A DNA stretch of 64,000 bases, taken from positions 1,178,001 to 1,242,000 of the forward strand of contig NZ_CP151979.1 in the NCBI RefSeq assembly GCF_038593265.1. Direction: 5' to 3'. The translations under genes were made by a program, and so were the position numbers. The DNA comes from Ureibacillus sp. FSL W7-1570. GTDB taxonomy: Bacteria; Bacillota; Bacilli; Bacillales_A; Planococcaceae. Under the pieces are notes generated by a model. That model did not search any database and was not told the DNA's origin. It saw nothing but the letters and a program-made list of their open reading frames with translations. How positions within the stretch are numbered: the first letter of the stretch is position 1; every line of letters begins with the position of its first letter. This document shows, one piece after another, positions 1 to 64,000 of the stretch.

Positions 1-1688
1 TGAAGCTCTTTTGCCTGTTGTTTTTTCTTCTCCTCTTCAACCAATGTCCGTCTTAAAATCTTGCCCACCGCAGTTTTCGGCAGGGAATCCCTGAATTCAT
101 AAATGCGCGGCACTTTATAGGCGGCTAAGTTTTGACGGCAATGTTTATTTAATTCATCTTTCGACACCGTTTTTCCTTCTTTTAATACAATATATGCTTT
201 CACCGTTTCTCCCCTGTACGGATCCGGCACCCCTACAACAACACATTCCTGAACAGCTTCATGTTCATATAATACTTCTTCCACTTCCCGTGGATAAATG
301 TTATATCCGCCCGCAATAATGATGTCTTTTTTGCGGTCCACTACATAGAAGAAACCTTCTTCATCCATATAGCCCAAATCCCCCGTCAAGAACCAACCGT
401 CTGCGAAAGACTTTGCGGTTTCTTCCGGACGTTTCCAATAGCCTTTCATGACTTGCGGACCCCGAATTGCGATTTCCCCTATTTCCCCCGGCGGCAAAAT
501 TTTGTTTTCTTCCGGGTTCATGATCACCGCATCCGTGTCCGGCCAAGGTACGCCGATGGATCCAACCACCCGTTTATCCCAAATAAAGTTTGCATGGGTC
601 ACCGGTGATGTTTCTGTCAAACCGTATCCTTCGACAAGTTTTCCGCCCGTCACTTCTTCAAACTTTTCCTGCACTTCCACAGGTAGAGGAGCAGAACCGC
701 TGATACATGCGTTAATGGAAGATAAGTCGTATTTTTTCAGATCCGGATGGTTTAACAGCCCGATATACATCGTCGGAGCTCCCGGGAATAGGGTAGGTTT
801 TTGCTTATCAATGGTTTTTAATACTTGCTCGACATCAAATTTCGGAAGCAGGACCATCTTGTTTCCTTTCATGATGGTCAAAATCAGCACCGTCGTCATA
901 CCATAAACATGGAAAAACGGAAGCAATCCCAGTACCGTTTCTTTCCCTTCTTCACATTTGTATAGCCATGCGTCACACATCATTGCATTGGCAATCAAGT
1001 TTTTATGGGTCAACATAACCCCTTTTGGCACACCGGTCGTTCCACCGGTATATTGAAGAAGCGCCAAATCCTCCTCAAAATCGAAAGGCACATCGATCGG
1101 AGCCGGTTCTTCAATTCGCATGATTTCAGTAAATAAGTGCGTATGTCCTTGATGCTCCACTTTGACGCTGAACCCATATTGTTTCTTTTGAATGAACGGA
1201 TAGACAAGATTTTTCGGAAAAGGTAGGTAATCCTTGATACCGGTAGTGATAACGTTTTCAATTTTGGTCTGATTTTTCACTTTCATGATTCTCGGATATA
1301 AAATATCCAATGCCAAAATCACTTTCGCTTCCGAATCCTGCATCTGATATTCCAATTCCCTTTCCGTATAAAGCGGATTCGTTTGAACAACAATTCCCCC
1401 TGCATATAAGACGCCATAATAGCCAATCACCGCTTGCGGACAGTTCGGCAACATAATTGCCACCCGGTCTCCCTTTTCAACCCCTATCGAACGCAGGTAG
1501 TTGGCGAATTTTAGTGCCGATTCATACAGTTCCTGATAATCCAATTCCCTTCCCATAAAATGGATTGCAACTTTTTTTGGATTTTTTTCGTAGGCCCGCG
1601 TCAGAAATGTTTGAACGGGAATTTCTTCATACTCCAATGTATGTGGTATATCAGCAGGATAATGTTTAAGCCACACTTTGTCAGACAT
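1..1688 (-). CDS. lcfA: Long-chain fatty acid-CoA ligase (3' end cut by window edge)
   Basis: Adenylate-forming enzyme that activates fatty acids to acyl-CoA using ATP and CoA, the entry step of beta-oxidation. Reading the minus strand from ATG at 1688 gives an open frame of 562 codons that is still open at base 1. It contains the AMP-binding signature YTGGTTGVPKG, the motif GYGLTETSP and the C-terminal hinge/catalytic stretch ending in KTAVGKILRR, so only the last few residues are missing. The start follows AAGGGGG (1697-1703) with good spacing. In Bacillus this gene lies beside the yshE-mutS2 block, as here. Family assignment is firm; chain-length preference cannot be read from sequence. 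Confidence 0.95.
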   Translation of the reverse strand, partial: MSDKVWLKHYPADIPHTLEYEEIPVQTFLTRAYEKNPKKVAIHFMGRELDYQELYESALKFANYLRSIGVEKGDRVAIMLPNCPQAVIGYYGVLYAGGIVVQTNPLYTERELEYQMQDSEAKVILALDILYPRIMKVKNQTKIENVITTGIKDYLPFPKNLVYPFIQKKQYGFSVKVEHQGHTHLFTEIMRIEEPAPIDVPFDFEEDLALLQYTGGTTGVPKGVMLTHKNLIANAMMCDAWLYKCEEGKETVLGLLPFFHVYGMTTVLILTIMKGNKMVLLPKFDVEQVLKTIDKQKPTLFPGAPTMYIGLLNHPDLKKYDLSSINACISGSAPLPVEVQEKFEEVTGGKLVEGYGLTETSPVTHANFIWDKRVVGSIGVPWPDTDAVIMNPEENKILPPGEIGEIAIRGPQVMKGYWKRPEETAKSFADGWFLTGDLGYMDEEGFFYVVDRKKDIIIAGGYNIYPREVEEVLYEHEAVQECVVVGVPDPYRGETVKAYIVLKEGKTVSKDELNKHCRQNLAAYKVPRIYEFRDSLPKTAVGKILRRTLVEEEKKKQQAKEL

Positions 1689-1929
1689 CGACACATCCCC
1701 CTTCGTGGAAAAGTGAAAATTTTCTTACAATTGTTATACTTATTATAATGGAAAAAGATTCTTCTTTCAAACTATTTTTTTGAAATTATAAACTTTTTCT
1801 CATTTATTCTACTATTTTCTTTTTTATTCAATAATTTTAATAACATTTTCTATGTTGAATATTGTCGAAAAATAAACCGTTTTATTATTCTTATATAATA
1901 AATGCATGCATAAAAACAGCAAAAAAATA

Positions 1930-1962
1930 GTAGAAACGCAGAACAGCGTTTCTACCAGAATT
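1930..1962 (-). terminator. Intrinsic terminator of the zapA-cvpA-polX-mutS2-yshE cluster
   Basis: A perfect 10-bp stem (1930-1939 with 1946-1955) and 6-base loop. Read on the minus strand it is followed by a T-rich tail (the A-run at 1921-1927 on the plus strand). It lies 27 bases after the stop of the 26-residue peptide gene, so it ends that operon. Confidence 0.85.
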
Positions 1963-1981
1963 AGAAATTTAATAACAATCA

Positions 1982-2062
1982 TTATAAAGAAATTAAATAA
2001 TAAATTCCTATGATGACAAAAATGACGGCTACGGCAATGAGTATTTTTGCTAGTTTTTCCAT
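1982..2062 (-). CDS. 26-residue single-pass membrane microprotein
   Basis: A very short frame beginning at ATG 2062, preceded by AGGGAGG with 6-base spacing, which is a near-perfect ribosome binding site. The product starts MEKLAKILIA, continues as one uninterrupted hydrophobic helix (residues about 7-24, rich in Ile/Val) and ends YYLISL. It is the last gene before the terminator at 1930 and starts 11 bases after the yshE stop, so it is almost certainly co-transcribed with yshE and mutS2. I do not recognise a family. The strong Shine-Dalgarno, operon position and clean transmembrane design argue that it is translated. It could act as a small partner of the DUF350 membrane protein upstream, but that is inference. 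Confidence 0.6.
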   Translation of the reverse strand: MEKLAKILIAVAVIFVIIGIYYLISL

Positions 2063-2072
2063 TGGAACCTCC

Positions 2073-2483
2073 CTAAATGATGCTGGCGCCGATGACAAAG
2101 GAAAGACCAAGCGAAATGGTGAACGAAATCAATCCGACAGACCGGTTATCTTCTTCAATTTCCTTGTCCACATTGAATTGGGGGGTCAAAAATTCAAATA
2201 GAAAATAGGCGATGATCAACAGAACAAACCCATATAACCCCCAACCGATCATTTCAAAAAATGTGTTATGTCTCTCAATCGAATATCGGAAAATATTGCA
2301 TACCCCCAGAATTTTTCCTCCGGTTGCAAGGGCGACTGCAATATTTCCCTTCTTGATTTCTTCCCAGTTTTTATATTTCGTCACTACTTCAAACAACACC
2401 ATAGCGACCACCAAACATAATACGACAACACTGAAATAACCGGCCGTTTCAATTAAAGGATGCCGCCAAAAATTTGAACCCAC
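2073..2483 (-). CDS. yshE: DUF350 family membrane protein (YshE-like)
   Basis: About 136 residues with four predicted membrane helices: near residues 13-33, 46-64, 78-97 and the C-terminal 118-135. The arrangement is typical of the DUF350 family, whose molecular role is not established. The SD AAGGGGG overlaps the mutS2 stop codon. An in-frame ATG at 2492 directly abuts it with no spacing, so the GTG at 2483 (9-base spacing) is the more likely start. It lies immediately downstream of mutS2 and upstream of the 26-residue microprotein, as yshE follows mutS2 in Bacillus. The gene symbol rests on this synteny and family membership. Confidence 0.85.
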   Translation of the reverse strand: MGSNFWRHPLIETAGYFSVVVLCLVVAMVLFEVVTKYKNWEEIKKGNIAVALATGGKILGVCNIFRYSIERHNTFFEMIGWGLYGFVLLIIAYFLFEFLTPQFNVDKEIEEDNRSVGLISFTISLGLSFVIGASII

Positions 2484-2497
2484 ATTCACCATCCCCC

Positions 2498-4864
2498 TTA
2501 TTTTAATTCAACGATTGTGACTCCCAAGCCACCTTCGCCAGCTTCTCCATATCGGAATGAACGCACCCGTTTATGTTTTTTCAAATATTCGTGTATCCCT
2601 TGGCGCAGAGCCCCTGTCCCTTTTCCATGAATGATTGTGACACGGCTGTAGTTGGAGAGAAGGGCATCATCGAGATATTTTTCCGTTTTCAAGATGGCAT
2701 CTTCCAACCGCTCACCGCGCAAGTCCAATTCCAATTTAACATGATTGCTCCGATTTTTCACTGTCGTCAGCGTCACCATTTGTTTTTCTTTCTCCGGCTT
2801 CACATATTCCAAATCCGATTCGTCGATTTTCATTTTTAACATGCCGATCTGCACCACCCACTCATGATCGGATGCCTTTTCGAGCAGCGTCCCTTTTTGG
2901 CCGAAACTCAACACTTTCACTTCATCGCCGGGCTGCAAGTTCTGAGCCCGTTCACGGATTCTTGCCTGTTTTTTCAATATTGGATTCTCTTCCGGCAGAG
3001 CCTCTTCCAACCGTTTTTTCGCTTCGATGAGCTCATGCTCTTTGATGGCATGGCTCGCATTTTGCTGCATTTCCCGCAATTCTTTGATGACTTTCTCCGC
3101 TTCTTTTTTGGCATCCTCTATGATTTTCCGCGCTTCCGCTTTCGCTTTTTCTTCCAGGCTTTCTTTCTTTTCATTCCATTCATTCAGCTTTTCTTCCAAC
3201 TCTTTATGCAATACTTCCGCTTCTTCCAATATTTCATGCGCTTCCTCTGCTTCCTGTTCCGCGCGACGTCTGCTTTCTTCCAATGAAGCGATCATCGACT
3301 CCACTTCGCGGCGGTCGGTGCCTGTAAAAGACTTGGCCTGATTAATGATGGAATCCTTTAAGCCGAGCCGTTTCGAAATTTCAAAAGCGTTGGAACGTCC
3401 AGGGACGCCAATCAATAACCGATACGTAGGGCTGAGCGTCTCTACATCAAATTCGACACTTGCATTCATAACTCCTTTTCGGTTGTAGGCATAAGCTTTC
3501 AATTCCGGATAGTGGGTTGTTGCCATGACACGGGCGCCACGCCCCACCACTTCATCCAGGATGGAGATGGCAAGGGCTGCCCCTTCTTGCGGATCGGTTC
3601 CTGCACCCAATTCATCAAATAAGATTAACGAATGTTCATCAAAGTGATTTAAAATTTCCACAATGTTCACCATATGGGATGAAAACGTGGAAAGGGATTG
3701 TTCAATGGATTGTTCATCCCCAATATCCGCAAACACTTGACGGAATACGGAAAGTTCAGAACCATCGACGGCCGGTATCGGTAATCCCGCCTGCGCCATC
3801 AGCGTGCACAGTCCAACCGTTTTCAGAGTGACAGTTTTCCCGCCGGTGTTTGGTCCGGTAATCACAATGGCCGTGACATCCCGTCCAAATTCAATTGTAT
3901 TTGGCACTGCCTTTTCAATCGGGATCAAAGGATGTCTCGCTTGTATCAAACGTATATATCCTTCATTATTCACAACCGGTTTCGCGCATTTGTTTTTTGT
4001 GCCGTATTTTGACTTTGCCAAAATGGCATCGATGTCCCCCAATATTTTGACAAGTTCAAACAGTTCATTCACCACTTCTTGGACTTTTGCCGTGAGCGCG
4101 AGCAGGATTTTTTCGATTTCCGCTTTTTCCCGAACCTTTAATCGCTGTATTTCATTATTGATTTGCACGACGGATTCCGGCTCGATAAACAATGTCTGGC
4201 CGGAAGAAGACTGATCATGGACAATGCCGCCATAGTGGCTTCGATATTCCTGTTTCACCGGGATGACATAACGGTCATTTCGGATCGTTACAATGGTATC
4301 GGAAAGCATTTTCGCGGCACCCGGTCCCCTCACCAGGCTATCCAGTTTTTGGCGCACTTTGGCTTCTTCGGAGCGCAGTTGCTGGCGGATGGATCTCAAC
4401 TCCGCGCTGGCAGAATCCAGCACCGCCCCGTTTTCATCGATGCAATCGTCAATTTCATGCTGCAATGCGGTCAAAACCGGCATTTGATTTTTCCGTTCGA
4501 TGAAATGGGGGATCTGGATATCCCCATCATTTTCGATATCTTCAATAAAATTCCTCAAAATGCGGCTTGCCCGTATGGTGCTTGAGATTTCCATCAATTC
4601 CATCGCGCTGAGCATTGCGCCGATTTGAGCGCGTTTTAAATGGGGACGGATATCAAAAATGCCCCCCATCGGCACATGCCCTTTCACCCGCAAAACAGCA
4701 AGCCCTTCATCCATTTCTTCCAAAAGCTCCGCCACTTTTTCATAGTCCGTTTGCGGCACCAATTGCTCAATTTGCCTTCTGCCAAGGGAAGAGGTGCAAA
4801 ATTCAGCCACTTGGGCACGCACTTTATCAAATTCAAGGGTTTTTAATGCTCGTTCAGCAATCAT
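2498..4864 (-). CDS. mutS2: Endonuclease MutS2
   Basis: 788-residue MutS homologue that acts on branched DNA or, in Bacillus, on collided ribosomes, rather than in mismatch repair. The frame shows the MutS-like core with Walker A GPNTGGKT near residue 335, Walker B/D-loop [12 protein letters not shown], a long charged coiled coil (about 510-630) and a C-terminal Smr domain with [11 protein letters not shown] and HGKGTGALR. The N-terminal mismatch-recognition domain of MutS is absent, as expected for MutS2. ATG 4864 is chosen because GGAG lies 8 bases upstream; the in-frame GTG at 4873 would sit inside that SD. It is in a gene run with polX upstream and yshE downstream. Confidence 0.97.
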
Positions 4865-4894
4865 TCTGAACACTCCTGTCTGTCAACATACTGA

Positions 4895-6604
4895 TTACTT
4901 ATTTCTCCGAATAAACGCTTTAAACTCCTGGATGCTCCATGTATTGACAACAAGCTCTTTTTTCAACCAGGCCTTTTGGGCATATTTCGTGCCGATCTCC
5001 ATATACTCCAATTGCTCAATGGCATGGGCATCGGTATTGATCGCAATCGGCACTCCAAGTTCCATTGCGAGTTTCAAATGCTCCACGCAAAGATCGAGAC
5101 GGTACGGGCTGGCATTCAATTCCAGGATTTTCCCGTATTCCTTCGCCCAATAAATCAATTGTTGCACATCGGGACGATAACCTTCCCGCTCGCCAATGAT
5201 TCTTCCCGTTGGATGCGCAATCATGTGGACATATGGATGTTTTATGGCATTGAATAAACGTTCCATAATTTTTTCTTGCGGCTGGGAAAAACTTGTATGG
5301 ATGGAGGCGATGACAAAATCCAATTCTTTTAATACATCGTCATCATAATCCAGGGTGCCATCCGGCAAAATATCCATTTCTGTACCGGCAAACAATGTAA
5401 ACCCCGGATGCGCTTCATTAAACGCATCAATTTCAGCCCGCTGTTTCTTCAGTCTTTCCGGCGTGAGCCCGTTTGCCACTTTCAAATATTGGGAATGGTC
5501 AGTAATGACGCCAAACTGATACCCTTTTTGGATCAGCGCCTCACCCATTTCAAAAACGGAATTGGCTCCATCGGAGAAAGTGGTATGCATGTGCAAATCC
5601 CCTTTAATATCTTCTATTGTCACCAATTCCTCCAGTTCCTTTAACCGATCCAATTCATGTCCTGTTTCGCGGACAGTTGGCGGTATATAAGGAAGACCAA
5701 AATGGGCAAAAAATTCTTCTTCCGACCGGAAAGTGACCACTTGTCCATCGGGCTGTTCCACTCCATATTCGCTGATTTTCTTTCCCTGTTCTTTTGCAAG
5801 TTGCCGCATGCGTACATTATGATCTTTCGAACCGGTAAAATGATGAAGGGTCGTTATATATTCATCCTTTGCCACTAAACGGAAATCTACACTCACAAGC
5901 TCGTCCAAATCAATCACGACGGATACTTTTGTATCCCCGCTGCCAACGATTTCTTTGACGGCCAATCGGTTTAACAGCTGTTCCCTCACCTTTTCCGGTT
6001 GTTCCGTCGCAATGACAAAGTCCAAATCTTTGCTCGTTTCATTTACACGACGGAAACTTCCCGCAACAGAGAACCGTTCAACTTCTTCGATTGCGGAAAG
6101 AAGCTGTTCGATTTCTTTCACGACGGTTTCAAGATACCAAATCGGAAGCCTTTCTTTCCTTTCCCCGAATTGTTCAAGCTCTTTCAGGATTTTCTCTTCC
6201 GTTTTCGGGCCAAACCCCGGCAAATTGCGCACTTTATTTAATTCACACGCTTCTTTTAATGATTCCGCGCTATCCACGCCAAGTTCCTGGTACAATTTGG
6301 CCAGTTTCTTTCCGCCAAGTCCAGGAATCTTCAAAAGCGGGATCAACCCTTTTGGCACTTGTTGTTCCAGCTCTTTTAATGTTTGGGATTCCCCCGTTTG
6401 GATCAGTTCATCGATGACTGTCCCCGTGCCTTTTCCAATCCCTTTGATTTTTGTAAAGTCGTCAATTTCATCGAGGCTTCTTTCATCCAGTTCCAAAGCA
6501 TTCGCCGCTTTGCGGAAAGCGGAAACTTTAAAAGGGTTTTCCCCTTGCAATTCAAGATACAATGCGATTTTTTCCAACGTTCGGATAATCGTTTTTTTAT
6601 TCAA
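4895..6604 (-). CDS. polX: DNA polymerase X family protein with PHP exonuclease domain
   Basis: 569-residue repair polymerase, the usual length for Bacillus PolX. It has N-terminal helix-hairpin-helix segments (IKGIGKGTG, PGLGGKKLAKLY), a nucleotidyltransferase core with GSFRRVNETSKDLDFVI (catalytic carboxylates) and a C-terminal PHP phosphoesterase domain beginning GDLHMHTTFSDG that confers 3'-5' exonuclease and AP-endonuclease activity in the family. The start is TTG 6604 with SD AGGTGG at 6612-6617. The upstream extension of the frame to 6679 has no ribosome binding site and no family similarity. It sits between cvpA and mutS2, as in Bacillus. Confidence 0.96.
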   Translation of the reverse strand: MNKKTIIRTLEKIALYLELQGENPFKVSAFRKAANALELDERSLDEIDDFTKIKGIGKGTGTVIDELIQTGESQTLKELEQQVPKGLIPLLKIPGLGGKKLAKLYQELGVDSAESLKEACELNKVRNLPGFGPKTEEKILKELEQFGERKERLPIWYLETVVKEIEQLLSAIEEVERFSVAGSFRRVNETSKDLDFVIATEQPEKVREQLLNRLAVKEIVGSGDTKVSVVIDLDELVSVDFRLVAKDEYITTLHHFTGSKDHNVRMRQLAKEQGKKISEYGVEQPDGQVVTFRSEEEFFAHFGLPYIPPTVRETGHELDRLKELEELVTIEDIKGDLHMHTTFSDGANSVFEMGEALIQKGYQFGVITDHSQYLKVANGLTPERLKKQRAEIDAFNEAHPGFTLFAGTEMDILPDGTLDYDDDVLKELDFVIASIHTSFSQPQEKIMERLFNAIKHPYVHMIAHPTGRIIGEREGYRPDVQQLIYWAKEYGKILELNASPYRLDLCVEHLKLAMELGVPIAINTDAHAIEQLEYMEIGTKYAQKAWLKKELVVNTWSIQEFKAFIRRNK

Positions 6605-6691
6605 CGGTGTCCCACCTTTTTCTTTAGTAAACCGCAAAAAAGTATCTCCATTGTGGAAGATGGAAGATACTTTTGACAATCATATGGATGA

Positions 6692-7237
6692 TTATTGATT
6701 TTCTAAATAACTATACCATAGTTTCTGGAACAATTGGGTGACGATTGGTGTATGCTCGAGCATGATATTGGCGATGATGGAGCTCCCCATGTATTTTTGT
6801 ACTGAATCAATCGGCAATAAAGCAAATACATACAATAAAATGAACAGAATGAAATAAAACTCCACAAAGCAAAGCAACGCGCCCAGGATCCGGTTAAACG
6901 ACTTTAATACCGGCAAAAAGGCCAAAAAATCAAATATTGAAGCGACAATTTGCATGGCAAGTCTTACAACAAAGAAAATCACGGCAAAAGCGATAATGCG
7001 ATAAAAGGTTTTATCCACATCCAATGCATCGAGCACCAATGTCAAGGATGAACCGGGTTCGATTCCCGGATATGGAATCCATAATACAAATTTTTCCGCC
7101 AGCGGTTTATAGTAAATATAAGCGACAATTAAAGCGACAAAAAAGCCGACCAGGTTAATGGCTTGCATGATAAAACCGCGCTTTATTCCGATCAACAAAC
7201 TAATCGCAAAAATAATGAGCAATATGATGTCCAACAT
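6692..7237 (-). CDS. CvpA family membrane protein (YshB-like)
   Basis: 181 residues with four hydrophobic helices (about 2-19, 25-44, 80-101 and 118-140) and the family-typical N-terminus LDIILLIIFAISLLIGIKRGF. CvpA proteins were named for a colicin V production phenotype in E. coli; their function in Firmicutes is poorly defined. ATG 7237 has SD GAAGGG 9 bases upstream. An alternative TTG at 7246 would overlap the zapA stop as TTGA and permit translational coupling. Immediately downstream of zapA and upstream of polX, matching yshB in Bacillus. Confidence 0.9.
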   Translation of the reverse strand: MLDIILLIIFAISLLIGIKRGFIMQAINLVGFFVALIVAYIYYKPLAEKFVLWIPYPGIEPGSSLTLVLDALDVDKTFYRIIAFAVIFFVVRLAMQIVASIFDFLAFLPVLKSFNRILGALLCFVEFYFILFILLYVFALLPIDSVQKYMGSSIIANIMLEHTPIVTQLFQKLWYSYLENQ

Positions 7238-7242
7238 GCAGT

Positions 7243-7518
7243 TCAACCCTTCAATTTTTTCAATTCTTCTTCTAATCTTTCAACTTCTTCTTTTAACTTT
7301 AATAATTCATGAACCGTATTGACAGCGGTTAATACGGCCAATTGAGTCGTATTCAGGGATGGATTATGTAATTTTATTTCTTGCATTTTATCGTCCACAA
7401 TGGAAGCGACCAACCGCAGATGACCGATTGATTCAGGGCCAACCAATTTATATGTAGAGCCATAGATTTTGACTTCAATTTTATTTTTTTCCGGTATATT
7501 TTTTTCTTGCTCAGCCAA
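7243..7518 (-). CDS. zapA: Cell division protein ZapA
   Basis: 91-residue protein that bundles FtsZ protofilaments at the division site. The first half has the ZapA fold ([20 protein letters not shown]) and the last 25 residues form a charged coiled coil ([20 protein letters not shown]). The start is TTG 7518 with SD GGGGGTG about 6 bases upstream; no ATG lies nearby in frame. It overlaps or abuts cvpA and is divergent from rnhC, as in Bacillus. Confidence 0.93.
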
Positions 7519-7720
7519 TTCGACACCCCCAGATTTGCATTTCGATGAATCATTCTTTGCATTGGAGCACTTTTATATATAAATATAAATTTTTTCGGAA
7601 TCAATAAATAAATCATAACATCTTTATTCCGTCACATACAACATGGAGTTGTAAGGGTTTATCAGATTGAAGAAATTTTGATAAAATCTATATAAATTTT
7701 TCCAGAGAAAGGATACTTTT

Positions 7721-8662
7721 ATGGCCAATATCGTTTTGCAATTGACAACGGAACAATGTAAAGAAGTAAAAGCTTATTATCTCAAATACCAAATTGAGCG
7801 GAATGCCCCCGGTGTTGCCTTTGCCGCAAAACTTCCCGATGCGGCGATCACCGTTTACAACTCCGGAAAAGTGATGTTTCAAGGGGCCGGTGCAGAACGG
7901 GAAGCAAGCCGGTTTGGGGACATGACGGAAAGCAATGGTGTCCAAGATTCAAACCGCATCAAAGGCGATCAGCTCCCGGAAAACTTTTCCCGGATGTCTG
8001 TGATCGGATCCGATGAAACCGGAACGGGCGATTATTTCGGCCCGATAACAGTTGCCAGCGTCTATGTGCCCAAAGAAAAAATTGAACTGGTGAAAGAATT
8101 GGGCGTCAAAGATTCAAAACAACTCAATGATGATAAAATACGGGAAATTGCACCGGACCTTATCGAAAGCTGTGTCCATAGCCTGTTGATTTTGCGCAAC
8201 GACAAGTATAACGAGCTGCAAAGCCGCGGGTTCAGCCAGGGAAAAATGAAAGCCCTGTTGCACAATCAAGCAATCAAGCATGTGCTTCAAAAAATTTCCC
8301 CGGAAAAGCCCGAATATATCTTAATCGATCAATTTGCGGAACGGGAAACATATTACGGCTATATCCAAAACGAAAAAGAAATTGTCCGGGAAAATGTCCT
8401 TTTTTCAACCAAAGCGGAACAGCTTCATGTAGCGGTGGCCGCCGCTTCCATCATCGCAAGATACGGATTTTTGCTGGAAATGGATCGGTTGTCTTCCATG
8501 GTGGGACTACCCCTTCAAAAAGGAGCCGGCCACCTGGTGGACGAAATGGCCGCAAAAATTTTGTTGGAGCATGGTGAAAACACCCTCCGTTCCATCGCAA
8601 AATGGCATTTTTCCAATACCGAAAAGGCGAAAAGGATTTATGAAAAGATGCGCAAAGGATAA
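7721..8662 (+). CDS. rnhC: Ribonuclease HIII
   Basis: 313-residue endonuclease cleaving RNA in RNA-DNA hybrids. It has the N-terminal TBP-like substrate-binding extension characteristic of HIII (residues 1-85). The catalytic domain opens with GSDETGTGDYFGP (D98, E99), followed by KDSKQLND and the later acidic motif in ILIDQF. Start ATG 7721 follows AAAGGA. Divergent from zapA, which is the conserved Bacillus arrangement, and closed by a terminator 15 bases after the stop. Confidence 0.97.
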   Translation: MANIVLQLTTEQCKEVKAYYLKYQIERNAPGVAFAAKLPDAAITVYNSGKVMFQGAGAEREASRFGDMTESNGVQDSNRIKGDQLPENFSRMSVIGSDETGTGDYFGPITVASVYVPKEKIELVKELGVKDSKQLNDDKIREIAPDLIESCVHSLLILRNDKYNELQSRGFSQGKMKALLHNQAIKHVLQKISPEKPEYILIDQFAERETYYGYIQNEKEIVRENVLFSTKAEQLHVAVAAASIIARYGFLLEMDRLSSMVGLPLQKGAGHLVDEMAAKILLEHGENTLRSIAKWHFSNTEKAKRIYEKMRKG

Positions 8663-8676
8663 TCGCATCAAATGAG

Positions 8677-8713
8677 AAAATGGCCGAGCCAAGAGGCGGC
8701 CATTTTCTTTGTC
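8677..8713 (+). terminator. rnhC terminator
   Basis: Perfect 10-bp stem (8677-8686 with 8697-8706), 10-base loop, then CTTTGTCTT. Located just after the rnhC stop. The reverse orientation also has an A/T flank, so it may serve the convergent gene at 8745 too. Confidence 0.8.
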
Positions 8714-8744
8714 TTCTATGTATATGCCAAATCGGATGGTATAT

Positions 8745-10241
8745 TTAATGCTTCAAGATTTTTAATATGTGATCCATCACAACCAGGTTATTGACAACGA
8801 CCACCTGCAATTTCTTTCTTGTTCTGCTGATGTTTTGGTAAAGCATTTTCGCCGGATGATAATACGGTTTCCTGCACTCCACTTTCGCCGCCAGTCTGTT
8901 ATTCGGCTTATAGTAAAAAGTTTCATCAATCACTGCCGCGACTTGATCGAACTCTTGCCCAATCACATCCGCGGTGGTCACCGCCATTGGATGGTTTCTG
9001 GATGGATCTATGTATCTGGAAGGAGTGAAATCGATCACTTTCCATCCGGCTTCCTGCAAAAAATTCAAGTAGCTTTTCGTAGCCTGGACGGAGGAAAAAT
9101 ATTGGATGCTCACATTGGAATATTGCTGCATCGGCACCTGTGATGACAAATCAAACAATTTTTTGATGAATGAATGGATTTCTTTATTGTATCGGACCAC
9201 TTCCGTCAATTCGTATTTCACCGGTTTCAATGTCGTTTCAATGAGTTTCGGTATTTTATTTTTCATTTCAAAAGCCGTCAACACTTGGCTCGGATCATAA
9301 GAAAAAATGCATTTTGTTTTCGACTTTTCAAGGAGTCGGATAAATTCCTGCAACTTCTTAAGATACAGCCGCTGTGCCTCATCAAAAATGATCAAGTCAT
9401 ATTTGGATAAATTGCTTTCATCATGGATGACATCATGGAACTTGCTGATGGGGACGATCGGCCACCGATATTCTTGGATCAACTTGATATGCCCGCCATT
9501 CAATCGGCCGCAGTTGAAAATAATGACATTTTTTGATTGTCTTATATACTCTTTCGCAATGTCATAGGTGAGCAATGATTTTCCGGTTCCGGGACCACCT
9601 TGGAGGGCAAAGACTTTGGATTGATCGACCAGCTTCGATGTTATGATTTCCCTTTTATATGTACTTTGCTGGGCACTTAAAAAATATTTATCTTCCATAA
9701 ATGCTTCCGTTGCATTAAAGGGGGATACCAAGTAATTCGATGGATCAAACAAATCATCCAAATTTTCGATGACGCGAAGCTGTTGCCGTTGCAATTTTTC
9801 AATTAAAGTATGTATTTCGATTTCATCCACCTGATTATGTTCATTCAACTGATATAATCGGTTTGTCGAAGAAATGTAGGTAAAATTGTAAACGTCCACA
9901 TCCAAAAAATTTAAATAATGCCGGTTTTGAACCAGCTGCTTCGTAACTTTCCCGATATCCCCCTCCCGTTTCAACTCGATATTGATGACGCAATCTTTCC
10001 CGATTCTTAATAAATCAAATTCTTTCCCGATTTGCTTAATCATATAGCCGACATAATAACCATTGTAAATTTCAACCGTTTCGTGCCCTTTTCTTAATGA
10101 TTCCACAAACGCATGCAAATCAAGAAATTCGCTCGTCCTTAATCTTGGGTTGATGCCAAACTGTTCCAAATACTGGATAAAGTTTGTTTCATCCAAATCC
10201 TCTTTCGCATTCAGCAGCGAAAATAAATTGATCGGCTTCAC
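8745..10241 (-). CDS. DUF2075 ATPase/helicase with N-terminal PD-(D/E)XK-like domain
   Basis: 498 residues. Residues 74-91 read EFDLL...INIELK, spacing an Asp (76) and an E-x-K (89-91) as in PD-(D/E)XK nucleases. The second part is a P-loop ATPase of the DUF2075 type: Walker A QGGPGTGKS (214-222), Walker B DLIIFDEAQ (282-290), then helicase-like stretches VTTADVIGQEFDQVAAV and NISRTRKKL near the C-terminus (superfamily-1 motif VI-like). Likely a DNA/RNA-acting nuclease-helicase; a defence or stress role is possible but not shown. It stands alone between rnhC and the transposon insertion. Without the transposon its neighbour would be the LysM-CAP gene now at 23308. Confidence 0.8.
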   Translation of the reverse strand: MKPINLFSLLNAKEDLDETNFIQYLEQFGINPRLRTSEFLDLHAFVESLRKGHETVEIYNGYYVGYMIKQIGKEFDLLRIGKDCVINIELKREGDIGKVTKQLVQNRHYLNFLDVDVYNFTYISSTNRLYQLNEHNQVDEIEIHTLIEKLQRQQLRVIENLDDLFDPSNYLVSPFNATEAFMEDKYFLSAQQSTYKREIITSKLVDQSKVFALQGGPGTGKSLLTYDIAKEYIRQSKNVIIFNCGRLNGGHIKLIQEYRWPIVPISKFHDVIHDESNLSKYDLIIFDEAQRLYLKKLQEFIRLLEKSKTKCIFSYDPSQVLTAFEMKNKIPKLIETTLKPVKYELTEVVRYNKEIHSFIKKLFDLSSQVPMQQYSNVSIQYFSSVQATKSYLNFLQEAGWKVIDFTPSRYIDPSRNHPMAVTTADVIGQEFDQVAAVIDETFYYKPNNRLAAKVECRKPYYHPAKMLYQNISRTRKKLQVVVVNNLVVMDHILKILKH

Positions 10242-10345
10242 TTAAAATATCTCCTTTGAACTAGAATAACCTTTATATGCAAACCACTTTAAACTGAATT
10301 ATAGTCAATTCCCATTTATTAAGCAAAGCGTGTTGCAGAAAAAAA

Positions 10346-10372
10346 GCGCACATTCCTTTAAGAAATGTGCGC
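10346..10372. repeat. Left copy of duplicated 27-bp terminator hairpin (target duplication)
   Basis: Palindrome with arms GCGCACATT and AATGTGCGC, extended by the inner bases. It is identical base for base to 23267-23293. The minus-strand T-run of the original terminator (A-run 10339-10345 on the plus strand) is present only at this copy. It directly abuts the left end of the IS at 10373. Confidence 0.9.
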
Positions 10373-10467
10373 TCAGCTTGTAGACAAAGTCCCTAACTAG
10401 GGGCCAAATCTACAGGCTTTTTTTGTATAATAGGGATAGAATTCTTGGTTAACGGGGGAAATTTAGG

Positions 10468-11823
10468 ATGTTATCGAAGCGTACTGACAATAATCGAAAT
10501 CAATTGGAAATGGTGGCTCTTGATCAATTGGTTCCAGAAAATCATTTGGTAAGGAAGATTGAACAAGCCATAGACTTTGATTTTATTTACGATCTTGTCA
10601 AAGATACCTATTGCCTAGATAACGGAAGGCCTAGTATTGATCCTGTTGTGCTCATTAAAATGGTCTTTGTGCAGTATTTATTTGGTATTCGATCCATGCG
10701 TCAAACGATCAAAGAAATTGAAACCAACGTGGCGTATCGATGGTTCTTAGGATATGGTTTCACAGAGAAAATTCCTCATTTTTCAACGTTCGGCAAGAAT
10801 TATGTTCGTCGTTTTCAAGGTACTGATTTATTTGAACAGATTTTTTATCGTATTTTAAAAGAAGCGATGAATAAAGGATTAGTGGATGCATCTGTTGCCT
10901 TTATTGATTCAACACATGTCAAAGCGAGCGCCAATAAAAAGAAGTTCGATAAGAAAATTGTCCGGGCAGAAACAAAAAGCTATCAAGCGCAATTAGAGTT
11001 AGAGATTAACCAAGACCGTGAAAACCATGGAAAAAAGCCCTTTCCCCCGAAAGAGAAGGAAGAAACCAAGGAAATAAAGGTCAGTACAACCGATCCTGAT
11101 AGTGGCTATTACGTAAAAGATGAACGGGAAAAGATGTTTGCCTATTCTTTTCATACCGCCTGTGATGCAAAAGGCTTTGTCTTAGCTACCAAGGTAACGG
11201 GAGCGAATATTCATGATAGTCAGGTGTTTGGTCAATTACTCGAACAAGTCATCGAAAAAGTAGGCAAACCAACTGCAGTAGCCGTAGATGCCGGATACAA
11301 AACCCCAGCGAATGCGAAAAGTCTATTGGATAAAGAGATTCGTCCAGTCATGCCATATACAAGGCCTAGAACAAAGGACGGTTTCTTTAAAAAGTATGAA
11401 TATGTATACGATGAGCATTATGATTGTTACATCTGCCCAAACAACCAAACTCTTGAATACCGAACAACAACAAGAGAAGGATATCGACAGTACGCTTCGA
11501 AACCGGAAATATGTAAAACGTGCCCATTTTTAGAAAAGTGTACCCAAAGTAAAGATCACACTAAATTTATTCATCGCCACATTTGGGAGCACTATGTGGA
11601 AGAAGTCGACCACTTAAGACATACAGAAATCAATAGAAATATATATGATAAGCGCAAAGAAACGATTGAACGGGTCTTTGCCGATGGAAAAGAGAAGCAT
11701 GGCATGCGATGGACAACTCTACGAGGACTGGAAAAATTGTCCATGCAGGCGATGCTTACTTTCGCTGCCATGAACTTAAAGAAAATGGCAAACTGGACAT
11801 GGAAAAGACCATGTCCAGCCTAA
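10468..11823 (+). CDS. IS1182-type transposase (copy A)
   Basis: 451-residue DDE transposase of the IS1182/IS5-like group. It has an N-terminal domain with DFDFIYDLVKDTY and GRPSIDPVVLIKM, a catalytic core with FIDSTHVKASANKKK (first Asp), AVDAGYKTPANAKSL (second Asp) and ETIERVFADGKEKHGMRW (Glu), and a Cys cluster (CKTCPFLEKC). Differs from the copy at 20030 at two residues (Asn/Asp in VPE-N/D-HL and Lys/Asn in PPKE-K/N-EET). Start ATG 10468 lies 95 bases inside the left end; a -10-like TATAAT occurs in the left end. Intact and probably functional. Confidence 0.93.
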   Translation: MLSKRTDNNRNQLEMVALDQLVPENHLVRKIEQAIDFDFIYDLVKDTYCLDNGRPSIDPVVLIKMVFVQYLFGIRSMRQTIKEIETNVAYRWFLGYGFTEKIPHFSTFGKNYVRRFQGTDLFEQIFYRILKEAMNKGLVDASVAFIDSTHVKASANKKKFDKKIVRAETKSYQAQLELEINQDRENHGKKPFPPKEKEETKEIKVSTTDPDSGYYVKDEREKMFAYSFHTACDAKGFVLATKVTGANIHDSQVFGQLLEQVIEKVGKPTAVAVDAGYKTPANAKSLLDKEIRPVMPYTRPRTKDGFFKKYEYVYDEHYDCYICPNNQTLEYRTTTREGYRQYASKPEICKTCPFLEKCTQSKDHTKFIHRHIWEHYVEEVDHLRHTEINRNIYDKRKETIERVFADGKEKHGMRWTTLRGLEKLSMQAMLTFAAMNLKKMANWTWKRPCPA

Positions 11824-11860
11824 ATAAGAGAAGAATCTTAGAAAATGATGAGCAAAAAAA

Positions 11861-11903
11861 GACAAATCCCAACTCAAATGAAGCATTTGAGTTGGGGTTT
11901 GTC
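11861..11903 (+). terminator. Hairpin terminator inside the right end of IS copy A
   Basis: A 20-bp stem (11861-11880 with 11884-11903) with one G-T pair and a 3-base loop. The outer six base pairs are GACAAA/TTTGTC. In copy B the same outer arms are present but the middle is replaced by another IS (21429-23250). Confidence 0.8.
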
Positions 11904-11913
11904 GACAGTCTGA

Positions 11914-11936
11914 TGAGCTGTTGACACAACAGCTCA
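11914..11936. repeat. Hairpin abutting the right end of IS copy A
   Basis: Arms TGAGCTGTTG and CAACAGCTCA around a 3-base centre, followed by TTTGTTTT on the plus strand. It looks like a former intrinsic terminator used as the insertion target. Confidence 0.7.
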
Positions 11937-11945
11937 TTTGTTTTA

Positions 11946-13040
11946 AAGTTGTATTTTATCGCATTTGTTTTATCACATTCAAGATATAAATATGTAGAAT
12001 GGCTCGATCGACCTTTTCGTACTTCCGATATGATTCGAATGCATGAAAATGCATTTGAATACTTTGGAGGAATGCCAGAAGAAATGGTCTATGACCAAGA
12101 TGCGTTATTAGCAGTTAGTGAAAATGCAGGTGATTTAATTCTTACAGCTGAATTTACTAAATATCATCATACCCGTAAATTTAATGTTTATTTATGTAGA
12201 AAGAGTGATCCGGAATCAAAAGGTAAAATTGAACAGGTTGTGAAATTTGTAAAAAATAATTTTAGCAAAAATCGAGTATTCGATCATCTTTCAGATTGGA
12301 ATCAATCGTGCCACGCTTGGTTGAAAAGAACAGGAAACTATAAAGTTCATCATAATACGAAAAAGAGACCTTCTGAAGTGCACGCCCTGGAAAAGCAACA
12401 CTTAAAGAAAGTCTCTGGTACTTACATTTTCGCAAATGTTTCAACTCCAAGTATAACAAGAAATATCCATAAGGACAATGTTATTCGTTATGAAGGAAAT
12501 CGATATAGCGTTCCTAAAGGAACATATAGAGCAGATGCCCCAAATCTTGCTTATTTACAAGAAGAGGATGGTTGGTTAATTATTCGACTGAAAGAAACTG
12601 GGATGGAGTTAGCAAAGCACCGAATATCCGAAGGAAAAGGATTGATTATTACAGATCCCTCCCATCGGGAACATAGCACAAGTAAACGAGATCTTTTAAT
12701 TCATCAAATTCAAGAAACATTCATAGATAAAGAGAATATTCAATGGTTAATACACAAATTGAAAGAACGATATCCACGTCATTTAGTGGATCAACTCAAA
12801 GTACTACAACAAGCCATCAGAATTTACCCAAATCATTGTGAGGAAGCTTTATCTGAAATGAAGAAACTTGGAATGACCAGTGCAAATGATTTTCGGGATA
12901 TTGCACATGCATTATCTGTACAATATCAAAAAAGTTCACCTAAAATCGTTGAATTGAATGAGAAGTATAAAGATTTATCAGCACCAGAACGATCCGAAGA
13001 CATTTATTTAAAAGTCTTATCTGGAGGTGAAAATGAATGA
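11946..13040 (+). pseudogene. istA: IS21 transposase IstA, 5'-truncated
   Basis: The readable frame begins KLYFIAFVLSHSRYKYVEWLDRPF, which in full-length IstA lies inside the integrase-like catalytic core, so the N-terminal helix-turn-helix and first catalytic Asp are lost. The remaining part keeps MVYDQDALL (second Asp region), SDPESKGKIEQVVKFVKNNF (Glu region) and the C-terminal domain. No ATG with an SD is present. It can be opened only from a TTG at 11949, and a product lacking the first catalytic residue should be inactive. Confidence 0.85.
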
Positions 13041-13792
13041 ATCATCATCCCTATGAAATTTTACAAGATAAATGTCGTACCTTGCGCCTCGCTGAGACGG
13101 CTAAAGAATTACCGAATTTACTCCGTGAAGCTGAAGCAAAGAATTGGACATATCATGAACTGGTTTATGAAATCTTAAGCTATGAGATGCGATGTAGAGA
13201 GCAGAAAAATAATGAGAGATTAATGAAATGGGCAGAGTTCCCAGAAATATTGACGTTTGATACCTATGATTTGAAGGAACAAACAGCTCTTGGTGAAAAA
13301 CAACTAAATGTATTAAAAGAACTGAATTGGATTGAAGAATTTTTTACTTTAATTTTGATGGGACCAACAGGAGCAGGAAAAACACATTTATCCGTTGCAT
13401 TAGGAATACACGCTGTGGAGAGAGGATACAAAGTATCCTTTGTCTCCATGAATCAGCTTATGTATATTTTAAAAACAAAAGAATATATCAATAAATCTAA
13501 AATACGCTACAAACGTATTATAGCTTCGGATTTAATTATTATTGATGATGTCATGTACATGACTTACGAGACTCAGGAAGCCAATCTATTTTTCCAGTTT
13601 ATCTATGATTTATATGATAAAGCAGCATTCATTCTAACCTCTAATAAAGGGCCAAATGAATGGGGAAAATTTCTTGGTGATCCTACTTTAACAACAGCTA
13701 TACTTGACCGTTTATTACATAGGAGTGAAATTATCACTTTCGATAACGAAACGGATAGCATTCGTATGAAATACAGAAAGGTATTATTTTAA
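13037..13792 (+). CDS. istB: IS21 helper ATPase IstB
   Basis: 251-residue DnaC/IstB-like AAA+ ATPase that assists IstA in target capture. Walker A GPTGAGKTH (about residue 110), Walker B LIIIDDVMYM and the sensor stretch FILTSNKGPNEWG are visible. Start ATG 13037 overlaps the istA stop in ATGA. Full length and apparently intact although its partner is broken. Confidence 0.92.
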   Translation: MNHHPYEILQDKCRTLRLAETAKELPNLLREAEAKNWTYHELVYEILSYEMRCREQKNNERLMKWAEFPEILTFDTYDLKEQTALGEKQLNVLKELNWIEEFFTLILMGPTGAGKTHLSVALGIHAVERGYKVSFVSMNQLMYILKTKEYINKSKIRYKRIIASDLIIIDDVMYMTYETQEANLFFQFIYDLYDKAAFILTSNKGPNEWGKFLGDPTLTTAILDRLLHRSEIITFDNETDSIRMKYRKVLF

Positions 13793-13894
13793 TTTAGCAA
13801 ACTGTTGAATCTTAATTGTAGAAAACTGTTTAAAATTATTTGTGGAAAATTGTTTAATTCTACTTGACGGTTACACCCATGTGACAAAACATAA

Positions 13895-13953
13895 AAAAAA
13901 TAAAAAAAAGGAGACATTCAAAACATCGTAACGATGTATAAATGCCTCTTCTT
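13895..13953 (-). terminator. Terminator of the kinase/ABC/regulator operon
   Basis: An imperfect long hairpin (arms around GAGACATT... and ...AATGCCTC with inner ACATCG/CGATGT) whose minus-strand 3' side runs into a T-rich tract (A-runs at about 13891-13908 on the plus strand). It lies about 50-100 bases beyond the stop of the histidine kinase gene. Confidence 0.6.
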
Positions 13954-14002
13954 AATTTCTTTATTCCGTTGAATACTTTAGAAATACCTATTTACAATCG
14001 AT

Positions 14003-14908
14003 TCATTTCTTTACCGTTTTCCACTCACAAATGATTGACAACTGACCATCATTTAATTTGCTAGAAATAGAGCCGTTCATTTTTTCCATTAGACTTTTTA
14101 CAATCGATAAACCCAAGCCAGTGCTTTTCCCAGAACGAGATTGGTCAGCCATATAAAAACGATCAAACATATGCTGAACATCTTGTTCCGTTAACGAAAG
14201 AGCATCATTGGTAATCATTAGACTTGCAACACCATTTTGTTCTTCTAGCCTGATCATGATATTCCCATCAGCGTGCTTTAACGTATTAGAAAGTAAATTT
14301 TCAATTACACGTGTAACAGCTGAATGATCAGCAAAAATAGTGACATTGTTCTCTAAGCCTTCAATTGTTGGCTCCAATCTTTTTTCCTGAAAACGATCAT
14401 AAAAACTTACCAATACTTCTGTCAATAATTTAGTCAAGTTTATTCGTTGTAATTTTAACTCGTAATCAGTGGACTCTAGAACACTCAGTTCAAAAAAATC
14501 ATTCAATAAACGTTCCAATCTTTTTGCACGGTCAAATGCAATAGCCAACAATTCTTTTTTTTCGACTTCTGACAGATTTTCATTATTTGCGATCTGAATA
14601 TAACCAATAATGGATGTAAGAGGTGTACGCAAATCATGAGACATATTTGCCACTGCTTGTCGTTGTTCTTTTTCAAAAAGGACCCTTTTTCGATTTTCCA
14701 TTACATACAAGTCAATTAAACGATTGACTTCAACTCCTAAATGCTCAATATCTTGATCAATGAGTGTAATATCAATTTTTTTATTTGTTTTACGATTGTT
14801 ATACAATTGTAACTGTCTCACGATCTTTCTCACTTCATTTTTAAAAGAAAAAAGCCGAGTGAGTGCAATAAAAGTAATGATAACTAACGTTATAACAATA
14901 AAAATCAC
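14003..14908 (-). CDS. Sensor histidine kinase of an ABC-linked two-component system
   Basis: About 301 residues: a single N-terminal membrane helix (first 20 residues), a linker, then HisKA with MSHDLRTPLTSIIGY (phospho-accepting His near residue 91) and HATPase with NLLSNTLKHA and the G-box GKSTGLGLSIV. It lacks an extracellular sensor domain, as seen in kinases that sense through a partner ABC transporter. GTG 14908 is chosen for its 9-base spacing from GGCGG; GTG 14917 would directly abut that SD. It is the last gene of the run and 9 bases beyond the permease. It probably phosphorylates the regulator at 16694. Confidence 0.9.
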   Translation of the reverse strand: MIFIVITLVIITFIALTRLFSFKNEVRKIVRQLQLYNNRKTNKKIDITLIDQDIEHLGVEVNRLIDLYVMENRKRVLFEKEQRQAVANMSHDLRTPLTSIIGYIQIANNENLSEVEKKELLAIAFDRAKRLERLLNDFFELSVLESTDYELKLQRINLTKLLTEVLVSFYDRFQEKRLEPTIEGLENNVTIFADHSAVTRVIENLLSNTLKHADGNIMIRLEEQNGVASLMITNDALSLTEQDVQHMFDRFYMADQSRSGKSTGLGLSIVKSLMEKMNGSISSKLNDGQLSIICEWKTVKK

Positions 14909-14926
14909 TGCTCCCACCCGCCTTTT

Positions 14927-15694
14927 TTATTTGATTTCTTTTCGATTAAATATAAAAATACCACAGAAAACAATGAAAATTAAGGAAACAGTACCAACGA
15001 TAAGAGCTGTAAGCATTTGGCCCTTCGTCATTATCGGAGTAAATACATCACTAAACTGTTGAAATATAGAATACTTATACAAAAATTCAATAACAGATGA
15101 CATAGGTAGCTTTTCAACAACAAATATTACAATAGTAAATAAAATCGAAAAAATAATCGTTTTACCACTATCTTCGGTCACGACAGCAAACAACGTTATT
15201 AACGCTATATAGCTTAGAAAAGGGAGTAAAAATAATCCAAATGACCTTGCTAAGTATAGAAGACCAACATTGTTTAGGATATCACCATGACCTAATAATA
15301 ATACCATTAAAAGACCTATGATTAATGGAATGAATATTGTAATAAGAACCGCACCCAATGAAAAAACAAGAAACTTCGCTAAAAATATATGGGAGCGTTT
15401 ATTTCCACTCATAACTTGATTTTTTATAACACTACTAGGTGAAAAATCAACGGCGATATAAAATCCAGCCAATGTGCTAACAATTAAATTGAAAAATAAT
15501 AACGTTATAAATGGAGATAATGCATTTAATTTACCTAATCCTACTTGCATAAAATTAGTATTGTCCATTATCCACCAATCAATCATTACTAAATAATGTA
15601 ATAGCAAACTGACACCCGTTACGATTACAGTAATACCCCAAAATGACCGGTTCCTTTTTAATTTATATAATTCTGCTAGAATTAAATTAGTCAT
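14927..15694 (-). CDS. ABC transporter permease, peptide-resistance (BcrB/LanG-like) type
   Basis: 255 residues with six predicted membrane helices and no large extracellular loop, as in ABC-2 permeases for bacitracin or lantibiotic immunity. ATG 15694 has SD GGAG with 7-base spacing and overlaps the end of the ATPase gene by 8 bases, indicating coupling. Substrate cannot be deduced; a cationic or lantibiotic-like peptide is the usual one for such modules. Confidence 0.85.
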   Translation of the reverse strand: MTNLILAELYKLKRNRSFWGITVIVTGVSLLLHYLVMIDWWIMDNTNFMQVGLGKLNALSPFITLLFFNLIVSTLAGFYIAVDFSPSSVIKNQVMSGNKRSHIFLAKFLVFSLGAVLITIFIPLIIGLLMVLLLGHGDILNNVGLLYLARSFGLFLLPFLSYIALITLFAVVTEDSGKTIIFSILFTIVIFVVEKLPMSSVIEFLYKYSIFQQFSDVFTPIMTKGQMLTALIVGTVSLIFIVFCGIFIFNRKEIK

Positions 15695-16610
15695 ATGTTG
15701 CATCTCCAATCCGTTTTGAAAAATAGTTCTCTAAACTATCACCATTTAGTGAGAGATGTTCTAATATAAGTCCACGATTGGTTAAAATACGAGAAACGGT
15801 CCGAATATCATCGAGATAGTTATAAAGTTTTATGGTCCCATCTGGCATTACTTCAAAATCATCTGCTTGTAATTGTTCTTCTAAGACCGTAGCTCCCAGT
15901 TGTGGTTGATCAACCTTAATCCGCAAATGTTGTCTGCATTTTTCATCTAATTCTTTTGTTGTCATTTCCTCTAACAACCGTCCTTTGTGAATAATACCGA
16001 AACATGTTGCGGTTTTGTATAGTTCCGTTAAAATATGGCTAGATATTAAAACTGTAAGTCCTTTTTCCCGATTTAATTTATGAATTAACTCCCTCATTTC
16101 AACAATTCCCATTGGATCAAGTCCATTTGTTGGTTCATCGAGAATTAAAAATTCTGGATCGCTTAATAAGGCAATAGCAAGCCCTAGCCTTTGTTTCATT
16201 CCTAGAGAAAAGTTTTTCACTTTTTTCTTCCCTAAATCTTGAAGACCGACTAGTTCCAACGTTTCACTTATACATGTTTTACCTGGAATCCCTTTTTGTA
16301 AGCGATGCACTTCTAGGTTTTCAGAAGCTGACATATTTGGAAAAAGTGCTGGATGTTCAATAATCGCACCAATTCTTTTTTGGGCTTCACATAAGTTTTT
16401 AGATTGATATTCACCAAAAATATGGATAGTTCCACTTGTCGGAAAAGCTAGTCCTGTAATTAACCGTAATAATGTTGATTTTCCAGCACCATTTTGACCA
16501 ATTAAACCATAAATTTCACCCTTTTTAATATTGATATTGACATCCTTTAAAGCATAATCATGATGATATTTTTTTGTTAATCCATTTGTACGTAAAATAT
16601 ACTCATCCAT
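15687..16610 (-). CDS. ABC transporter ATPase, peptide-resistance (BcrA-like) type
   Basis: 307 residues: Walker A GQNGAGKST (38-46), signature FSLGMKQRLGLA, Walker B FLILDEPTNGLDP, H-loop ISSHI, plus the roughly 90-residue C-terminal extension found in BcrA-type ATPases. Start ATG 16610 follows GGGGGG at 8-base spacing. It forms the exporter with the permease at 14927. Its own promoter region (16620-16700) holds four regularly spaced TTAAGA motifs. Confidence 0.92.
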   Translation of the reverse strand: MDEYILRTNGLTKKYHHDYALKDVNINIKKGEIYGLIGQNGAGKSTLLRLITGLAFPTSGTIHIFGEYQSKNLCEAQKRIGAIIEHPALFPNMSASENLEVHRLQKGIPGKTCISETLELVGLQDLGKKKVKNFSLGMKQRLGLAIALLSDPEFLILDEPTNGLDPMGIVEMRELIHKLNREKGLTVLISSHILTELYKTATCFGIIHKGRLLEEMTTKELDEKCRQHLRIKVDQPQLGATVLEEQLQADDFEVMPDGTIKLYNYLDDIRTVSRILTNRGLILEHLSLNGDSLENYFSKRIGDATYD

Positions 16611-16659
16611 TTGTGTATCCCCCCATTTCGGACATTAACTATAATATGGAACATAATAA

Positions 16660-16699
16660 TTAAGAGAGGCTTAAGATAAATCTTAAGAAAAGCTTAAGA
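16660..16699. promoter_or_regulatory. Array of four TTAAGA motifs upstream of the ABC operon
   Basis: TTAAGA occurs at 16660, 16671, 16683 and 16694 on the plus strand, i.e. steps of 11, 12 and 11 bases, one helical turn each. It lies just upstream of a -10-like TATTAT (16641-16646, minus strand) for the ABC operon and extends into the last bases of the regulator gene. Regular direct repeats are typical of OmpR-type regulator binding; the same hexamer recurs at 18058-18087. Confidence 0.6.
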
Positions 16700-17383
16700 T
16701 TTCATCCGATAACCCATTCCCCATATTGTTTCAATATACTCTTCATTTGGATTTGCCTTCGTAAGCTTATTTCGAAGGTTACTTACATGTACATTTACCG
16801 TGTTATCATCTCCGTGATACGGCTCATTCCATACACTCTCGAAAACATTAGCTTTAGAAAAAACTTTATACGGTGTTGTCATTAATAGTTTTAATATATT
16901 GAACTCCCGAGCGGTAAGAGAAACATTGACACCATTGACCAAAACAGTCTTCGAATCTAAATCAAGTTGAATATCTTTATGAGTTAATATTTGCTTTTTC
17001 GGTTCATTCGGGTAGCGAGTTCTCCGTAGAAGCGAATCAATCCTAGCAGATACTTCATCAATATCAAAAGGTTTTGAGATAAAGTCATCAGCACCTTTTC
17101 GCAAACTCGTAATTTTCGTTCTCTTTTCATTTTTAGCTGAAATGATAATAACCGGCGTAGATCCTTTTTCTGTAATTTTTTCAAGTACTTCTTCTCCTGC
17201 CATGCCCGGTAACATTAAATCTAGCAACACTAAATCCCACTGTTGTTTTTCTAAATATAATAGTGCCTCTGTCCCAGAATAAGCCGGTTGGGGATGATAG
17301 TTGCTCATTTTAATAATTCGACATAAAAGTTGATTTATGTCATTATCATCTTCAACAACTAAAATGTTAATCATGTCATTCAT
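16694..17383 (-). CDS. OmpR-family response regulator
   Basis: 229 residues. The receiver domain has the acidic pair EDD (11-13), phospho-acceptor Asp 55 in LVLLDLMLPG and Lys in ISKPFD. The C-terminal winged helix ends with ...NTVNVHVSNLRNKL and ETIWGMGYRM. ATG 17383 is preferred: it follows GGAAGGG at suitable spacing, while upstream in-frame codons encode a charged non-family tail. Partner of the kinase at 14003 and likely ligand of the TTAAGA arrays. Confidence 0.93.
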   Translation of the reverse strand: MNDMINILVVEDDNDINQLLCRIIKMSNYHPQPAYSGTEALLYLEKQQWDLVLLDLMLPGMAGEEVLEKITEKGSTPVIIISAKNEKRTKITSLRKGADDFISKPFDIDEVSARIDSLLRRTRYPNEPKKQILTHKDIQLDLDSKTVLVNGVNVSLTAREFNILKLLMTTPYKVFSKANVFESVWNEPYHGDDNTVNVHVSNLRNKLTKANPNEEYIETIWGMGYRMKS

Positions 17384-17411
17384 TGTAATCCCTTCCTTTC
17401 TTCCTTTAATC

Positions 17412-17993
17412 TTACATTTCAACTGGGATCAATGAGATTGGGTAACTCCTTATATTTCTTTCATCTTTATTAATGTAATCATGAAGTTGACCTTCATATA
17501 CCTGTTCCAATCCGTTTATTACTTGTAAATCGTTCGGAGCGATAAGGGATATCGGTTTTCTAAAATCAACAACGTTACTATTTTTTAATACTGACGCCAC
17601 AAATTGTGAACAAAAAAATGCTTTCTTTCTTTTTATTGGTTTATTGATGATAAAACCAAATAACCCGATAAAATTATAACGAAAGTCTTCTTTTTGTTTA
17701 TCCATTTTTGTTACATATGCTTTCATCTTTTTTAATTGTTCATCGGTTACTGAAAGTGAATAAATGATACAATTGGCATTTTTAAATAAACCTTCCTCTA
17801 CATTCTCTTTAACAAGTCCCCCATCAAAAGGGTTATTCACTTTTTTCCGTCCAAAGCTATATACCTCTGATAATTCAGCATCAAAGGATATTGATGCATG
17901 ATTATAAGGTTTTTTTGTAAATATTTTGATTAACCTTGTAAATAGTGTACCTGTATCCGTTAAAAGAATATATATCTTTTTTTCTTTCATCAT
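17412..17993 (-). CDS. Permuted NlpC/P60-like (YiiX/DUF830-type) putative cysteine hydrolase
   Basis: 193 residues. The layout NHASIS (His 32), a Glu at 43 and a later FFCSQFVA (Cys 128) is the circularly permuted papain-like arrangement, with His first and Cys second, known from the YiiX/LRAT group. There is no signal peptide or membrane helix, so it should act in the cytoplasm, on an amide, peptide or lipid substrate that cannot be named. ATG 17993 follows AAGGGGG at 8-base spacing. It sits directly upstream of the regulator gene with three TTAAG-type motifs behind its promoter, so it probably belongs to the same regulon. Confidence 0.65.
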   Translation of the reverse strand: MMKEKKIYILLTDTGTLFTRLIKIFTKKPYNHASISFDAELSEVYSFGRKKVNNPFDGGLVKENVEEGLFKNANCIIYSLSVTDEQLKKMKAYVTKMDKQKEDFRYNFIGLFGFIINKPIKRKKAFFCSQFVASVLKNSNVVDFRKPISLIAPNDLQVINGLEQVYEGQLHDYINKDERNIRSYPISLIPVEM

Positions 17994-18057
17994 TCGAATA
18001 TCCCCCTTATCTGTTATCGAATGGTGTATTTAATATACAAAACAAAACATAAAAAGA

Positions 18058-18087
18058 TCTTAATGGAATTCTTAAGAATCTCTTAAG
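18058..18087. promoter_or_regulatory. Array of three TCTTAA motifs upstream of the NlpC-like gene
   Basis: TCTTAA at 18058, 18070 and 18081 (steps 12 and 11). The core CTTAAG is self-complementary, so the motif equals the TTAAGA array at 16660-16699. Lies 65-95 bases upstream of the start at 17993, suggesting autoregulation of the module. Confidence 0.55.
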
Positions 18088-18120
18088 TTTTACAAATGTT
18101 GAATGGAATGCGATTCATAG

Positions 18121-18178
18121 TGTTGACATTTTATATCACCTGTAATATATTTATTACAGGTGAAACAAAATGTCAACA
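18121..18178 (+). promoter_or_regulatory. Promoter embedded in a 58-bp nested palindrome (candidate ArsR-type operator)
   Basis: Two perfect 12-bp inverted repeats share one centre: the outer pair TGTTGACATTTT/AAAATGTCAACA (18121-18132, 18167-18178) and the inner pair TCACCTGTAATA/TATTACAGGTGA (18136-18147, 18152-18163). Within it lie TTGACA (18123-18128) and TATATT (18146-18151) separated by 17 bases, a good sigma-A promoter for the operon starting at 18197. A repressor bound here would cover both promoter elements. Confidence 0.7.
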
Positions 18179-18196
18179 TAGGGGGGTAAAAAATTA

Positions 18197-18577
18197 GTGA
18201 GGCTTAGATTGACTAATGAATTCGTTATTTATTTTCTCATCAGAGTTAGTCTCGTGATTTTTATCCGATTGACCGAGTTGTTCCGATTAAGTTCAGCCTA
18301 CACTCATATTCACTTAGCCGGTTGGGGAATGATTGCATTGGCAGGAATGATCTACCACGTTTTTCAAACAGCGGGTGCGACCAAATTAACACAAGTTCAT
18401 GATCAATTTCTGATGATTGGAATACCACTGTTATGCATAGATATAATTTTTTCTAGACTGGGACAATATGAAATAGGTAGTTTAATCAATTGGGTTGGCG
18501 GGATTCTCATCCTTTTCGGTGTAATATTTTTTGTCATTAACGCTATGAATAATGTGAGAGTAATGGCTCGATCATGA
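18197..18577 (+). CDS. Small cytochrome-oxidase-subunit-I-like membrane protein
   Basis: 126 residues, four predicted membrane helices. The stretch THIHLAGWGMIALAGMIYHVF places His-x-His, Gly-Trp and a further His as in the haem-binding helices of heme-copper oxidase subunit I, and a later His lies in LTQVHDQF. Short Bacillus proteins of this kind are often annotated cytochrome-c oxidase, but they lack the full 12-helix enzyme and their role is unknown. Haem binding is inference. The start is GTG 18197, 10 bases after GGGGGG. Its stop overlaps the regulator start (ATGA). Confidence 0.65.
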   Translation: MRLRLTNEFVIYFLIRVSLVIFIRLTELFRLSSAYTHIHLAGWGMIALAGMIYHVFQTAGATKLTQVHDQFLMIGIPLLCIDIIFSRLGQYEIGSLINWVGGILILFGVIFFVINAMNNVRVMARS

Positions 18578-18906
18578 TTAAAGAACCTGTAAATGGTGAT
18601 GAGCTTCTAGCCTTATTTGAAGCCCTTTCCAATCCACACCGTATGAGAATCATCGCTATTTTGGCTAATGGAAGACAATATGTCAGTCAATTAGCTCGGG
18701 AAGCTGAAATGAGTCGTCCTTTACTTTACATGCATCTACAAAAATTAGAAAATGCCGGCATTGTAAATACTAAAATGGAAGTTTCCGATGATGGAAAAGC
18801 AATGAAATACTATGAACTTGTAAACTTTGATTTCCATATTACACAGGACTTAATCAAAGAGGCTGTTAAAACATTATCAATAAAAAAGAAAGAAGGTAAA
18901 AAATAA
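18574..18906 (+). CDS. ArsR-type winged-helix transcriptional regulator
   Basis: 110 residues with the ArsR-like fold: FEALSNPHRMRIIAILANGRQYVSQLAREAEMSRPLLYMHLQKLENAGIV forms the helix-turn-helix and wing. No metal-binding ELCVCDL motif is present, so it is not a classical metal sensor. Start overlaps the upstream gene by ATGA. Probably the repressor of its own operon at the 58-bp palindrome. Confidence 0.88.
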   Translation: MIKEPVNGDELLALFEALSNPHRMRIIAILANGRQYVSQLAREAEMSRPLLYMHLQKLENAGIVNTKMEVSDDGKAMKYYELVNFDFHITQDLIKEAVKTLSIKKKEGKK

Positions 18907-19163
18907 TGAGTGAAGAAGTCATTTGGGGTTTAGCAGGAATGGCATTTGTAGTATTAGTTGTGGCAATTTTGTTCATTCCAATTGCAAAAATCGCACAAAC
19001 AAAAATTCAAACAACCAAAGAAGAAGTCTATCAAAAATTAGCAGCAGAAGCAATTGAAGCACAAAAGGAAACAAATAGAATTAACGAAAAACTTGCAGAT
19101 GAAATTTCAGATTTAAAAGAAAAAATCGCTTCAATTGAACGTATTTTGAAAGAAGTAGAATAG
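18906..19163 (+). CDS. Small membrane-anchored coiled-coil protein
   Basis: 85 residues: a membrane helix (about 6-27, WGLAGMAFVVLVVAILFI) then a charged coiled coil to the end (INEKLADEISDLKEKIASIERILKEVE). Start ATG 18906 overlaps the regulator stop in TAATG, so it is the third gene of the operon. No family is recognised; the shape suggests a scaffold or partner for the membrane protein at 18197. Confidence 0.75.
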   Translation: MSEEVIWGLAGMAFVVLVVAILFIPIAKIAQTKIQTTKEEVYQKLAAEAIEAQKETNRINEKLADEISDLKEKIASIERILKEVE

Positions 19164-19181
19164 CAAATCTGTTTGATAAAC

Positions 19182-19236
19182 GAAGGGGGATCCAAAAGGT
19201 CTTCAATGACTGATGGATCCTCCCTTCTCTATTTTT
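19182..19236 (+). terminator. Terminator of the 18197-19163 operon
   Basis: Hairpin arms AAGGGGGATCCA (19184-19194) and TGGATCCTCCCTT (19214-19225) around a 19-base loop, followed by a T-rich tail. Confidence 0.7.
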
Positions 19237-19343
19237 ATGCTATTTTTCGTAGGATGCTCATTGCCTGAGGGACAATATGTTTTATCCATATTATGTTGCC
19301 AAAATTTCTATTTAACAGTACTTTTATTAGTACATTTACATAT

Positions 19344-19370
19344 ACAATGAGAAATATTGATCATATATTA
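19344..19370 (+). promoter_or_regulatory. Sigma-K-like promoter
   Basis: AC (19344-19345), 16 bases, CATATATTA (19362-19370), matching the established mother-cell sigma-K pattern AC-N16/17-CATANNNTA. It lies 30 bases upstream of the start at 19400. Confidence 0.5.
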
Positions 19371-19399
19371 ATTAATAAACTAGTTAAAGAGGTGTCACC

Positions 19400-19846
19400 T
19401 TGCGACTGGGATCATGTGGAAGTTGCAAAGAGCCTGAAAATCAACCAAGTCTATTTTCATCTCAGACAGAAGTGGATTTGTCAATTCCCTTTGGTGTTGG
19501 TACTGAAACACCGGTATTAATGTTATCCGTTCCAACCACATCAAATGCTCAATCTATTTTTATTAATGGACTTGTTCAAGTTCAAAGTATAATTCCGTTA
19601 GGTTTATTGTCATATCAGTATGGAGTCAGATTAAGAATCCGCCGAAATGGAACTCTTTTGTTTACTCAAACTTTACAACAAGGAAATTCTATTACATTAA
19701 CTTTATCTTTTACACAGATTGGCGCCATTCCAATTTCTATTGTTGATACGAATCCTACTCTCGGTACTAATAATTATACTGTTACATTAGAGTTTTTTCT
19801 GAGGTCTGCTACTGGAGTATCTTACCGCTCAATCGCGCTCTATTAA
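19400..19846 (+). CDS. Beta-rich protein, probable spore-surface component
   Basis: 148 residues beginning MRLGSCGSCKEPENQ and continuing as alternating hydrophobic/polar strands rich in Thr, Asn and Ser (SVPTTSNAQSIFINGLVQV, QQGNSITLTLSFTQIG, TNNYTVTLEFFLRS), a pattern expected of a jelly-roll or TNF-like fold as in exosporium proteins. No transmembrane helix. The start is TTG 19400 with SD AAAGAGGTG five bases upstream. The sigma-K-like promoter supports late mother-cell expression. I cannot name a family with certainty. Confidence 0.55.
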   Translation: MRLGSCGSCKEPENQPSLFSSQTEVDLSIPFGVGTETPVLMLSVPTTSNAQSIFINGLVQVQSIIPLGLLSYQYGVRLRIRRNGTLLFTQTLQQGNSITLTLSFTQIGAIPISIVDTNPTLGTNNYTVTLEFFLRSATGVSYRSIALY

Positions 19847-19913
19847 TGCCCTAGTGATATAAAATATCCTACTGTTTAGGTAAAACTCTTAATCGTTCAT
19901 ATACTTAAAAAAA

Positions 19914-19934
19914 CCTATTGATTCAATCAATAGG
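19914..19934. repeat. Hairpin abutting the left end of IS copy B
   Basis: Perfect palindrome with 10-bp arms CCTATTGATT/AATCAATAGG around one base. An A-run precedes it on the plus strand, so on the minus strand it reads as a terminator. The IS end begins at the next base. Confidence 0.75.
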
Positions 19935-20029
19935 TCAGCTTGTAGACAAAGTCCCTAACTAGTGGCCAAATCTACAGGCTTTTTTTGTATAATAGGGATA
20001 GAATTCTTGGTTAACGGGGGAAATTTAGG

Positions 20030-21385
20030 ATGTTATCGAAGCGTACTGACAATAATCGAAATCAATTGGAAATGGTGGCTCTTGATCAATTGGTTCCAGA
20101 AGATCATTTGGTAAGGAAGATTGAACAAGCCATAGACTTTGATTTTATTTACGATCTTGTCAAAGATACCTATTGCCTAGATAACGGAAGGCCTAGTATT
20201 GATCCTGTTGTGCTCATTAAAATGGTCTTTGTGCAGTATTTATTTGGTATTCGATCCATGCGTCAAACGATCAAAGAAATTGAAACCAACGTGGCGTATC
20301 GATGGTTCTTAGGATATGGTTTCACAGAGAAAATTCCTCATTTTTCAACGTTCGGCAAGAATTATGTTCGTCGTTTTCAAGGTACTGATTTATTTGAACA
20401 GATTTTTTATCGTATTTTAAAAGAAGCGATGAATAAAGGATTAGTGGATGCATCTGTTGCCTTTATTGATTCAACACATGTCAAAGCGAGCGCCAATAAA
20501 AAGAAGTTCGATAAGAAAATTGTCCGGGCAGAAACAAAAAGCTATCAAGCGCAATTAGAGTTAGAGATTAACCAAGACCGTGAAAACCATGGAAAAAAGC
20601 CCTTTCCCCCGAAAGAGAATGAAGAAACCAAGGAAATAAAGGTCAGTACAACCGATCCTGATAGTGGCTATTACGTAAAAGATGAACGGGAAAAGATGTT
20701 TGCCTATTCTTTTCATACCGCCTGTGATGCAAAAGGCTTTGTCTTAGCTACCAAGGTAACGGGAGCGAATATTCATGATAGTCAGGTGTTTGGTCAATTA
20801 CTCGAACAAGTCATCGAAAAAGTAGGCAAACCAACTGCAGTAGCCGTAGATGCCGGATACAAAACCCCAGCGAATGCGAAAAGTCTATTGGATAAAGAGA
20901 TTCGTCCAGTCATGCCATATACAAGGCCTAGAACAAAGGACGGTTTCTTTAAAAAGTATGAATATGTATACGATGAGCATTATGATTGTTATATCTGCCC
21001 AAACAACCAAACTCTTGAATACCGAACAACAACAAGAGAAGGATATCGACAGTACGCTTCGAAACCGGAAATATGTAAAACGTGCCCATTTTTAGAAAAG
21101 TGTACCCAAAGTAAAGATCACACTAAATTTATTCATCGCCACATTTGGGAGCACTATGTGGAAGAAGTCGACCACTTAAGACATACAGAAATCAATAGAA
21201 ATATATATGATAAGCGCAAAGAAACGATTGAACGGGTCTTTGCCGATGGAAAAGAGAAGCATGGCATGCGATGGACAACTCTACGAGGACTGGAAAAATT
21301 GTCCATGCAGGCGATGCTTACTTTCGCTGCCATGAACTTAAAGAAAATGGCAAACTGGACATGGAAAAGACCATGTCCAGCCTAA
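20030..21385 (+). CDS. IS1182-type transposase (copy B)
   Basis: 451 residues, identical to the transposase at 10468 except for two substitutions (Asp for Asn near residue 25 and Asn for Lys near residue 196). All catalytic motifs (FIDSTHVKAS, AVDAGYKTP, ETIERVFADGK) are intact. Start and spacing from the left IS end (95 bases) are the same as in copy A. The gene itself is not interrupted; only the downstream terminator is. Confidence 0.93.
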   Translation: MLSKRTDNNRNQLEMVALDQLVPEDHLVRKIEQAIDFDFIYDLVKDTYCLDNGRPSIDPVVLIKMVFVQYLFGIRSMRQTIKEIETNVAYRWFLGYGFTEKIPHFSTFGKNYVRRFQGTDLFEQIFYRILKEAMNKGLVDASVAFIDSTHVKASANKKKFDKKIVRAETKSYQAQLELEINQDRENHGKKPFPPKENEETKEIKVSTTDPDSGYYVKDEREKMFAYSFHTACDAKGFVLATKVTGANIHDSQVFGQLLEQVIEKVGKPTAVAVDAGYKTPANAKSLLDKEIRPVMPYTRPRTKDGFFKKYEYVYDEHYDCYICPNNQTLEYRTTTREGYRQYASKPEICKTCPFLEKCTQSKDHTKFIHRHIWEHYVEEVDHLRHTEINRNIYDKRKETIERVFADGKEKHGMRWTTLRGLEKLSMQAMLTFAAMNLKKMANWTWKRPCPA

Positions 21386-21428
21386 ATAAGACAAGAATCT
21401 TAGAAAATGATGAGCAAAAAAAGACAAA

Positions 21429-23250
21429 GAGGTTGGGACAAAACCCCCTCTAAAATGGAAACAGCCCATGAAATTTTGGAATGAAATTTCATGGGCTGTT
21501 TTTCATTTTTTCAATAAAAAATAAGGACCTCTTCTGTTAAAATTAAGTTAGCACACAAAACCTAACAGAAAGAAGGGTCCTTATGTTCAAATATTATAAC
21601 ATGAATCAATTAGTTTTGCCTCTAGATTTAGAAATAAAATTACAAGAAAATGATATTGCCTTCCACATTCACCATTTAGTTGAAAGTATTCCAGATGAAG
21701 CCTTCCAGCCGTTTCTTCGAAATACAGGTTGTCCTGCTTATCATCCACGCATGATGCTAAAAATTATTTTGTGTGCCTATTCGCAGTCTGTCTTTTCAGG
21801 TCGAAAAATTGAAGCGCTATTAAAGGACAGTATACGAATGATGTGGTTGGCACAAGGATATGAACCAAGTTATCGGACGATCAATCGTTTTCGTGTGCAT
21901 CCGGAAGTAAAAGAATTAATTCGTCAATGTTTTGTCCAATTCCGTTGCCAACTGGTGGAAGAAAAGTTAATCGATCAAGAAGCCATTTTTATCGATGGTA
22001 CGAAGATTGAAGCGAATGCCAATAAATTTACTTTCGTATGGAAGAAATCCATTGAAAAATACAACCAAAACTTAATTGAAAAGTCCAATCAGTTATACAA
22101 CGAACTATTAGAAAAAGAAATCATCCCTGAAATGGAGCGGGAAAGTGATGGGGAATTGTCCGTAGAAGAACTCGCTCAAATGGTGCAACAAGTCGATGAA
22201 GTCATTAAGGAATATGACCAAAAAATCGAATCATCGCCCGATGCCACAGAACGAAAAGCATTAAGAAGCGAACGAAAATATCCAAAACAAGCGTACAAAC
22301 AATTAATAGACTTCATTCTACGCAAACAAAAGTATCAAAAAGCCTTGGACATCTTGGGGGAACGAAATAGTTATTCCAAAACCGACCCGGATGCGACGTT
22401 CATGCGAATGAAAGACGACTATATGAAAAACGGTCAATTGAAAGCTGGATACAACGTACAAATCGCAACAGAAGGTCAATACGCACTAGCTTATAGCATC
22501 TTTCCAAATCCTACTGATACACGTACATTAATTCCGTTCTTGAATGAGATAGAAAAGGATTATTTTCCGTTGCCAAAGTACATTGTCGCAGATGCTGGTT
22601 ATGGTAGTGAACCAAACTATGAAGACATCCTTTCGAATCGAAAATGTGAGGCACTCATTCCATATACCATGTATGAGAAGGAACAAAAGAAGAAATATAA
22701 ACAAAATCCATTTCATCCAGACAATTGGACGTATGACGAAGAAAGTGATACCTACACGTGTCCGAATCAGCAACGTGTAACATTCAGATATCATTCTGTA
22801 CGTACAGATAAGACCGGTTTCAAACGAGAATTCAAAATTTACGAATGTGAAAACTGTTCAGGATGCCCATTCCGTTCATCATGTACAAAAGCAAAGGAAG
22901 GCAACCATCGAAAAGTCATGGTGAATGAAAAATGGGAACAACAAAAAGAATATGTAAGAACGAAGCTTTCAGAAGAAAAAGCAGGTTCTATTTTCCGTCA
23001 ACGTAAAATTGACGTAGAACCAGTTTTTGGATTCTTGAAGGCTAATTTGCGTTTCACTCGATTTTCCGTCCGAGGAAAATCGAAGGTAGAAAATGAAATG
23101 GGGATTGCCTTAATGGCCGTGAATTTACGGAAATACACGGCCAACAAAAATCAACTGACCAAAAATAATGGAGAGAAATGGAAAAAGGAGAATTTGAGTT
23201 GGCTCAAATTCTCCTTTTTCCTATTTTGAAGCTAGTTTTGTCCCAGCCTC
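21429..23250 (+). mobile_element. Second IS1182-family element nested in copy B (1822 bp)
   Basis: Terminal inverted repeats GAGGTTGGGACAAAA (left) and, inverted, GAGGCTGGGACAAAA (right), the well-known IS1182-group ends. Strong hairpins lie just inside both ends: a 16-bp stem around 21460-21500 and a 17-bp perfect stem at 23182-23198/23203-23219. They would insulate the transposase from read-through. No simple target duplication is seen beyond the palindromic GACAAA/TTTGTC arms of the host hairpin. Confidence 0.9.
21583..23229 (+). CDS. IS1182-family transposase
   Basis: 548-residue DDE transposase. It has N-terminal YHPRMMLKIILCAYSQ and SYRTINRFR motifs, first Asp in FIDGTKIEANANKF, a long charged insertion (about 150-260), second Asp in IVADAGYGSEPNYE, Cys cluster CENCSGCPFRSSC and Glu in DVEPVFGFLKANLRF. 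Start ATG 21583 follows AGAAAGAAGGG. Intact. The last codons run through the terminator hairpin at 23182. Confidence 0.95.
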   Translation: MFKYYNMNQLVLPLDLEIKLQENDIAFHIHHLVESIPDEAFQPFLRNTGCPAYHPRMMLKIILCAYSQSVFSGRKIEALLKDSIRMMWLAQGYEPSYRTINRFRVHPEVKELIRQCFVQFRCQLVEEKLIDQEAIFIDGTKIEANANKFTFVWKKSIEKYNQNLIEKSNQLYNELLEKEIIPEMERESDGELSVEELAQMVQQVDEVIKEYDQKIESSPDATERKALRSERKYPKQAYKQLIDFILRKQKYQKALDILGERNSYSKTDPDATFMRMKDDYMKNGQLKAGYNVQIATEGQYALAYSIFPNPTDTRTLIPFLNEIEKDYFPLPKYIVADAGYGSEPNYEDILSNRKCEALIPYTMYEKEQKKKYKQNPFHPDNWTYDEESDTYTCPNQQRVTFRYHSVRTDKTGFKREFKIYECENCSGCPFRSSCTKAKEGNHRKVMVNEKWEQQKEYVRTKLSEEKAGSIFRQRKIDVEPVFGFLKANLRFTRFSVRGKSKVENEMGIALMAVNLRKYTANKNQLTKNNGEKWKKENLSWLKFSFFLF

Positions 23251-23266
23251 TTTGTCGACAGTCTGA

Positions 23267-23293
23267 GCGCACATTCCTTTAAGAAATGTGCGC
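23267..23293. repeat. Right copy of duplicated 27-bp terminator hairpin
   Basis: Identical to 10346-10372. It lies 14 bases beyond the stop of the LysM-CAP gene (minus strand). It has lost its T-run because the IS end follows directly; the T-run is stranded at the left copy. Confidence 0.9.
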
Positions 23294-23307
23294 TTCTTGC
23301 TTCATCA

Positions 23308-23919
23308 TTATTTTTGAATGAACATTTGTGTCCAATAATGGCCGTCTTTCACATATCCCACACCGATATGCGTATAGTTTTTGTTCAAGATGTTTGCGCG
23401 GTGTCCCGGTGAGTTCATCCAAGCTTTCACCACTTGTTCCGGCGTGCTTTGGCCCATGGCAATATTTTCACCGGCGGATTTATATTGGATTCCATAGTTT
23501 GTCATCATGGTGAATGGCGAACCGTATGTTGGGCTTGTATGGTCGAAATATTTTTTATCATGCATGTCTTGGGATTTATGCTTCGCCACTCTCGCCAATT
23601 CCCAATCGGATTTTAATGCAGGCAATCCTGCTTTGGCGCGTTCCACATTGACCAATCTTACCACTTCTTCCTCATAAGCTTGGCCTTCCTTCTCCGGCAC
23701 ATTGATTTTTTGTCCCGGATAAATCAAATTCGGATTTTCCAATTGCGGATTCGCATTAATCAATTCTTGTACACCTGTTTGTGTTTTTACTGCAATTTTC
23801 CAAAGAGAATCTCCTGATGCGACTGTATATGTTCCGGCAGCGAAAGCCGTTACCGGCAATAATAATCCAATGGATAAAATGAGGGCGCCTGCGCCTTTTT
23901 TCAATTTCGTTTTCATCAT
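23308..23919 (-). CDS. Secreted LysM-CAP domain protein (SafA/YkwD-like)
   Basis: About 203 residues: signal peptide (KKGAGALILSIGLLLPVTAFA, cleavage after AFA), a LysM peptidoglycan-binding domain (TYTVASGDSLWKIAVKTQTG...PGQKINVP, about 30-76), and a C-terminal CAP/SCP domain (VNVERAKAGLPAL, HKSQDMHDKKYFDHTSP, GENIAMGQ, SPGHRANILN). Likely exported to the cell wall or spore coat; the catalytic function of bacterial CAP domains is unclear. Several clustered ATGs follow AAAGGAAGG; 23919 or 23916 has better spacing than 23925. Its terminator has been split by the transposon. Confidence 0.9.
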   Translation of the reverse strand: MMKTKLKKGAGALILSIGLLLPVTAFAAGTYTVASGDSLWKIAVKTQTGVQELINANPQLENPNLIYPGQKINVPEKEGQAYEEEVVRLVNVERAKAGLPALKSDWELARVAKHKSQDMHDKKYFDHTSPTYGSPFTMMTNYGIQYKSAGENIAMGQSTPEQVVKAWMNSPGHRANILNKNYTHIGVGYVKDGHYWTQMFIQK

Positions 23920-24129
23920 TTCCATCCTTCCTTTCTTCTTTTGTGCAAATTCATCATAAAAGGTATTTCCGATGAATTCATCACAAAATTTCTGGAAGGA
24001 TTATTACAGTTTTATTACTTTGAAATATTAATCTTTGAACCCGTTGATAGAGCTGGCTTTTACTCTTTAAGTCTCGTAAAATATTTGAAATATATTTGAA
24101 ACAGGAATAGATTACTATCGATAATTTAG

Positions 24130-24336
24130 TTATTTGGAATCAAAATGGTATTCCATGAACGCATTCACCCAGGATGATTCTTCCTTTTTCTGTTGATGGT
24201 TGATGAAAGAATATTCTTCATCGTCCATTTCCTGAATATTTCTTCTCAAATAATAATAGGTTGAGATTTGCACAGATTTTGGCAACTTTTCGATCGAATG
24301 AATTAACTCCAGTAATTGACCATTCATCATTGACAA
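24130..24336 (-). CDS. Small hypothetical protein
   Basis: About 68 residues, predicted helical (GQLLELIHSIEKLPKSVQISTYYYLRRNIQEMDDEEYSFINH), no signal or membrane helix. SD GGGAGG at 24345-24350 is best placed for TTG 24336; ATG 24330 is an alternative. Family not recognised. The coding reality rests on the SD, composition and lack of a competing frame. Confidence 0.5.
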   Translation of the reverse strand: MSMMNGQLLELIHSIEKLPKSVQISTYYYLRRNIQEMDDEEYSFINHQQKKEESSWVNAFMEYHFDSK

Positions 24337-24351
24337 TGTACTGCCTCCCAA

Positions 24352-24754
24352 ATTCGCATATTTTCCAACTGACTTAGTAAATTTATATTGACTTGATACA
24401 TAAGTTATTCCTTTTTTAATCTAAATTTCTCTATAAAAGATATTTATAACCGTTCATTAGGAATGTTAATAGAAACGCTTCCAACAGCATTGGCCATTCC
24501 GGAAAGAAGCATCAAAAGAAAAAAATTCCGGAAAAACCTTTCCGGTATCGGCTGCTGCTGCTTTTTTCTTGATTCAATGTTTCAAAGGCCGGATCAATGG
24601 AAATTGTATGACTCCTTCATTTTTCGCTTACCTTTGGTTTTTCCCTTTCATCATTCATGGACGAAGAAAAATTGTCACCACACCGCTTTCCATTCTCGAT
24701 GCATAACATCGCCAAAAATACTCATAATGAACATGGAAAGGAGAGACTTGCAAC
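24352..24754. other. 403-base intergenic stretch without a confident gene
   Basis: I find no credible coding frame. A compact hairpin CCGGAAA/TTTCCGG (about 24522-24540) followed on the minus strand by a T-run looks like an orphan terminator. The region otherwise holds the upstream sequences of the two flanking divergent small genes. Confidence 0.5.
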
Positions 24755-24940
24755 ATGGATCATCGAAAGGATTTGGAGAATGACAAGCGCCACTTTGAAT
24801 TTGTACGTGGCAAGCAATCCGTAGGCAACCATTCAACCAGTCTTGAAGAATTTGGAATGGAAGAAGAGTTTCATCTCCCAAAAAAGAAAGAACACCCGTC
24901 CATTCGCGAAAGGCATGATCAATTTTTTGAAAAGGAATAA
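24755..24940 (+). CDS. Small hydrophilic hypothetical protein
   Basis: 61 residues, strongly charged (MDHRKDLENDKRHFEFVRGKQ..., ending IRERHDQFFEKE), no membrane segment. ATG 24755 is preceded by AAAGGAGAG with about 9 bases spacing, and the gene ends in front of a good terminator at 24982. Conserved small soluble proteins like this occur in spore formers, but I do not recognise the family. Confidence 0.6.
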   Translation: MDHRKDLENDKRHFEFVRGKQSVGNHSTSLEEFGMEEEFHLPKKKEHPSIRERHDQFFEKE

Positions 24941-24981
24941 GTTATATGTGAAACAACCTCCTGTTATGAATACTTGCATCC

Positions 24982-25008
24982 AAAAAGAGCGAAAACCGCT
25001 CTTTTTTT
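24982..25008 (+). terminator. Terminator after the 61-residue gene
   Basis: Stem AAAGAGCG/CGCTCTTT with 5-base loop, followed by a run of T. Confidence 0.8.
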
Positions 25009-25022
25009 GTGTTATTGGCAAT

Positions 25023-25052
25023 AAAAAAAGCCGCCCAGATCATCTGGACAGC
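25023..25052 (-). terminator. Terminator of the isochorismatase-family gene
   Basis: Minus-strand hairpin GTCCAGA/TCTGGGC with 3-base loop, followed by GGC and seven T, just beyond the stop at 25068. Confidence 0.75.
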
Positions 25053-25067
25053 CCTTATCGCACCTTA

Positions 25068-25616
25068 TTATTTGACAATTTTACTGATGGCTTTAAATTC
25101 GTCGCCTTTCGCAATTTGTTGCATTTCAAATAACGCCATTTCCACGCTGGAAAGTTTTGCGCCGCATTGTTTCATTTTCTCAAGGCCAATTTGCGAATTT
25201 ATAGCTGTGCGGGAAGACACGCAATCCGCCAACACTTCGACTTCATAACCGTTTTGAAGCAGATGGGCAGCCGTCTGATATACACAAATATGGGCTTCAA
25301 TTCCCGCAATCAATACCTTTTTGCGGCCTGTCGCTTCCAATGCTTTTACAAACTCCGGCGTGTCGTAAGCGCTGAAGGTGATTTTTTCAATCGGCTTTTC
25401 ATCGGTCAAAAATTGGGAAATTTCTTCAACGGTCGGTCCTAAACCTTTCGGATATTGTTCAAGCCATAAGATGGGCAACCCCAACACTTTCGCCCCTTGC
25501 ACCATTCTGGCGATATTGTCGATCACAAATTCGCTCTTGTCCACAATGCGTGCCAGCTTCCCTTGAATGTCAATCAATACGAGCACTGTGTCTTCTTTTG
25601 TCAACAACTTCCTCAT
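25068..25616 (-). CDS. Isochorismatase-family cysteine hydrolase
   Basis: 182 residues with the family layout: Asp in VLVLIDIQGKLA, a Lys in the middle (EKITFSAYDTPEF region) and nucleophile Cys in VLIAGIEAHICVYQTA preceded by the cis-peptide-like stretch. Resembles the YcaC-like branch; substrate unknown (amide or isochorismate-type). Start uncertain: ATG 25616 directly abuts AAGGGG, whereas TTG 25607 has 9-base spacing. Single-gene unit with its own terminator. Confidence 0.88.
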   Translation of the reverse strand: MRKLLTKEDTVLVLIDIQGKLARIVDKSEFVIDNIARMVQGAKVLGLPILWLEQYPKGLGPTVEEISQFLTDEKPIEKITFSAYDTPEFVKALEATGRKKVLIAGIEAHICVYQTAAHLLQNGYEVEVLADCVSSRTAINSQIGLEKMKQCGAKLSSVEMALFEMQQIAKGDEFKAISKIVK

Positions 25617-25755
25617 CCCCTTTTTTCATTTTCATCATTAATAATTCTACAAAATGGTGAAAAATCCTTGATTTTTGATTTTTTTTTAAAAACCGTGCTT
25701 CCTTTTTGGGATACGTTATAATATTTGTAGCTTTAAAACTTTCTTGAAGAAATGG

Positions 25756-26217
25756 ATGATGAATGTGATTCGTTTAAGTTGGCTTATCAGTTTGGCCATT
25801 TCCTTTTTCGGCTTTCTAATTGTCAATCAACTGTTTGAAGTGCAGCCAAAAGGGGCATCCGGCAATCTGGGATTCATCGGCTTTATTTTCCTGTTTCCTT
25901 TTGTATTGTTGAGCTTGTTCGCCACTTTCCGCTATTTTTTAACCGCTGCCCGCAATGCCAAAAATAGCGTCAAGTGGTTGGGCATTATCAGCGGGATTCT
26001 GCTCACCGGATTTTTCCTATACTTTTTTCTCGACATCAAAAATTCCATCCATGGTTCGATTTGGAAACTGGATCAAGAAACAAGCAGGCTTTACTTCGAC
26101 ATCTACACCTTTGGATTGATTCATACGATCAGCGGTGTATTGGGCGCGTTGTACGGCATCATAAAACCGGCGGCGTTGGAACATGCCCGGGAAACCGGTC
26201 AAACCCCTCCTGAATAA
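25756..26217 (+). CDS. Four-helix membrane protein, unknown function
   Basis: 153 residues: hydrophobic helices near 4-24, 38-58, 72-92 and 113-135, short charged C-terminus (AALEHARETGQTPPE). An upstream TATAAT lies near 25724. The frame is open from TTG 25744; ATG 25756 or 25759 are more usual starts, no strong SD decides. Convergent with pgi with only 6 bases between stops. Family not recognised. Confidence 0.7.
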   Translation: MMNVIRLSWLISLAISFFGFLIVNQLFEVQPKGASGNLGFIGFIFLFPFVLLSLFATFRYFLTAARNAKNSVKWLGIISGILLTGFFLYFFLDIKNSIHGSIWKLDQETSRLYFDIYTFGLIHTISGVLGALYGIIKPAALEHARETGQTPPE

Positions 26218-26223
26218 TTCATT

Positions 26224-27501
26224 CTATTTCTTTTTTAACAGCTCGAGCATTTTTCTTTTATACGCCTCCACCCCCGGCTGATCAAAGGGATTCACTTCAA
26301 TCAGCTTCGCGCTCATGGCACATGCTTTCATAAAGAAATACATCAAATATCCCAAGTGATAAGCATCCAGTTTCTCCATCTCCAGTTGTATGACGGGCAC
26401 CCCGCCTTCTGCATGGGCAAGGGCTGTGCCTTGTTTTGAGGTGGCATTGATTTCGTTGAAAGAACGGCCTGCCAAATAATTTAAACCGTCCTCATTTCTC
26501 GGATCATAAGGAATGATGTAATCGCCTTCAATTTGATTGAAATGAAGGAGTGTTTCAAACAAAATCGGGCTTCCTTCCTGAATGAATTGCCCAATTGCAT
26601 GCAAATCCGTGGAGTAGGTCACACAAGCGGGGAACAATCCCTTTTTTTCTTTCCCTTCGCTTTCCCCAAACAGCTGCATCCACCATTCATGGAATTTCTT
26701 TAATGACGGTTCGAAGGAGGCGAGCAGTTCCACGCAATACCCTTCGTTGTACAACTTATTTCTTATGACGGCGTATTGGTATGCGTGATTTTGGGTCAAA
26801 TCGGCATTTTTCAATTCCAATGCGGCATTTTTGGCTCCATCCATAAACGATCGGATATCGATGCCCGCCACGGCAATCGGCAAAAGTCCGACAGGCGTAA
26901 ATACGGAATACCTGCCCCCGATATCCGGAGGGACGGCAAATCTTTTATATCCCTCTTCGTCCGCTATGGCTTTCAATATGCCTTTTTCCGGATCCGTTGT
27001 CACAATAATCCGTTCCGCCGCTTCTTCCCCATACCGTTTTTCCATGTACAGTCTTAACACGCGGAAGGCTAAAGTCGTCTCCATTGTGCTTCCGGATTTT
27101 GAAATGACATTGATATAGATTTCTTTGCCTTCCAAGTAATGAATTAATTGCTGCAAATAAGAACCGCTCATATGATGGCCGACATAAATGACTTCCGTTC
27201 CTTTTTCCAAAACGCCAAAGTAGGGGGTTAATGCTTCCTGAACCGCACGGGCGCCTAAAAAAGAGCCTCCAATCCCGATGACGACGAACACATCCGCCTC
27301 CATGCAAATTTCATCTTTCAGCTTTTCAATTGAATTGAAGAGTTCTTCATGATCCATCAAAGGATAATTGATCCATCCCGTCATATCATTGGAAGTTTCC
27401 AATTCATCATGGATTTTTTCCACACGCTCTTTATATGAAGCTATATCCATATCATCGAATATACAATTCAATAAATTTGTATGCACTGAATAAGTATTCA
27501 A
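26224..27501 (-). CDS. pgi: Glucose-6-phosphate isomerase
   Basis: 425-residue glycolytic isomerase (glucose-6-P to fructose-6-P). Recognisable blocks: VVIGIGGSFLGARAVQEAL, NVISKSGSTMETTLAF (sugar-phosphate site), PDIGGRYSVFTPVGLLPIAV, WWMQLFGESEGKEKKGLFP (catalytic Glu) and NPFDQPGVEAYK (near the catalytic Lys). Shorter than the roughly 450-residue Bacillus enzyme, mainly by a shorter N-terminus and trimmed loops. The start is TTG 27501 with SD ATGAGG 8 bases upstream. Followed in the same direction from galU, so hexose-phosphate and UDP-glucose synthesis are adjacent. Confidence 0.95.
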   Translation of the reverse strand: MNTYSVHTNLLNCIFDDMDIASYKERVEKIHDELETSNDMTGWINYPLMDHEELFNSIEKLKDEICMEADVFVVIGIGGSFLGARAVQEALTPYFGVLEKGTEVIYVGHHMSGSYLQQLIHYLEGKEIYINVISKSGSTMETTLAFRVLRLYMEKRYGEEAAERIIVTTDPEKGILKAIADEEGYKRFAVPPDIGGRYSVFTPVGLLPIAVAGIDIRSFMDGAKNAALELKNADLTQNHAYQYAVIRNKLYNEGYCVELLASFEPSLKKFHEWWMQLFGESEGKEKKGLFPACVTYSTDLHAIGQFIQEGSPILFETLLHFNQIEGDYIIPYDPRNEDGLNYLAGRSFNEINATSKQGTALAHAEGGVPVIQLEMEKLDAYHLGYLMYFFMKACAMSAKLIEVNPFDQPGVEAYKRKMLELLKKK

Positions 27502-27603
27502 TGGAATTGCCTCATTTCTCCTTCAAATTTGATAAGGAACTAGCCAATCATTGAAAACAATTTCATGCACCGTCTGTTTCATCATACTGTTAAAGAAAAC
27601 CAT

Positions 27604-28497
27604 TTATTCATTTGAAGCTGCATGTACGGAAAGCTCTTGCGCCTTTTTGATTATGAACCGTCCCACTTCCTCCCTCAAATCTTCCCGCTGGAGCGCAAAA
27701 TCGATGGTTGTTTCGATAAAACCCAGCGGATTGCCGACATCATAGCGTTTTCCTTCAAATCGGTACGCAAACACCCGTTGAATCGTATTCAATTCTTCAA
27801 TTGCATCCGTTAATTGAATTTCCCCGCCAATTCCCGCTTTCTTTTGTTCCAAGAATCGGAAAATTTCAGGGGTCAAAATGTAACGGCCGATAATCGCGTA
27901 ATTGGAAGGCGCTTGTTCTTTCGCCGGTTTTTCAACAAATTTTTTGACTTGCATCAAAGGGGAATCGGTCGAAACGGGATCGATGACACCGTACCGGTGA
28001 ATTTCACTCTCGGGCACTTCCATCACCGCAATGACGCTGGAAAAGGTTTTCTCATATTGATCGATCAATTGCTTCAAACAAGGAACTTCGCTTTGGACAA
28101 TATCATCGCCGAGCAATACAGCGAAAGGTTCATCTCCAATAAATTTACGTGCACACCAAACCGCATGTCCCAGACCCAGGGGTTGTTTTTGGCGGATATA
28201 GTGAATATCGATGTCTGATGTGACACGCACTTTTTCCAACAGATCGAATTTCTTCTTTTCTATTAAATTCGCTTCCAATTCAAATGCATGGTCAAAATGG
28301 TCTTCGATCGCCCGTTTTCCTTTACCGGTAACGATCATAATATCTTCAATGCCCGAAGCGATGGCTTCTTCCACGATATATTGAATGGTCGGTTTATCGA
28401 CAATCGGCAACATCTCTTTCGGCATGGCTTTCGTTACAGGCAAAAAACGGGTTCCTAATCCCGCTGCCGGAATGATTGCTTTTCGTATCTTTTTCAA
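27604..28497 (-). CDS. galU: UTP-glucose-1-phosphate uridylyltransferase
   Basis: 297 residues, the usual size. Contains the nucleotidyltransferase N-terminus [37 protein letters not shown], the middle motif LGDDIV and [22 protein letters not shown]. Makes UDP-glucose for glycolipid and wall polymer synthesis. The start is TTG 28497 with upstream GGAG; no in-frame ATG nearby. Upstream of pgi in the same orientation. Confidence 0.95.
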
Positions 28498-28582
28498 GCC
28501 CTCTCACTCCTTATACCTTTGGTTAACAAAATTATACAATAATTTACCAGTTCCCTCATAGCACAGGCAAACGGCCCATAAA

Positions 28583-28613
28583 AGAAAAAAGGCTGGAATC
28601 AGCTCCAGCCTTT
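28583..28613 (-). terminator. pheT terminator
   Basis: 10-bp stem AAAGGCTGGA/TCCAGCCTTT with 6-base loop and a T-run on the minus strand, 32 bases after the pheT stop. Confidence 0.85.
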
Positions 28614-28644
28614 GAATGTCACTTTGTTACAATTTGTGTAAGTT

Positions 28645-31050
28645 TTATCGGATTGTCGCACCGGCTTCTTCCAAAGCTTTCCACACTTTTTCATGGGCAT
28701 TTGCCACTTCTTCATCCGTAAGGGTTCTTTCCGGATTGAAGTATGTCAATGTGAAGGCGACGGATTTTTTGCCTGCCTCGATATTCTCTCCTTCATATAC
28801 ATCAAATACTTTTACCGCTTTTAACAACTTCGTGCCCGCTTTGCGGATAATCGATTCAAGTTCTCCGGCGGAAACCGCTCTGTCCACTTCCACAGCAATG
28901 TCACGCGTCACCATCGGGAAGCGTGGAACCGGTTCGTATTCAACGCCTTTCGCTTCAGCACGCAATAAAGCATGTAAATTCAACTCTGCTACATACGTTT
29001 CTTTTAAATCCCATGCTTTTCGTTCTGCCGGATGAAGGCCGCCGATAATTCCTACCCGTTCACCGTCCAGTAAAATGTTTGCCGTTTGACCTGGATGAAG
29101 TCCTTCCATCGTTCCTTTTTCATAGGTAATGCGTTCTGTTAAACCTAATTTTTCGATTAATCCTTCCACAATGCCTTTTGCCACAAAGAAATCAACATTG
29201 CGTTTATCTCCGAGCCATGCATCATCCACCCATTTGCCGGTGATGACAAAGGCCGCATGCTCCTCTTCAAATGGCAAACCTTCCTCTGTTTTGCCAAGGA
29301 ATACAGAGCCGATTTCATATAAACATGCGGAATCCGCTTGGCGTGCCATGTTGTAGCTTGCCGCCTGCAACAAATGAGGAATCAAGCTTTGGCGCAATGT
29401 TGTGCGGTCTTCGCTCATCGGCATCAACAATTTGGTCGTTTCTTCTTTTTTCAACGCAAACTTTTGGGACCATTCTTCAGAAGTCAAGGAATATGTGACC
29501 GCTTGATAGAGGCCGGCACCCTCCAAGAAATTGCGGACAATACGGCGCTTTTCTTGATAAGGGGTCAAACCGCCCACTTGTGTTTTCCCTTCAGGCAATG
29601 TCATTGGAATTTCATCATAACCATAGAGTCTTGCAATTTCTTCAATAATATCCTCTTCAATTTTGATGTCTTGTCGGCGAGTCGGCACATCAATGACCAA
29701 TAAACCCCGTTTCGCTTCCACATCGAACTTTAATCGTTCCAAGATGGAAATCATATCTTCCAGCGAAATTTTCATGCCCAATTTTGTATTAATGTCATCC
29801 GGTGAAATGACAATGCGCGCTGGCGTTTTATCGAGTTCATCCACAAGCACGGTTCCTTCCAGCACTTCTCCGCCAGCCAATGCGCAAATCAGTTGTGCTG
29901 CCCGTTCTTGGGCTTCCAAAACCCGGTTCGGATCGACGCCTTTTTCAAAACGCACGGATGAGTCGGAACGCAATCCCAGATCTTTGGATGTGCGGCGAAC
30001 GGATAAACCGTCAAAATAAGCCGCTTCAAGAACAACCGTTGTCGTGCTTTCCGTCACTTCTGAGTTGGCTCCTCCCATCACTCCTGCAACGGCAACCGGT
30101 TCTTTTCCATTTGTAATGACCAAATGGTGGCTTTGAAGTGTACGTTCCTGATCGTCCAAAGTGACAATTTTTTCACCTTCATTTGCCAAACGGACGACGA
30201 TTTCCCCTGTTCCTAATGAATCGTAGTCAAACGCGTGAAGGGGTTGGCCATATTCGAGCAATACGTAGTTTGTAATATCGACAACGTTATTGTGGGGACG
30301 AACGCCCGCAGCCATTAAATAGTGCTGCAACCATAATGGCGATTCCGCCACTTTGACATTTTTTATGACTTTTGCAGCATATAATGGGTTTTCTTTCGTC
30401 GCATCCACCCGCACTTTAATATAATCTTCCGCTTTTTCCTTTGCAGTTGCATATTGGATTTCGGGCAATTTCACATCTTGTGACAAAATGGCCCCCACTT
30501 CATAGGCGACTCCAAGCATGGAAAGGGCATCGGAACGGTTTGGTGTCAAGTCAAGCTCCAGCACTGTATCCCGAAGTCCAAGAATTTCCAGCGCATCGGA
30601 ACCAGGCACTGCATCATCAGGCAATACATAAATGCCATCCGCATACGCTTTTGGCACAACGCGGCCTTCAACGCCCAGCTCTTGCAAGGAGCAAATCATT
30701 CCGTTCGATTCTTGGCCGCGCATTTTCGCTTTTTTAATTTTGATGCCTCCAGGAAGTTTGGCGCCAGGCAACGCCACGATGACTTTTTGTCCTGCCGCCA
30801 CGTTTGGCGCGCCGCAAATGATCTGTCTTACATCCGTTCCGACATCCACTTGGCAAACGCTCAATTTGTCGGCATCCGGATGTTTTTCTTTTGAAAGGAC
30901 ATGACCAACCACAATATTCGTCATGCCTTGCGAACGGTCGATGACGGAATCGACTTCAATTCCGGCACGCGTGATTTTTTCCGCCAATTCTTCCGGAGTT
31001 AACCCTTGTATATCGACATATTCTTGCAACCATTTTAATGAAACTAACAT
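28645..31050 (-). CDS. pheT: Phenylalanyl-tRNA synthetase beta subunit
   Basis: 801 residues: N-terminal EMAP/tRNA-binding fold (VVGHVLSKEKHPDADKLSVCQVD), B3/B4 editing domain, B5 domain and C-terminal anticodon-binding FDX domain (RFPMVTRDIAVEVDR). Forms the alpha2-beta2 enzyme with PheS. Start ATG 31050 (MLVSLKWLQEY, the conserved N-terminus) lies 12 bases after pheS. Expressed from the T-box-controlled pheS promoter. Confidence 0.98.
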   Translation of the reverse strand: MLVSLKWLQEYVDIQGLTPEELAEKITRAGIEVDSVIDRSQGMTNIVVGHVLSKEKHPDADKLSVCQVDVGTDVRQIICGAPNVAAGQKVIVALPGAKLPGGIKIKKAKMRGQESNGMICSLQELGVEGRVVPKAYADGIYVLPDDAVPGSDALEILGLRDTVLELDLTPNRSDALSMLGVAYEVGAILSQDVKLPEIQYATAKEKAEDYIKVRVDATKENPLYAAKVIKNVKVAESPLWLQHYLMAAGVRPHNNVVDITNYVLLEYGQPLHAFDYDSLGTGEIVVRLANEGEKIVTLDDQERTLQSHHLVITNGKEPVAVAGVMGGANSEVTESTTTVVLEAAYFDGLSVRRTSKDLGLRSDSSVRFEKGVDPNRVLEAQERAAQLICALAGGEVLEGTVLVDELDKTPARIVISPDDINTKLGMKISLEDMISILERLKFDVEAKRGLLVIDVPTRRQDIKIEEDIIEEIARLYGYDEIPMTLPEGKTQVGGLTPYQEKRRIVRNFLEGAGLYQAVTYSLTSEEWSQKFALKKEETTKLLMPMSEDRTTLRQSLIPHLLQAASYNMARQADSACLYEIGSVFLGKTEEGLPFEEEHAAFVITGKWVDDAWLGDKRNVDFFVAKGIVEGLIEKLGLTERITYEKGTMEGLHPGQTANILLDGERVGIIGGLHPAERKAWDLKETYVAELNLHALLRAEAKGVEYEPVPRFPMVTRDIAVEVDRAVSAGELESIIRKAGTKLLKAVKVFDVYEGENIEAGKKSVAFTLTYFNPERTLTDEEVANAHEKVWKALEEAGATIR

Positions 31051-31062
31051 ATTGTTACCCCC

Positions 31063-32100
31063 TTACCCTTCTGTACGTCGGAATTGTGATAAGAATCGGA
31101 TGTCATCGATATAGAAGTTTCGGATATCTTCCACACCGTACTTCAGCATTGCAATACGCTCTACACCAATTCCAAAGGCAAAACCGGAGAATTTTTTCGG
31201 ATCATAACCGCCCATTTCAAGCACGTTTGGATGAACCATGCCGGCACCCAAAATTTCGATCCATCCTGTATGTTTACATACATTGCATCCATTTCCTCCG
31301 CAGCGGAAGCAGGAAATATCCATTTCAACGGATGGTTCAGTGAATGGGAAGAAACTTGGACGCAAGCGGATTTCCCGATCCTCGCCAAACATTTTTTTCG
31401 CCAGTTTATCCAGCGTACCTTTCAAATCGCTCATGCGGATATTTTCGCCGACCACAAGCCCTTCAATTTGCATAAATTGGTGGGAGTGAGTGGCATCATC
31501 CGTGTCACGGCGATACACTTTTCCAGGACAGATAATGCGGAACGGTTTTCCCTGTTTCGCAAGCATTGTTCTTGCTTGCACAGGAGAAGTATGGGTGCGG
31601 AGCAACGTTTCCTCCGTAATATAGAACGTATCCTGCATATCGCGGGCAGGGTGACCCTTTGGCAAGTTCAACGCTTCGAAGTTGAAATAGTCCGTTTCCA
31701 CTTCCGGACCTTCCGCCACTTCATAGCCCATGGAAATGAATAAATCTTCCAATTCTTCAACGACACGTGTCAAAGGATGTCTGTTTCCAACCCGAACTTT
31801 GCGTCCAGGTAGCGTTACATCCACTGATTCCTTTTCCAACTGCTCTTGAATTTGTTGTTCTTCCAAAACTTTTGCCCGCTGTTCCAATTCTTGCGTAACC
31901 TTTTCACGCACCGTATTGGCAAGCGCCCCGATTTTCGGACGCTCTTCCGGGGAAAGTTTCCCCATACCTTTCAACACTTCCGTGATGGAGCCTTTTTTTC
32001 CTAAGAACTTTACGCGAATATCATTCAATTCTTTCAGGTTCGTACAAGCAGCAATTTGTTCAATGGCTTCTTGCTCGATTTGTTTGAGTTGCTGTTCCAT
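31063..32100 (-). CDS. pheS: Phenylalanyl-tRNA synthetase alpha subunit
   Basis: 345-residue class II synthetase catalytic subunit. It has N-terminal coiled-coil arms, motif 2 ([11 protein letters not shown] ... [31 protein letters not shown]) and motif 3 ([17 protein letters not shown]). Two adjacent ATGs follow AAGGAGG; 32100 has 7-base spacing and matches the usual N-terminus [10 protein letters not shown], while 32103 is close. Preceded by a Phe T-box leader. Confidence 0.98.
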
Positions 32101-32204
32101 CATGTAACCTCCTTAAAATTTTTGATTCATCCCAAAATGACGGATTTTTATATGACCTTTATTTAAGAACTTGATGCCGTGTTTTGTAAAAGAATTGACG
32201 TTTG

Positions 32205-32490
32205 CCCAAATAAAAAAACCCCGCCCCAATCAAGGGACGAGGAACATTCGCGGTACCACCCTAGTTATTGCAAAAATGCAATCACTTCATTGACATAACG
32301 GCATTGGCCGGCAATCCTTTACAGAGAAAATTCTCTGGTCCCGGATGCTGCTTGCGGGGTGAACTTCAATATTCCGCTGCATGCATAAGCTCTCAGTCTG
32401 GACTTATGCTCCCTGATATGCAGCTGGTGAATATTTACTCTTCCCGCTCCAAACGCATTTGACCATATTTGATTCATGTGGAAAAATCTT
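32205..32490 (-). promoter_or_regulatory. T-box riboswitch leader of pheST
   Basis: Minus-strand leader containing the conserved T-box GGGTGGTACCGCG (32249-32261). The terminator (GC-rich stem 32219-32242 then seven T) lies just downstream, so read-through depends on uncharged tRNA. A TTC codon in the leader (GAAGTTCACC) is a candidate Phe specifier, though I did not fold stem I. Accounts for most of the 520-base gap between pheS and the methyltransferase gene. Confidence 0.92.
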
Positions 32491-32495
32491 AGTTT

Positions 32496-32524
32496 ATTCT
32501 ACGATAAATCGGCAGTTCTTTCAA
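32496..32524 (-). promoter_or_regulatory. Sigma-A promoter of pheST
   Basis: On the minus strand TTGAAA (32519-32524), 17 bases, TAGAAT (32496-32501), just upstream of the T-box leader. Confidence 0.75.
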
Positions 32525-32620
32525 GTAGTTCCATTGTCTCTCTATAATTCGTCCATTACAACAGCCTATCAAATAACGTTCACTTTTTCTCCGACTGGAA
32601 ACAGAAATACACGTCCATTG

Positions 32621-33382
32621 TTATTCCATGAATTTATACAACAATATACCGGTTGCAACAGCCACGTTCAATGATTCCGCTTGTCCAAAAATCGGAATTA
32701 CCACATTTTGATCCGTTTTCTCCAACAGCGCCTGATGAACACCGCTGCCTTCATTTCCCACTAACAAGGCAAAACTTTCCGTTTTATCCAGCTTTCTGTA
32801 ATCAACCGCATTTTCAAGAGCCGTACCGAAAACCGGAATATGGCGCTCTTTTAATTTTTCTATCCATTCCGCCAAATTTCCCCTAATGACAGGCAAATGG
32901 AAATGGGAGCCTTGGGCTGAACGCAAAGTTTTTGGATTGTATAAGTCGGCACACCCTTTTCCTAAAATGACCGCATCAATTCCACAAGCATCCGCAGTGC
33001 GGATCATGGTGCCGATATTGCCTGGATCTTGCACGCTGTCAACGAGCAGCAATTTGCTCCATTTTGCCTGTTCAGATCCGGAAATCTCCCGCTGCTTACA
33101 ATGGGCGAAAATCCCTTGGGAAGTTTCCGTTTCGGCAATCTCCTTCGCAACGGAATCCGTCACTTCCACAAGGTAGACATCGTCCAATGACCATTCCCGG
33201 GGAATTTCAACATCTTCCCGTTTAATGATGTGGATCACTTGGTCCTTGTTTTTTAAAGCCTCTTCCGTCAAATGAAAACCTTCCACTATATATTCTCCGG
33301 TTTTATCCCGTTCTTTTTTTGCGGAAACAAGTTTTTTCCAATGCTTCACTAATGCATTCTGCTTCGATTCAATCCGTTTCAT
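32621..33382 (-). CDS. SpoU/TrmH-family RNA 2'-O-methyltransferase (YsgA-like)
   Basis: 253 residues: N-terminal L30e-like substrate-binding domain, then the knotted SPOUT catalytic domain with LVDSVQDPGNIGTMIRTADACG (motif 1), LLVGNEGSGV (motif 2) and IPIFGQAESLNVAVATGILLY (motif 3). It likely methylates a ribose in rRNA or tRNA; the target is not identifiable. Located upstream of pheS as ysgA is in Bacillus. Confidence 0.93.
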   Translation of the reverse strand: MKRIESKQNALVKHWKKLVSAKKERDKTGEYIVEGFHLTEEALKNKDQVIHIIKREDVEIPREWSLDDVYLVEVTDSVAKEIAETETSQGIFAHCKQREISGSEQAKWSKLLLVDSVQDPGNIGTMIRTADACGIDAVILGKGCADLYNPKTLRSAQGSHFHLPVIRGNLAEWIEKLKERHIPVFGTALENAVDYRKLDKTESFALLVGNEGSGVHQALLEKTDQNVVIPIFGQAESLNVAVATGILLYKFME

Positions 33383-33398
33383 CCAATAAAGACCGCCT

Positions 33399-34517
33399 TT
33401 ATTTCATGTTTTTGATTTCCTGATCTATTTTGATTAATGCGTTGCCGAGCTGTTCAATTTCTTCTTCCGTTGTATCCATCCCAAAGGAGATGCGGAAAAA
33501 TCTGCGGGCTTCCGATAAACTGCGACCCATCGCAAGAATCGCCTTCGTTCCGGATTTGCTGTTGATGTCGCAGGCACTTCCCGTGGAAATGCAGATTCCT
33601 TCTTCATTCAGGCGCAGCATCACATATTGCCCTTCCGCCCCTTTCATGCACAAACCGCAAATGCTCGGAAGTTGATGGGCCTCGTCCGATTCGATAAAGT
33701 AACAATTTGTCTTTTGAATCGCTTCTTTCAATTGATGGCGCAATTTCCAAAACTTATTTATATCATATTTATAATGTTCCACGCTTGTTGCAAAAGCAAA
33801 AATGGCCGGCGTATCCACCGTGCCGCCTCTCAACCCTCTTTCATGGGTTACCCCTGGAAAAAGAGGCAAAATTCTTCTTCGCGGATTTAAATATACCGCA
33901 CCGCAGCCTTTTGGACCACCAATTTTATGGGCGGACACGGTGATGGCATCCACATGTTTTGAAAATGACTTTATATCCAACTTGCAAAAAGATTGAACAC
34001 AATCTACATGATAGGGAATGTTGTATTTTTGTGCAACCTTTGCAATTTCCGCCACTGGTTGAATGGAGCCGATTTCCGAATTGACGTGTTGAATGGAAAT
34101 CAGGACGGTATCAGGACGGACCGTTTTTTCCAGCAAATCCACATCAATCGTCCCCTGTTCCGTCAGCGGCAGTCTCGTAATTTCGTAACCTTCCCGCTCC
34201 AGTGTATTCATTGCCGCATGGACGCTCGTATGTTCCGCGCTTGAAGTGATGACATGCTTTCCTTGTCCTGCACGGGCCAATGATAAAATCGCCAAAATAT
34301 TGCCTTCCGTTCCGCCTCCTGTAAAAATGACGCCATCCCGATTGACGCCCAATTTTTCGGCGATGGCATCCCTCGATTTTTCCAACAGGAACACTGCTTT
34401 TCCTCCCGCATCGTGCAAACTTGATGTATTTCCGTATACTTCCTTTGCGGCAATGCCATATGCCTCTATGCTTACATCCAGCATTGGCGTTGTTGCGGCA
34501 TAATCCAAATAAATCAT
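33399..34517 (-). CDS. nifS: Cysteine desulfurase of the NAD-biosynthesis locus
   Basis: 372-residue PLP enzyme. It has the N-terminus MIYLDYAATTPM, HTSVHAAM, the PLP lysine in ITVSAHKIGGPKGCGAVYL, and the active-site loop Cys in CISTGSACDINSKSGT. ATG 34517 is chosen since the upstream in-frame residues are not family-like. Divergent from nadBCA. In Bacillus this NifS supplies sulfur for the Fe-S cluster of NadA, and the clustering supports the same role. Confidence 0.95.
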   Translation of the reverse strand: MIYLDYAATTPMLDVSIEAYGIAAKEVYGNTSSLHDAGGKAVFLLEKSRDAIAEKLGVNRDGVIFTGGGTEGNILAILSLARAGQGKHVITSSAEHTSVHAAMNTLEREGYEITRLPLTEQGTIDVDLLEKTVRPDTVLISIQHVNSEIGSIQPVAEIAKVAQKYNIPYHVDCVQSFCKLDIKSFSKHVDAITVSAHKIGGPKGCGAVYLNPRRRILPLFPGVTHERGLRGGTVDTPAIFAFATSVEHYKYDINKFWKLRHQLKEAIQKTNCYFIESDEAHQLPSICGLCMKGAEGQYVMLRLNEEGICISTGSACDINSKSGTKAILAMGRSLSEARRFFRISFGMDTTEEEIEQLGNALIKIDQEIKNMK

Positions 34518-34618
34518 GACTATTCCCCGTTTCTGCAAAAATTATGAACCATTAGCATACTTTACATACCCAATTTTCTATGTGCAAATGCTTGTTTTAT
34601 CCTTTATTTTATGTAAAT

Positions 34619-34640
34619 ATAAGTGTCAAGACAACTGTAA
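34619..34640. promoter_or_regulatory. Candidate NiaR (YrxA) operator upstream of nadB
   Basis: AAGTGTCAAGACAACTGTAA (34621-34640) reads on the other strand as ACAGTTGTCTTGACACTT, resembling from memory the NiaR motif built around TGTCTTGACA. It is located between the divergent nifS and nadB genes and just upstream of the nadB SD. Confidence 0.45.
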
Positions 34641-34654
34641 AGAAGGTAGCAATC

Positions 34655-36250
34655 ATGATGAGGAAGACAGATATTGTCATTATCGGTAGCGGTGCGAGCG
34701 CCCTTCAGACAGCGAAAATCCTCGCAGAAAAATTTCAGGTGGATATCGTGACAAAAAACCATCTGAAAAACGGGAGCTCATACAAAGCCCAAGGAGGAAT
34801 CGCTGCAGTTACAAGTGATGAAGACAGCATCCAATTGCACGTGCAAGACACGCTCTCAGCAGGTGTTTATCACCATCAGCCAGACAATGTTCATACATTG
34901 GTGGAAGAAGGAAAGAAAACGGTTCATCAATTGATCAAAGAAAATTTTCAAGCGGATCGGGCTTTGGACGGTTCGATTTCCCTGGGGCTTGAAGGAGCCC
35001 ACAGCAGACCGAGAATCATTCATGCCGGCGGAGATGCGACAGGACAAGCTCTCGTAAACTATTTGCTAGATTTATTGGCTGAAAAGGTGACAATCCATGA
35101 ATACGAACTCGCTTATGAACTGTTATTGAATGAGGATAGCGAATGTATCGGTGTCAAAACAAAATCCAAAGAAGGAAAAACGACAACCTATTTGGCCTCC
35201 TATGTCATTATTGCAACAGGCGGCGCAGGGGCATTGTATGAATATACTTCCAATTGCCCCGACAGCTTTGGCGACGGGATTGCCCTTTCATACATCGCCG
35301 GAGCTGAAATCGCCGATATGGAATTTGTTCAATTCCATCCAAGCTTAATCTACAAGGACGGCCAAACCCATGGACTTGTCTCCGAAGCGGTGCGTGGCGC
35401 CGGCGGATTCTTTGCGGATGAAGAAGGAAATCGATTGATGGAAGGGGTTCATCCATTGGGGGATTTGGCCCCAAGACATGTTACCGCCTATGAAATGTAT
35501 AAACATCGTGCAAAAGGCCGGGAAGTTTATATCGACATATCAAATATAGAACACTTTGAAGAAAAGTTTCCAACAATCACAAACATTTGCAAAGAACAAG
35601 GCATTGATTTATCGAAACAACGCATTCCCATCGCGCCTGGAAGCCACTTCCTGATGGGGGGCATTATCAGTGACGTTTACGGCCGGACGAGCATCCCCAG
35701 ACTTCTTGCCGTCGGGGAAACGGCTTGTACAGGGGTGCACGGAGCCAATCGCCTGGCCAGCAATTCACTGCTTGAATGTATCACATTCGGAAAATTGATG
35801 GCGGAAAATCTGCTTTGCAACGGTACACGCCAACACAACTTTACGCGGATTTCCAATGAAAAGAAATTGGTGAATTTACCAACATTAATGGATCCAAAAA
35901 CTTTACAAAAAGAGATGTTCAGAAATGCAGGCATTGTAAGGGAGAAACAAGGCCTCTCGGAATTATTGGCAAAGCTGCCAAGTTACAGGGACATTGCAGC
36001 CGTTGATCTGGATGCAATGGACAGATCGGCCATTGAACAATTATTCATGCATATCACCGCCTCTTTAATCGTTCAAGGGGCATTAATCAGGGAAGAATCC
36101 CGCGGTTCCCATATCCGCAGCGATTTCCCTTCGATGAAAGAAGATTGGAACAATAAATGGATTGTTTTTAAACAAGGAAACTATCATGTGAGGGACGGAC
36201 TTTATGAACAACATCAAATTGCAGGAAATGTTGAAACAGTTTTTCAATGA
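34655..36250 (+). CDS. nadB: L-aspartate oxidase
   Basis: 531-residue FAD enzyme converting L-aspartate to iminoaspartate, first step of de novo NAD synthesis. It has the dinucleotide-binding N-terminus DIVIIGSGASALQTAKIL, the motif GSSYKAQGGIAAV, the active-site region HRAKGREVYIDIS and GVHGANRLASNSLLEC. Start ATG 34655 (or 34658) follows AGAAGG; the longer frame from 34580 has no SD. Overlaps nadC by 47 bases. Confidence 0.96.
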   Translation: MMRKTDIVIIGSGASALQTAKILAEKFQVDIVTKNHLKNGSSYKAQGGIAAVTSDEDSIQLHVQDTLSAGVYHHQPDNVHTLVEEGKKTVHQLIKENFQADRALDGSISLGLEGAHSRPRIIHAGGDATGQALVNYLLDLLAEKVTIHEYELAYELLLNEDSECIGVKTKSKEGKTTTYLASYVIIATGGAGALYEYTSNCPDSFGDGIALSYIAGAEIADMEFVQFHPSLIYKDGQTHGLVSEAVRGAGGFFADEEGNRLMEGVHPLGDLAPRHVTAYEMYKHRAKGREVYIDISNIEHFEEKFPTITNICKEQGIDLSKQRIPIAPGSHFLMGGIISDVYGRTSIPRLLAVGETACTGVHGANRLASNSLLECITFGKLMAENLLCNGTRQHNFTRISNEKKLVNLPTLMDPKTLQKEMFRNAGIVREKQGLSELLAKLPSYRDIAAVDLDAMDRSAIEQLFMHITASLIVQGALIREESRGSHIRSDFPSMKEDWNNKWIVFKQGNYHVRDGLYEQHQIAGNVETVFQ

Positions 36251-37049
36251 AGATATCGGTGACGGCGATCTTTCCAGTGAAACGATTTTTTCACCCAAAG
36301 ATCAAGGTTCATTTACATTTTACGCAAAGGAAGAAGGCGTCTTTTGCGGTGCGGAAGTGATTCAAACCGGTTTCAAAGTGCTCGACCCAACCCTTCAAAT
36401 TACCTTGCTGAAAGAGGATGGCGACGAACTTCAGAAAGGTGATCGGATCGCGGTCATCGAAGGTTCAATGCGCAGCCTCTTGAGCGGTGAACGGGTCATT
36501 TTAAATTTAATTCAACGGATGAGCGGCATCGCAACAAACGCAAGAAAAGCCGTTGAATTAACGAAAGGAACCAACGCGAAAATCTGTGACACCCGAAAGA
36601 CGGTGCCAGGCCTCCGCATGCTGGACAAATACGCTGTACGGACTGGCGGTGCCTATAACCATCGCAGCGGATTATATGATTGCATCATGCTGAAGGACAA
36701 TCATATCGCGCTCGCCGGGAGCATCACCAAAGCGGTCCAGCTGGCAAAATCGCGGATTGGCCATACGGTGAAAATCGAAGTGGAAATTGAAACGAAGGAA
36801 CAATTGCTTGAAGCCATTGAAGCCGGTGCCGACATCATCATGTTCGATAATCGCACCCCTGAAGAAATCAAGGCATGGCTTCCGCTTGTACCACGGCATA
36901 TTTCAACGGAAGCTTCCGGCGGCATTACGTTGGACAACTTGCGAAGCTATGCGGAATCCGGCGTGGAATGGATTTCCCTCGGTTCCCTTACCCATTCGGT
37001 AAAAGCTTTTGATATCAGCGCATTAGTGAAAAGAAAGGACGTTGAATAA
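36204..37049 (+). CDS. nadC: Nicotinate-nucleotide pyrophosphorylase (carboxylating)
   Basis: 281-residue quinolinate phosphoribosyltransferase: [63 protein letters not shown] and the phosphate-binding [25 protein letters not shown]. Start ATG 36204 gives the family-typical N-terminus and overlaps the nadB 3' end; ATG 36228 would trim the family-typical helix. The stop overlaps the nadA start (TAATG). Confidence 0.97.
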
Positions 37050-38152
37050 TGGCATCAATCTGTACAATTCCGACATTCGGTATGTTACCTGAAAAATATC
37101 GTCACATGTCCCGTGAGGAAATGGAGCATCGGGTTCGGGAAATCAAGGAACAATTGGGCAGTGAATTATTTCTTCCTGCGCACCATTATCAAAAAGATGA
37201 AGTGATTCAATTCGCCGATGCAACGGGAGACTCCTTGCAATTGGCTCAAGCCGCGGCGAAAAATAAACAGGCAAAACATATTGTCTTTTGCGGCGTGCAC
37301 TTTATGGCGGAAACCGCAGACATGTTAACGACGGACGAGCAAATTGTTTACTTGCCGGATATGCGGGCCGGCTGTTCCATGGCGGATATGGCCAATATTT
37401 ACCAAACGGAAGAAGCTTGGGAAAAGCTGACATCCATTTTCGGAGATACCATCATTCCTTTAACCTACGTCAACTCAACGGCTGCCATTAAAGCATTTAC
37501 CGGCCGCAATGGCGGTGCTTGCGTCACATCGTCCAATGCCAAAAAAATGGTGGAATGGTCTTTTACACAAAAAGAACGGCTTTTCTTCTTGCCGGATCAG
37601 CATTTGGGGAGAAATACCGCCTATGATTTGGGCATTCCACTGGAGCAGATGGCCGTGTGGAATCCCATTTCCGGCGAACTGAAATATGAAGGAAATGTGC
37701 AAGACATTAAAGTCATTTTATGGGATGGCTATTGCTCCGTCCACCAGGGATTTACGGTGGAAAATGTCCGGGAAGTCCGGGAAAACTATCCGGATATGAA
37801 AGTGATTGTCCATCCTGAATGCTCCTTTGAAGTGGTGCAGGCGGCAGACCTTTCCGGTTCCACAAAATATATTGTGGAGACAATCAAAAATGCTCCATCC
37901 GGCTCAAGCTGGGCCATTGGAACTGAGATGAACCTGGTGAAACGCATCATTGCGGAACATCCGGACAAACACATTATTTGCCTGAATGAAAACATGTGCC
38001 CATGTTTGACAATGAACCGGATAGACTTGCCGCATCTTCTTTGGGCTTTGGAAATCATCGTCAATGGCGAACAGGGAAATGTCATCAAAGTGGATCCTGA
38101 AACGACAAAAGAAGCCTTGTTGGCGTTGGACCGCATGTTGCAATTGGCATAA
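37049..38152 (+). CDS. nadA: Quinolinate synthase
   Basis: 367-residue [4Fe-4S] enzyme condensing iminoaspartate with dihydroxyacetone phosphate. Conserved [22 protein letters not shown], cluster cysteines in [11 protein letters not shown] (Cys 109), VHPECSFEV and [11 protein letters not shown], and [12 protein letters not shown]. Third gene of the nadBCA operon; its cluster explains the nearby cysteine desulfurase. Confidence 0.97.
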
Positions 38153-38230
38153 GCGGATGAAAGTTTTTGAGAAAATCAGCGCATAATTTCTTCGAGTGGA
38201 AACAAACTACTACTCGAGGAGGCGAATGGT

Positions 38231-38440
38231 ATGGACTTTCAAATCAGAGCAGCCATTACTTCCAATGTCAAAGGGGACAGTCCGGAAGAATTCCGGGAAA
38301 CGATCCAAGATGCCATTGCCCGAGGCGATGAACATCTTCTTCCAGGACTTGGCGTCTTTTTGGAAAAGTGGTGGCAAAATACAAGTGAAGAAGAACAATC
38401 GAAATTTACGGAAACATTATCAAAAGTGTTTCAACATTAA
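38231..38440 (+). CDS. sspI: Small acid-soluble spore protein I
   Basis: 69 residues: MDFQIRAAITSNVKGDSPEEFRETI...DEHLLPGLGVFLEKWWQ, the characteristic SspI sequence, a minor forespore-expressed protein. Strong SD GAGGAGG upstream. A CATAATT (about 38181) resembles a sigma-G -10 element, but a matching -35 is not clear. Direct evidence that the organism sporulates. Confidence 0.95.
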   Translation: MDFQIRAAITSNVKGDSPEEFRETIQDAIARGDEHLLPGLGVFLEKWWQNTSEEEQSKFTETLSKVFQH

Positions 38441-38472
38441 GGGCTGGAGAACGTTCTCCAAGCCCTTTTTAT
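38439..38472. terminator. Bidirectional terminator between sspI and the MarR gene
   Basis: Arms AAGGGCT-GGAGAAC and GTTCTCC-AAGCCCTT with a small bulge, then TTTTTAT. It sits between the convergent genes. Confidence 0.8.
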
Positions 38473-38876
38473 ATTCCCCATTCCATCTTTAAGATTTCCT
38501 TGATCCTTTTTACATTCATTTCCCCAATTTCTTCTTCGATCATATTTTCCAATTCTTTTTTCAAGGCGAGATGTTTTTCAAAACACGCCTCCCCCAATTT
38601 GGTCAGTTCAATGGATTTATCCCGCAAATTGAATTTTTTTGTTTCCACCAATCCCTTTTCTTCCAATTGCTTGATAAATTTATGAACTGCTTGTCTTGTA
38701 AACGGAACCTGTTTCGCCACATGGGAAATCAACGGTTGATTCTTGTACACCTTCTCCAAAATGGAAAACTCCGAATGGGTGATATGAACGCCGCTGATGG
38801 CCTGCCATTTTTCTTCCTTTATTTTTTTCAACAATACGGATTTTTCATGAAGTAAATCAATCAACAAATCCCCCAT
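38469..38876 (-). CDS. MarR-family transcriptional regulator
   Basis: 135 residues with a MarR winged helix: THSEFSILEKVYKNQPLISHVAKQVPFTRQAVHKFIKQLEEKGLVETKKFNLRDKSIELTKLG. ATG 38876 follows GTGGGGTG; the upstream in-frame TTG 38900 lacks an SD. Target genes are unknown. It faces the SLH protein gene divergently, so it might regulate that gene. Confidence 0.88.
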   Translation of the reverse strand: MGDLLIDLLHEKSVLLKKIKEEKWQAISGVHITHSEFSILEKVYKNQPLISHVAKQVPFTRQAVHKFIKQLEEKGLVETKKFNLRDKSIELTKLGEACFEKHLALKKELENMIEEEIGEMNVKRIKEILKMEWGI

Positions 38877-39068
38877 ACTCACACCCCACTGTTCACTCAA
38901 AATGGTGGAATATACTTACAAACCATGTAATTTCTATATCTATATCATAACGGAATGAAACTTTTTCGTCATTTACCAAAAAAATGAGAAAGTTTATACT
39001 ACAAATATGGAAACCGCAAAAGTTCACCATTTGCGCATCTAAGAAAAGGATTAAAGGAGGGAAAGAAA

Positions 39069-40173
39069 ATGGGAAGAACGTTCAATTGGAAACGTGTTTT
39101 GTTCAATAGTATGCTCATCTGTTTTTTTTTTTTTTTTCATGAAAGGAAATGTGGCACAAGCCGCCACTTTCACGGATGTGCCTGATAGCCATCCATCGGC
39201 GGTGGAAATCAATTTTTTGGCGGAAACAGGGATTATTAAGGGGTATTCAGACAAAACTTTCAAGCCTTCAAACAACGTGACAAATTCCCAAGTTGCATTA
39301 ATGATTTCAAGAGCTTTGCAACTGGATCTGAACAACCGGCCTAATCCGGGATTCAAGGATTTGACGAAAGTCGATCAGGAAACGTACAAAGCGATTGCTG
39401 CGGCAGTCGATGAAGGCATTTTCCCAAAAGGAACGAACTTCAGACCATTTGAGCCCATCACACGCGGCGAAATGGCCCAAGTTTTAGTGAATGCCTTTTC
39501 TCTCAAAGGCTCCAGCAACCAACAATTTAAAGATGTACCGAAAAACCATAAACATTATCAAGCGATAGCCGCTCTTTCGGCCAATAACATTACAACGGGA
39601 TACGAAGATGGCACCTTTAAACCTTCCCAACCACTTACCCGTGCCCATTTTTCCACTTTCATGTCCCGTGTTCTTGAACCGGATTTTATACCGGTAAAAA
39701 GCGGGTTTGGCTACAATAAAAATTATCAATACATATATGAATTGTATGAAGGTTATACGAGCCGGGAATACTTCACATATTTGTCATCGGACGTCCAAGG
39801 GGATTGGTGGTATGTTTCCGATGATTACAATCAGGGGATCCAATATGTGAACAGCATTGGCAAGGACGGTTTCACTTTTAAAGGGTTCCTGGCAAATGAT
39901 GAAATATTGACGGACTTTCATATCCCATATCCCGTAAAACTCGGGACAAGCTGGTCATTTTCCATGAAGAAAGGGCTTAAACCGGTAACCTATGCGGTGA
40001 CAAGCATGTCCGAAACCGTAACGACCCCTGCAGGCACTTTTAATCATTTAATGGAAATTGTCAGTTCCGACGGCTTCCAATATTATTATTCAAAAGACTA
40101 TGGCCATATTTGCACGAAGGATTTGAGAACTAATTCAGTTGTCTATCAGTTAGTCCAATTAAAGAAAAAATGA
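39069..40173 (+). CDS. SLH-domain surface protein with a 16-T run shifting its signal peptide out of frame
   Basis: AAAGGAGG (39053-39060) and ATG 39069 open a signal peptide MGRTFNWKRVLFNSMLIC that runs into 16 consecutive T (39122-39137). In this assembly the frame then ends at a stop 14 codons after the T run. One fewer T (or two more) would join the next frame, FFFFMKGNVAQA|ATFTDVPDSHPS, giving a signal peptide with an AQA cleavage site. The mature part has three S-layer homology repeats (about 39170-39690: FTDVPDSHPSAVEIN..., FKDLTKVDQETYKAI..., FKDVPKNHKHYQAIA...) and a C-terminal domain of about 150 residues. SLH repeats anchor proteins to pyruvylated wall polymers. Either a phase-variable gene or a homopolymer sequencing error. 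Confidence 0.8.
39122..39137 (+). repeat. Poly-T tract of 16 in the signal-peptide codons
   Basis: Uninterrupted run of 16 T encoding the hydrophobic Phe core of the signal peptide. Length decides the reading frame of the SLH gene. Confidence 0.85.
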
Positions 40174-40191
40174 AAATGGCATGCATGAAAA

Positions 40192-40228
40192 AAGGCAATC
40201 CAGCGCCTCCTGGATTGCCTTGATTTTA
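40192..40228 (+). terminator. Terminator of the SLH gene
   Basis: 12-bp stem AAGGCAATCCAG/CTGGATTGCCTT, 6-base loop, then GATTTTAT. Confidence 0.85.
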
Positions 40229-40318
40229 TATTATGAGCGATGCTTCATTCCACCCTGAACTCGGCATCGAATATAAACTTAATTCACCTATGCCTGTAAA
40301 AAGGCCTTTTGCGCTTTC

Positions 40319-40432
40319 CCCTATCGCTTCGCTTTCGGGGCAGAGCATATATATTTTCCTTTTTTACTTCATTATGCAAGTAAAGATAATAGCACTGCTT
40401 TCTGTGCATGAAGTCGGTTTTCCGCTTGCCCC
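40319..40432 (-). repeat. Displaced duplicate of the argF 3' tail plus its downstream hairpin
   Basis: 40372-40429 (minus strand) re-encodes the last 18 residues of Arg[19 protein letters not shown], including the stop. It uses different synonymous codons from the real argF end at 40483-40540. A hairpin-forming segment around TGCCCC...GGGGCA follows each copy. Copies are offset by about 111 bases. Confidence 0.8.
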
Positions 40433-40482
40433 TGCCGCTTACGCTTTCGGGGCAGAGCATATTAGATGTCCTTACTCATTAA

Positions 40483-41451
40483 TTATGCAAGTAATGATAG
40501 AAGCACTGCTTTCTGTGCATGAAGTCGGTTTTCCGCTTGCTCGAAGACGTATGAGTTTGGACCGTCGATTACGGATGTTGCCACTTCTTCTTCACGATGG
40601 GCTGGCAAGCAATGCAAGAACATGAAATCAGGTTTTGCATGAGCCACCAATTCATCGTTAATTTGATAGCCTTGGAAGTCTTTTAAGCGTTGAGCCGCTT
40701 CCTCTTCTTGACCCATGCTAGTCCATACGTCTGTATACACTACATCCGCGTCTTTCACAGCTTCTATCGGATCATTAGTGATCGTGATGGTGCTGCCGTT
40801 CTTCTCCGCAATCGCCTGAGCCTTTTTCATGATTTCAGCATCCGGCTCATAACCTTTCGGAGTGGCTACCGCAATATCCATTCCAACGTGGGCAGCCGCC
40901 ACGACAAGTGAATGGGCAACATTGTTTCCATCGCCGACATAAGCTGTTTTTAATCCTTTAAATGTTCCTTTATTTTCAATGATCGTTTCAAGATCGGCCA
41001 ACGCTTGGCATGGATGATATAAATCTGTTAATCCATTAATCACTGGAATGGTTGCATACTCTGCTAATTCCTCTACCATTTTATGTGAATTGGCGCGGAT
41101 CATAACTCCATCTAAATAACCGGATAAAACAAGACCTGTATCTGAAATCGGTTCACCGCGGCCAAGCTGCATATCTCTTGCATGCAGGAAAATCGCTTTT
41201 CCGCCTAATTGATGCATCCCCACTTCAAAGGAAATGCGTGTACGTGTGGAGTTTTTCTCGAAAATCATTCCAAGCACTTTTCCATCTAAAAGTTTTGGAC
41301 ATTTGCCATTTTTCGTTACTTTTTTCATTTTTGTTGCAAGGCTAAGCAACTCTTGCACTTCTTCACTTGTATAATCAAGCAGCGTTAACAAATCTTTGCC
41401 CTTTAAACTTGAAACGGGCTTTAGCTGCACTTCTTCCAACAATTTCATCAA
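40483..41451 (-). CDS. argF: Ornithine carbamoyltransferase
   Basis: About 322 residues. Carbamoyl-phosphate motif STRTR (in [14 protein letters not shown]), [12 protein letters not shown], and ornithine-side [13 protein letters not shown]. Makes citrulline in arginine synthesis. The start is TTG 41451 (10 bases after GGAG) or ATG 41448. A single-gene unit with a good sigma-A promoter and two ARG boxes, so repressed by ArgR/AhrC. No other arg gene is in the window. A diverged second copy of its last codons lies downstream. Confidence 0.97.
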
Positions 41452-41484
41452 TGAATTTCCGCTCCTTCTTTGTTAGATGTACCC

Positions 41485-41513
41485 ATTATACAATTGTATA
41501 TTTATAAAATCAA
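41485..41513 (-). promoter_or_regulatory. argF promoter
   Basis: Minus strand TTGATT (41508-41513), 17 bases, TATAAT (41485-41490). Confidence 0.8.
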
Positions 41514-41585
41514 GTGTATTTTTATTATTTTTTTCGCATTAAAAATTTAAAAATAATATTCAAAAACGATGAATAAAAATGCACC
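41511..41585. promoter_or_regulatory. ARG boxes (ArgR/AhrC operators) of argF
   Basis: GATGAATAAAAATGCACC (41568-41585) closely matches the Bacillus ARG box CATGAATAAAAATKCAAK. A second, inverted copy (AATAAAAATACACTTG, 41511-41526 on the minus strand) overlaps the -35 element. Confidence 0.7.
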
Positions 41586-41691
41586 TATATTTTAAATCTA
41601 ATGAATCATCCGTTATAAATATTCGTAACATTTTACTATTCTTTTCGGCAAAAATGATAGATTGTTTGCATAAAGATAACTTTGGCAATAA

Positions 41692-41716
41692 AAAAAGAGG
41701 GACTCAGCCCTCTCAT
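41692..41716 (-). terminator. Terminator of the M42 peptidase gene
   Basis: Stem AGAGGG/CCCTCT with 6-base loop and a minus-strand T-run, overlapping the stop codon region. Confidence 0.75.
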
Positions 41717-42792
41717 TCATACTTGATTTTATTCACCGCATCCCAATCGAGCCGCTTCACCACTTCCACCATCAATTTCACCGCATTTTCAAAGTCGTCC
41801 CGATGCAGGATGGATGCATGGGAATGAATATAACGGGTAGCAATGGTGATGGATAGGGTTGGCACACCGTTTCCTGTCAAATGCATGGAACCGGCATCTG
41901 TTCCTCCGCCTGGCATCGCGTCAAATTGATACGGAATGTTGTTTTCTTCCGCCACATCGATGACGAAATCGCGAAGCCCTTTATGGGAAACCATGGAAGC
42001 ATCGTAAATGATGATTTGCGGACCTGCTCCAAGTTTTGACATCGCTTCTTTCGGAGTGATGCCCGGTGTATCTCCTGCAATGCCTACATCCACCGCAAAA
42101 CCGATGTCCGGTTGAATTTTGAATGTGGACGTTTTCGCACCTCTTAATCCTACTTCCTCTTGCACATTGCCGACACCATAGACAATGTTTGGATGATTTT
42201 CGTTTTTCAACCGCTTCAACACTTCGATGGCAATGGCGCAGCCAATGCGGTTGTCCCACGCTTTTGCAAGAAGCATTTTTTCATTTTTCATCACATTGAA
42301 TTCAAAATATGGCGTAATCATATCACTAGGGCGGATTCCCCAACTTTCCGCCTCTTCTTTGGAAGTGGCGCCCACATCGATGAACATATCTTTGATATCA
42401 ACGGTTTTTTTGCGTTGTTCCTGCGGCAAAATATGAGGCGGTTTTGAACCGATGACACCGATGATTTCCTCACCTGAACGGGTCGTGATCGTCACCCGCT
42501 GTGAAAGCATGACGTGTGCCCACCAACCGCCGACCGTTTGGAATTTAATGAAGCCTTTGTCATCAATTTGTGTCACCATGAAACCCACTTCATCCAAGTG
42601 GCCGGCAATCATAATTTTCGGACCCTTTTCATCGCCCCGTTTTTCCGCAATCAAACTTCCCAAATTGTCATACTCGATTTTATCCGCAAAAGGCTCGATA
42701 TATTTTTTCATGACCTCTCTCGGCGCTTTCTCGTTTCCTGCGATGCCGTTTGCGTCTGTCAAATCCTTTAGCATTTGCAATGTTTCATCCAT
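41713..42792 (-). CDS. M42-family metallo-aminopeptidase (YsdC-like)
   Basis: 359 residues with the M42 metal ligands: AGHLDEVG (His/Asp), AWDNRIGC (bridging Asp), [15 protein letters not shown] (catalytic Glu pair), VDVG (Asp) and a C-terminal [12 protein letters not shown] (His). Cytosolic dodecameric aminopeptidases/endoglucanase-like proteins; substrates are short peptides. Downstream of the dUTPase gene, near ysdA/ysdB as in Bacillus. Confidence 0.94.
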
Positions 42793-42807
42793 TTTTATTG
42801 ATCCTCC

Positions 42808-43290
42808 TTAATATCCATTGCGTTGCCGCTCGTAATTTTTCTCATTTTTCTCAATGTATGCCTGAATGATATCATCCAATGTAAAACCTAAATTATAAGC
42901 GAGCACACTGTAATATTCCCATACTTTCAAATAATGATCCTCAGACGGATCGTGAATAAACGACAAAATCGCCTCTTGCGTTTTCAAAAACCATGTCGTC
43001 AGGTTTTCCTTTTTCTTCATTTCCGGCCACGCATTCAACCGGTATCCTTTTTCATTTCCTAAGGAAAGAAGAAAATGGATGGAATCCACGAATTCTTCCA
43101 ACAACACTTCCCGTTCGGAAGGACCTTTTGTGCTCCAATATTTAAAACAGCGGGTTTCATTTGCCAACTCCGCAAGTTCTATCGTTAACGCCAACCCTTT
43201 TTCCAGAAATACATCCCGGTCGATGTGCTGGTTCTGTTGAATAAACGAATCCAATTGTGCTTGCATGTTAAACAGTTCTTGAAATTCCAT
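42808..43290 (-). CDS. Dimeric all-alpha dUTPase
   Basis: 160 residues of the dUTPase_2/MazG-like fold: LALTIELAELANETRCFKYW and LLEEFVDSIHFLLSLG supply the Mg-binding Glu/Asp helices, and the C-terminus has YIEKNEKNYERQRNGY. Hydrolyses dUTP to dUMP, keeping uracil out of DNA. Overlapping operon context with the M42 peptidase (15-base gap). Confidence 0.9.
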   Translation of the reverse strand: MEFQELFNMQAQLDSFIQQNQHIDRDVFLEKGLALTIELAELANETRCFKYWSTKGPSEREVLLEEFVDSIHFLLSLGNEKGYRLNAWPEMKKKENLTTWFLKTQEAILSFIHDPSEDHYLKVWEYYSVLAYNLGFTLDDIIQAYIEKNEKNYERQRNGY

Positions 43291-43319
43291 GAATATTATC
43301 CCTCATTTTCTATAAAAAA

Positions 43320-43348
43320 TGAAACTAATTTTCTACCTTAATCGTATA
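43320..43348 (+). promoter_or_regulatory. Sigma-W promoter of ysdB
   Basis: TGAAAC (43320-43325), 17 bases, CGTATA (43343-43348), matching the envelope-stress sigma-W consensus TGAAAC-N16/17-CGTA. Confidence 0.75.
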
Positions 43349-43383
43349 GGATATGATACCTTTTATACAAGGGGGAACTTTTT

Positions 43384-43773
43384 ATGGCGCTTCTTTTGCG
43401 TATTATTGTCTTTATCGTCATTATTTATTTATTTTATAAAGCTTTTCGCTATTTGACAGATCCGAAAAGAAAATTGGATGAAGCCTATGAAAAGGGACAA
43501 TACTACTTTTATGATGATGTAAAAAATGTGAGAAAAAACTTCTTTATTTCTTATAAAGGCGCTTTGTTTGAAGGGGAAAAATATTTGGGGACAACCGATG
43601 ACGCCTTTGAAGTGGTATCCATTTTTGTCTGGGTGCATGATCCGGCAAAGCTCCAAGGTTTGACAAAAGAAGATTTCAAATTTTTGGAGAAAGAAATTTT
43701 AATGAATTATCCGAAAGCGAAAATCAATTGGAAAAATCCTATTGAAAAATTGATGAAGGAAGAAGAGGAATAA
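43384..43773 (+). CDS. ysdB: Sigma-W pathway protein YsdB
   Basis: 129 residues: N-terminal membrane helix (LLLRIIVFIVIIYLFYKAFRYL) followed by DPKRKLDEAYEKGQYYFYDDVKNVRKNFFISYKGALFEGEKYLGTTDDAFEVV, the YsdB family signature. Role in the sigma-W cell-envelope response is known only genetically. SD AAGGGGG and ATG 43384. The sigma-W promoter upstream supports the identification. Confidence 0.9.
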   Translation: MALLLRIIVFIVIIYLFYKAFRYLTDPKRKLDEAYEKGQYYFYDDVKNVRKNFFISYKGALFEGEKYLGTTDDAFEVVSIFVWVHDPAKLQGLTKEDFKFLEKEILMNYPKAKINWKNPIEKLMKEEEE

Positions 43774-43810
43774 ACTGCCCATCCGTTCTGAAAAAAGCTC
43801 CTGCATTGAC

Positions 43811-43862
43811 TTCAAGCGGCTTATGCTCTATGAACAATATTTTAGAGCATAAGCCGCTTGAA
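43811..43862. repeat. 20-bp perfect inverted repeat without T-tract
   Basis: Arms 43811-43830 and 43843-43862 pair perfectly around a 12-base loop. Lies between the convergent ysdB and ysdA genes, but neither strand has a T-run next to the stem. Confidence 0.75.
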
Positions 43863-43887
43863 CGTTGGTGAAAGTGTATTGTCTAAT

Positions 43888-44151
43888 TCACTTATAGAGA
43901 TAGATTAGGAAGAAAATTTGCAATGCAGCAAGCAATGGCAGTCCAAAGGCAAAGATGGCATGTCTCGTTTTATGGCGGAATAAAACCATTGCGATCAATC
44001 CACCGCAAGCGCCGCCAATGATTGCCACCGATAATAATGTTTTTTCGGAAATCCGCCATTTCCCATGTTTTGCCCTCGATTTATCAATTCCCATCAATGC
44101 AAAACAAATCGCAGATACGATGATTATGTACACAGCAATGATTTCATTCAT
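43888..44151 (-). CDS. ysdA: DUF1294 family membrane protein (YsdA)
   Basis: 87 residues with three membrane helices and the family motif MGIDKSRAKHGKWRISEKTLL. ATG 44151 follows AAGGAGAAGG; the longer frame (from 44214) overlaps the rplT terminator and is not real. Function unknown. Located after rplT as in Bacillus. Confidence 0.9.
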   Translation of the reverse strand: MNEIIAVYIIIVSAICFALMGIDKSRAKHGKWRISEKTLLSVAIIGGACGGLIAMVLFRHKTRHAIFAFGLPLLAALQIFFLIYLYK

Positions 44152-44165
44152 TTTCCTTCTCCTTA

Positions 44166-44205
44166 AAAGAAAAAAGCTGATAGGAACTCCTATCAGCCTT
44201 TTAAG
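44166..44205 (-). terminator. Terminator of infC-rpmI-rplT
   Basis: Long stem around GCTGATAGGA/TCCTATCAGC with T-run on the minus strand, just after the rplT stop. Confidence 0.85.
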
Positions 44206-44217
44206 TTGTTTCAATGA

Positions 44218-44577
44218 TTATTTTGCGATTGCTTTTTTTGCTTCTTCCGCAAGTTGAGCGAAAGCTTGCGCATCGTTCACCGCTAAATCAGCCAACATTT
44301 TGCGGTTCACTTCGATACCAGCTTGTTTTAAACCGTACATTAAGCGGCTGTAAGAAAGACCGTTTTGGCGAGCTGCCGCATTGATACGTGTAATCCATAA
44401 TTTACGGAAATCACGTTTTTTCTGACGGCGGTCACGGTAAGCATATAAACCGGATTTCATTACCGCTTGGTTTGCTGTTCTATATAAAGTATGTTTTGAA
44501 CCGAAATAACCTTTTGCTAATTTTAAAACTTTTTTACGACGTCTGCGCGTTACTGTTCCACCTTTTACGCGTGGCAT
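44218..44577 (-). CDS. rplT: Ribosomal protein L20
   Basis: 119 residues, [32 protein letters not shown]..., standard length. 50S subunit protein and, in Bacillus, the repressor that binds the leader of this operon. ATG 44577 with SD GGAGG. Confidence 0.99.
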
Positions 44578-44631
44578 AGAAATTACCTCCTGCTATTCTT
44601 TCGAAAATTTTATAATCCGTTCAAAATTCCA

Positions 44632-44832
44632 TTATTTTTTGTATGCAAGTAATGTTTTGATGCGTTTGTAGTCGCCTGATGTCATCACTTTCGCTTTGCG
44701 AAGTTGGCGTTTTTGTTTTGTTGTTTTGTTTGCAAATAAGTGGCTTCCGTAAGCACGGTCAAATTTAAATTTACCTGTACCTGTTCTTTTGAAACGCTTA
44801 GCAGCGCCACGGTGAGTTTTCATTTTTGGCAT
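44632..44832 (-). CDS. rpmI: Ribosomal protein L35
   Basis: 66 residues, [36 protein letters not shown]..., standard length and sequence. Second gene of the infC operon, with SD AGGAGG. Confidence 0.99.
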
Positions 44833-44864
44833 AGTAGTTCCTCCTAAACCTTATTTCGTAATCA

Positions 44865-45380
44865 TTATTTTTCGCTTTTTGGGGCCAGAATTAAGAACAT
44901 GCTCCGGCCTTCCAATTTAGGTTTTTGTTCTACCGTTGCATATTCGGCACATTCTTCAGCAAAACGATCCAATACCCGTTGTCCAATATCTGTATGCGTA
45001 ATCGCACGTCCTTTGAAACGCAATGTACATTTTACTTTATCTCCCTTTTGAAGGAATTTGATTGCGTTTCGAAGTTTCGTTTGGAAATCATGTTCGTCAA
45101 TCGTTGGGCTCAAACGAACCTCTTTCATATGAATGACTTTCTGATTTTTACGAATTTCGCGCTCTTTCTTTTGCTGCTCAAATTTATATTTGCCGTAGTC
45201 CATAATACGAGCAACAGGTGGCTTCGCTTGCGGTGCTACGAGGACTAGATCCAAGTTTACACGAGCAGCCATTTCCAACGCTTCGTTACGGGATATAATT
45301 CCTACTTGTTCACCGTTTTGATCAATTACACGAAGTTCACGTGCACGTATCCCTTCGTTTACGTACATGTCTTTGCTAAT
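44865..45380 (-). CDS. infC: Translation initiation factor IF-3 (AUU start)
   Basis: 171 residues with the linker and C-terminal domain ([47 protein letters not shown]). The start is taken as ATT 45380: GGAGGTG lies 9 bases upstream and the resulting N-terminus (M)[19 protein letters not shown] matches known IF-3. The ATG at 45368 has no SD of its own. A rare AUU start, used for autoregulation by IF-3, is known for this gene. Confidence 0.96.
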
Positions 45381-45625
45381 AAAAATCCACCTCCAAGGTT
45401 ATGTCGCGAATACACGGTTGAAAATCCCGGTTGAACGTTGCTGTTGTTCTGTTATGTCCATAAAAAAAGACGGACATTTCAGAAGATGTCCGCCCGCCGT
45501 AAAATACGCAAAAAAGAGCGTATTCATTTTTCCATGATGATTCGAACCTGTCAACTGCTCGATGCGTCGAACAGGTGAGAAGCGGGCAGCCTCTACTTTC
45601 AACCACAATCTTGTATTCTTAACCT
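45381..45625 (-). ncRNA. L20-type leader with attenuator upstream of infC
   Basis: The minus-strand leader contains the conserved-looking segment GGCTGCCCGCTTCTCACC and a pseudoknot-prone stretch. It then has a terminator stem (ACGGACAT/ATGTCCG, 45469-45493) with T-run at 45462-45468, located before the infC SD. This fits the ribosomal L20 leader known upstream of infC-rpmI-rplT in Firmicutes, where L20 binding causes termination. Confidence 0.8.
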
Positions 45626-45631
45626 TTGTTA

Positions 45632-45660
45632 TCGTAACATCCTGTTATTAAGATGTCAAG
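45632..45660 (-). promoter_or_regulatory. infC operon promoter
   Basis: Minus strand TTGACA (45655-45660), 17 bases, TACGAT (45632-45637). Confidence 0.8.
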
Positions 45661-45694
45661 TTTTTTATTTTTATATCTGACATACATCAATCAA

Positions 45695-45742
45695 ATTGGA
45701 TACAGAGGATGCCCAAACAGCAGCTGACGGGCATCCTCTGTT
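45695..45742 (-). terminator. thrS terminator
   Basis: Perfect 12-bp stem CAGAGGATGCCC/GGGCATCCTCTG with 14-base loop, 16 bases after the thrS stop; the T-tract is weak. Confidence 0.65.
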
Positions 45743-45757
45743 CCAATAAAATGAAAT

Positions 45758-47689
45758 TTACACTCTTGCATCCTTTTTGATGTCTTCAAGGAATTGTCCG
45801 AATGGCACCGTTTCTGAATCTTTGGAGCTGTAACGGCGGACATTGACCGTATTGGCTTCCACTTCTTTATCGCCCAATACCAACATGTACGGGATTTTCT
45901 TCATTTGCGCTTCACGGATTTTATAACCCAATTTTTCTTCACGCACATCAAGTTCTACACGGATTCCCGCTTTGCGAAGTTCTTCTTCCACCTGTTTTGC
46001 ATAATCGAAATGCACTTCGTTGGATACAGGGATCACGACCGCTTGAACAGGCGCCAACCATGTTGGGAATGCCCCTTTGTATTCTTCGATCAAAAAGGCA
46101 ACAAAGCGTTCCATTGTGGATACGACACCGCGGTGAATAACAACCGGACGATGTTTTTCCCCGTCTTCGCCGATGTATGTTAAATCAAAGCGTTCCGGAA
46201 GCAGGAAGTCAAGCTGCACAGTAGATAGAGTTTCTTCTTTGCCGATGGCTGTTTTTACTTGCACGTCAAGTTTTGGACCATAGAAAGCAGCTTCGCCTTC
46301 CGCTTCAAAATATTCTAGTCCTAAATCATCCATCGCTTCTTTTAACATGCTTTGTGCGCGTTCCCACATTTCATCATCATCATAATATTTTTCTGTATCT
46401 TCTGGGTCCCGGTAAGATAAACGGAATCGATAATCTTTGATATCGAAGTCTTTATACACTTCAAGAATCAAGTTTAATACCCGTTTAAATTCATCTTTGA
46501 TTTGGTCCGGACGAACGAAAATATGGGCATCGTTCAAAGTCATGCCGCGCACGCGCTGCAAGCCGGATAAACCGCCGGACGCTTCATAGCGGTGCATCAT
46601 GCCAAGTTCGGCAATCCGGATTGGCAACTCGCGGTATGAGTGCATGCCGCTTTTATAAACCATCATATGGTGTGGACAGTTCATCGGACGAAGCACCAAT
46701 GTTTCATTATCCATTTCCATCGGCGGGAACATGTCTTCAGAATAGTGCTCCCAGTGGCCGGAAGTTTCATATAAACGTTTTGAACCTAACACTGGTGTGT
46801 AAACGTGTTTATATCCTAAGCTGATTTCTTTATCTACAATATAGCGCTCGATAATGCGGCGGATAGTGGCGCCGTTTGGAAGCCAAAGCGGCAAACCTTG
46901 TCCCACTGTTGGGGATAAAGTGAACAGTTCCAACTCTTTCCCCAGTTTGCGGTGGTCGCGTTCTCTCGCTTCTTCCAGCATTTTTAAGTGATTTTGCAAA
47001 TCTTCTTTTGTAAAGAAGGCTGTACCGTAAATGCGTTGAAGCATTTTGTTGTTGGAGTCTCCACGCCAATAAGCTCCTGCCAATGAAAGCAATTTGAATT
47101 CTTTTAATTTTCCAGTGGAAGGAACATGTACGCCACGGCAAAGATCAAAAAATTCACCTTGGTAATAGATGGATACTTGCTCCCCTTCCGGAATCGCATC
47201 CAAAAGTTCTAATTTATATTCATCGCCAATTTCTTCGTAAATGCGGCGAGCTTCTTCGCGAGTGACGTTTTTGCGGATGATTTCAAGGTTTTCTGAAATG
47301 ATTTTTTTCATTTCTTTTTCGATTTTTGGAAGATCTTCCGCTGTAATTGGTGTCGGTGAATCGATGTCATAATAGAATCCGCCTTCAATCACAGGGCCAA
47401 TCCCCAGTTTCGCCCCAGGGAATAAACGTTTCACCGCTTGCGCTGTCAAGTGGGCAGTTGAATGGCGCAAAATGTCAAGGGCATCTTCATGATCCGGTGT
47501 TACGATTTCAATTGCACCGTCTTCTTCAATTGGTGTTTTTAAATCCAACAATTTGCCATTGACCTTCCCTGCCAACGCTTTTTTGCGCAATCCCGGGCTG
47601 ATGGACGCTGCGACTTCTTCAGTCGTTGTGCCTTTGGAAAACTCCTTTACTGCACCATCCGGAAAAGTTAATTGAATCACTTCAGCCAT
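45758..47689 (-). CDS. thrS: Threonyl-tRNA synthetase
   Basis: 643 residues: TGS domain, editing domain ([33 protein letters not shown]), class II catalytic core with the Zn-binding [36 protein letters not shown] (motif 2), [14 protein letters not shown] (motif 3) and anticodon-binding domain. ATG 47689 has GGAG at 8-base spacing; ATG 47695 is too close to it. Controlled by a T-box. Confidence 0.98.
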
Positions 47690-47769
47690 ATTCATTCTCC
47701 TTTACTGTAGTTTGATTCGTTCAAATTATGTTTTACATTTGCTGGAATCCAAATTCAAATAGTTGAACG

Positions 47770-48035
47770 ACACAAATAAAAAACGCCATCCCGATAAAGG
47801 GACGACGCGATCGCTCGTGGTTCCACCCTTCTTCCTTCCGAAATCAAAGCAATTTCAGACGAAGCTCTGGGTCGGTGTAACGTACCGATAGCCGTCAGCG
47901 GATTGTTCCCCGCCGAAGCTCCGAGGTAGTAAAGTGTTGCGTCGTACTAGGAAACTTCCAGCCTAGGTTTCCCTCTCTATAAGCCGTTTCACAAACTTCA
48001 TGTCCTCTTCACTGCCACTGAAATATTTATCACAA
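47770..48035 (-). promoter_or_regulatory. T-box riboswitch leader of thrS
   Basis: Minus strand carries the T-box GGGTGGAACCACG (47816-47828), followed by a terminator stem (CGTCGTCCC.../GGGATGGCG, 47783-47808) and six T. Specifier codon not assigned with confidence; Thr is inferred from the gene. It fills the 395-base gap between thrS and dnaI. Confidence 0.92.
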
Positions 48036-48039
48036 TCAA

Positions 48040-48068
48040 AGTATACGCTGACTTTATTCGAAATGCAA
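48040..48068 (-). promoter_or_regulatory. thrS promoter
   Basis: Minus strand TTGCAT (48063-48068), 17 bases, TATACT (48040-48045), just upstream of the T-box leader. Confidence 0.75.
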
Positions 48069-48084
48069 CTGTCGAAATGGACTT

Positions 48085-49026
48085 TCATTCGGATTGTCTC
48101 CGGTTTTCGCCAGTCATTTCAATCGGAATCGTCACCGCTTTGATCCGCTCCATAATTCTGGCGGCTTTCACGACATCGACCTCACCGCGGGAAGTCTCAG
48201 CCAGGTGGAGTTCCAATTGTTTATAATTAAAATTGGAAGTAATAAAGGTTGGGAGCTGTTCACTCATCCGATAATGCAAAATGGGACCTAAAATTTCATC
48301 CCTCGCCCAGCTGGATAAAGACTCCGAACCAATATCATCAAGCATCAGTACAGGAGCCTGCTTTACAAAATCGATTTTTTCCTGGAGGGTTTGATTCTGG
48401 ATGGAATTCTTCAACTCCCTCAAAAATTCCGGAACAAAAACGAGAACAGAAGGAACTCTCAAACTGGCAAGCTCGTTGGCGATGGCCCCCAATACGAAGG
48501 ATTTCCCAACGCCGAATTCGCCATATAAATAAAATCCTTTTTTCGGCAATTCCCCTGTCTTTTTGTAATGATTGATGAAATCAGCGGCATAATTGGCAAT
48601 AATTACCCGTGATTCATCGTCAATCAATAAATCTTGCAATGTGGCAGATAATACGTCTTTCGGCATATACATGCTTGAAATCATCGATTCGATTTCTCTA
48701 CGCTCGTCTTCAATAATCTTTTGCTTACAGCGCTCATACTCGACATCAATCATATTTTGGGAAATGTACAATTTGGGAATAAATCCCTTTAAATAATTGG
48801 TGCATTGTTCCGTAGAACCGCAATTGCAACATTCGCTGGATTGGCTGATATATTCATACAGTTTGGCCAAACTGCGCTCCACCATCTCTTTATTGACCAC
48901 ATCGTCATGTTCCGCCAAGAATTTTTGAACATCCGGATGCTCCAAAATTTGATTGCGGATGGCATTATACCTTTCTTGAAAGGAAGGAATTTGAAATTTT
49001 TCTAAAGCTTTTTTGATCGATTCGAT
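48085..49026 (-). CDS. dnaI: Primosomal protein DnaI (helicase loader), apparent AUC start
   Basis: 313-residue AAA+ helicase loader. Cys-rich zinc site SSECCNCGSTEQCTNY, Walker A GEFGVGKS (about 169-176), Walker B VLMLDDIG, sensor FITSNFNY. The conserved N-terminus IESIKKALEKF...FQERYNAIRNQI is encoded upstream of the first ordinary start (TTG 48945), in frame and bounded by a stop at 49033. The only codon at proper spacing (7 bases) from the SD AGGTG is ATC 49026. That start gives the usual length of about 311. The SD overlaps the dnaB stop, so translation is probably coupled. Confidence 0.9.
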   Translation of the reverse strand: MESIKKALEKFQIPSFQERYNAIRNQILEHPDVQKFLAEHDDVVNKEMVERSLAKLYEYISQSSECCNCGSTEQCTNYLKGFIPKLYISQNMIDVEYERCKQKIIEDERREIESMISSMYMPKDVLSATLQDLLIDDESRVIIANYAADFINHYKKTGELPKKGFYLYGEFGVGKSFVLGAIANELASLRVPSVLVFVPEFLRELKNSIQNQTLQEKIDFVKQAPVLMLDDIGSESLSSWARDEILGPILHYRMSEQLPTFITSNFNYKQLELHLAETSRGEVDVVKAARIMERIKAVTIPIEMTGENRRQSE

Positions 49027-49036
49027 TGTTCGTCAC

Positions 49037-50401
49037 CTACCCGTCTACAACTCCAAGTTTTTGCAATATTTTTCTGCGCTCTTCTTCAAAATTGATGTTT
49101 GATGCCTTTTTTTCCTCTTTCTTTGGTTCATTCCGTTTATAAAACCATTCCGGAATCTTTTCTTCCCTTATATTTTTATAAGGCTGTTTCTTGTAGTTTG
49201 ATGAAGCGGATTTTTTCGCTTCGCTTTCAAGCTTCCATTGCATATATTGGTCCCGTTCCGTGCGGGCAAGTTCCATTGCTTCTTTCGCCGTCCGTACATT
49301 TTTCCGCATCCAGTGGTCCGCGATCCGTTCGACATATTTGCGGGGCAATTTCATATCTAAAGTGAGCATCACATATTCGAGCAATACATTGACGACCCCG
49401 ATAGGCATGCCGTGCTTCATGATTAAATCTTCAGCCAGTTCGACGGAAGACGGCAACGGTTCTTTTCCGTTATTGATATCCCGCAACACTTGAATCGGCG
49501 GAGTCGTCTCAAGATAATGGATCAGCTCCTGCTCTTTCGTCAGCGACTGATTCGGTTCATCCTGCGGCTTCGACTCAAAGTTTTTTTCAAATTTCGGCAC
49601 TTCCTTGGAAATGGTCAATTTATAATAATCGGCAGCCGCCTTCTTCAATCTTTCCAATGAAATGTTCATTTCATCATCAATGGCCAATATCACAATTTTT
49701 TGCATATCCAACGGGGATAGCTGATAGAGGAAAGCAAGCTTTGCAATCCATTCCTTCACTTCCGGCGTAAACACGCGGGAAGGGATCAATTGTTCCGATA
49801 ATCCGGCTTGCAATAAATCGAAGTCAAACCGTTCATAATAAAAAGGATAATTCATTTGGTTGGATTTCAGCTCGGGCTCGATAAATTCCTGGGGTACATT
49901 CGTATCAATCGGCTTGAACACATCTGTAAACGTTCTTGAAACCTCTTTGAAAGCGTCCTTGTCAATCCGCTTAATGAACCGTTTGCGCAGTTTGCGGTAA
50001 GCCTGTTCGCCAATTCTGCTGAATAAAAACATCGATAAAAGCGGGTCTTGGAAAAATAGTTCCGCATCCAAAGGGCGCGCCAATTCATAAATGAACGAAC
50101 GATTTTCCCCTTCATCTTTCCGGTATGTCTTCAAGAGTCCGATCGCTTCAAGGGAAATCCGTGCTTGAAACACTTTCATGATCGGCATATTCAGCACATT
50201 CATCAAGTAGTAGTGGTTTAATAATCCCCTGTGAGGATCTTCCCCTTCCGCCCATAAAGTCAAATACAAACTGATTGGCTCCGGACCGGTAAGGGGCTGA
50301 TAAAAAAGGGTCAACAGCTGCCGGTCATGTGAAGAGAGAGAAGAAGGGAGAAGGATATCAAAAGAATCCTTGGGCTGCAACTCTTTATACAAGTAAACCA
50401 T
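49037..50401 (-). CDS. dnaB: Replication initiation and membrane attachment protein DnaB
   Basis: 454 residues of the Bacillus DnaB (DnaB/DnaD) family, which with DnaD and DnaI loads the replicative helicase at oriC; not the helicase itself. Contains the DDBH1/DDBH2 segments, with YxxxIxxxW-like IADHWMRKNVRTAKEAMELA near residue 370. Start ATG 50401 follows GGGGGG. Between nrdR and dnaI, as in Bacillus. Confidence 0.95.
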   Translation of the reverse strand: MVYLYKELQPKDSFDILLPSSLSSHDRQLLTLFYQPLTGPEPISLYLTLWAEGEDPHRGLLNHYYLMNVLNMPIMKVFQARISLEAIGLLKTYRKDEGENRSFIYELARPLDAELFFQDPLLSMFLFSRIGEQAYRKLRKRFIKRIDKDAFKEVSRTFTDVFKPIDTNVPQEFIEPELKSNQMNYPFYYERFDFDLLQAGLSEQLIPSRVFTPEVKEWIAKLAFLYQLSPLDMQKIVILAIDDEMNISLERLKKAAADYYKLTISKEVPKFEKNFESKPQDEPNQSLTKEQELIHYLETTPPIQVLRDINNGKEPLPSSVELAEDLIMKHGMPIGVVNVLLEYVMLTLDMKLPRKYVERIADHWMRKNVRTAKEAMELARTERDQYMQWKLESEAKKSASSNYKKQPYKNIREEKIPEWFYKRNEPKKEEKKASNINFEEERRKILQKLGVVDG

Positions 50402-50419
50402 ATATTCTTCCCCCCGTTA

Positions 50420-50884
50420 TCACTTTTTGGACTGGCGATTCAACAATTCCGTCAATTCATCCATAAATACGTTGATATCTTTAAATTGGCGGTAAACGGA
50501 AGCGAAACGGACATAGGCCACTTCATCCACTTTCGCAAGCTCGTCCATGACCATTTCGCCGACATCCACGGAACTCACTTCCGAATTTCCAATCCTTCTC
50601 AATTCTTTTTCGATATCATAAACGATTTGTTCAAGTTGTTCCAATGGCACAGGGCGCTTTTCGCAGGCGCGGATCAATCCTCTCAACACTTTTTCACGGC
50701 TGAACTCTTCCCTGGAACCATCTTTTTTTACGACAATCAAAGGTGTTTCCTCCACTTTTTCAAAAGTGGTGAATCGGTAACCGCAAGATTCGCATTCCCT
50801 GCGTCTACGAATCTCTTTATTATCATCAACGGGTCTGGAATCTACCACACGCGTTCCGTTATGGTGACAACTTGGACATCTCAT
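50420..50884 (-). CDS. nrdR: Transcriptional repressor NrdR
   Basis: 154 residues: N-terminal zinc ribbon [15 protein letters not shown]...CESCGYRF, then ATP-cone ([29 protein letters not shown]). Represses ribonucleotide reductase genes in response to ATP/dATP. First gene of the nrdR-dnaB-dnaI run. Bacillus has speD between gapB and nrdR; here none is present. Confidence 0.97.
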
Positions 50885-51102
50885 AATTTTAATTCTCCCT
50901 GTCTAGTTTCTTAATGAATATTATAACAGATAACAAAGAATGTGACACTTTTCCCATATACGTGACTTGATAACAATCAGATAGGCTATCATTTTAATAT
51001 ACTTTCATCCAAAAATCGAGATGATTTATTCCGAATTTCATTAACAGCTTTGCTAATATTTTGTTTTGACAAGTCATCCATAATATGGGGGCAAAAAATA
51101 AA

Positions 51103-51140
51103 AAGTGTAGACAAAGTCCGGAAGACAATGTCTACACTGA
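51103..51140 (-). terminator. gapB terminator
   Basis: 10-bp outer stem AGTGTAGACA/TGTCTACACT plus partial inner pairing, followed on the minus strand by TTTTTATTTTTT. It contains 14 bases (TGTAGACAAAGTCC) also found at the left end of the IS1182-type elements. Confidence 0.75.
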
Positions 51141-51153
51141 TCCAAACATAATA

Positions 51154-52173
51154 TTATGCTGTTACTGTTTCCAATGCTTTGACAACTTTTCTAGTCAAAT
51201 CCACAACGCGTGCAGAATAACCCCATTCATTGTCGTACCAAGCCATCACTTTCACTTTTCTTGTACCCATTACCATTGTTAACTGTGCATCAATTGTTGA
51301 TGAATAAGTTGTAGTATTGAAATCTACCGATACAAGAGGTTCTTCACAGTAATTCAAAATGCCTTTCAACGGACCTTCGCTGGCTTTTTTGAAGGCTTCA
51401 TTTACTTGCTCAGCCGTTACATCTTGTTTCAAATCGACAACCAAGTCCACCAAAGAAACGTTTGGCGTTGGTACACGAAGGGCTAAACCATGGATTTTTC
51501 CTTGCAATTCCGGAATTACTTTGCCCAATGCTTTTGCCGCACCAGTTGTTGTCGGGATGATGCTTTGACCGCAGGCGCGGGCACGGCGTAAATCTTTGTG
51601 CATGTTATCTAAGTTTTTCTGATCGTTTGTATATGCGTGAACAGTTGTCATTAAACCGTTTTCAATTCCAAATTGTTCATGCAACACTTTGACAACCGGA
51701 GCCAAGCAGTTTGTTGTACAAGAAGCATTTGAAATGATATCGTGTTTGGATAAATCTAAAGCGTCTTCGTTCACACCAACCACAATTGTGACATCTTCGT
51801 TTTTCCCTGGCGCTGTTAAAATCACTTTTTTCGCTCCCGCTTCCAAGTGAAGGGCCGCTTTTTCACGATCGTTAAATTTACCTGTCGCTTCAATTACAAC
51901 GTCTACACCAAGCTCTTTCCAAGGCAATTTTGCAGGATCGCGTTCAGCCACTAATTGCACACGCTTGCCATTTACAATCAATGCATCTTCTTCATATTCC
52001 ACTGTACCATCGAAATGACCATGAATTGTATCATATTTCACCATATGTGCCAATGTTTTGGCAGGATAGCTCGCATTGACTGCCACTATATTTAAATCGT
52101 CTTGAACAATTGCTTGTCGGAACACCATACGGCCAATTCGACCAAAGCCGTTTATTGCAATAGAAACTGTCAT
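51154..52173 (-). CDS. gapB: Glyceraldehyde-3-phosphate dehydrogenase, gluconeogenic (GapB type)
   Basis: 339 residues. Catalytic Cys 152 in SNASCTTNCLAP, NAD(P) fold INGFGRIGRMVFR. The loop after the second strand reads VNASYPAKT rather than the Asp-containing loop of glycolytic GapA, typical of the NADP-preferring GapB. Its position beside coaE-mutM-polA matches Bacillus gapB. A CcpN-like operator covers its -10 region, indicating repression in glucose. Confidence 0.95.
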   Translation of the reverse strand: MTVSIAINGFGRIGRMVFRQAIVQDDLNIVAVNASYPAKTLAHMVKYDTIHGHFDGTVEYEEDALIVNGKRVQLVAERDPAKLPWKELGVDVVIEATGKFNDREKAALHLEAGAKKVILTAPGKNEDVTIVVGVNEDALDLSKHDIISNASCTTNCLAPVVKVLHEQFGIENGLMTTVHAYTNDQKNLDNMHKDLRRARACGQSIIPTTTGAAKALGKVIPELQGKIHGLALRVPTPNVSLVDLVVDLKQDVTAEQVNEAFKKASEGPLKGILNYCEEPLVSVDFNTTTYSSTIDAQLTMVMGTRKVKVMAWYDNEWGYSARVVDLTRKVVKALETVTA

Positions 52174-52223
52174 TATATATAAGCCTCCTATTTTACTTCA
52201 ATTATGTTTACTTTTTCTCAATT

Positions 52224-52234
52224 AGTATAGCACA
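52224..52234 (-). promoter_or_regulatory. CcpN-like operator over an extended -10 of gapB
   Basis: Minus strand TGTGCTATACT matches, from memory, the CcpN consensus TRTGHYATAYW at every position and includes an extended -10 (TGCTATACT). A clear -35 at 17 bases is not seen. Confidence 0.6.
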
Positions 52235-52444
52235 TTATTAATAATCGTGTACCAACAATTATAAGATTAAAAAAAATATTATTTTCAAAATAATGAAAAA
52301 AATCGGCTCCGTTGAAGCATACTGCGAAACTTGGGGAGAAACCCTATACCAATATTCCATATTCGAACAGCTAAATTCAACAAGAATCATTCCAAAAATC
52401 TTGAAAATTTTTTGACATCACGAGCATATTTTTTCAATAATCAG

Positions 52445-53038
52445 CTAAAGAACGTCCCAATCTTTTAAAATTTGCTCCAGTTGTTTCCGCGTTTCCTCGA
52501 TTGAACCGTTATTATTAATGACCGCATCCGCCCCTTGCTCTTTCACCGACAAAGGCAATTGGGACTGTATGCGGGCTTTTGCCTCTTCTTCTGTCAATTG
52601 ATTTCTTTTCATTAATCTTTCCAATTGCACATCTTCCGATACGGACACGACCAAAATTTTATCCACAAAATGTTGAAGCTTGCTTTCAAATAGTAATGGA
52701 ATATCCATAATCACCGTTTTTTCGCCTTTTTCAAGATACTCATCCCGCTGACGGAGCATTTCTTTCCGGATGGCCGGATGAATGATGCTATTCAACAGTT
52801 GCCGTTTCTCTTCATCATTGAAAATAATGGAACCTAATTTTTTCCGGTCCAGTTCCCCATTCTCCGTCAAAACTTCTTCCCCAAAGGCTTCTGCAATTTT
52901 TTTCAATGTTTCGCTGCCTGGTTCCACCACTTGCCGGGCCACCACATCCGCATCAACGATTGGAAATCCATATTCTTTTAACATATTACTTACGGTACTT
53001 TTTCCGCTTGCAATACTTCCTGTTAAACCAATGATCAT
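52445..53038 (-). CDS. coaE: Dephospho-CoA kinase
   Basis: 197-residue last enzyme of CoA synthesis. It has P-loop GLTGSIASGKST at the N-terminus, DADVVARQVVEPG and DIPLLFESKL. ATG 53038 follows AAAGGTG; the longer frame from 53095 overlaps mutM and has no SD. Follows mutM as in Bacillus, but ytaF, which lies between them there, is absent. Confidence 0.97.
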   Translation of the reverse strand: MIIGLTGSIASGKSTVSNMLKEYGFPIVDADVVARQVVEPGSETLKKIAEAFGEEVLTENGELDRKKLGSIIFNDEEKRQLLNSIIHPAIRKEMLRQRDEYLEKGEKTVIMDIPLLFESKLQHFVDKILVVSVSEDVQLERLMKRNQLTEEEAKARIQSQLPLSVKEQGADAVINNNGSIEETRKQLEQILKDWDVL

Positions 53039-53051
53039 AGCAAACACCTTT

Positions 53052-53924
53052 CTAATGTTGACATTTTGGACAATAAACGCTCGTTCTTCCGGCAATCGTC
53101 ATCGATTTTGTTTTTGAAGAACAGTTTGGACAAACCTTTTTGCCATACATTTTCAAACGATGCTGCATCCCGCCGGCTTCTCCATTGATGTTTCGATAAT
53201 CGGAAATCGTCGAACCGCCCATTTCGATGCTTTCCAACAATACCTTTTGAACGGCTTCAAACAATTCGATTTTCCGCTTTTTGCTGACTCTTCCCGTCTT
53301 TCTTGCGGGATGGATGCCGACCCGGAAAAGGGCTTCCGTTGCATAAATATTGCCGCAGCCGGAAATCACTTGTCCATCCATAATGACTTCCTTGATCGGC
53401 TTATTTTTATATTTCGTAAGCTCACATTTTTCCAAAAAGTAATTCAAGGCAAGTTCCTCAAAGGGTTCCGGAGCCATTAATAGCAGCGGCGGATGCTCAT
53501 CCATGGTTTTTAACAACCGCATTTCACCAAATCTGCGTATATCGGAAAAGATGAGCTTCTCGCCAGTGGATAATGAAAACTTTGCGTGAATATGGTTGCG
53601 AAATTTTTCTTCCAAAATTTCATTCTCCTGGCCGACGATGAACCAGGCGCCGGTCATTCCCAGATGATTGACGAAAAGGTAGGGCTGTTCATTTTTTTCG
53701 ACATCAAAGAAAATATATTTGGCCCGCCGTTTCACCTTTTTGATCGTCATGCCGCGCATTTCGTTTTCAAAATCCGATGGCTCCATATTTTTGACAATGC
53801 ATTGCTTTCCTTGTTGGTGGGATGCATAAACCGTTTTTGACAACACCACATTTTCAATCGTTTTTCCTTCGATTTTCGGGGAAAGCGCCCGAACAACCCC
53901 TTCCACTTCCGGTAATTCAGGCAT
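53052..53924 (-). CDS. mutM: Formamidopyrimidine-DNA glycosylase
   Basis: 290-residue base-excision enzyme for 8-oxoguanine. Catalytic N-terminus (M)PELPEVEGV (Pro, Glu), the conserved Lys in VNHLGMTGAW region, helix-two-turn-helix GCGNIYATEALFRVGIHP, and C-terminal zinc finger CPNC...YCPKCQ. Between polA and coaE in one run. Confidence 0.98.
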   Translation of the reverse strand: MPELPEVEGVVRALSPKIEGKTIENVVLSKTVYASHQQGKQCIVKNMEPSDFENEMRGMTIKKVKRRAKYIFFDVEKNEQPYLFVNHLGMTGAWFIVGQENEILEEKFRNHIHAKFSLSTGEKLIFSDIRRFGEMRLLKTMDEHPPLLLMAPEPFEELALNYFLEKCELTKYKNKPIKEVIMDGQVISGCGNIYATEALFRVGIHPARKTGRVSKKRKIELFEAVQKVLLESIEMGGSTISDYRNINGEAGGMQHRLKMYGKKVCPNCSSKTKSMTIAGRTSVYCPKCQH

Positions 53925-53940
53925 GAATTCACTTCCTTAA

Positions 53941-56568
53941 TTATTTTGCATCGTACCAGGTTGGGCCGTAAGAAATATCCACTTTTAATGGTACATCAAG
54001 GGTGATGGCGCTTTCCATCACTTCCGGCACGATTTTTTCCAACTTTTCAATTTCCTCTTTCGGCGCTTCAAAAATCAATTCGTCATGCACCTGCAGCAAG
54101 AGTTTCGCCTGCAGACCTTCTTCTTTCAATCTCGCATCGATGTCAATCATCGCTTTTTTGATAATATCTGCGGCGCTTCCTTGAATCGGCGTGTTCATTG
54201 CCGTACGTTCCGCAAAACTTCTCAAATTGAAGTTTTTGCTTGTAATATCAGGCAAATATCTGCGGCGGTTTAGGATGGTTGTTACATATCCTTTCAATTT
54301 TGCTTCCTGCACGATGTTGTCCATATATTCTTTGACACCAGGGAAACTTTGGAAATATTTTTCTATAAAATCTCCCGCTTCTTTTCTGGAAATATCAAGG
54401 TTTTGCGAAAGTCCATAATCGCTGATTCCATAAATGATGCCGAAGTTGACCGCTTTTGCCGCCCTTCTCATATTTGGCGTCACTTCATCTTTGGAAACAT
54501 GGAACACTTCCATCGCCGTCCGGGTATGAATATCCATTCCTTGTTTGAAAGCGTCCACCAAATGTTTATCTTTGGACATGTGGGCAAGAACACGCAGCTC
54601 GATTTGGGAGTAATCGGCACCAAAGAGCAGCCAGCCTTCATGGGAAGGAACAAAAGCCTTTCGGATTTTTCTTCCTTCTTCCAGTCGGATCGGAATATTT
54701 TGCAAGTTCGGATCTGTTGAAGAAAGGCGCCCAGTCGACGTCAATGCCTGCATAAAGCGGGTATGAACTTTTCCGTCTTCCGGGTGGACTTCTTTGATTA
54801 ACCCTTCGATATAAGTGGACTTCAATTTCGCCAGTGTCCGGTATTCCAAAATCAATTCGACGATTTTATGTTGGTATTTCAGTTTCTCAAGCACATCCGC
54901 CGCAGTGGAATAACCTGTTTTCGTTTTCTTGATGACCGGCAGTCCCAATTTTTCAAACAAAATAACGCCTAACTGTTTTGGAGAATTGATATTGAATGTT
55001 TCTCCCGCCAATTCATAAATTTCCTTTTCCAGCGTCGCAATTTTTTCTTGCAATTCTTTCCCCATTTCTTCAAGAGTGGAAATATCCACTTTGATTCCTT
55101 GGCTTTCCATTTCCCCTAAAATGACAGCCAAAGGAAGCTCCAAATCATGGTACAGGTCAAACTGCTCATTTTCCTTCAATTTTTTTGTAACCCGATCTTT
55201 GCAATGCCAAATGGCAAGGGCTTTGCGGCAAACATGTTCGGCAAGGTCTTTTTCCTCCGGCAATGCCCATTTGGCCCCTTTTCCGTATACCGCTTCATTG
55301 GAACGGACATCGGTGTAGCCAAATTCCTTCGCCAGCGTCGCCACATCATCCCCTGAAATGGCAGGATTCAGGATGTAAGAAGCAAGCAGGAAATCAAATT
55401 CCACGCCCCGCAAATTGATGCCATGACGTTTCAAAATGCATTGGGCCGCCTTTAAATCCGACATATATTTTTTCTTCGTGCCATCTTCAAAATAAGCCTT
55501 CAATATATCATTTTCTTTCAATGCATCCGTCGGAACGAAAAAGGTTTTTGTTCCGTCCGTGAAGGCGAATCCTAAAATATTGCAAGTATGATATTGTTCA
55601 TTCTCAAGTTCCACATGTACCGCCATTTCATCGCTGAAGAGATCCCCGGCGATGTCACGGACAATGTCAAAATCGATTTCAGCCGTTTCCTTTTCTTCCG
55701 CTTGGAAATCCGTTTTTTCGAGGAGGGATTTAAACTGCAACTCTTTCCAAACTTCAAGCACCGCTTCCTCATCCGGACCTGGATAATCCAAATCCTCAAG
55801 ACGGATTTCGATTGGCGCATTGGTGTTGATGGTCGCCAATTGTTTGCTCATTTTCGCCTGTTCTTCGTTTTCGATGAGCTTCTCCTTCATCTTGGACTGT
55901 TTCATTTGATCGATATGTTCATATAAATTTTCGATTGTTCCATATTCTTTCAGCAATTTGATGGCGGTCTTTTCACCAATCCCCGGAACGCCCGGAATAT
56001 TGTCGGACGCATCCCCCATCAGCCCTTTCATATCGATGATCTGTTCAGGGGATAAACCGTATTTTTCCTGAATATGTTCCGGCGTATAATGTTCAATATC
56101 CGTCATCCCTTTTCGCGTCACATACACCTTCACTTTATCCGTCGCCAGCTGCGTCAAGTCTTTATCCCCTGAGACGATGATGACATCGATATCTTTTTCT
56201 TCCGCTTGGCGGGCAAGGGTTCCGATGATGTCGTCCGCTTCGTACAATTCCAATTCGTATCTTGGAATGCGGTATGCGTCGATCAGCTTTTGCAAGTAAG
56301 GGAATTGCTCCGACAGTTCCGGCGGCGTTTTCAGGCGGCCGCCTTTATATTCTTCAAAGGTTTCATGGCGGAATGTCGTTTTTCCCGCATCAAAGGCGAC
56401 GAGCATCTTCGTCGGCTTTTCTTCTTCCAATATTTTTTGAAGCATCGTCGTAAAGCCGTAAACGGCATTTGTATGAATTCCGCTGTCATTCGATAAAAGC
56501 GGCAACGCAAAAAACGCTCTATATGCCAAGCTGTTCCCGTCTAGCAATAATAATTTTTCTTTTCCCAC
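53941..56568 (-). CDS. polA: DNA polymerase I
   Basis: 875 residues: N-terminal 5'-3' exonuclease (about 1-290, LLLDGNSLAYRAFFAL, GVPGIGEKTAIKLL), a degenerate 3'-5' exonuclease-like domain lacking the usual carboxylates as in Bacillus, and the polymerase domain with motif A (LFGADYSQIELRVLAHMS), motif B (RRAAKAVNFGIIYG) and motif C (LLQVHDELIFE). Start ATG 56568 follows GGAG. Repair and Okazaki-fragment maturation. Confidence 0.99.
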   Translation of the reverse strand: MGKEKLLLLDGNSLAYRAFFALPLLSNDSGIHTNAVYGFTTMLQKILEEEKPTKMLVAFDAGKTTFRHETFEEYKGGRLKTPPELSEQFPYLQKLIDAYRIPRYELELYEADDIIGTLARQAEEKDIDVIIVSGDKDLTQLATDKVKVYVTRKGMTDIEHYTPEHIQEKYGLSPEQIIDMKGLMGDASDNIPGVPGIGEKTAIKLLKEYGTIENLYEHIDQMKQSKMKEKLIENEEQAKMSKQLATINTNAPIEIRLEDLDYPGPDEEAVLEVWKELQFKSLLEKTDFQAEEKETAEIDFDIVRDIAGDLFSDEMAVHVELENEQYHTCNILGFAFTDGTKTFFVPTDALKENDILKAYFEDGTKKKYMSDLKAAQCILKRHGINLRGVEFDFLLASYILNPAISGDDVATLAKEFGYTDVRSNEAVYGKGAKWALPEEKDLAEHVCRKALAIWHCKDRVTKKLKENEQFDLYHDLELPLAVILGEMESQGIKVDISTLEEMGKELQEKIATLEKEIYELAGETFNINSPKQLGVILFEKLGLPVIKKTKTGYSTAADVLEKLKYQHKIVELILEYRTLAKLKSTYIEGLIKEVHPEDGKVHTRFMQALTSTGRLSSTDPNLQNIPIRLEEGRKIRKAFVPSHEGWLLFGADYSQIELRVLAHMSKDKHLVDAFKQGMDIHTRTAMEVFHVSKDEVTPNMRRAAKAVNFGIIYGISDYGLSQNLDISRKEAGDFIEKYFQSFPGVKEYMDNIVQEAKLKGYVTTILNRRRYLPDITSKNFNLRSFAERTAMNTPIQGSAADIIKKAMIDIDARLKEEGLQAKLLLQVHDELIFEAPKEEIEKLEKIVPEVMESAITLDVPLKVDISYGPTWYDAK

Positions 56569-56629
56569 TCATTAGCACTCCTTCAGAGAAAAAATCATCT
56601 TCCATTACTTTTACACAGTTAATTCCATT

Positions 56630-56672
56630 ATAAAACACGTATCTGCCGAAAAACGACAAATACGTGTTTTTT
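56630..56672. terminator. Terminator upstream of polA
   Basis: Arms AAAACACGTAT and ATACGTGTTTT with T/A runs on both sides, so it can end transcription from the 56699 gene (minus strand). Confidence 0.75.
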
Positions 56673-56698
56673 TCCAAACATTTATAAATAGCCCCGTA

Positions 56699-57121
56699 TC
56701 AATGAGGCTGATTGATTTTCTCCTCATAAAAAATTTCTTCATAGATGATTGTCAATAAGAAAGCGTTTAAAAAGGCGATGACAAGATACAGTGGCATCCC
56801 GCCCAACTCCGGTTCCATCCACGGACGGAAAAACACTTCCACAATCCCCACTTGGGTAAAATAAAAAATCATCCCGACACCCACTTGCCAGATGGATCGT
56901 TTATTTTCCCGCTGTTCATAACGGAACACTTTTTTAAAACTGTTTCGGAGATCCTCCGCCACAAAGATGGAAAGGATGAAAATGATGATAAAAAGTACAG
57001 GAATTTGGAACAACTTTATGTTCAAAAATGCGTAAGGAGTCGAAGAATATAACCCTGTCATACTGCAAGACATTATACATGCAAGCAACAGATTTTGGAT
57101 CCATTGATTTAAACGCTGCAT
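56699..57121 (-). CDS. Membrane protein of unknown function
   Basis: 140 residues with four hydrophobic helices (about 8-26, 37-54, 80-98, 110-127) and a charged middle loop (EDLRNSFKKVFRYEQRENKRS). Short tail EEIFYEEKINQPH. ATG 57121 follows AAAGG. Family not recognised. Lies between hflC and polA with its own flanking terminators, so likely monocistronic. Confidence 0.75.
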   Translation of the reverse strand: MQRLNQWIQNLLLACIMSCSMTGLYSSTPYAFLNIKLFQIPVLFIIIFILSIFVAEDLRNSFKKVFRYEQRENKRSIWQVGVGMIFYFTQVGIVEVFFRPWMEPELGGMPLYLVIAFLNAFLLTIIYEEIFYEEKINQPH

Positions 57122-57225
57122 CCTTTCGCCTCGATTCTAATATTATTATTGTATAGTATTATATAACGAGGTTGATAGGATGAGAAAGTTGTAATAATTG
57201 CCAACAAAGTATTTTTAATAAATGC

Positions 57226-57272
57226 GAAAAAAAGGGCAATTGAAGAAACACAAGTTTCCCCTTTGCCCTTTT
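57226..57272 (-). terminator. hflKC terminator
   Basis: Arms AAAAGGGCAA/TTGCCCTTTT with T-run on the minus strand, 40 bases beyond the hflC stop. Confidence 0.8.
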
Positions 57273-57312
57273 ACGCAAAATTTCATGCATATTCCATCAT
57301 TCAAGCAGTTTA

Positions 57313-58320
57313 CTAATCAATATAACCGGATAAAATTCTTGCATATGGAGAATCCGCCGGAATAATGATGACTGTATCATCGCCAATCGTTTTCTTATAA
57401 GTTTCCAATGTGCGATACAATTGATAGAATTCCGGATCTTTGGAGAAAGCTTCATTATAGATTCTTGCCGCTTCCGCTTCCCCTTCCGCAATAATCATTG
57501 CAGCATCTTTTTTGGCTGTGGAAATCAACTCCTGCACTTGCCGGTCGGTGTTGGCCTCAATCCGGTTTTTCTCCGCGTCCCCTTCCGATAAATACTTTTG
57601 GGCGATGGATTCCCGGTCTGAAATCATCCGCTTATAAACGGATTCTTCGTTTTCCTGCGGCAAGTCTGTACGGCGGATGCGAACGTCCACCACTTCAATG
57701 CCATAATTGTCTTTCTTCAATAATTCATTTACATTATTTGTGATTTTTTCCGATAGACTGCCCCGTCCGGAATTTTCATCATTGATGATTTCATCATAAT
57801 TGATCTGGCCCAGCTCTGTACGCAATACGGAATAAATGAACTCTTCCATGCGGGCTTCCGCATTCACCAAAGATCTTGCATTCTTAATCAACGCCTTTGG
57901 ATCCGTCACGCGCCATACCGCATAGTTGTCTATGATGATGCGCTTTTTATCGAGCGTATTGATTTCCTCTTCCGACATGTTGTAGACCATCAAATTTTTC
58001 GGCAATGTCGTCACGCTTTGGATAAACGGAATCTTCACATAGAGGCCGGGCTTATCCTGATATTTCACCACTTCCCCGAATTGGCGGACAATTCTATATT
58101 CATTCTCTTTTACAATATAAATATTTGAAAGCAATACAATGATGACGGCTGCAATCGCGGTAAGCACGATTGCCGTTTTCACGTATTTTTTCGGATTGAA
58201 CGGCGGCTTTTCTTTGACGATTTTTGCTTCTTTGACGTTTTTCTTTTCTTTATTGTTCTTATTTCCGAAAAGATTTTTGATAAATTTTTCTAAATCTCCG
58301 TCATAATAGTTGTTGCTCAT
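57313..58320 (-). CDS. hflC: SPFH-domain membrane protein HflC
   Basis: 335 residues: cytoplasmic charged N-terminus, one membrane helix (about 49-68, AIVLTAIAAVIIVLLSNIYIV), SPFH domain (ENEYRIVRQFGEV...PGLYVKIPFIQSV) and a long coiled coil rich in Ala/Glu (SEGDAEKNRIEANTDRQVQELISTAKKDAAMIIAEGEAEAARIYNEAF). Forms a cage with HflK around FtsH in other bacteria. ATG overlaps the hflK stop (ATGA). Confidence 0.94.
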   Translation of the reverse strand: MSNNYYDGDLEKFIKNLFGNKNNKEKKNVKEAKIVKEKPPFNPKKYVKTAIVLTAIAAVIIVLLSNIYIVKENEYRIVRQFGEVVKYQDKPGLYVKIPFIQSVTTLPKNLMVYNMSEEEINTLDKKRIIIDNYAVWRVTDPKALIKNARSLVNAEARMEEFIYSVLRTELGQINYDEIINDENSGRGSLSEKITNNVNELLKKDNYGIEVVDVRIRRTDLPQENEESVYKRMISDRESIAQKYLSEGDAEKNRIEANTDRQVQELISTAKKDAAMIIAEGEAEAARIYNEAFSKDPEFYQLYRTLETYKKTIGDDTVIIIPADSPYARILSGYID

Positions 58321-59288
58321 TGTTTACCGCCCCCTTCTTTGCTCTTCTCTTCCGTGCTTTGGGTTGCCGGTTGCTGTGGCTGCAGCGGCAAATATTTCAA
58401 CGTTTCCCCATCATCGTTCATAATGTAAATTTTTGCGCCAGGCAACACTTCTTCCAATGTTTCCAAAATGAGACGCTGGCGGGTGATTTTTTGATTGCCG
58501 ACATATTCGCTGTATAGCTTGTTGAAAACAGCCACATCCCCTTCGGCTTGCTGGATGCGGGAGATTTTTTCCGCTTCGGCCCGGGAAATGATTGCATCTT
58601 TTTCCCCTTGGGCCTCACTGAGTTTTTGGTTTTCGTATTTTCTCGCCTCGTTAATTTTTGTATTTTTCGTTTCACGGGCATCCGTCACAGCCGTGAAGGC
58701 GGCTCGAACTTCCGCATTTGGCAGTTCCACATCCTGCAATTTCACCGCCAGGATGGACACGCCAATATCATAATTTTCCACTAAGGATACTAATAAATCC
58801 CTCGCTTTTTGTTCGATTTCTGATTTTCCATCCGTTAATGCTTCATCAATCGTTGAACTTCCGATGATGGAACGGATGGAGCTCGATGTCGCATGGTGCA
58901 ACAGCTCTTTCGGATTTTCCGAGTGGAATAAATATTTCACCGGATCGGAAATTTTGTATTGCACGACCAAATCGGTCAATACAATGTTTTCATCACCGGT
59001 AATCATTTTCGTTTCACTGTCTTTCGTGATGATTTCACCGTCTTTTGTCGTTTCATACCCGAATTGCAGGCTGTACGTTTCCTTTGAAAGAACTTCAACT
59101 TTTTGGACCGGCCAAGGCAATTTGAAATGCAAACCCGGATCTGTAATAGTTTCAGTGGCTTGCCCAAACGTAATCACAACGGCCTGTTCGGATTCATCCA
59201 CCGTGTACCAAGTAGTAAAAATGCAAATAAGTCCGATAATTGCGAGAATCGTTAGTCCGGTTGTCAGCAATGCTCTTTTGACGCTCAT
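58317..59288 (-). CDS. hflK: SPFH-domain membrane protein HflK
   Basis: 323 residues: N-terminal helix (about 8-27), SPFH domain (ESEQAVVITFGQATETITDPGLHFKLPWPVQKVEVL), coiled coil (LSEAQGEKDAIISRAEAEKISRIQQAEGDVAVFNKL) and Pro/Gln-rich tail. Modulates membrane proteolysis by FtsH. Uncommon in the Bacillus subtilis group. A sigma-W promoter 43 bases upstream suggests envelope-stress induction. Confidence 0.94.
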   Translation of the reverse strand: MSVKRALLTTGLTILAIIGLICIFTTWYTVDESEQAVVITFGQATETITDPGLHFKLPWPVQKVEVLSKETYSLQFGYETTKDGEIITKDSETKMITGDENIVLTDLVVQYKISDPVKYLFHSENPKELLHHATSSSIRSIIGSSTIDEALTDGKSEIEQKARDLLVSLVENYDIGVSILAVKLQDVELPNAEVRAAFTAVTDARETKNTKINEARKYENQKLSEAQGEKDAIISRAEAEKISRIQQAEGDVAVFNKLYSEYVGNQKITRQRLILETLEEVLPGAKIYIMNDDGETLKYLPLQPQQPATQSTEEKSKEGGGKQ

Positions 59289-59330
59289 TCTCTTTTCCCT
59301 CTCTTTCTCTTTTAAGAAATCGTTAGCTAA

Positions 59331-59359
59331 TTTACGTTACATTTGCCATTAAAGTTTCA
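59331..59359 (-). promoter_or_regulatory. Sigma-W promoter of hflKC
   Basis: Minus strand TGAAAC (59354-59359), 17 bases, CGTAAA (59331-59336), an exact match to TGAAAC-N16/17-CGTA. Confidence 0.75.
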
Positions 59360-59410
59360 CAAAAATGAAAAAAATTGATAGAAAAAATCATTTAGTCCCA
59401 GGAAACTTCA

Positions 59411-60049
59411 ATCGAGTAGGAGGGAGCGATTAACTCCCGTCCTCTCACACCACCGTACGTACGGTTCCGTATACGGCGGTTCAATTAAGATCATTGACGC
59501 AAGTTTTTATAACTTCCGTGAATAGCTGTTCTCTTTATGCCAGTGGTCACTCCACCCTCCAAGAGGTCCCCCACGGGATTCACCGCTTCCTTCCTCAAGT
59601 GAGGTACTACGTTTTCTGTTTTCATCATGACTCACTGAATGCCAAGGGCTATTCTCTCTTAATTGTTCGGTCCTTCTTAGTTGTTCTAGACCAACTAATA
59701 CTATGACCTCTGCTGACTTCTGACGGTTCAGCTACTTATCACTAAGTAGGTTATGAAGCGTACTTCACCTATCCGCCAGACCTCCCCGGGTAAGTACATG
59801 CACTTTCACACCATCTATCCGCCTCATCTACTCGATATGACCTTCGACAGAAAGAGCTTTGTTTTGTTTTGCAAACTCACTCAATCATACCTAGCCTTAT
59901 ATGAGGTTCGTGTTCCTCGGACCGGTGTTTTGCCTCCAGCTTCCTTCAGATTCCGCGTCACCACGGACACCCTTCGTTGAGCTAACCTCTACTTCTGTCT
60001 TCGGGGTTCGGGACTTACACCCTATAGTTCATGTACATGCCGGGCGCAC
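59411..60049 (-). mobile_element. ORF-less group II intron (IIC-like), about 640 bp
   Basis: On the minus strand it begins GTGCGCCCGGCATG... with ...CTATAGGGTGTAAGTCCC, the group II 5' consensus. It ends with domain V (59446-59480: CCGCCGTATACGG, GAAC-type loop, CCGTACGTACGGTGG, 2-base bulge, CGC triad) and a domain VI-like GGACGGGAG...CTCCC finishing ...CTACTCGAT. No reverse-transcriptase frame is present. It lies immediately after the T-tract of the terminator at 60056. It fills most of the 900-base gap between hflK and phoR. Exact 3' end is uncertain by a few bases. Confidence 0.8.
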
Positions 60050-60053
60050 AAAA

Positions 60054-60088
60054 ACAAAAAAGCCGCCTGGACAGACGGCTTTTTTGAT
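60054..60088. terminator. phoR terminator (bidirectional)
   Basis: Stem AAAAAAGCCGCCTG/CAGACGGCTTTTTT (one mismatch) with 2-base loop; T-run on both strands. The group II intron begins 6 bases further along the minus strand. Confidence 0.85.
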
Positions 60089-60187
60089 CAACTTTCAAAT
60101 CACAAAATGACGATTTGAAAAGGGGGTTTCGATTCAAACTCTACACGTCGAGTATGAAGATTTCGTATCATGATTGTAAAGAGATTG

Positions 60188-61639
60188 TTAATTTTCTTTG
60201 TATAGAGGAATAAATACCCGCATACAAGTTCCTTTGCTCACTTCGCTTTCCACTTCGATTTTTCCCCGGTGCGCTTCCACCAAATGCTTCACAATCGCAA
60301 GCCCCAATCCGGTACCGCCGGAATTTCTGCTCCGCGCTTTATCCACCCGGTAAAACCGTTCAAAGATGCGTGGGATTTCACTTTTCTCGATCCCTATCCC
60401 TTCATCTTCCACTTCAACGATCCCATATTTTTCATCTTCTTTAATGCGCAAAGTAATGGCTGTATCATTTGGGGAATAGGTAATGCTGTTCATGATCAAA
60501 TTTGTAAAAATTTGAATCAATCGGTTTTCATCGCCGAGCACTTTCACATCCCGCTGTATATCAACATCAAATTCCATATTTTTTTCATCCATTTTCGGGC
60601 TTGTGACTTCCACTGCCCGAATCAACACATCTTTCAGACTGGTCGGAGCCAACTGCACCATAAAACCGTGCTGTTCAATTTTTGATAATTCCAATAAATC
60701 CTGGATCAACATTTGGAGACGGTAGCTTTCTTGATATATGATTTCCAAAAAGGATAACAGCATTTTTTCATCTTCAAATGCCCCATCCAACAACGTTTCC
60801 GAAAACCCTTTAATCGAAGTGATCGGTGTCCGGAGTTCGTGGGATACATTCGCAACAAAATCTTTCCGTATCTGCTCCAAACGGATCAGTTCAGTGATAT
60901 CATGCATGACAATGACAATTCCGAGCCAACGCCCATGCTCGCCGACCACGGGTGCCCCATACACCTGTTTATAAATTTTTTCGTTATTCCTTTCAATTTC
61001 AATCTGTTTCCGATAAGGCAGCTCCGTCAAAAACACATGGTCAATAAATAATTCCAACTCCTTTGGCAAATCAAGGGTCAAAAAGTTTCTGCCTTTCACT
61101 TCATTCAAGGATAATTGAAATTCGTCCAAAAACTGTGCATTGGCGATGGAAACCGTCCCTTCCCTGTCAATCATCATAATGGCGCTCCCCATGTTTTCAA
61201 TCAACGTTTTCAGCCGCTCGTTTTCCACTTTTCTCATCTTTTCGATTTCCTGAAGATTGCGCGCAAGCATATTGATGGATTTTCTCAGTTCGGTTATGGT
61301 TGCCGTGCCGCTTGCATAAGCCCTTGCCCGATAATTTCCTTTGATCAATTCCCGTGCAGTATGAATAATATCCTCGATCGGATCCAGCAGTTCCTTGATT
61401 AGCCGGTTGGCAATATAAGCAATCAATAAAAAAGAAAACACCAGCAAAATCGCCAAAATAAAAGCCAACTGGTATTTGAGCTGTTCAATTTGCTGCTCTG
61501 TGAAAGGAATGTCATTTTTTAAAAAAAAACTTTCCATATAGAAAGGAAATAGCTGACCCAGTACAATACCAAGGACAGCTATTACAGAACCAGTCAGCGC
61601 AATGAAGATGAAAAACAATCGATTATTTCGTGATTTCAT
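60188..61639 (-). CDS. phoR: Phosphate-regulon-type sensor histidine kinase PhoR
   Basis: 483 residues: membrane helices at about 8-29 and 57-77 enclosing only about 25 extracytoplasmic residues, HAMP (about 78-130), PAS (about 143-250), HisKA with NVSHELRTPITS (His 267) and HATPase (NLIMNSITYSPND, GTGLGLAIV). Bacillus subtilis PhoR carries a large extracytoplasmic domain here; it is lacking. The start overlaps the phoP stop. Downstream partner of phoP next to mdh, as in Bacillus. Confidence 0.93.
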   Translation of the reverse strand: MKSRNNRLFFIFIALTGSVIAVLGIVLGQLFPFYMESFFLKNDIPFTEQQIEQLKYQLAFILAILLVFSFLLIAYIANRLIKELLDPIEDIIHTARELIKGNYRARAYASGTATITELRKSINMLARNLQEIEKMRKVENERLKTLIENMGSAIMMIDREGTVSIANAQFLDEFQLSLNEVKGRNFLTLDLPKELELFIDHVFLTELPYRKQIEIERNNEKIYKQVYGAPVVGEHGRWLGIVIVMHDITELIRLEQIRKDFVANVSHELRTPITSIKGFSETLLDGAFEDEKMLLSFLEIIYQESYRLQMLIQDLLELSKIEQHGFMVQLAPTSLKDVLIRAVEVTSPKMDEKNMEFDVDIQRDVKVLGDENRLIQIFTNLIMNSITYSPNDTAITLRIKEDEKYGIVEVEDEGIGIEKSEIPRIFERFYRVDKARSRNSGGTGLGLAIVKHLVEAHRGKIEVESEVSKGTCMRVFIPLYKEN

Positions 61640-62343
61640 AGCTTAGGCTCCTCAAATTTATAACCGATCCCTCTTATCGTTTTGATAAACCGCGGCTTCC
61701 GGCTATTTTCTTCGATCTTATCCCGCAAATGACTGATATGCACATCAACGATCCGGGTATCCCCGACAAAATCGTAATTCCATACGGCGCTTAACAATTG
61801 TTCCCGGGTTAAGACCCGGTTTTTGTTTTCTATCAAATACACCAGCAATTCAAATTCCTTCGGTGTAAAATCAAGGGGCGTGTTGTCTAAGAAAGCCTCA
61901 AAGCGTTCAGGATACACTTCCAGTTTTCCAAATTGATAATGCTTCTTCTTTTCCTGTTCCGGTTGGACGGACTGGAACCGGCGTAAAACCGCTTTGACCC
62001 GTGCAACGACTTCTCTGGGACTGAACGGCTTTGTCATATAGTCATCCGCCCCCAACTCCAGTCCCAACACTTTGTCAAATTCATCTCCGCGGGCCGTCAA
62101 CATAATGATGGGAATATTTTTCTTCAGGCTTCTCAATTCTTTGCAAATTTCCATCCCGTCCATCGAGGGCAACATTAAATCCAACAGGATCAAATCAGGT
62201 GATTCATCGAGCGCTTTTTCAAACCCTTCCTTCCCGTCATTTGCTGTCAGGACTTCATACCCGGCGCGTTCCAAATTATATTTCAGCAAAGTGGCAATGG
62301 ATGCTTCATCTTCTACAACTAAAATTGTCTTGTTTGATGTCAT
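61636..62343 (-). CDS. phoP: Response regulator PhoP
   Basis: 235 residues: receiver (VVEDEAS, Asp 55 in LILLDLMLPS, Lys in MTKPFSP) and OmpR winged helix (DTRIVDVHISHLRDKIEENSRKPRFIKTIRGIGYKFE). ATG 62343 follows GGAGG; longer frame from 62382 is unsupported. Operates with PhoR; phosphate starvation is the expected signal. Confidence 0.95.
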   Translation of the reverse strand: MTSNKTILVVEDEASIATLLKYNLERAGYEVLTANDGKEGFEKALDESPDLILLDLMLPSMDGMEICKELRSLKKNIPIIMLTARGDEFDKVLGLELGADDYMTKPFSPREVVARVKAVLRRFQSVQPEQEKKKHYQFGKLEVYPERFEAFLDNTPLDFTPKEFELLVYLIENKNRVLTREQLLSAVWNYDFVGDTRIVDVHISHLRDKIEENSRKPRFIKTIRGIGYKFEEPKL

Positions 62344-62400
62344 TTTTTCCTCCATGATTGTTATTTGATTTGAAACCCCCATTTCAAATCAATCATTTGT

Positions 62401-62841
62401 TCACTTTATTGGAGGCATTACTTTTACCAATCCTCGCATGACATGTTGGTGGTTTTTATTCATCCCATTGATTTGAATATTCACTAAATTATTTTCATAA
62501 TCGATATGTTGAACTTCCAATAAAATTTCGATGGTTTCATAATGGTATACCGGTTCTAAATATATTAAATTTTGCTCCCGAATATGCGAACCTGGACCGG
62601 GCAAATACTTGGAAATCGCGCTTGTCACAATCCCATTCAACATGATCGGTGGGACAATCGGTTTTTTGAAAGCTGTTTCTTTCGCGTAGTCGTGTTGGAT
62701 ATACAAAGGATTATTGTCATTTGTCAAACCCAAGTACAAAAGTAAATCTTTGTCTTCAATTGTTTCTATCAAGTGAACCCTCTCGCCAACTGCAATCTCA
62801 TCGATTTTTTTGCCAATTTTGGTTCTAGTGCCTTTTAACAA
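62401..62841 (-). CDS. MaoC/hot-dog-fold dehydratase-like protein
   Basis: 146 residues, hot-dog fold: VGERVHLIETIEDKDLLLYLGLTNDNNPLYIQHDYAKETAFKKPIVPPIMLNG resembles the MaoC hydratase motif, with Asp/Asn and a His further along. Likely acts on an acyl-CoA or acyl carrier thioester; substrate unknown. The start is TTG 62841 with GGAGG about 10 bases upstream. Between mdh and phoP. Confidence 0.85.
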   Translation of the reverse strand: MLKGTRTKIGKKIDEIAVGERVHLIETIEDKDLLLYLGLTNDNNPLYIQHDYAKETAFKKPIVPPIMLNGIVTSAISKYLPGPGSHIREQNLIYLEPVYHYETIEILLEVQHIDYENNLVNIQINGMNKNHQHVMRGLVKVMPPIK

Positions 62842-62922
62842 TTGAATGATTCCTCCTAAATTAATGACGTCAATTTCATAGTATCAATTTTTTCAGAAAA
62901 TAGCCACAATAAAAGAGAGGAA

Positions 62923-63861
62923 TCAATTTAAGGCACTCATGAGGCTTTTTACCGACTCGGCGGATTTTTTCAACGCCGCTTTTTCATCTTCCGTCAAATC
63001 CAATTCAAATATCTTCTCAACCCCGTTCGCGCCGAGCAGAGTTGGCACACCCAAATAAATGCCCTCGAAACCATACTCTCCTTCCAAATAAGCAACAGCA
63101 GGCAAAATGCGGCGCTGATCCTTGATGATGGCCTCCGCCATTTCCACCAATGCCGCGGCGGGAGCGTAATAGGCGGAACCGTTACCCAATAAGTTGACAA
63201 TTTCACCGCCACCGACACGTGTCCTTTGAACAATTTGTTCCAGCCGGTCTTTTGGAATCAATGTTTCAACCGGAATCCCTCCGACATAAGAATAGCGGGT
63301 GAGTGGAACCATTGTATCTCCGTGCCCTCCTAATACAAATCCGGAGACATCTTTGACGGATACATTCAATTCCTCTGCGACGAAAGCGCGAAATCTTGCT
63401 GTATCCAATACCCCCGATTGCCCCAGCACTTTATTTTTCGGAAGGCCGGATTCTTTATAAGCAACATACGTCATCGCATCGACCGGATTCGTTAATACAA
63501 TGATTGTCGGATTTGATGAGTGTTTCATAATCTCTTTTGTGACAGATTTGACGACTTTTTGATTGATTTGAACCAAATCATCCCGGCTCATTCCCGGTTT
63601 TCTTGCAACCCCTGCCGTAATGATGACCAAGTCCGAATCAGCGGTATCTTTATAATCTGACGTACCGGTGACATATGAATCAAAGCCTTGAATCGGCGCC
63701 GCTTCCCACATGTCCAAAGCTTTGCCTTTCGTTGGATTTTCAGCCTCAGGAATATCAACCAAAACCACATCGCCCAATTCCTTTTGGGCCAACAAAAAAG
63801 CGGTGGTTGAACCTGTAAAACCTGCACCAATCACTGAAATTTTCTTTCTTTTCAAAGACAT
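62923..63861 (-). CDS. mdh: Malate dehydrogenase
   Basis: 312-residue NAD-dependent TCA-cycle enzyme of the LDH-like branch: [45 protein letters not shown], catalytic His in [17 protein letters not shown] 63861 follows GGGGG at 8 bases; the longer frame to 63987 overlaps an upstream terminator. Followed by the MaoC-like gene and phoPR. Confidence 0.98.
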
Positions 63862-63904
63862 ATGTACTACCCCCAATTCAAAATAAATTCTATATATAAG
63901 TATA

Positions 63905-63948
63905 TACAAAAAGGGTCGTCCCAATTTAACGCTTGAGACGGCCCTTTG
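63905..63948 (-). terminator. Terminator of the gene upstream of mdh (outside the window)
   Basis: Arms AAAGGG-CCGTC and GACG-ACCCTTT around an A/T-rich loop with T-run on the minus strand. The remaining bases to 64000 belong to the 3' region of an upstream gene that I cannot identify. Confidence 0.6.
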
Positions 63949-64000
63949 TTTATTGGAATTCAACAAAAGCTTTGGAAAATCCTTCAAACTTTTATGAACT

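Follow-up and report, generated by a model that had tools for sequence, protein, structure and literature searches.

A 12.9-kb segment in the genome of Ureibacillus sp. FSL W7-1570 is bounded by two directly repeated insertion sequences and has the same hairpin at both outer flanks, which raises the questions of whether it arrived as one unit and of what exactly was duplicated. It was analysed within a window of 64,000 nucleotides (the whole stretch of DNA under study, contig NZ_CP151979.1), whose coordinates are used below.

Boundaries and content of the segment

The composite unit (12,892 bp, 10374-23265) is bounded by two direct copies of an IS1182-family element, IS-A. The following features define its ends.

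10345-10373, no strand: hairpin A, left copy, a 29-bp target duplication with a terminator score on the minus strand
10374-11912, plus strand: left IS-A (IS1182 family), with ends CAGCTTGTAGACAAA and TTTGTCGACAGTCTG and a 451-aa transposase (10468-11823)
11861-11903, plus strand: hairpin at the 3' end of the intact IS-A, its counterpart in the right copy being replaced by IS-B
11913-11937, no strand: hairpin B, inner flank of left IS-A, terminator score on the plus strand
19913-19935, no strand: hairpin C, inner flank of right IS-A, terminator score on the minus strand
19936-23265, plus strand: right IS-A, transposase 20030-21385, interrupted by IS-B
21429-23250, plus strand: IS-B (IS1272-like, IS1182 family), nested in right IS-A, 548-aa transposase (21583-23229)
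23266-23294, no strand: hairpin A, right copy, without a T-run, behind the LysM-CAP stop, no terminator score

The preliminary description had placed identical 27-bp palindromes (10346-10372 and 23267-23293) outside the two direct IS copies. They are present, and the exact outer repeat is 29 bp long (AGCGCACATTCCTTTAAGAAATGTGCGCT), the additional letters forming one outer A:T pair. Its reading of the minus strand holds as well: the left hairpin A keeps the T-run (the A-run at 10339-10345), the right one follows the LysM-CAP stop without it, and only the left one scores as an intrinsic terminator. The inner flanks differ, as had been stated; hairpins B and C are unlike A and unlike one another. 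Each is a complete hairpin abutting IS-A, which the preliminary description had missed. The stems at the four ends of the composite comprise 12, 11, 10 and 12 bp. The segment has what defines a composite transposon: its two IS copies are accompanied by a duplication at the outer flanks and by none at the inner ones. Had the two IS-A copies inserted here independently, each should have its own hairpin on both sides; with B and C as inner flanks, this origin was rejected.

Both transposases score above the cut-off (270 bits) of the IS1182 family model NF033551, with 493 bits for IS-A and 452 bits for IS-B, and IS-A possesses the terminal inverted repeats typical of the family. Residues D147, D274 and E401, invariant across 12 aligned sequences, probably form the DDE catalytic triad (the DDE_Tnp_1 domain covers 143-437). 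The AlphaFold model was too poor for use (mean pLDDT 43.5), and a search for a solved structural relative gave no convincing match (best E 0.096). Ahead of the interruption, the left and right IS-A copies differ in five bases and are different alleles; at the variable sites the left one is identical to one solitary copy in this genome.

The AT-rich cargo between the IS-A copies (8 kb) contains the following genes.

11945-13850, plus strand: IS21-family remnant, istA without its N-terminal part, istB complete
14003-14917, minus strand: histidine kinase
14927-15709, minus strand: ABC permease-like protein (weak match)
15687-16610, minus strand: ABC ATPase resembling the lantibiotic-protection type, under the cut-off of that model
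16694-17422, minus strand: OmpR-type regulator
17412-17993, minus strand: 193-aa protein of no confident family
18197-19163, plus strand: small membrane-like protein (no family), ArsR-type regulator, and an 85-aa protein weakly DUF948-like

The IS21 remnant was reported to be 100% identical to copies elsewhere in the genome and in a congener. The G+C content of the cargo is 32-35%, as against 35-46% in eight flank windows.

Whole-hairpin duplication in the IS-A clade

The proposal of the preliminary description that the target was duplicated as a complete hairpin is well supported by the three solitary IS-A copies in this genome, by the empty site of one of them, and by 107 of the 120 clade copies. 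The solitary copies are flanked by hairpin duplications of 28, 21 and 21 bp. One of them, L003, interrupts an IS21 copy, and the corresponding uninterrupted site is present in the window.

13421-13441, no strand: empty site of solitary IS-A copy L003, a single hairpin inside istB

One hairpin occupies this position in four IS21 copies, three of them from this genome (that of the window included) and one from the congeneric genome G020; the copy interrupted by L003 has two, its 621 and 400 flanking bases being identical to the uninterrupted sequence. The hairpin was therefore at this site already, which refutes here the suggestion that hairpins are passengers on the IS ends and not the target. 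Nearly all recognisable ends adjoin a hairpin, as passengers would, but the 101 automatically detected duplications of the clade all differ in sequence, and we give this explanation practically no credence.

These automatic duplications, found in 101 of the 120 clade copies (in 97 as repeats without mismatch), are 19-42 bp long, with no two alike. When a single mismatch and as many as 4 unpaired end bases are tolerated, every one contains a stem of 7 bp or longer; 94 extend from foot to foot of the hairpin. At 81 of the 101 sites at least one more base pair could form beyond the duplication, so that the outermost possible pair does not by itself define the feet. Rechecking of the remaining 19 copies revealed hairpin duplications in six, included in the total above; five have unlike hairpins on the two sides, and six have a single recognisable end, abutting a hairpin. 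A recognisable end without a hairpin was seen in two of the 120 copies (L221, right end, and L222), and also at the left end of a partial copy in G020 (L290). Whole-hairpin duplication is thus the rule for the IS-A clade.

Among 45,304 length-matched control windows taken at the ends of related loci, 676 (1.5%) contain a stem of 7 bp or longer, a background that errs on the high side, since windows may overlap a real hairpin in 22 loci. A chance origin of the repeat in the composite, with its stems of 10-12 bp, was rejected on these grounds.

DDE transposases generally duplicate a short stretch of target whose length hardly varies, their two active sites being a fixed distance apart. In the IS-A clade the length of the duplication is variable and the feet are constant, so that folding would set the cuts; the folded shape of the target, not its letters, seems to determine where cutting occurs, and DNA secondary structure is indicated as the target signal. 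Alternatively, the primary sequence or an A/T-rich terminator context could be the target, with staggered cuts bracketing the hairpin by accident. An A- or T-run does adjoin the hairpin at 92 of the 101 sites, and most duplications have A as their first letter (86) and T as their last (90). However, the feet are kept over a wide range of lengths in duplications that all differ, and the exactly known target of L003 lies within the coding gene istB and is absent from the list of terminator-like sites; we consider this alternative very improbable.

Origin of the segment

Movement of the 12.9-kb unit by one transposition, as initially proposed, fits the flanks, and recombination into a resident IS-A predicts the same pattern. 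Hairpins B and C (exact arms only) were not found elsewhere in 25 genomes of the genus, and no donor was found in the genome or genus. Since B and C were found nowhere else in these genomes, the cargo has a low G+C content and the IS-A alleles differ, the unit appears to be of outside origin and to have arrived with its inner junctions ready-made. Probably, it is a composite transposon from a donor with hairpins B and C that moved into hairpin A with duplication of the whole hairpin.

The transposase most likely joins the 3' ends of the element to both 5' feet of a folded-out hairpin, one per strand, and gap filling would then duplicate the entire hairpin. In the donor, hairpin B would have received one IS-A insertion and hairpin C the other; transposition by the outermost ends would then have carried the entire block (IS, B, cargo, C, IS) to hairpin A, the LysM-CAP terminator. 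The 3'-end hairpin of the right IS-A was replaced, at some stage, by an IS1272-like element.

A two-step history is possible, though unlikely: IS-A entered hairpin A, and then IS, B, cargo and C were added by homologous recombination between IS copies, from a circle or incoming DNA. It explains the composite flanks equally well, the identity of the left IS-A with a solitary copy at variable sites might suit a resident, and the clade copies with unlike hairpins in other genomes are what inter-copy recombination would give. However, two events would be needed, and the resident copy that this history places at A has left no trace. A second composite was looked for by searching nine partial-copy loci, three of which (L288, L293, L294) have no recognisable IS end, for the hairpins of three unlike-flanked copies (L098, L114, L118); none of these hairpins was present.

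For the composite transposon, relatives were expected to show the LysM-CAP and DUF2075 genes separated by a single hairpin. In the congeneric genomes G020 and G021 the two genes are indeed adjacent without the cargo; the gap is too divergent to show the hairpin, and in G020 it holds a short element with IS-B-like ends. Neither another strain of the same species nor an empty site in one was found, and no circular form and no transposition were seen.

Target geometries and known systems

The interruption of the right IS-A by IS-B had also been missed previously. IS-B took the place of 31 bp of the hairpin of IS-A itself, which four sister IS-A copies retain. Loss of the hairpin without target duplication, characteristic of the IS1272 group, is thus seen in IS-B, for the nested copy only, and not in IS-A, which keeps and duplicates its hairpin. 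Among the 24 longest IS-B copies, both ends were recognised in 23, with no duplication longer than 2 bp; their flanks show self-complementarity of 4 bp or longer in 7 of these 23, compared with 3.2 expected from shuffled pairs, a weak signal (p about 0.003). The nested copy is the firm case of hairpin replacement. Along its length, the IS-B transposase is about 52% identical (aa) to IS1182-family transposases of staphylococci, probably those of IS1272.

A third behaviour was found in the IS-D clade (31 loci, one at only 33% aa identity; both ends in 29). Duplications were present in 24 loci (8 bp in 15, 9 bp in eight, 6 bp in one), 14 of them in a palindrome significant at 0.05, and in 20 of 24 the centre of the duplication lies within 2 bp of that of the best palindrome. 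Outward arms of at least 6 occur in 8 of 24, as against 0.38 in shuffled sequences; the others do not show them. In most cases, then, IS-D duplicates 8-9 bp close to the loop of the hairpin. A quick scan of five other lineages and of an about 600-aa family in this genome gave no clear reading.

The transposase tree, which drew a long-branch warning from the program, sorts the three geometries (feet, loop, replacement) by clade. Its duplicating group has ten rows, including ISEfa7 (no hairpin at the left end, right end cut) and an Exiguobacterium copy with two different hairpins; in the replacing group, the IS-B of the window alone was tested here, the behaviour of IS1272 being taken from papers. 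Whole-hairpin duplication is not a rule of the entire IS1182 family, because ISPse1 (PMC3281130) and ISCaa15 (PMC3196728) are listed with 4-bp repeats.

We think it rather likely that IS1182-family transposases recognise folded hairpins, mostly terminators, in three subclades acting at the 5' feet, at the loop (8-9 bp) or with loss of the hairpin, and that in the first the length of the duplication reflects the structure of the target and not the enzyme. These clades would offer a natural three-way comparison of how transposases read structure and, if the interpretation is true, genomic evidence for terminator hairpins folding out of DNA in cells. Hairpin targeting also suggests how such elements come to lie next to genes while doing little harm. 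In annotation, a long palindromic repeat adjoining a member of the IS-A clade can be treated as a target duplication that marks the boundary of an element or composite.

Targeting of palindromes by IS1182-family members, the preference seen here, was noted by Siguier et al. (2015), as cited in PMC4923244 and PMC5678879, without detailed data according to the latter. TnSha1/TnSha2 and Tn5405 are described as mobile units involving IS1272 or IS1182 (PMC4923244, PMC4438569) and resemble the present unit in that cargo is moved by IS1182-family elements; in TnSha1, unlike the IS-A unit, part of the target hairpin is deleted. IS1272 itself, as described in PMC5678879 and PMC4923244, transposes by replacing stem-loops, with hairpins or terminators targeted without sequence consensus. 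Family and targets are common to IS1272 and the elements of the window, and IS-B looks IS1272-type; the difference is that IS1272 deletes the hairpin without duplication, whereas IS-A retains it and duplicates it whole. Figure 13 of PMC5678879 draws whole stem-loop duplication (pathway b) and loop duplication (pathway c) as possible outcomes, alternatives to the pathway proposed for IS1272. Here natural elements fit them, IS-A pathway b and IS-D pathway c, and the three geometries found match the three possible pathways of that figure, sorted by clade.

The composite unit and its hairpin ends

The genome that holds the window is complete (3.28 Mb). The 12.9-kb composite unit is bounded by two direct copies of IS-A, an insertion sequence (IS) whose 451-aa transposase scores 493 bits against the IS1182 family model (cut-off 270). 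The right copy is interrupted by IS-B, a nested IS1272-like element. The features of the unit are as follows:

10374-11912, left IS-A, direct copy
11913-11937, hairpin B, inner flank of left IS-A
19913-19935, hairpin C, inner flank of right IS-A
19936-23265, right IS-A, direct copy interrupted by IS-B
21429-23250, IS-B (IS1182 family, 452 bits), interrupting right IS-A

Stems of 10-12 bp adjoin all four IS-A ends of the composite, and both outer flanks carry identical 29-bp copies of hairpin A. A terminator scan called left A (minus strand), B (plus) and C (minus) terminator-like, the T-run of each lying on the flank that faces away from its IS, while right A was absent from the calls. This bears out the preliminary description, which had the T-run orphaned at the left copy of hairpin A, and adds B and C to the picture. 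The minus-strand gene beside the insertion (8745-10241), previously described as DUF2075, matches AbiO (4e-168) and Nhi (9e-166) of PADLOC and is a candidate anti-phage defence gene.

Duplication of hairpins by IS-A

The duplication was sought in 120 copies of the IS-A clade, comprising 3 solitary copies of this genome plus 37 stretches and 80 loci from other genomes, and was found by script in 101 of them (2, 33 and 66, respectively). These duplications are 19-42 bp long (median 25), with no two alike. When a single mismatch was tolerated and as many as four end bases could stay unpaired, all 101 contained a stem of 7 bp or longer, as against 676 of 45,304 windows of equal length taken from the terminal parts of these loci, a control that errs high, as its windows can overlap the real site in 22 loci. 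The best stem spans the duplication end to end in 94/101 cases, and at least four A among the six preceding bases or at least four T among the six following ones were found in 92/101. At least one extra base pair is possible outside the duplication in 81/101 cases; therefore, the cut falls near the last possible pair without always coinciding with it.

The other 19 copies were rechecked with looser ends. Six have a hairpin duplication (L004, L095, L175, L191, L208, and L223), bringing the total to 107/120; five have unlike hairpins on the left and right (L098, L114, L118, L204, and L229), L114 and L229 appearing to be a single locus seen twice; and six have a single recognisable end, which adjoins a hairpin (L151, L156, L159, L192, L195, and L199). 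L221 has a hairpin at its left end and none at its right, and L222 has none. The left end of a further partial copy, L290, adjoins the end of another element, with no hairpin there.

The solitary copies of this genome are three complete IS-A elements, with hairpin duplications of 28, 21 and 21 bp. One of them, L003, sits within istB of an IS21 element. The same site contains one hairpin in the IS21 remnant of the cargo, in two more copies from this genome and in one from the congener G020; the copy interrupted by L003 contains two, and it matches the cargo copy exactly over 621 and 400 flanking bases. Hence it is the act of insertion that duplicates the hairpin, and the earlier claim that the duplicated target is the complete hairpin is well supported; since this target lies in istB, a target need not be a terminator. 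Long direct repeats are given in ISfinder for some IS1182-family members, and parts of the IS-A finding may already be recorded there.

History of the composite and its cargo

The host genes on either side of the unit are direct neighbours in the congeners G020 and G021, with no cargo between them. Hairpins B and C, searched for by exact arms among 25 genomes of the genus, were not found outside this genome, and the cargo has 32-35% G+C vs 35-46% in eight flank windows; thus, the cargo probably came from elsewhere. In the simplest history, one IS-A would have inserted into B and another into C in a donor, and both copies with the cargo would then have moved jointly into A. The two composite copies are different alleles, the left one agreeing with the solitary copy L002 at variable sites and the right one not. 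As recombination with a resident IS-A already in A would give the same final arrangement, entry of the unit into hairpin A in one event, as proposed in the preliminary description, is likely but unproven.

A two-component system is encoded in the cargo together with an ABC transporter; the ATPase of the latter resembles lantibiotic-protection types, with a score below the cut-off of that model, and a permease is matched weakly. The other products are an ArsR-type regulator, a small protein that is probably membrane-bound, and a 148-aa protein for which no family was found. Our guess is that the cargo may serve to sense or resist a peptide. Upstream of the genes for the small membrane-like protein and the ArsR-type regulator lies a 27-bp inverted repeat (18121-18178; arms 93% complementary and separated by 4 bp), which overlaps a promoter-like match and is a possible operator. 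The IS21 remnant lacks the N-terminal part of istA; its reported 100% identity to copies in this genome and G020 suggests that its history within this bacterial group is recent. Hairpin B and its T-run immediately precede the remnant, and the start of istA is gone; we regard this point (11938-11950) as an old deletion joint within the cargo.

Related elements and proposed pathways of hairpin targeting

Over its length, IS-B shares approximately 52% identity with IS1182-family transposases of staphylococci. Four sister IS-A copies have an intact hairpin at the IS-B position; at the nested site, the six-base feet GACAAA and TTTGTC are kept and the 31 bases between them are lost, the same outcome as in the hairpin replacement described for IS1272 (PMC5678879, PMC4923244). 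Both ends are present in 23 of the 24 longest copies of IS-B in this genome, and none of these carries a duplication longer than 2 bp. In G020, an element of about 300 bp with IS-B-like ends (L120, G020:C1:2364000-2369000), too small for a transposase gene, occupies the gap matching the hairpin A position. IS-A ends in the same genome adjoin hairpins similar to the one inside this short element (L121, L289) or sequence similar to its end (L290), as though each element type served as a target for the other.

A third clade, IS-D (L252-L282; transposase of about 490 aa), was found in relatives; at the cut-off applied, this genome has none. Its duplications (8-9 bp in 23/24 copies, 6 bp in one) often occupy the loop of a hairpin that resembles a terminator, and some of the palindromes are long. 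The duplication centre is within 2 bp of that of the best palindrome in 20/24 copies, the palindromes are significant at 0.05 in 14/24, and in 8/24 the duplication is directly bordered by arms of 6 bp or longer, vs 0.38 in shuffles. The loop signal is clear for the group and missing from some copies.

In a 24-row transposase tree, which gave long-branch warnings, each group forms one side of a branch (duplicating 98/97, loop 100/100, replacing 100/100); ISEfa7, the Exiguobacterium copy, two IS-B relatives, and the staphylococcal row were labelled by kinship only. The family holds other behaviour too, as 4-bp repeats are tabulated for ISPse1 (PMC3281130) and ISCaa15 (PMC3196728). The over-representation of IS1182 elements between converging genes, reported by a large survey (PMC9208149), fits landing in terminators. 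Among the open-access papers listed by the literature searches, detailed treatment of hairpin targeting by the family was found only in PMC5678879 and PMC4923244. The former already draws whole-stem-loop duplication as a possibility, one of three pathways for a cruciform-attacking transposase: IS-B fits replacement, IS-A whole-stem-loop duplication, and IS-D loop duplication.
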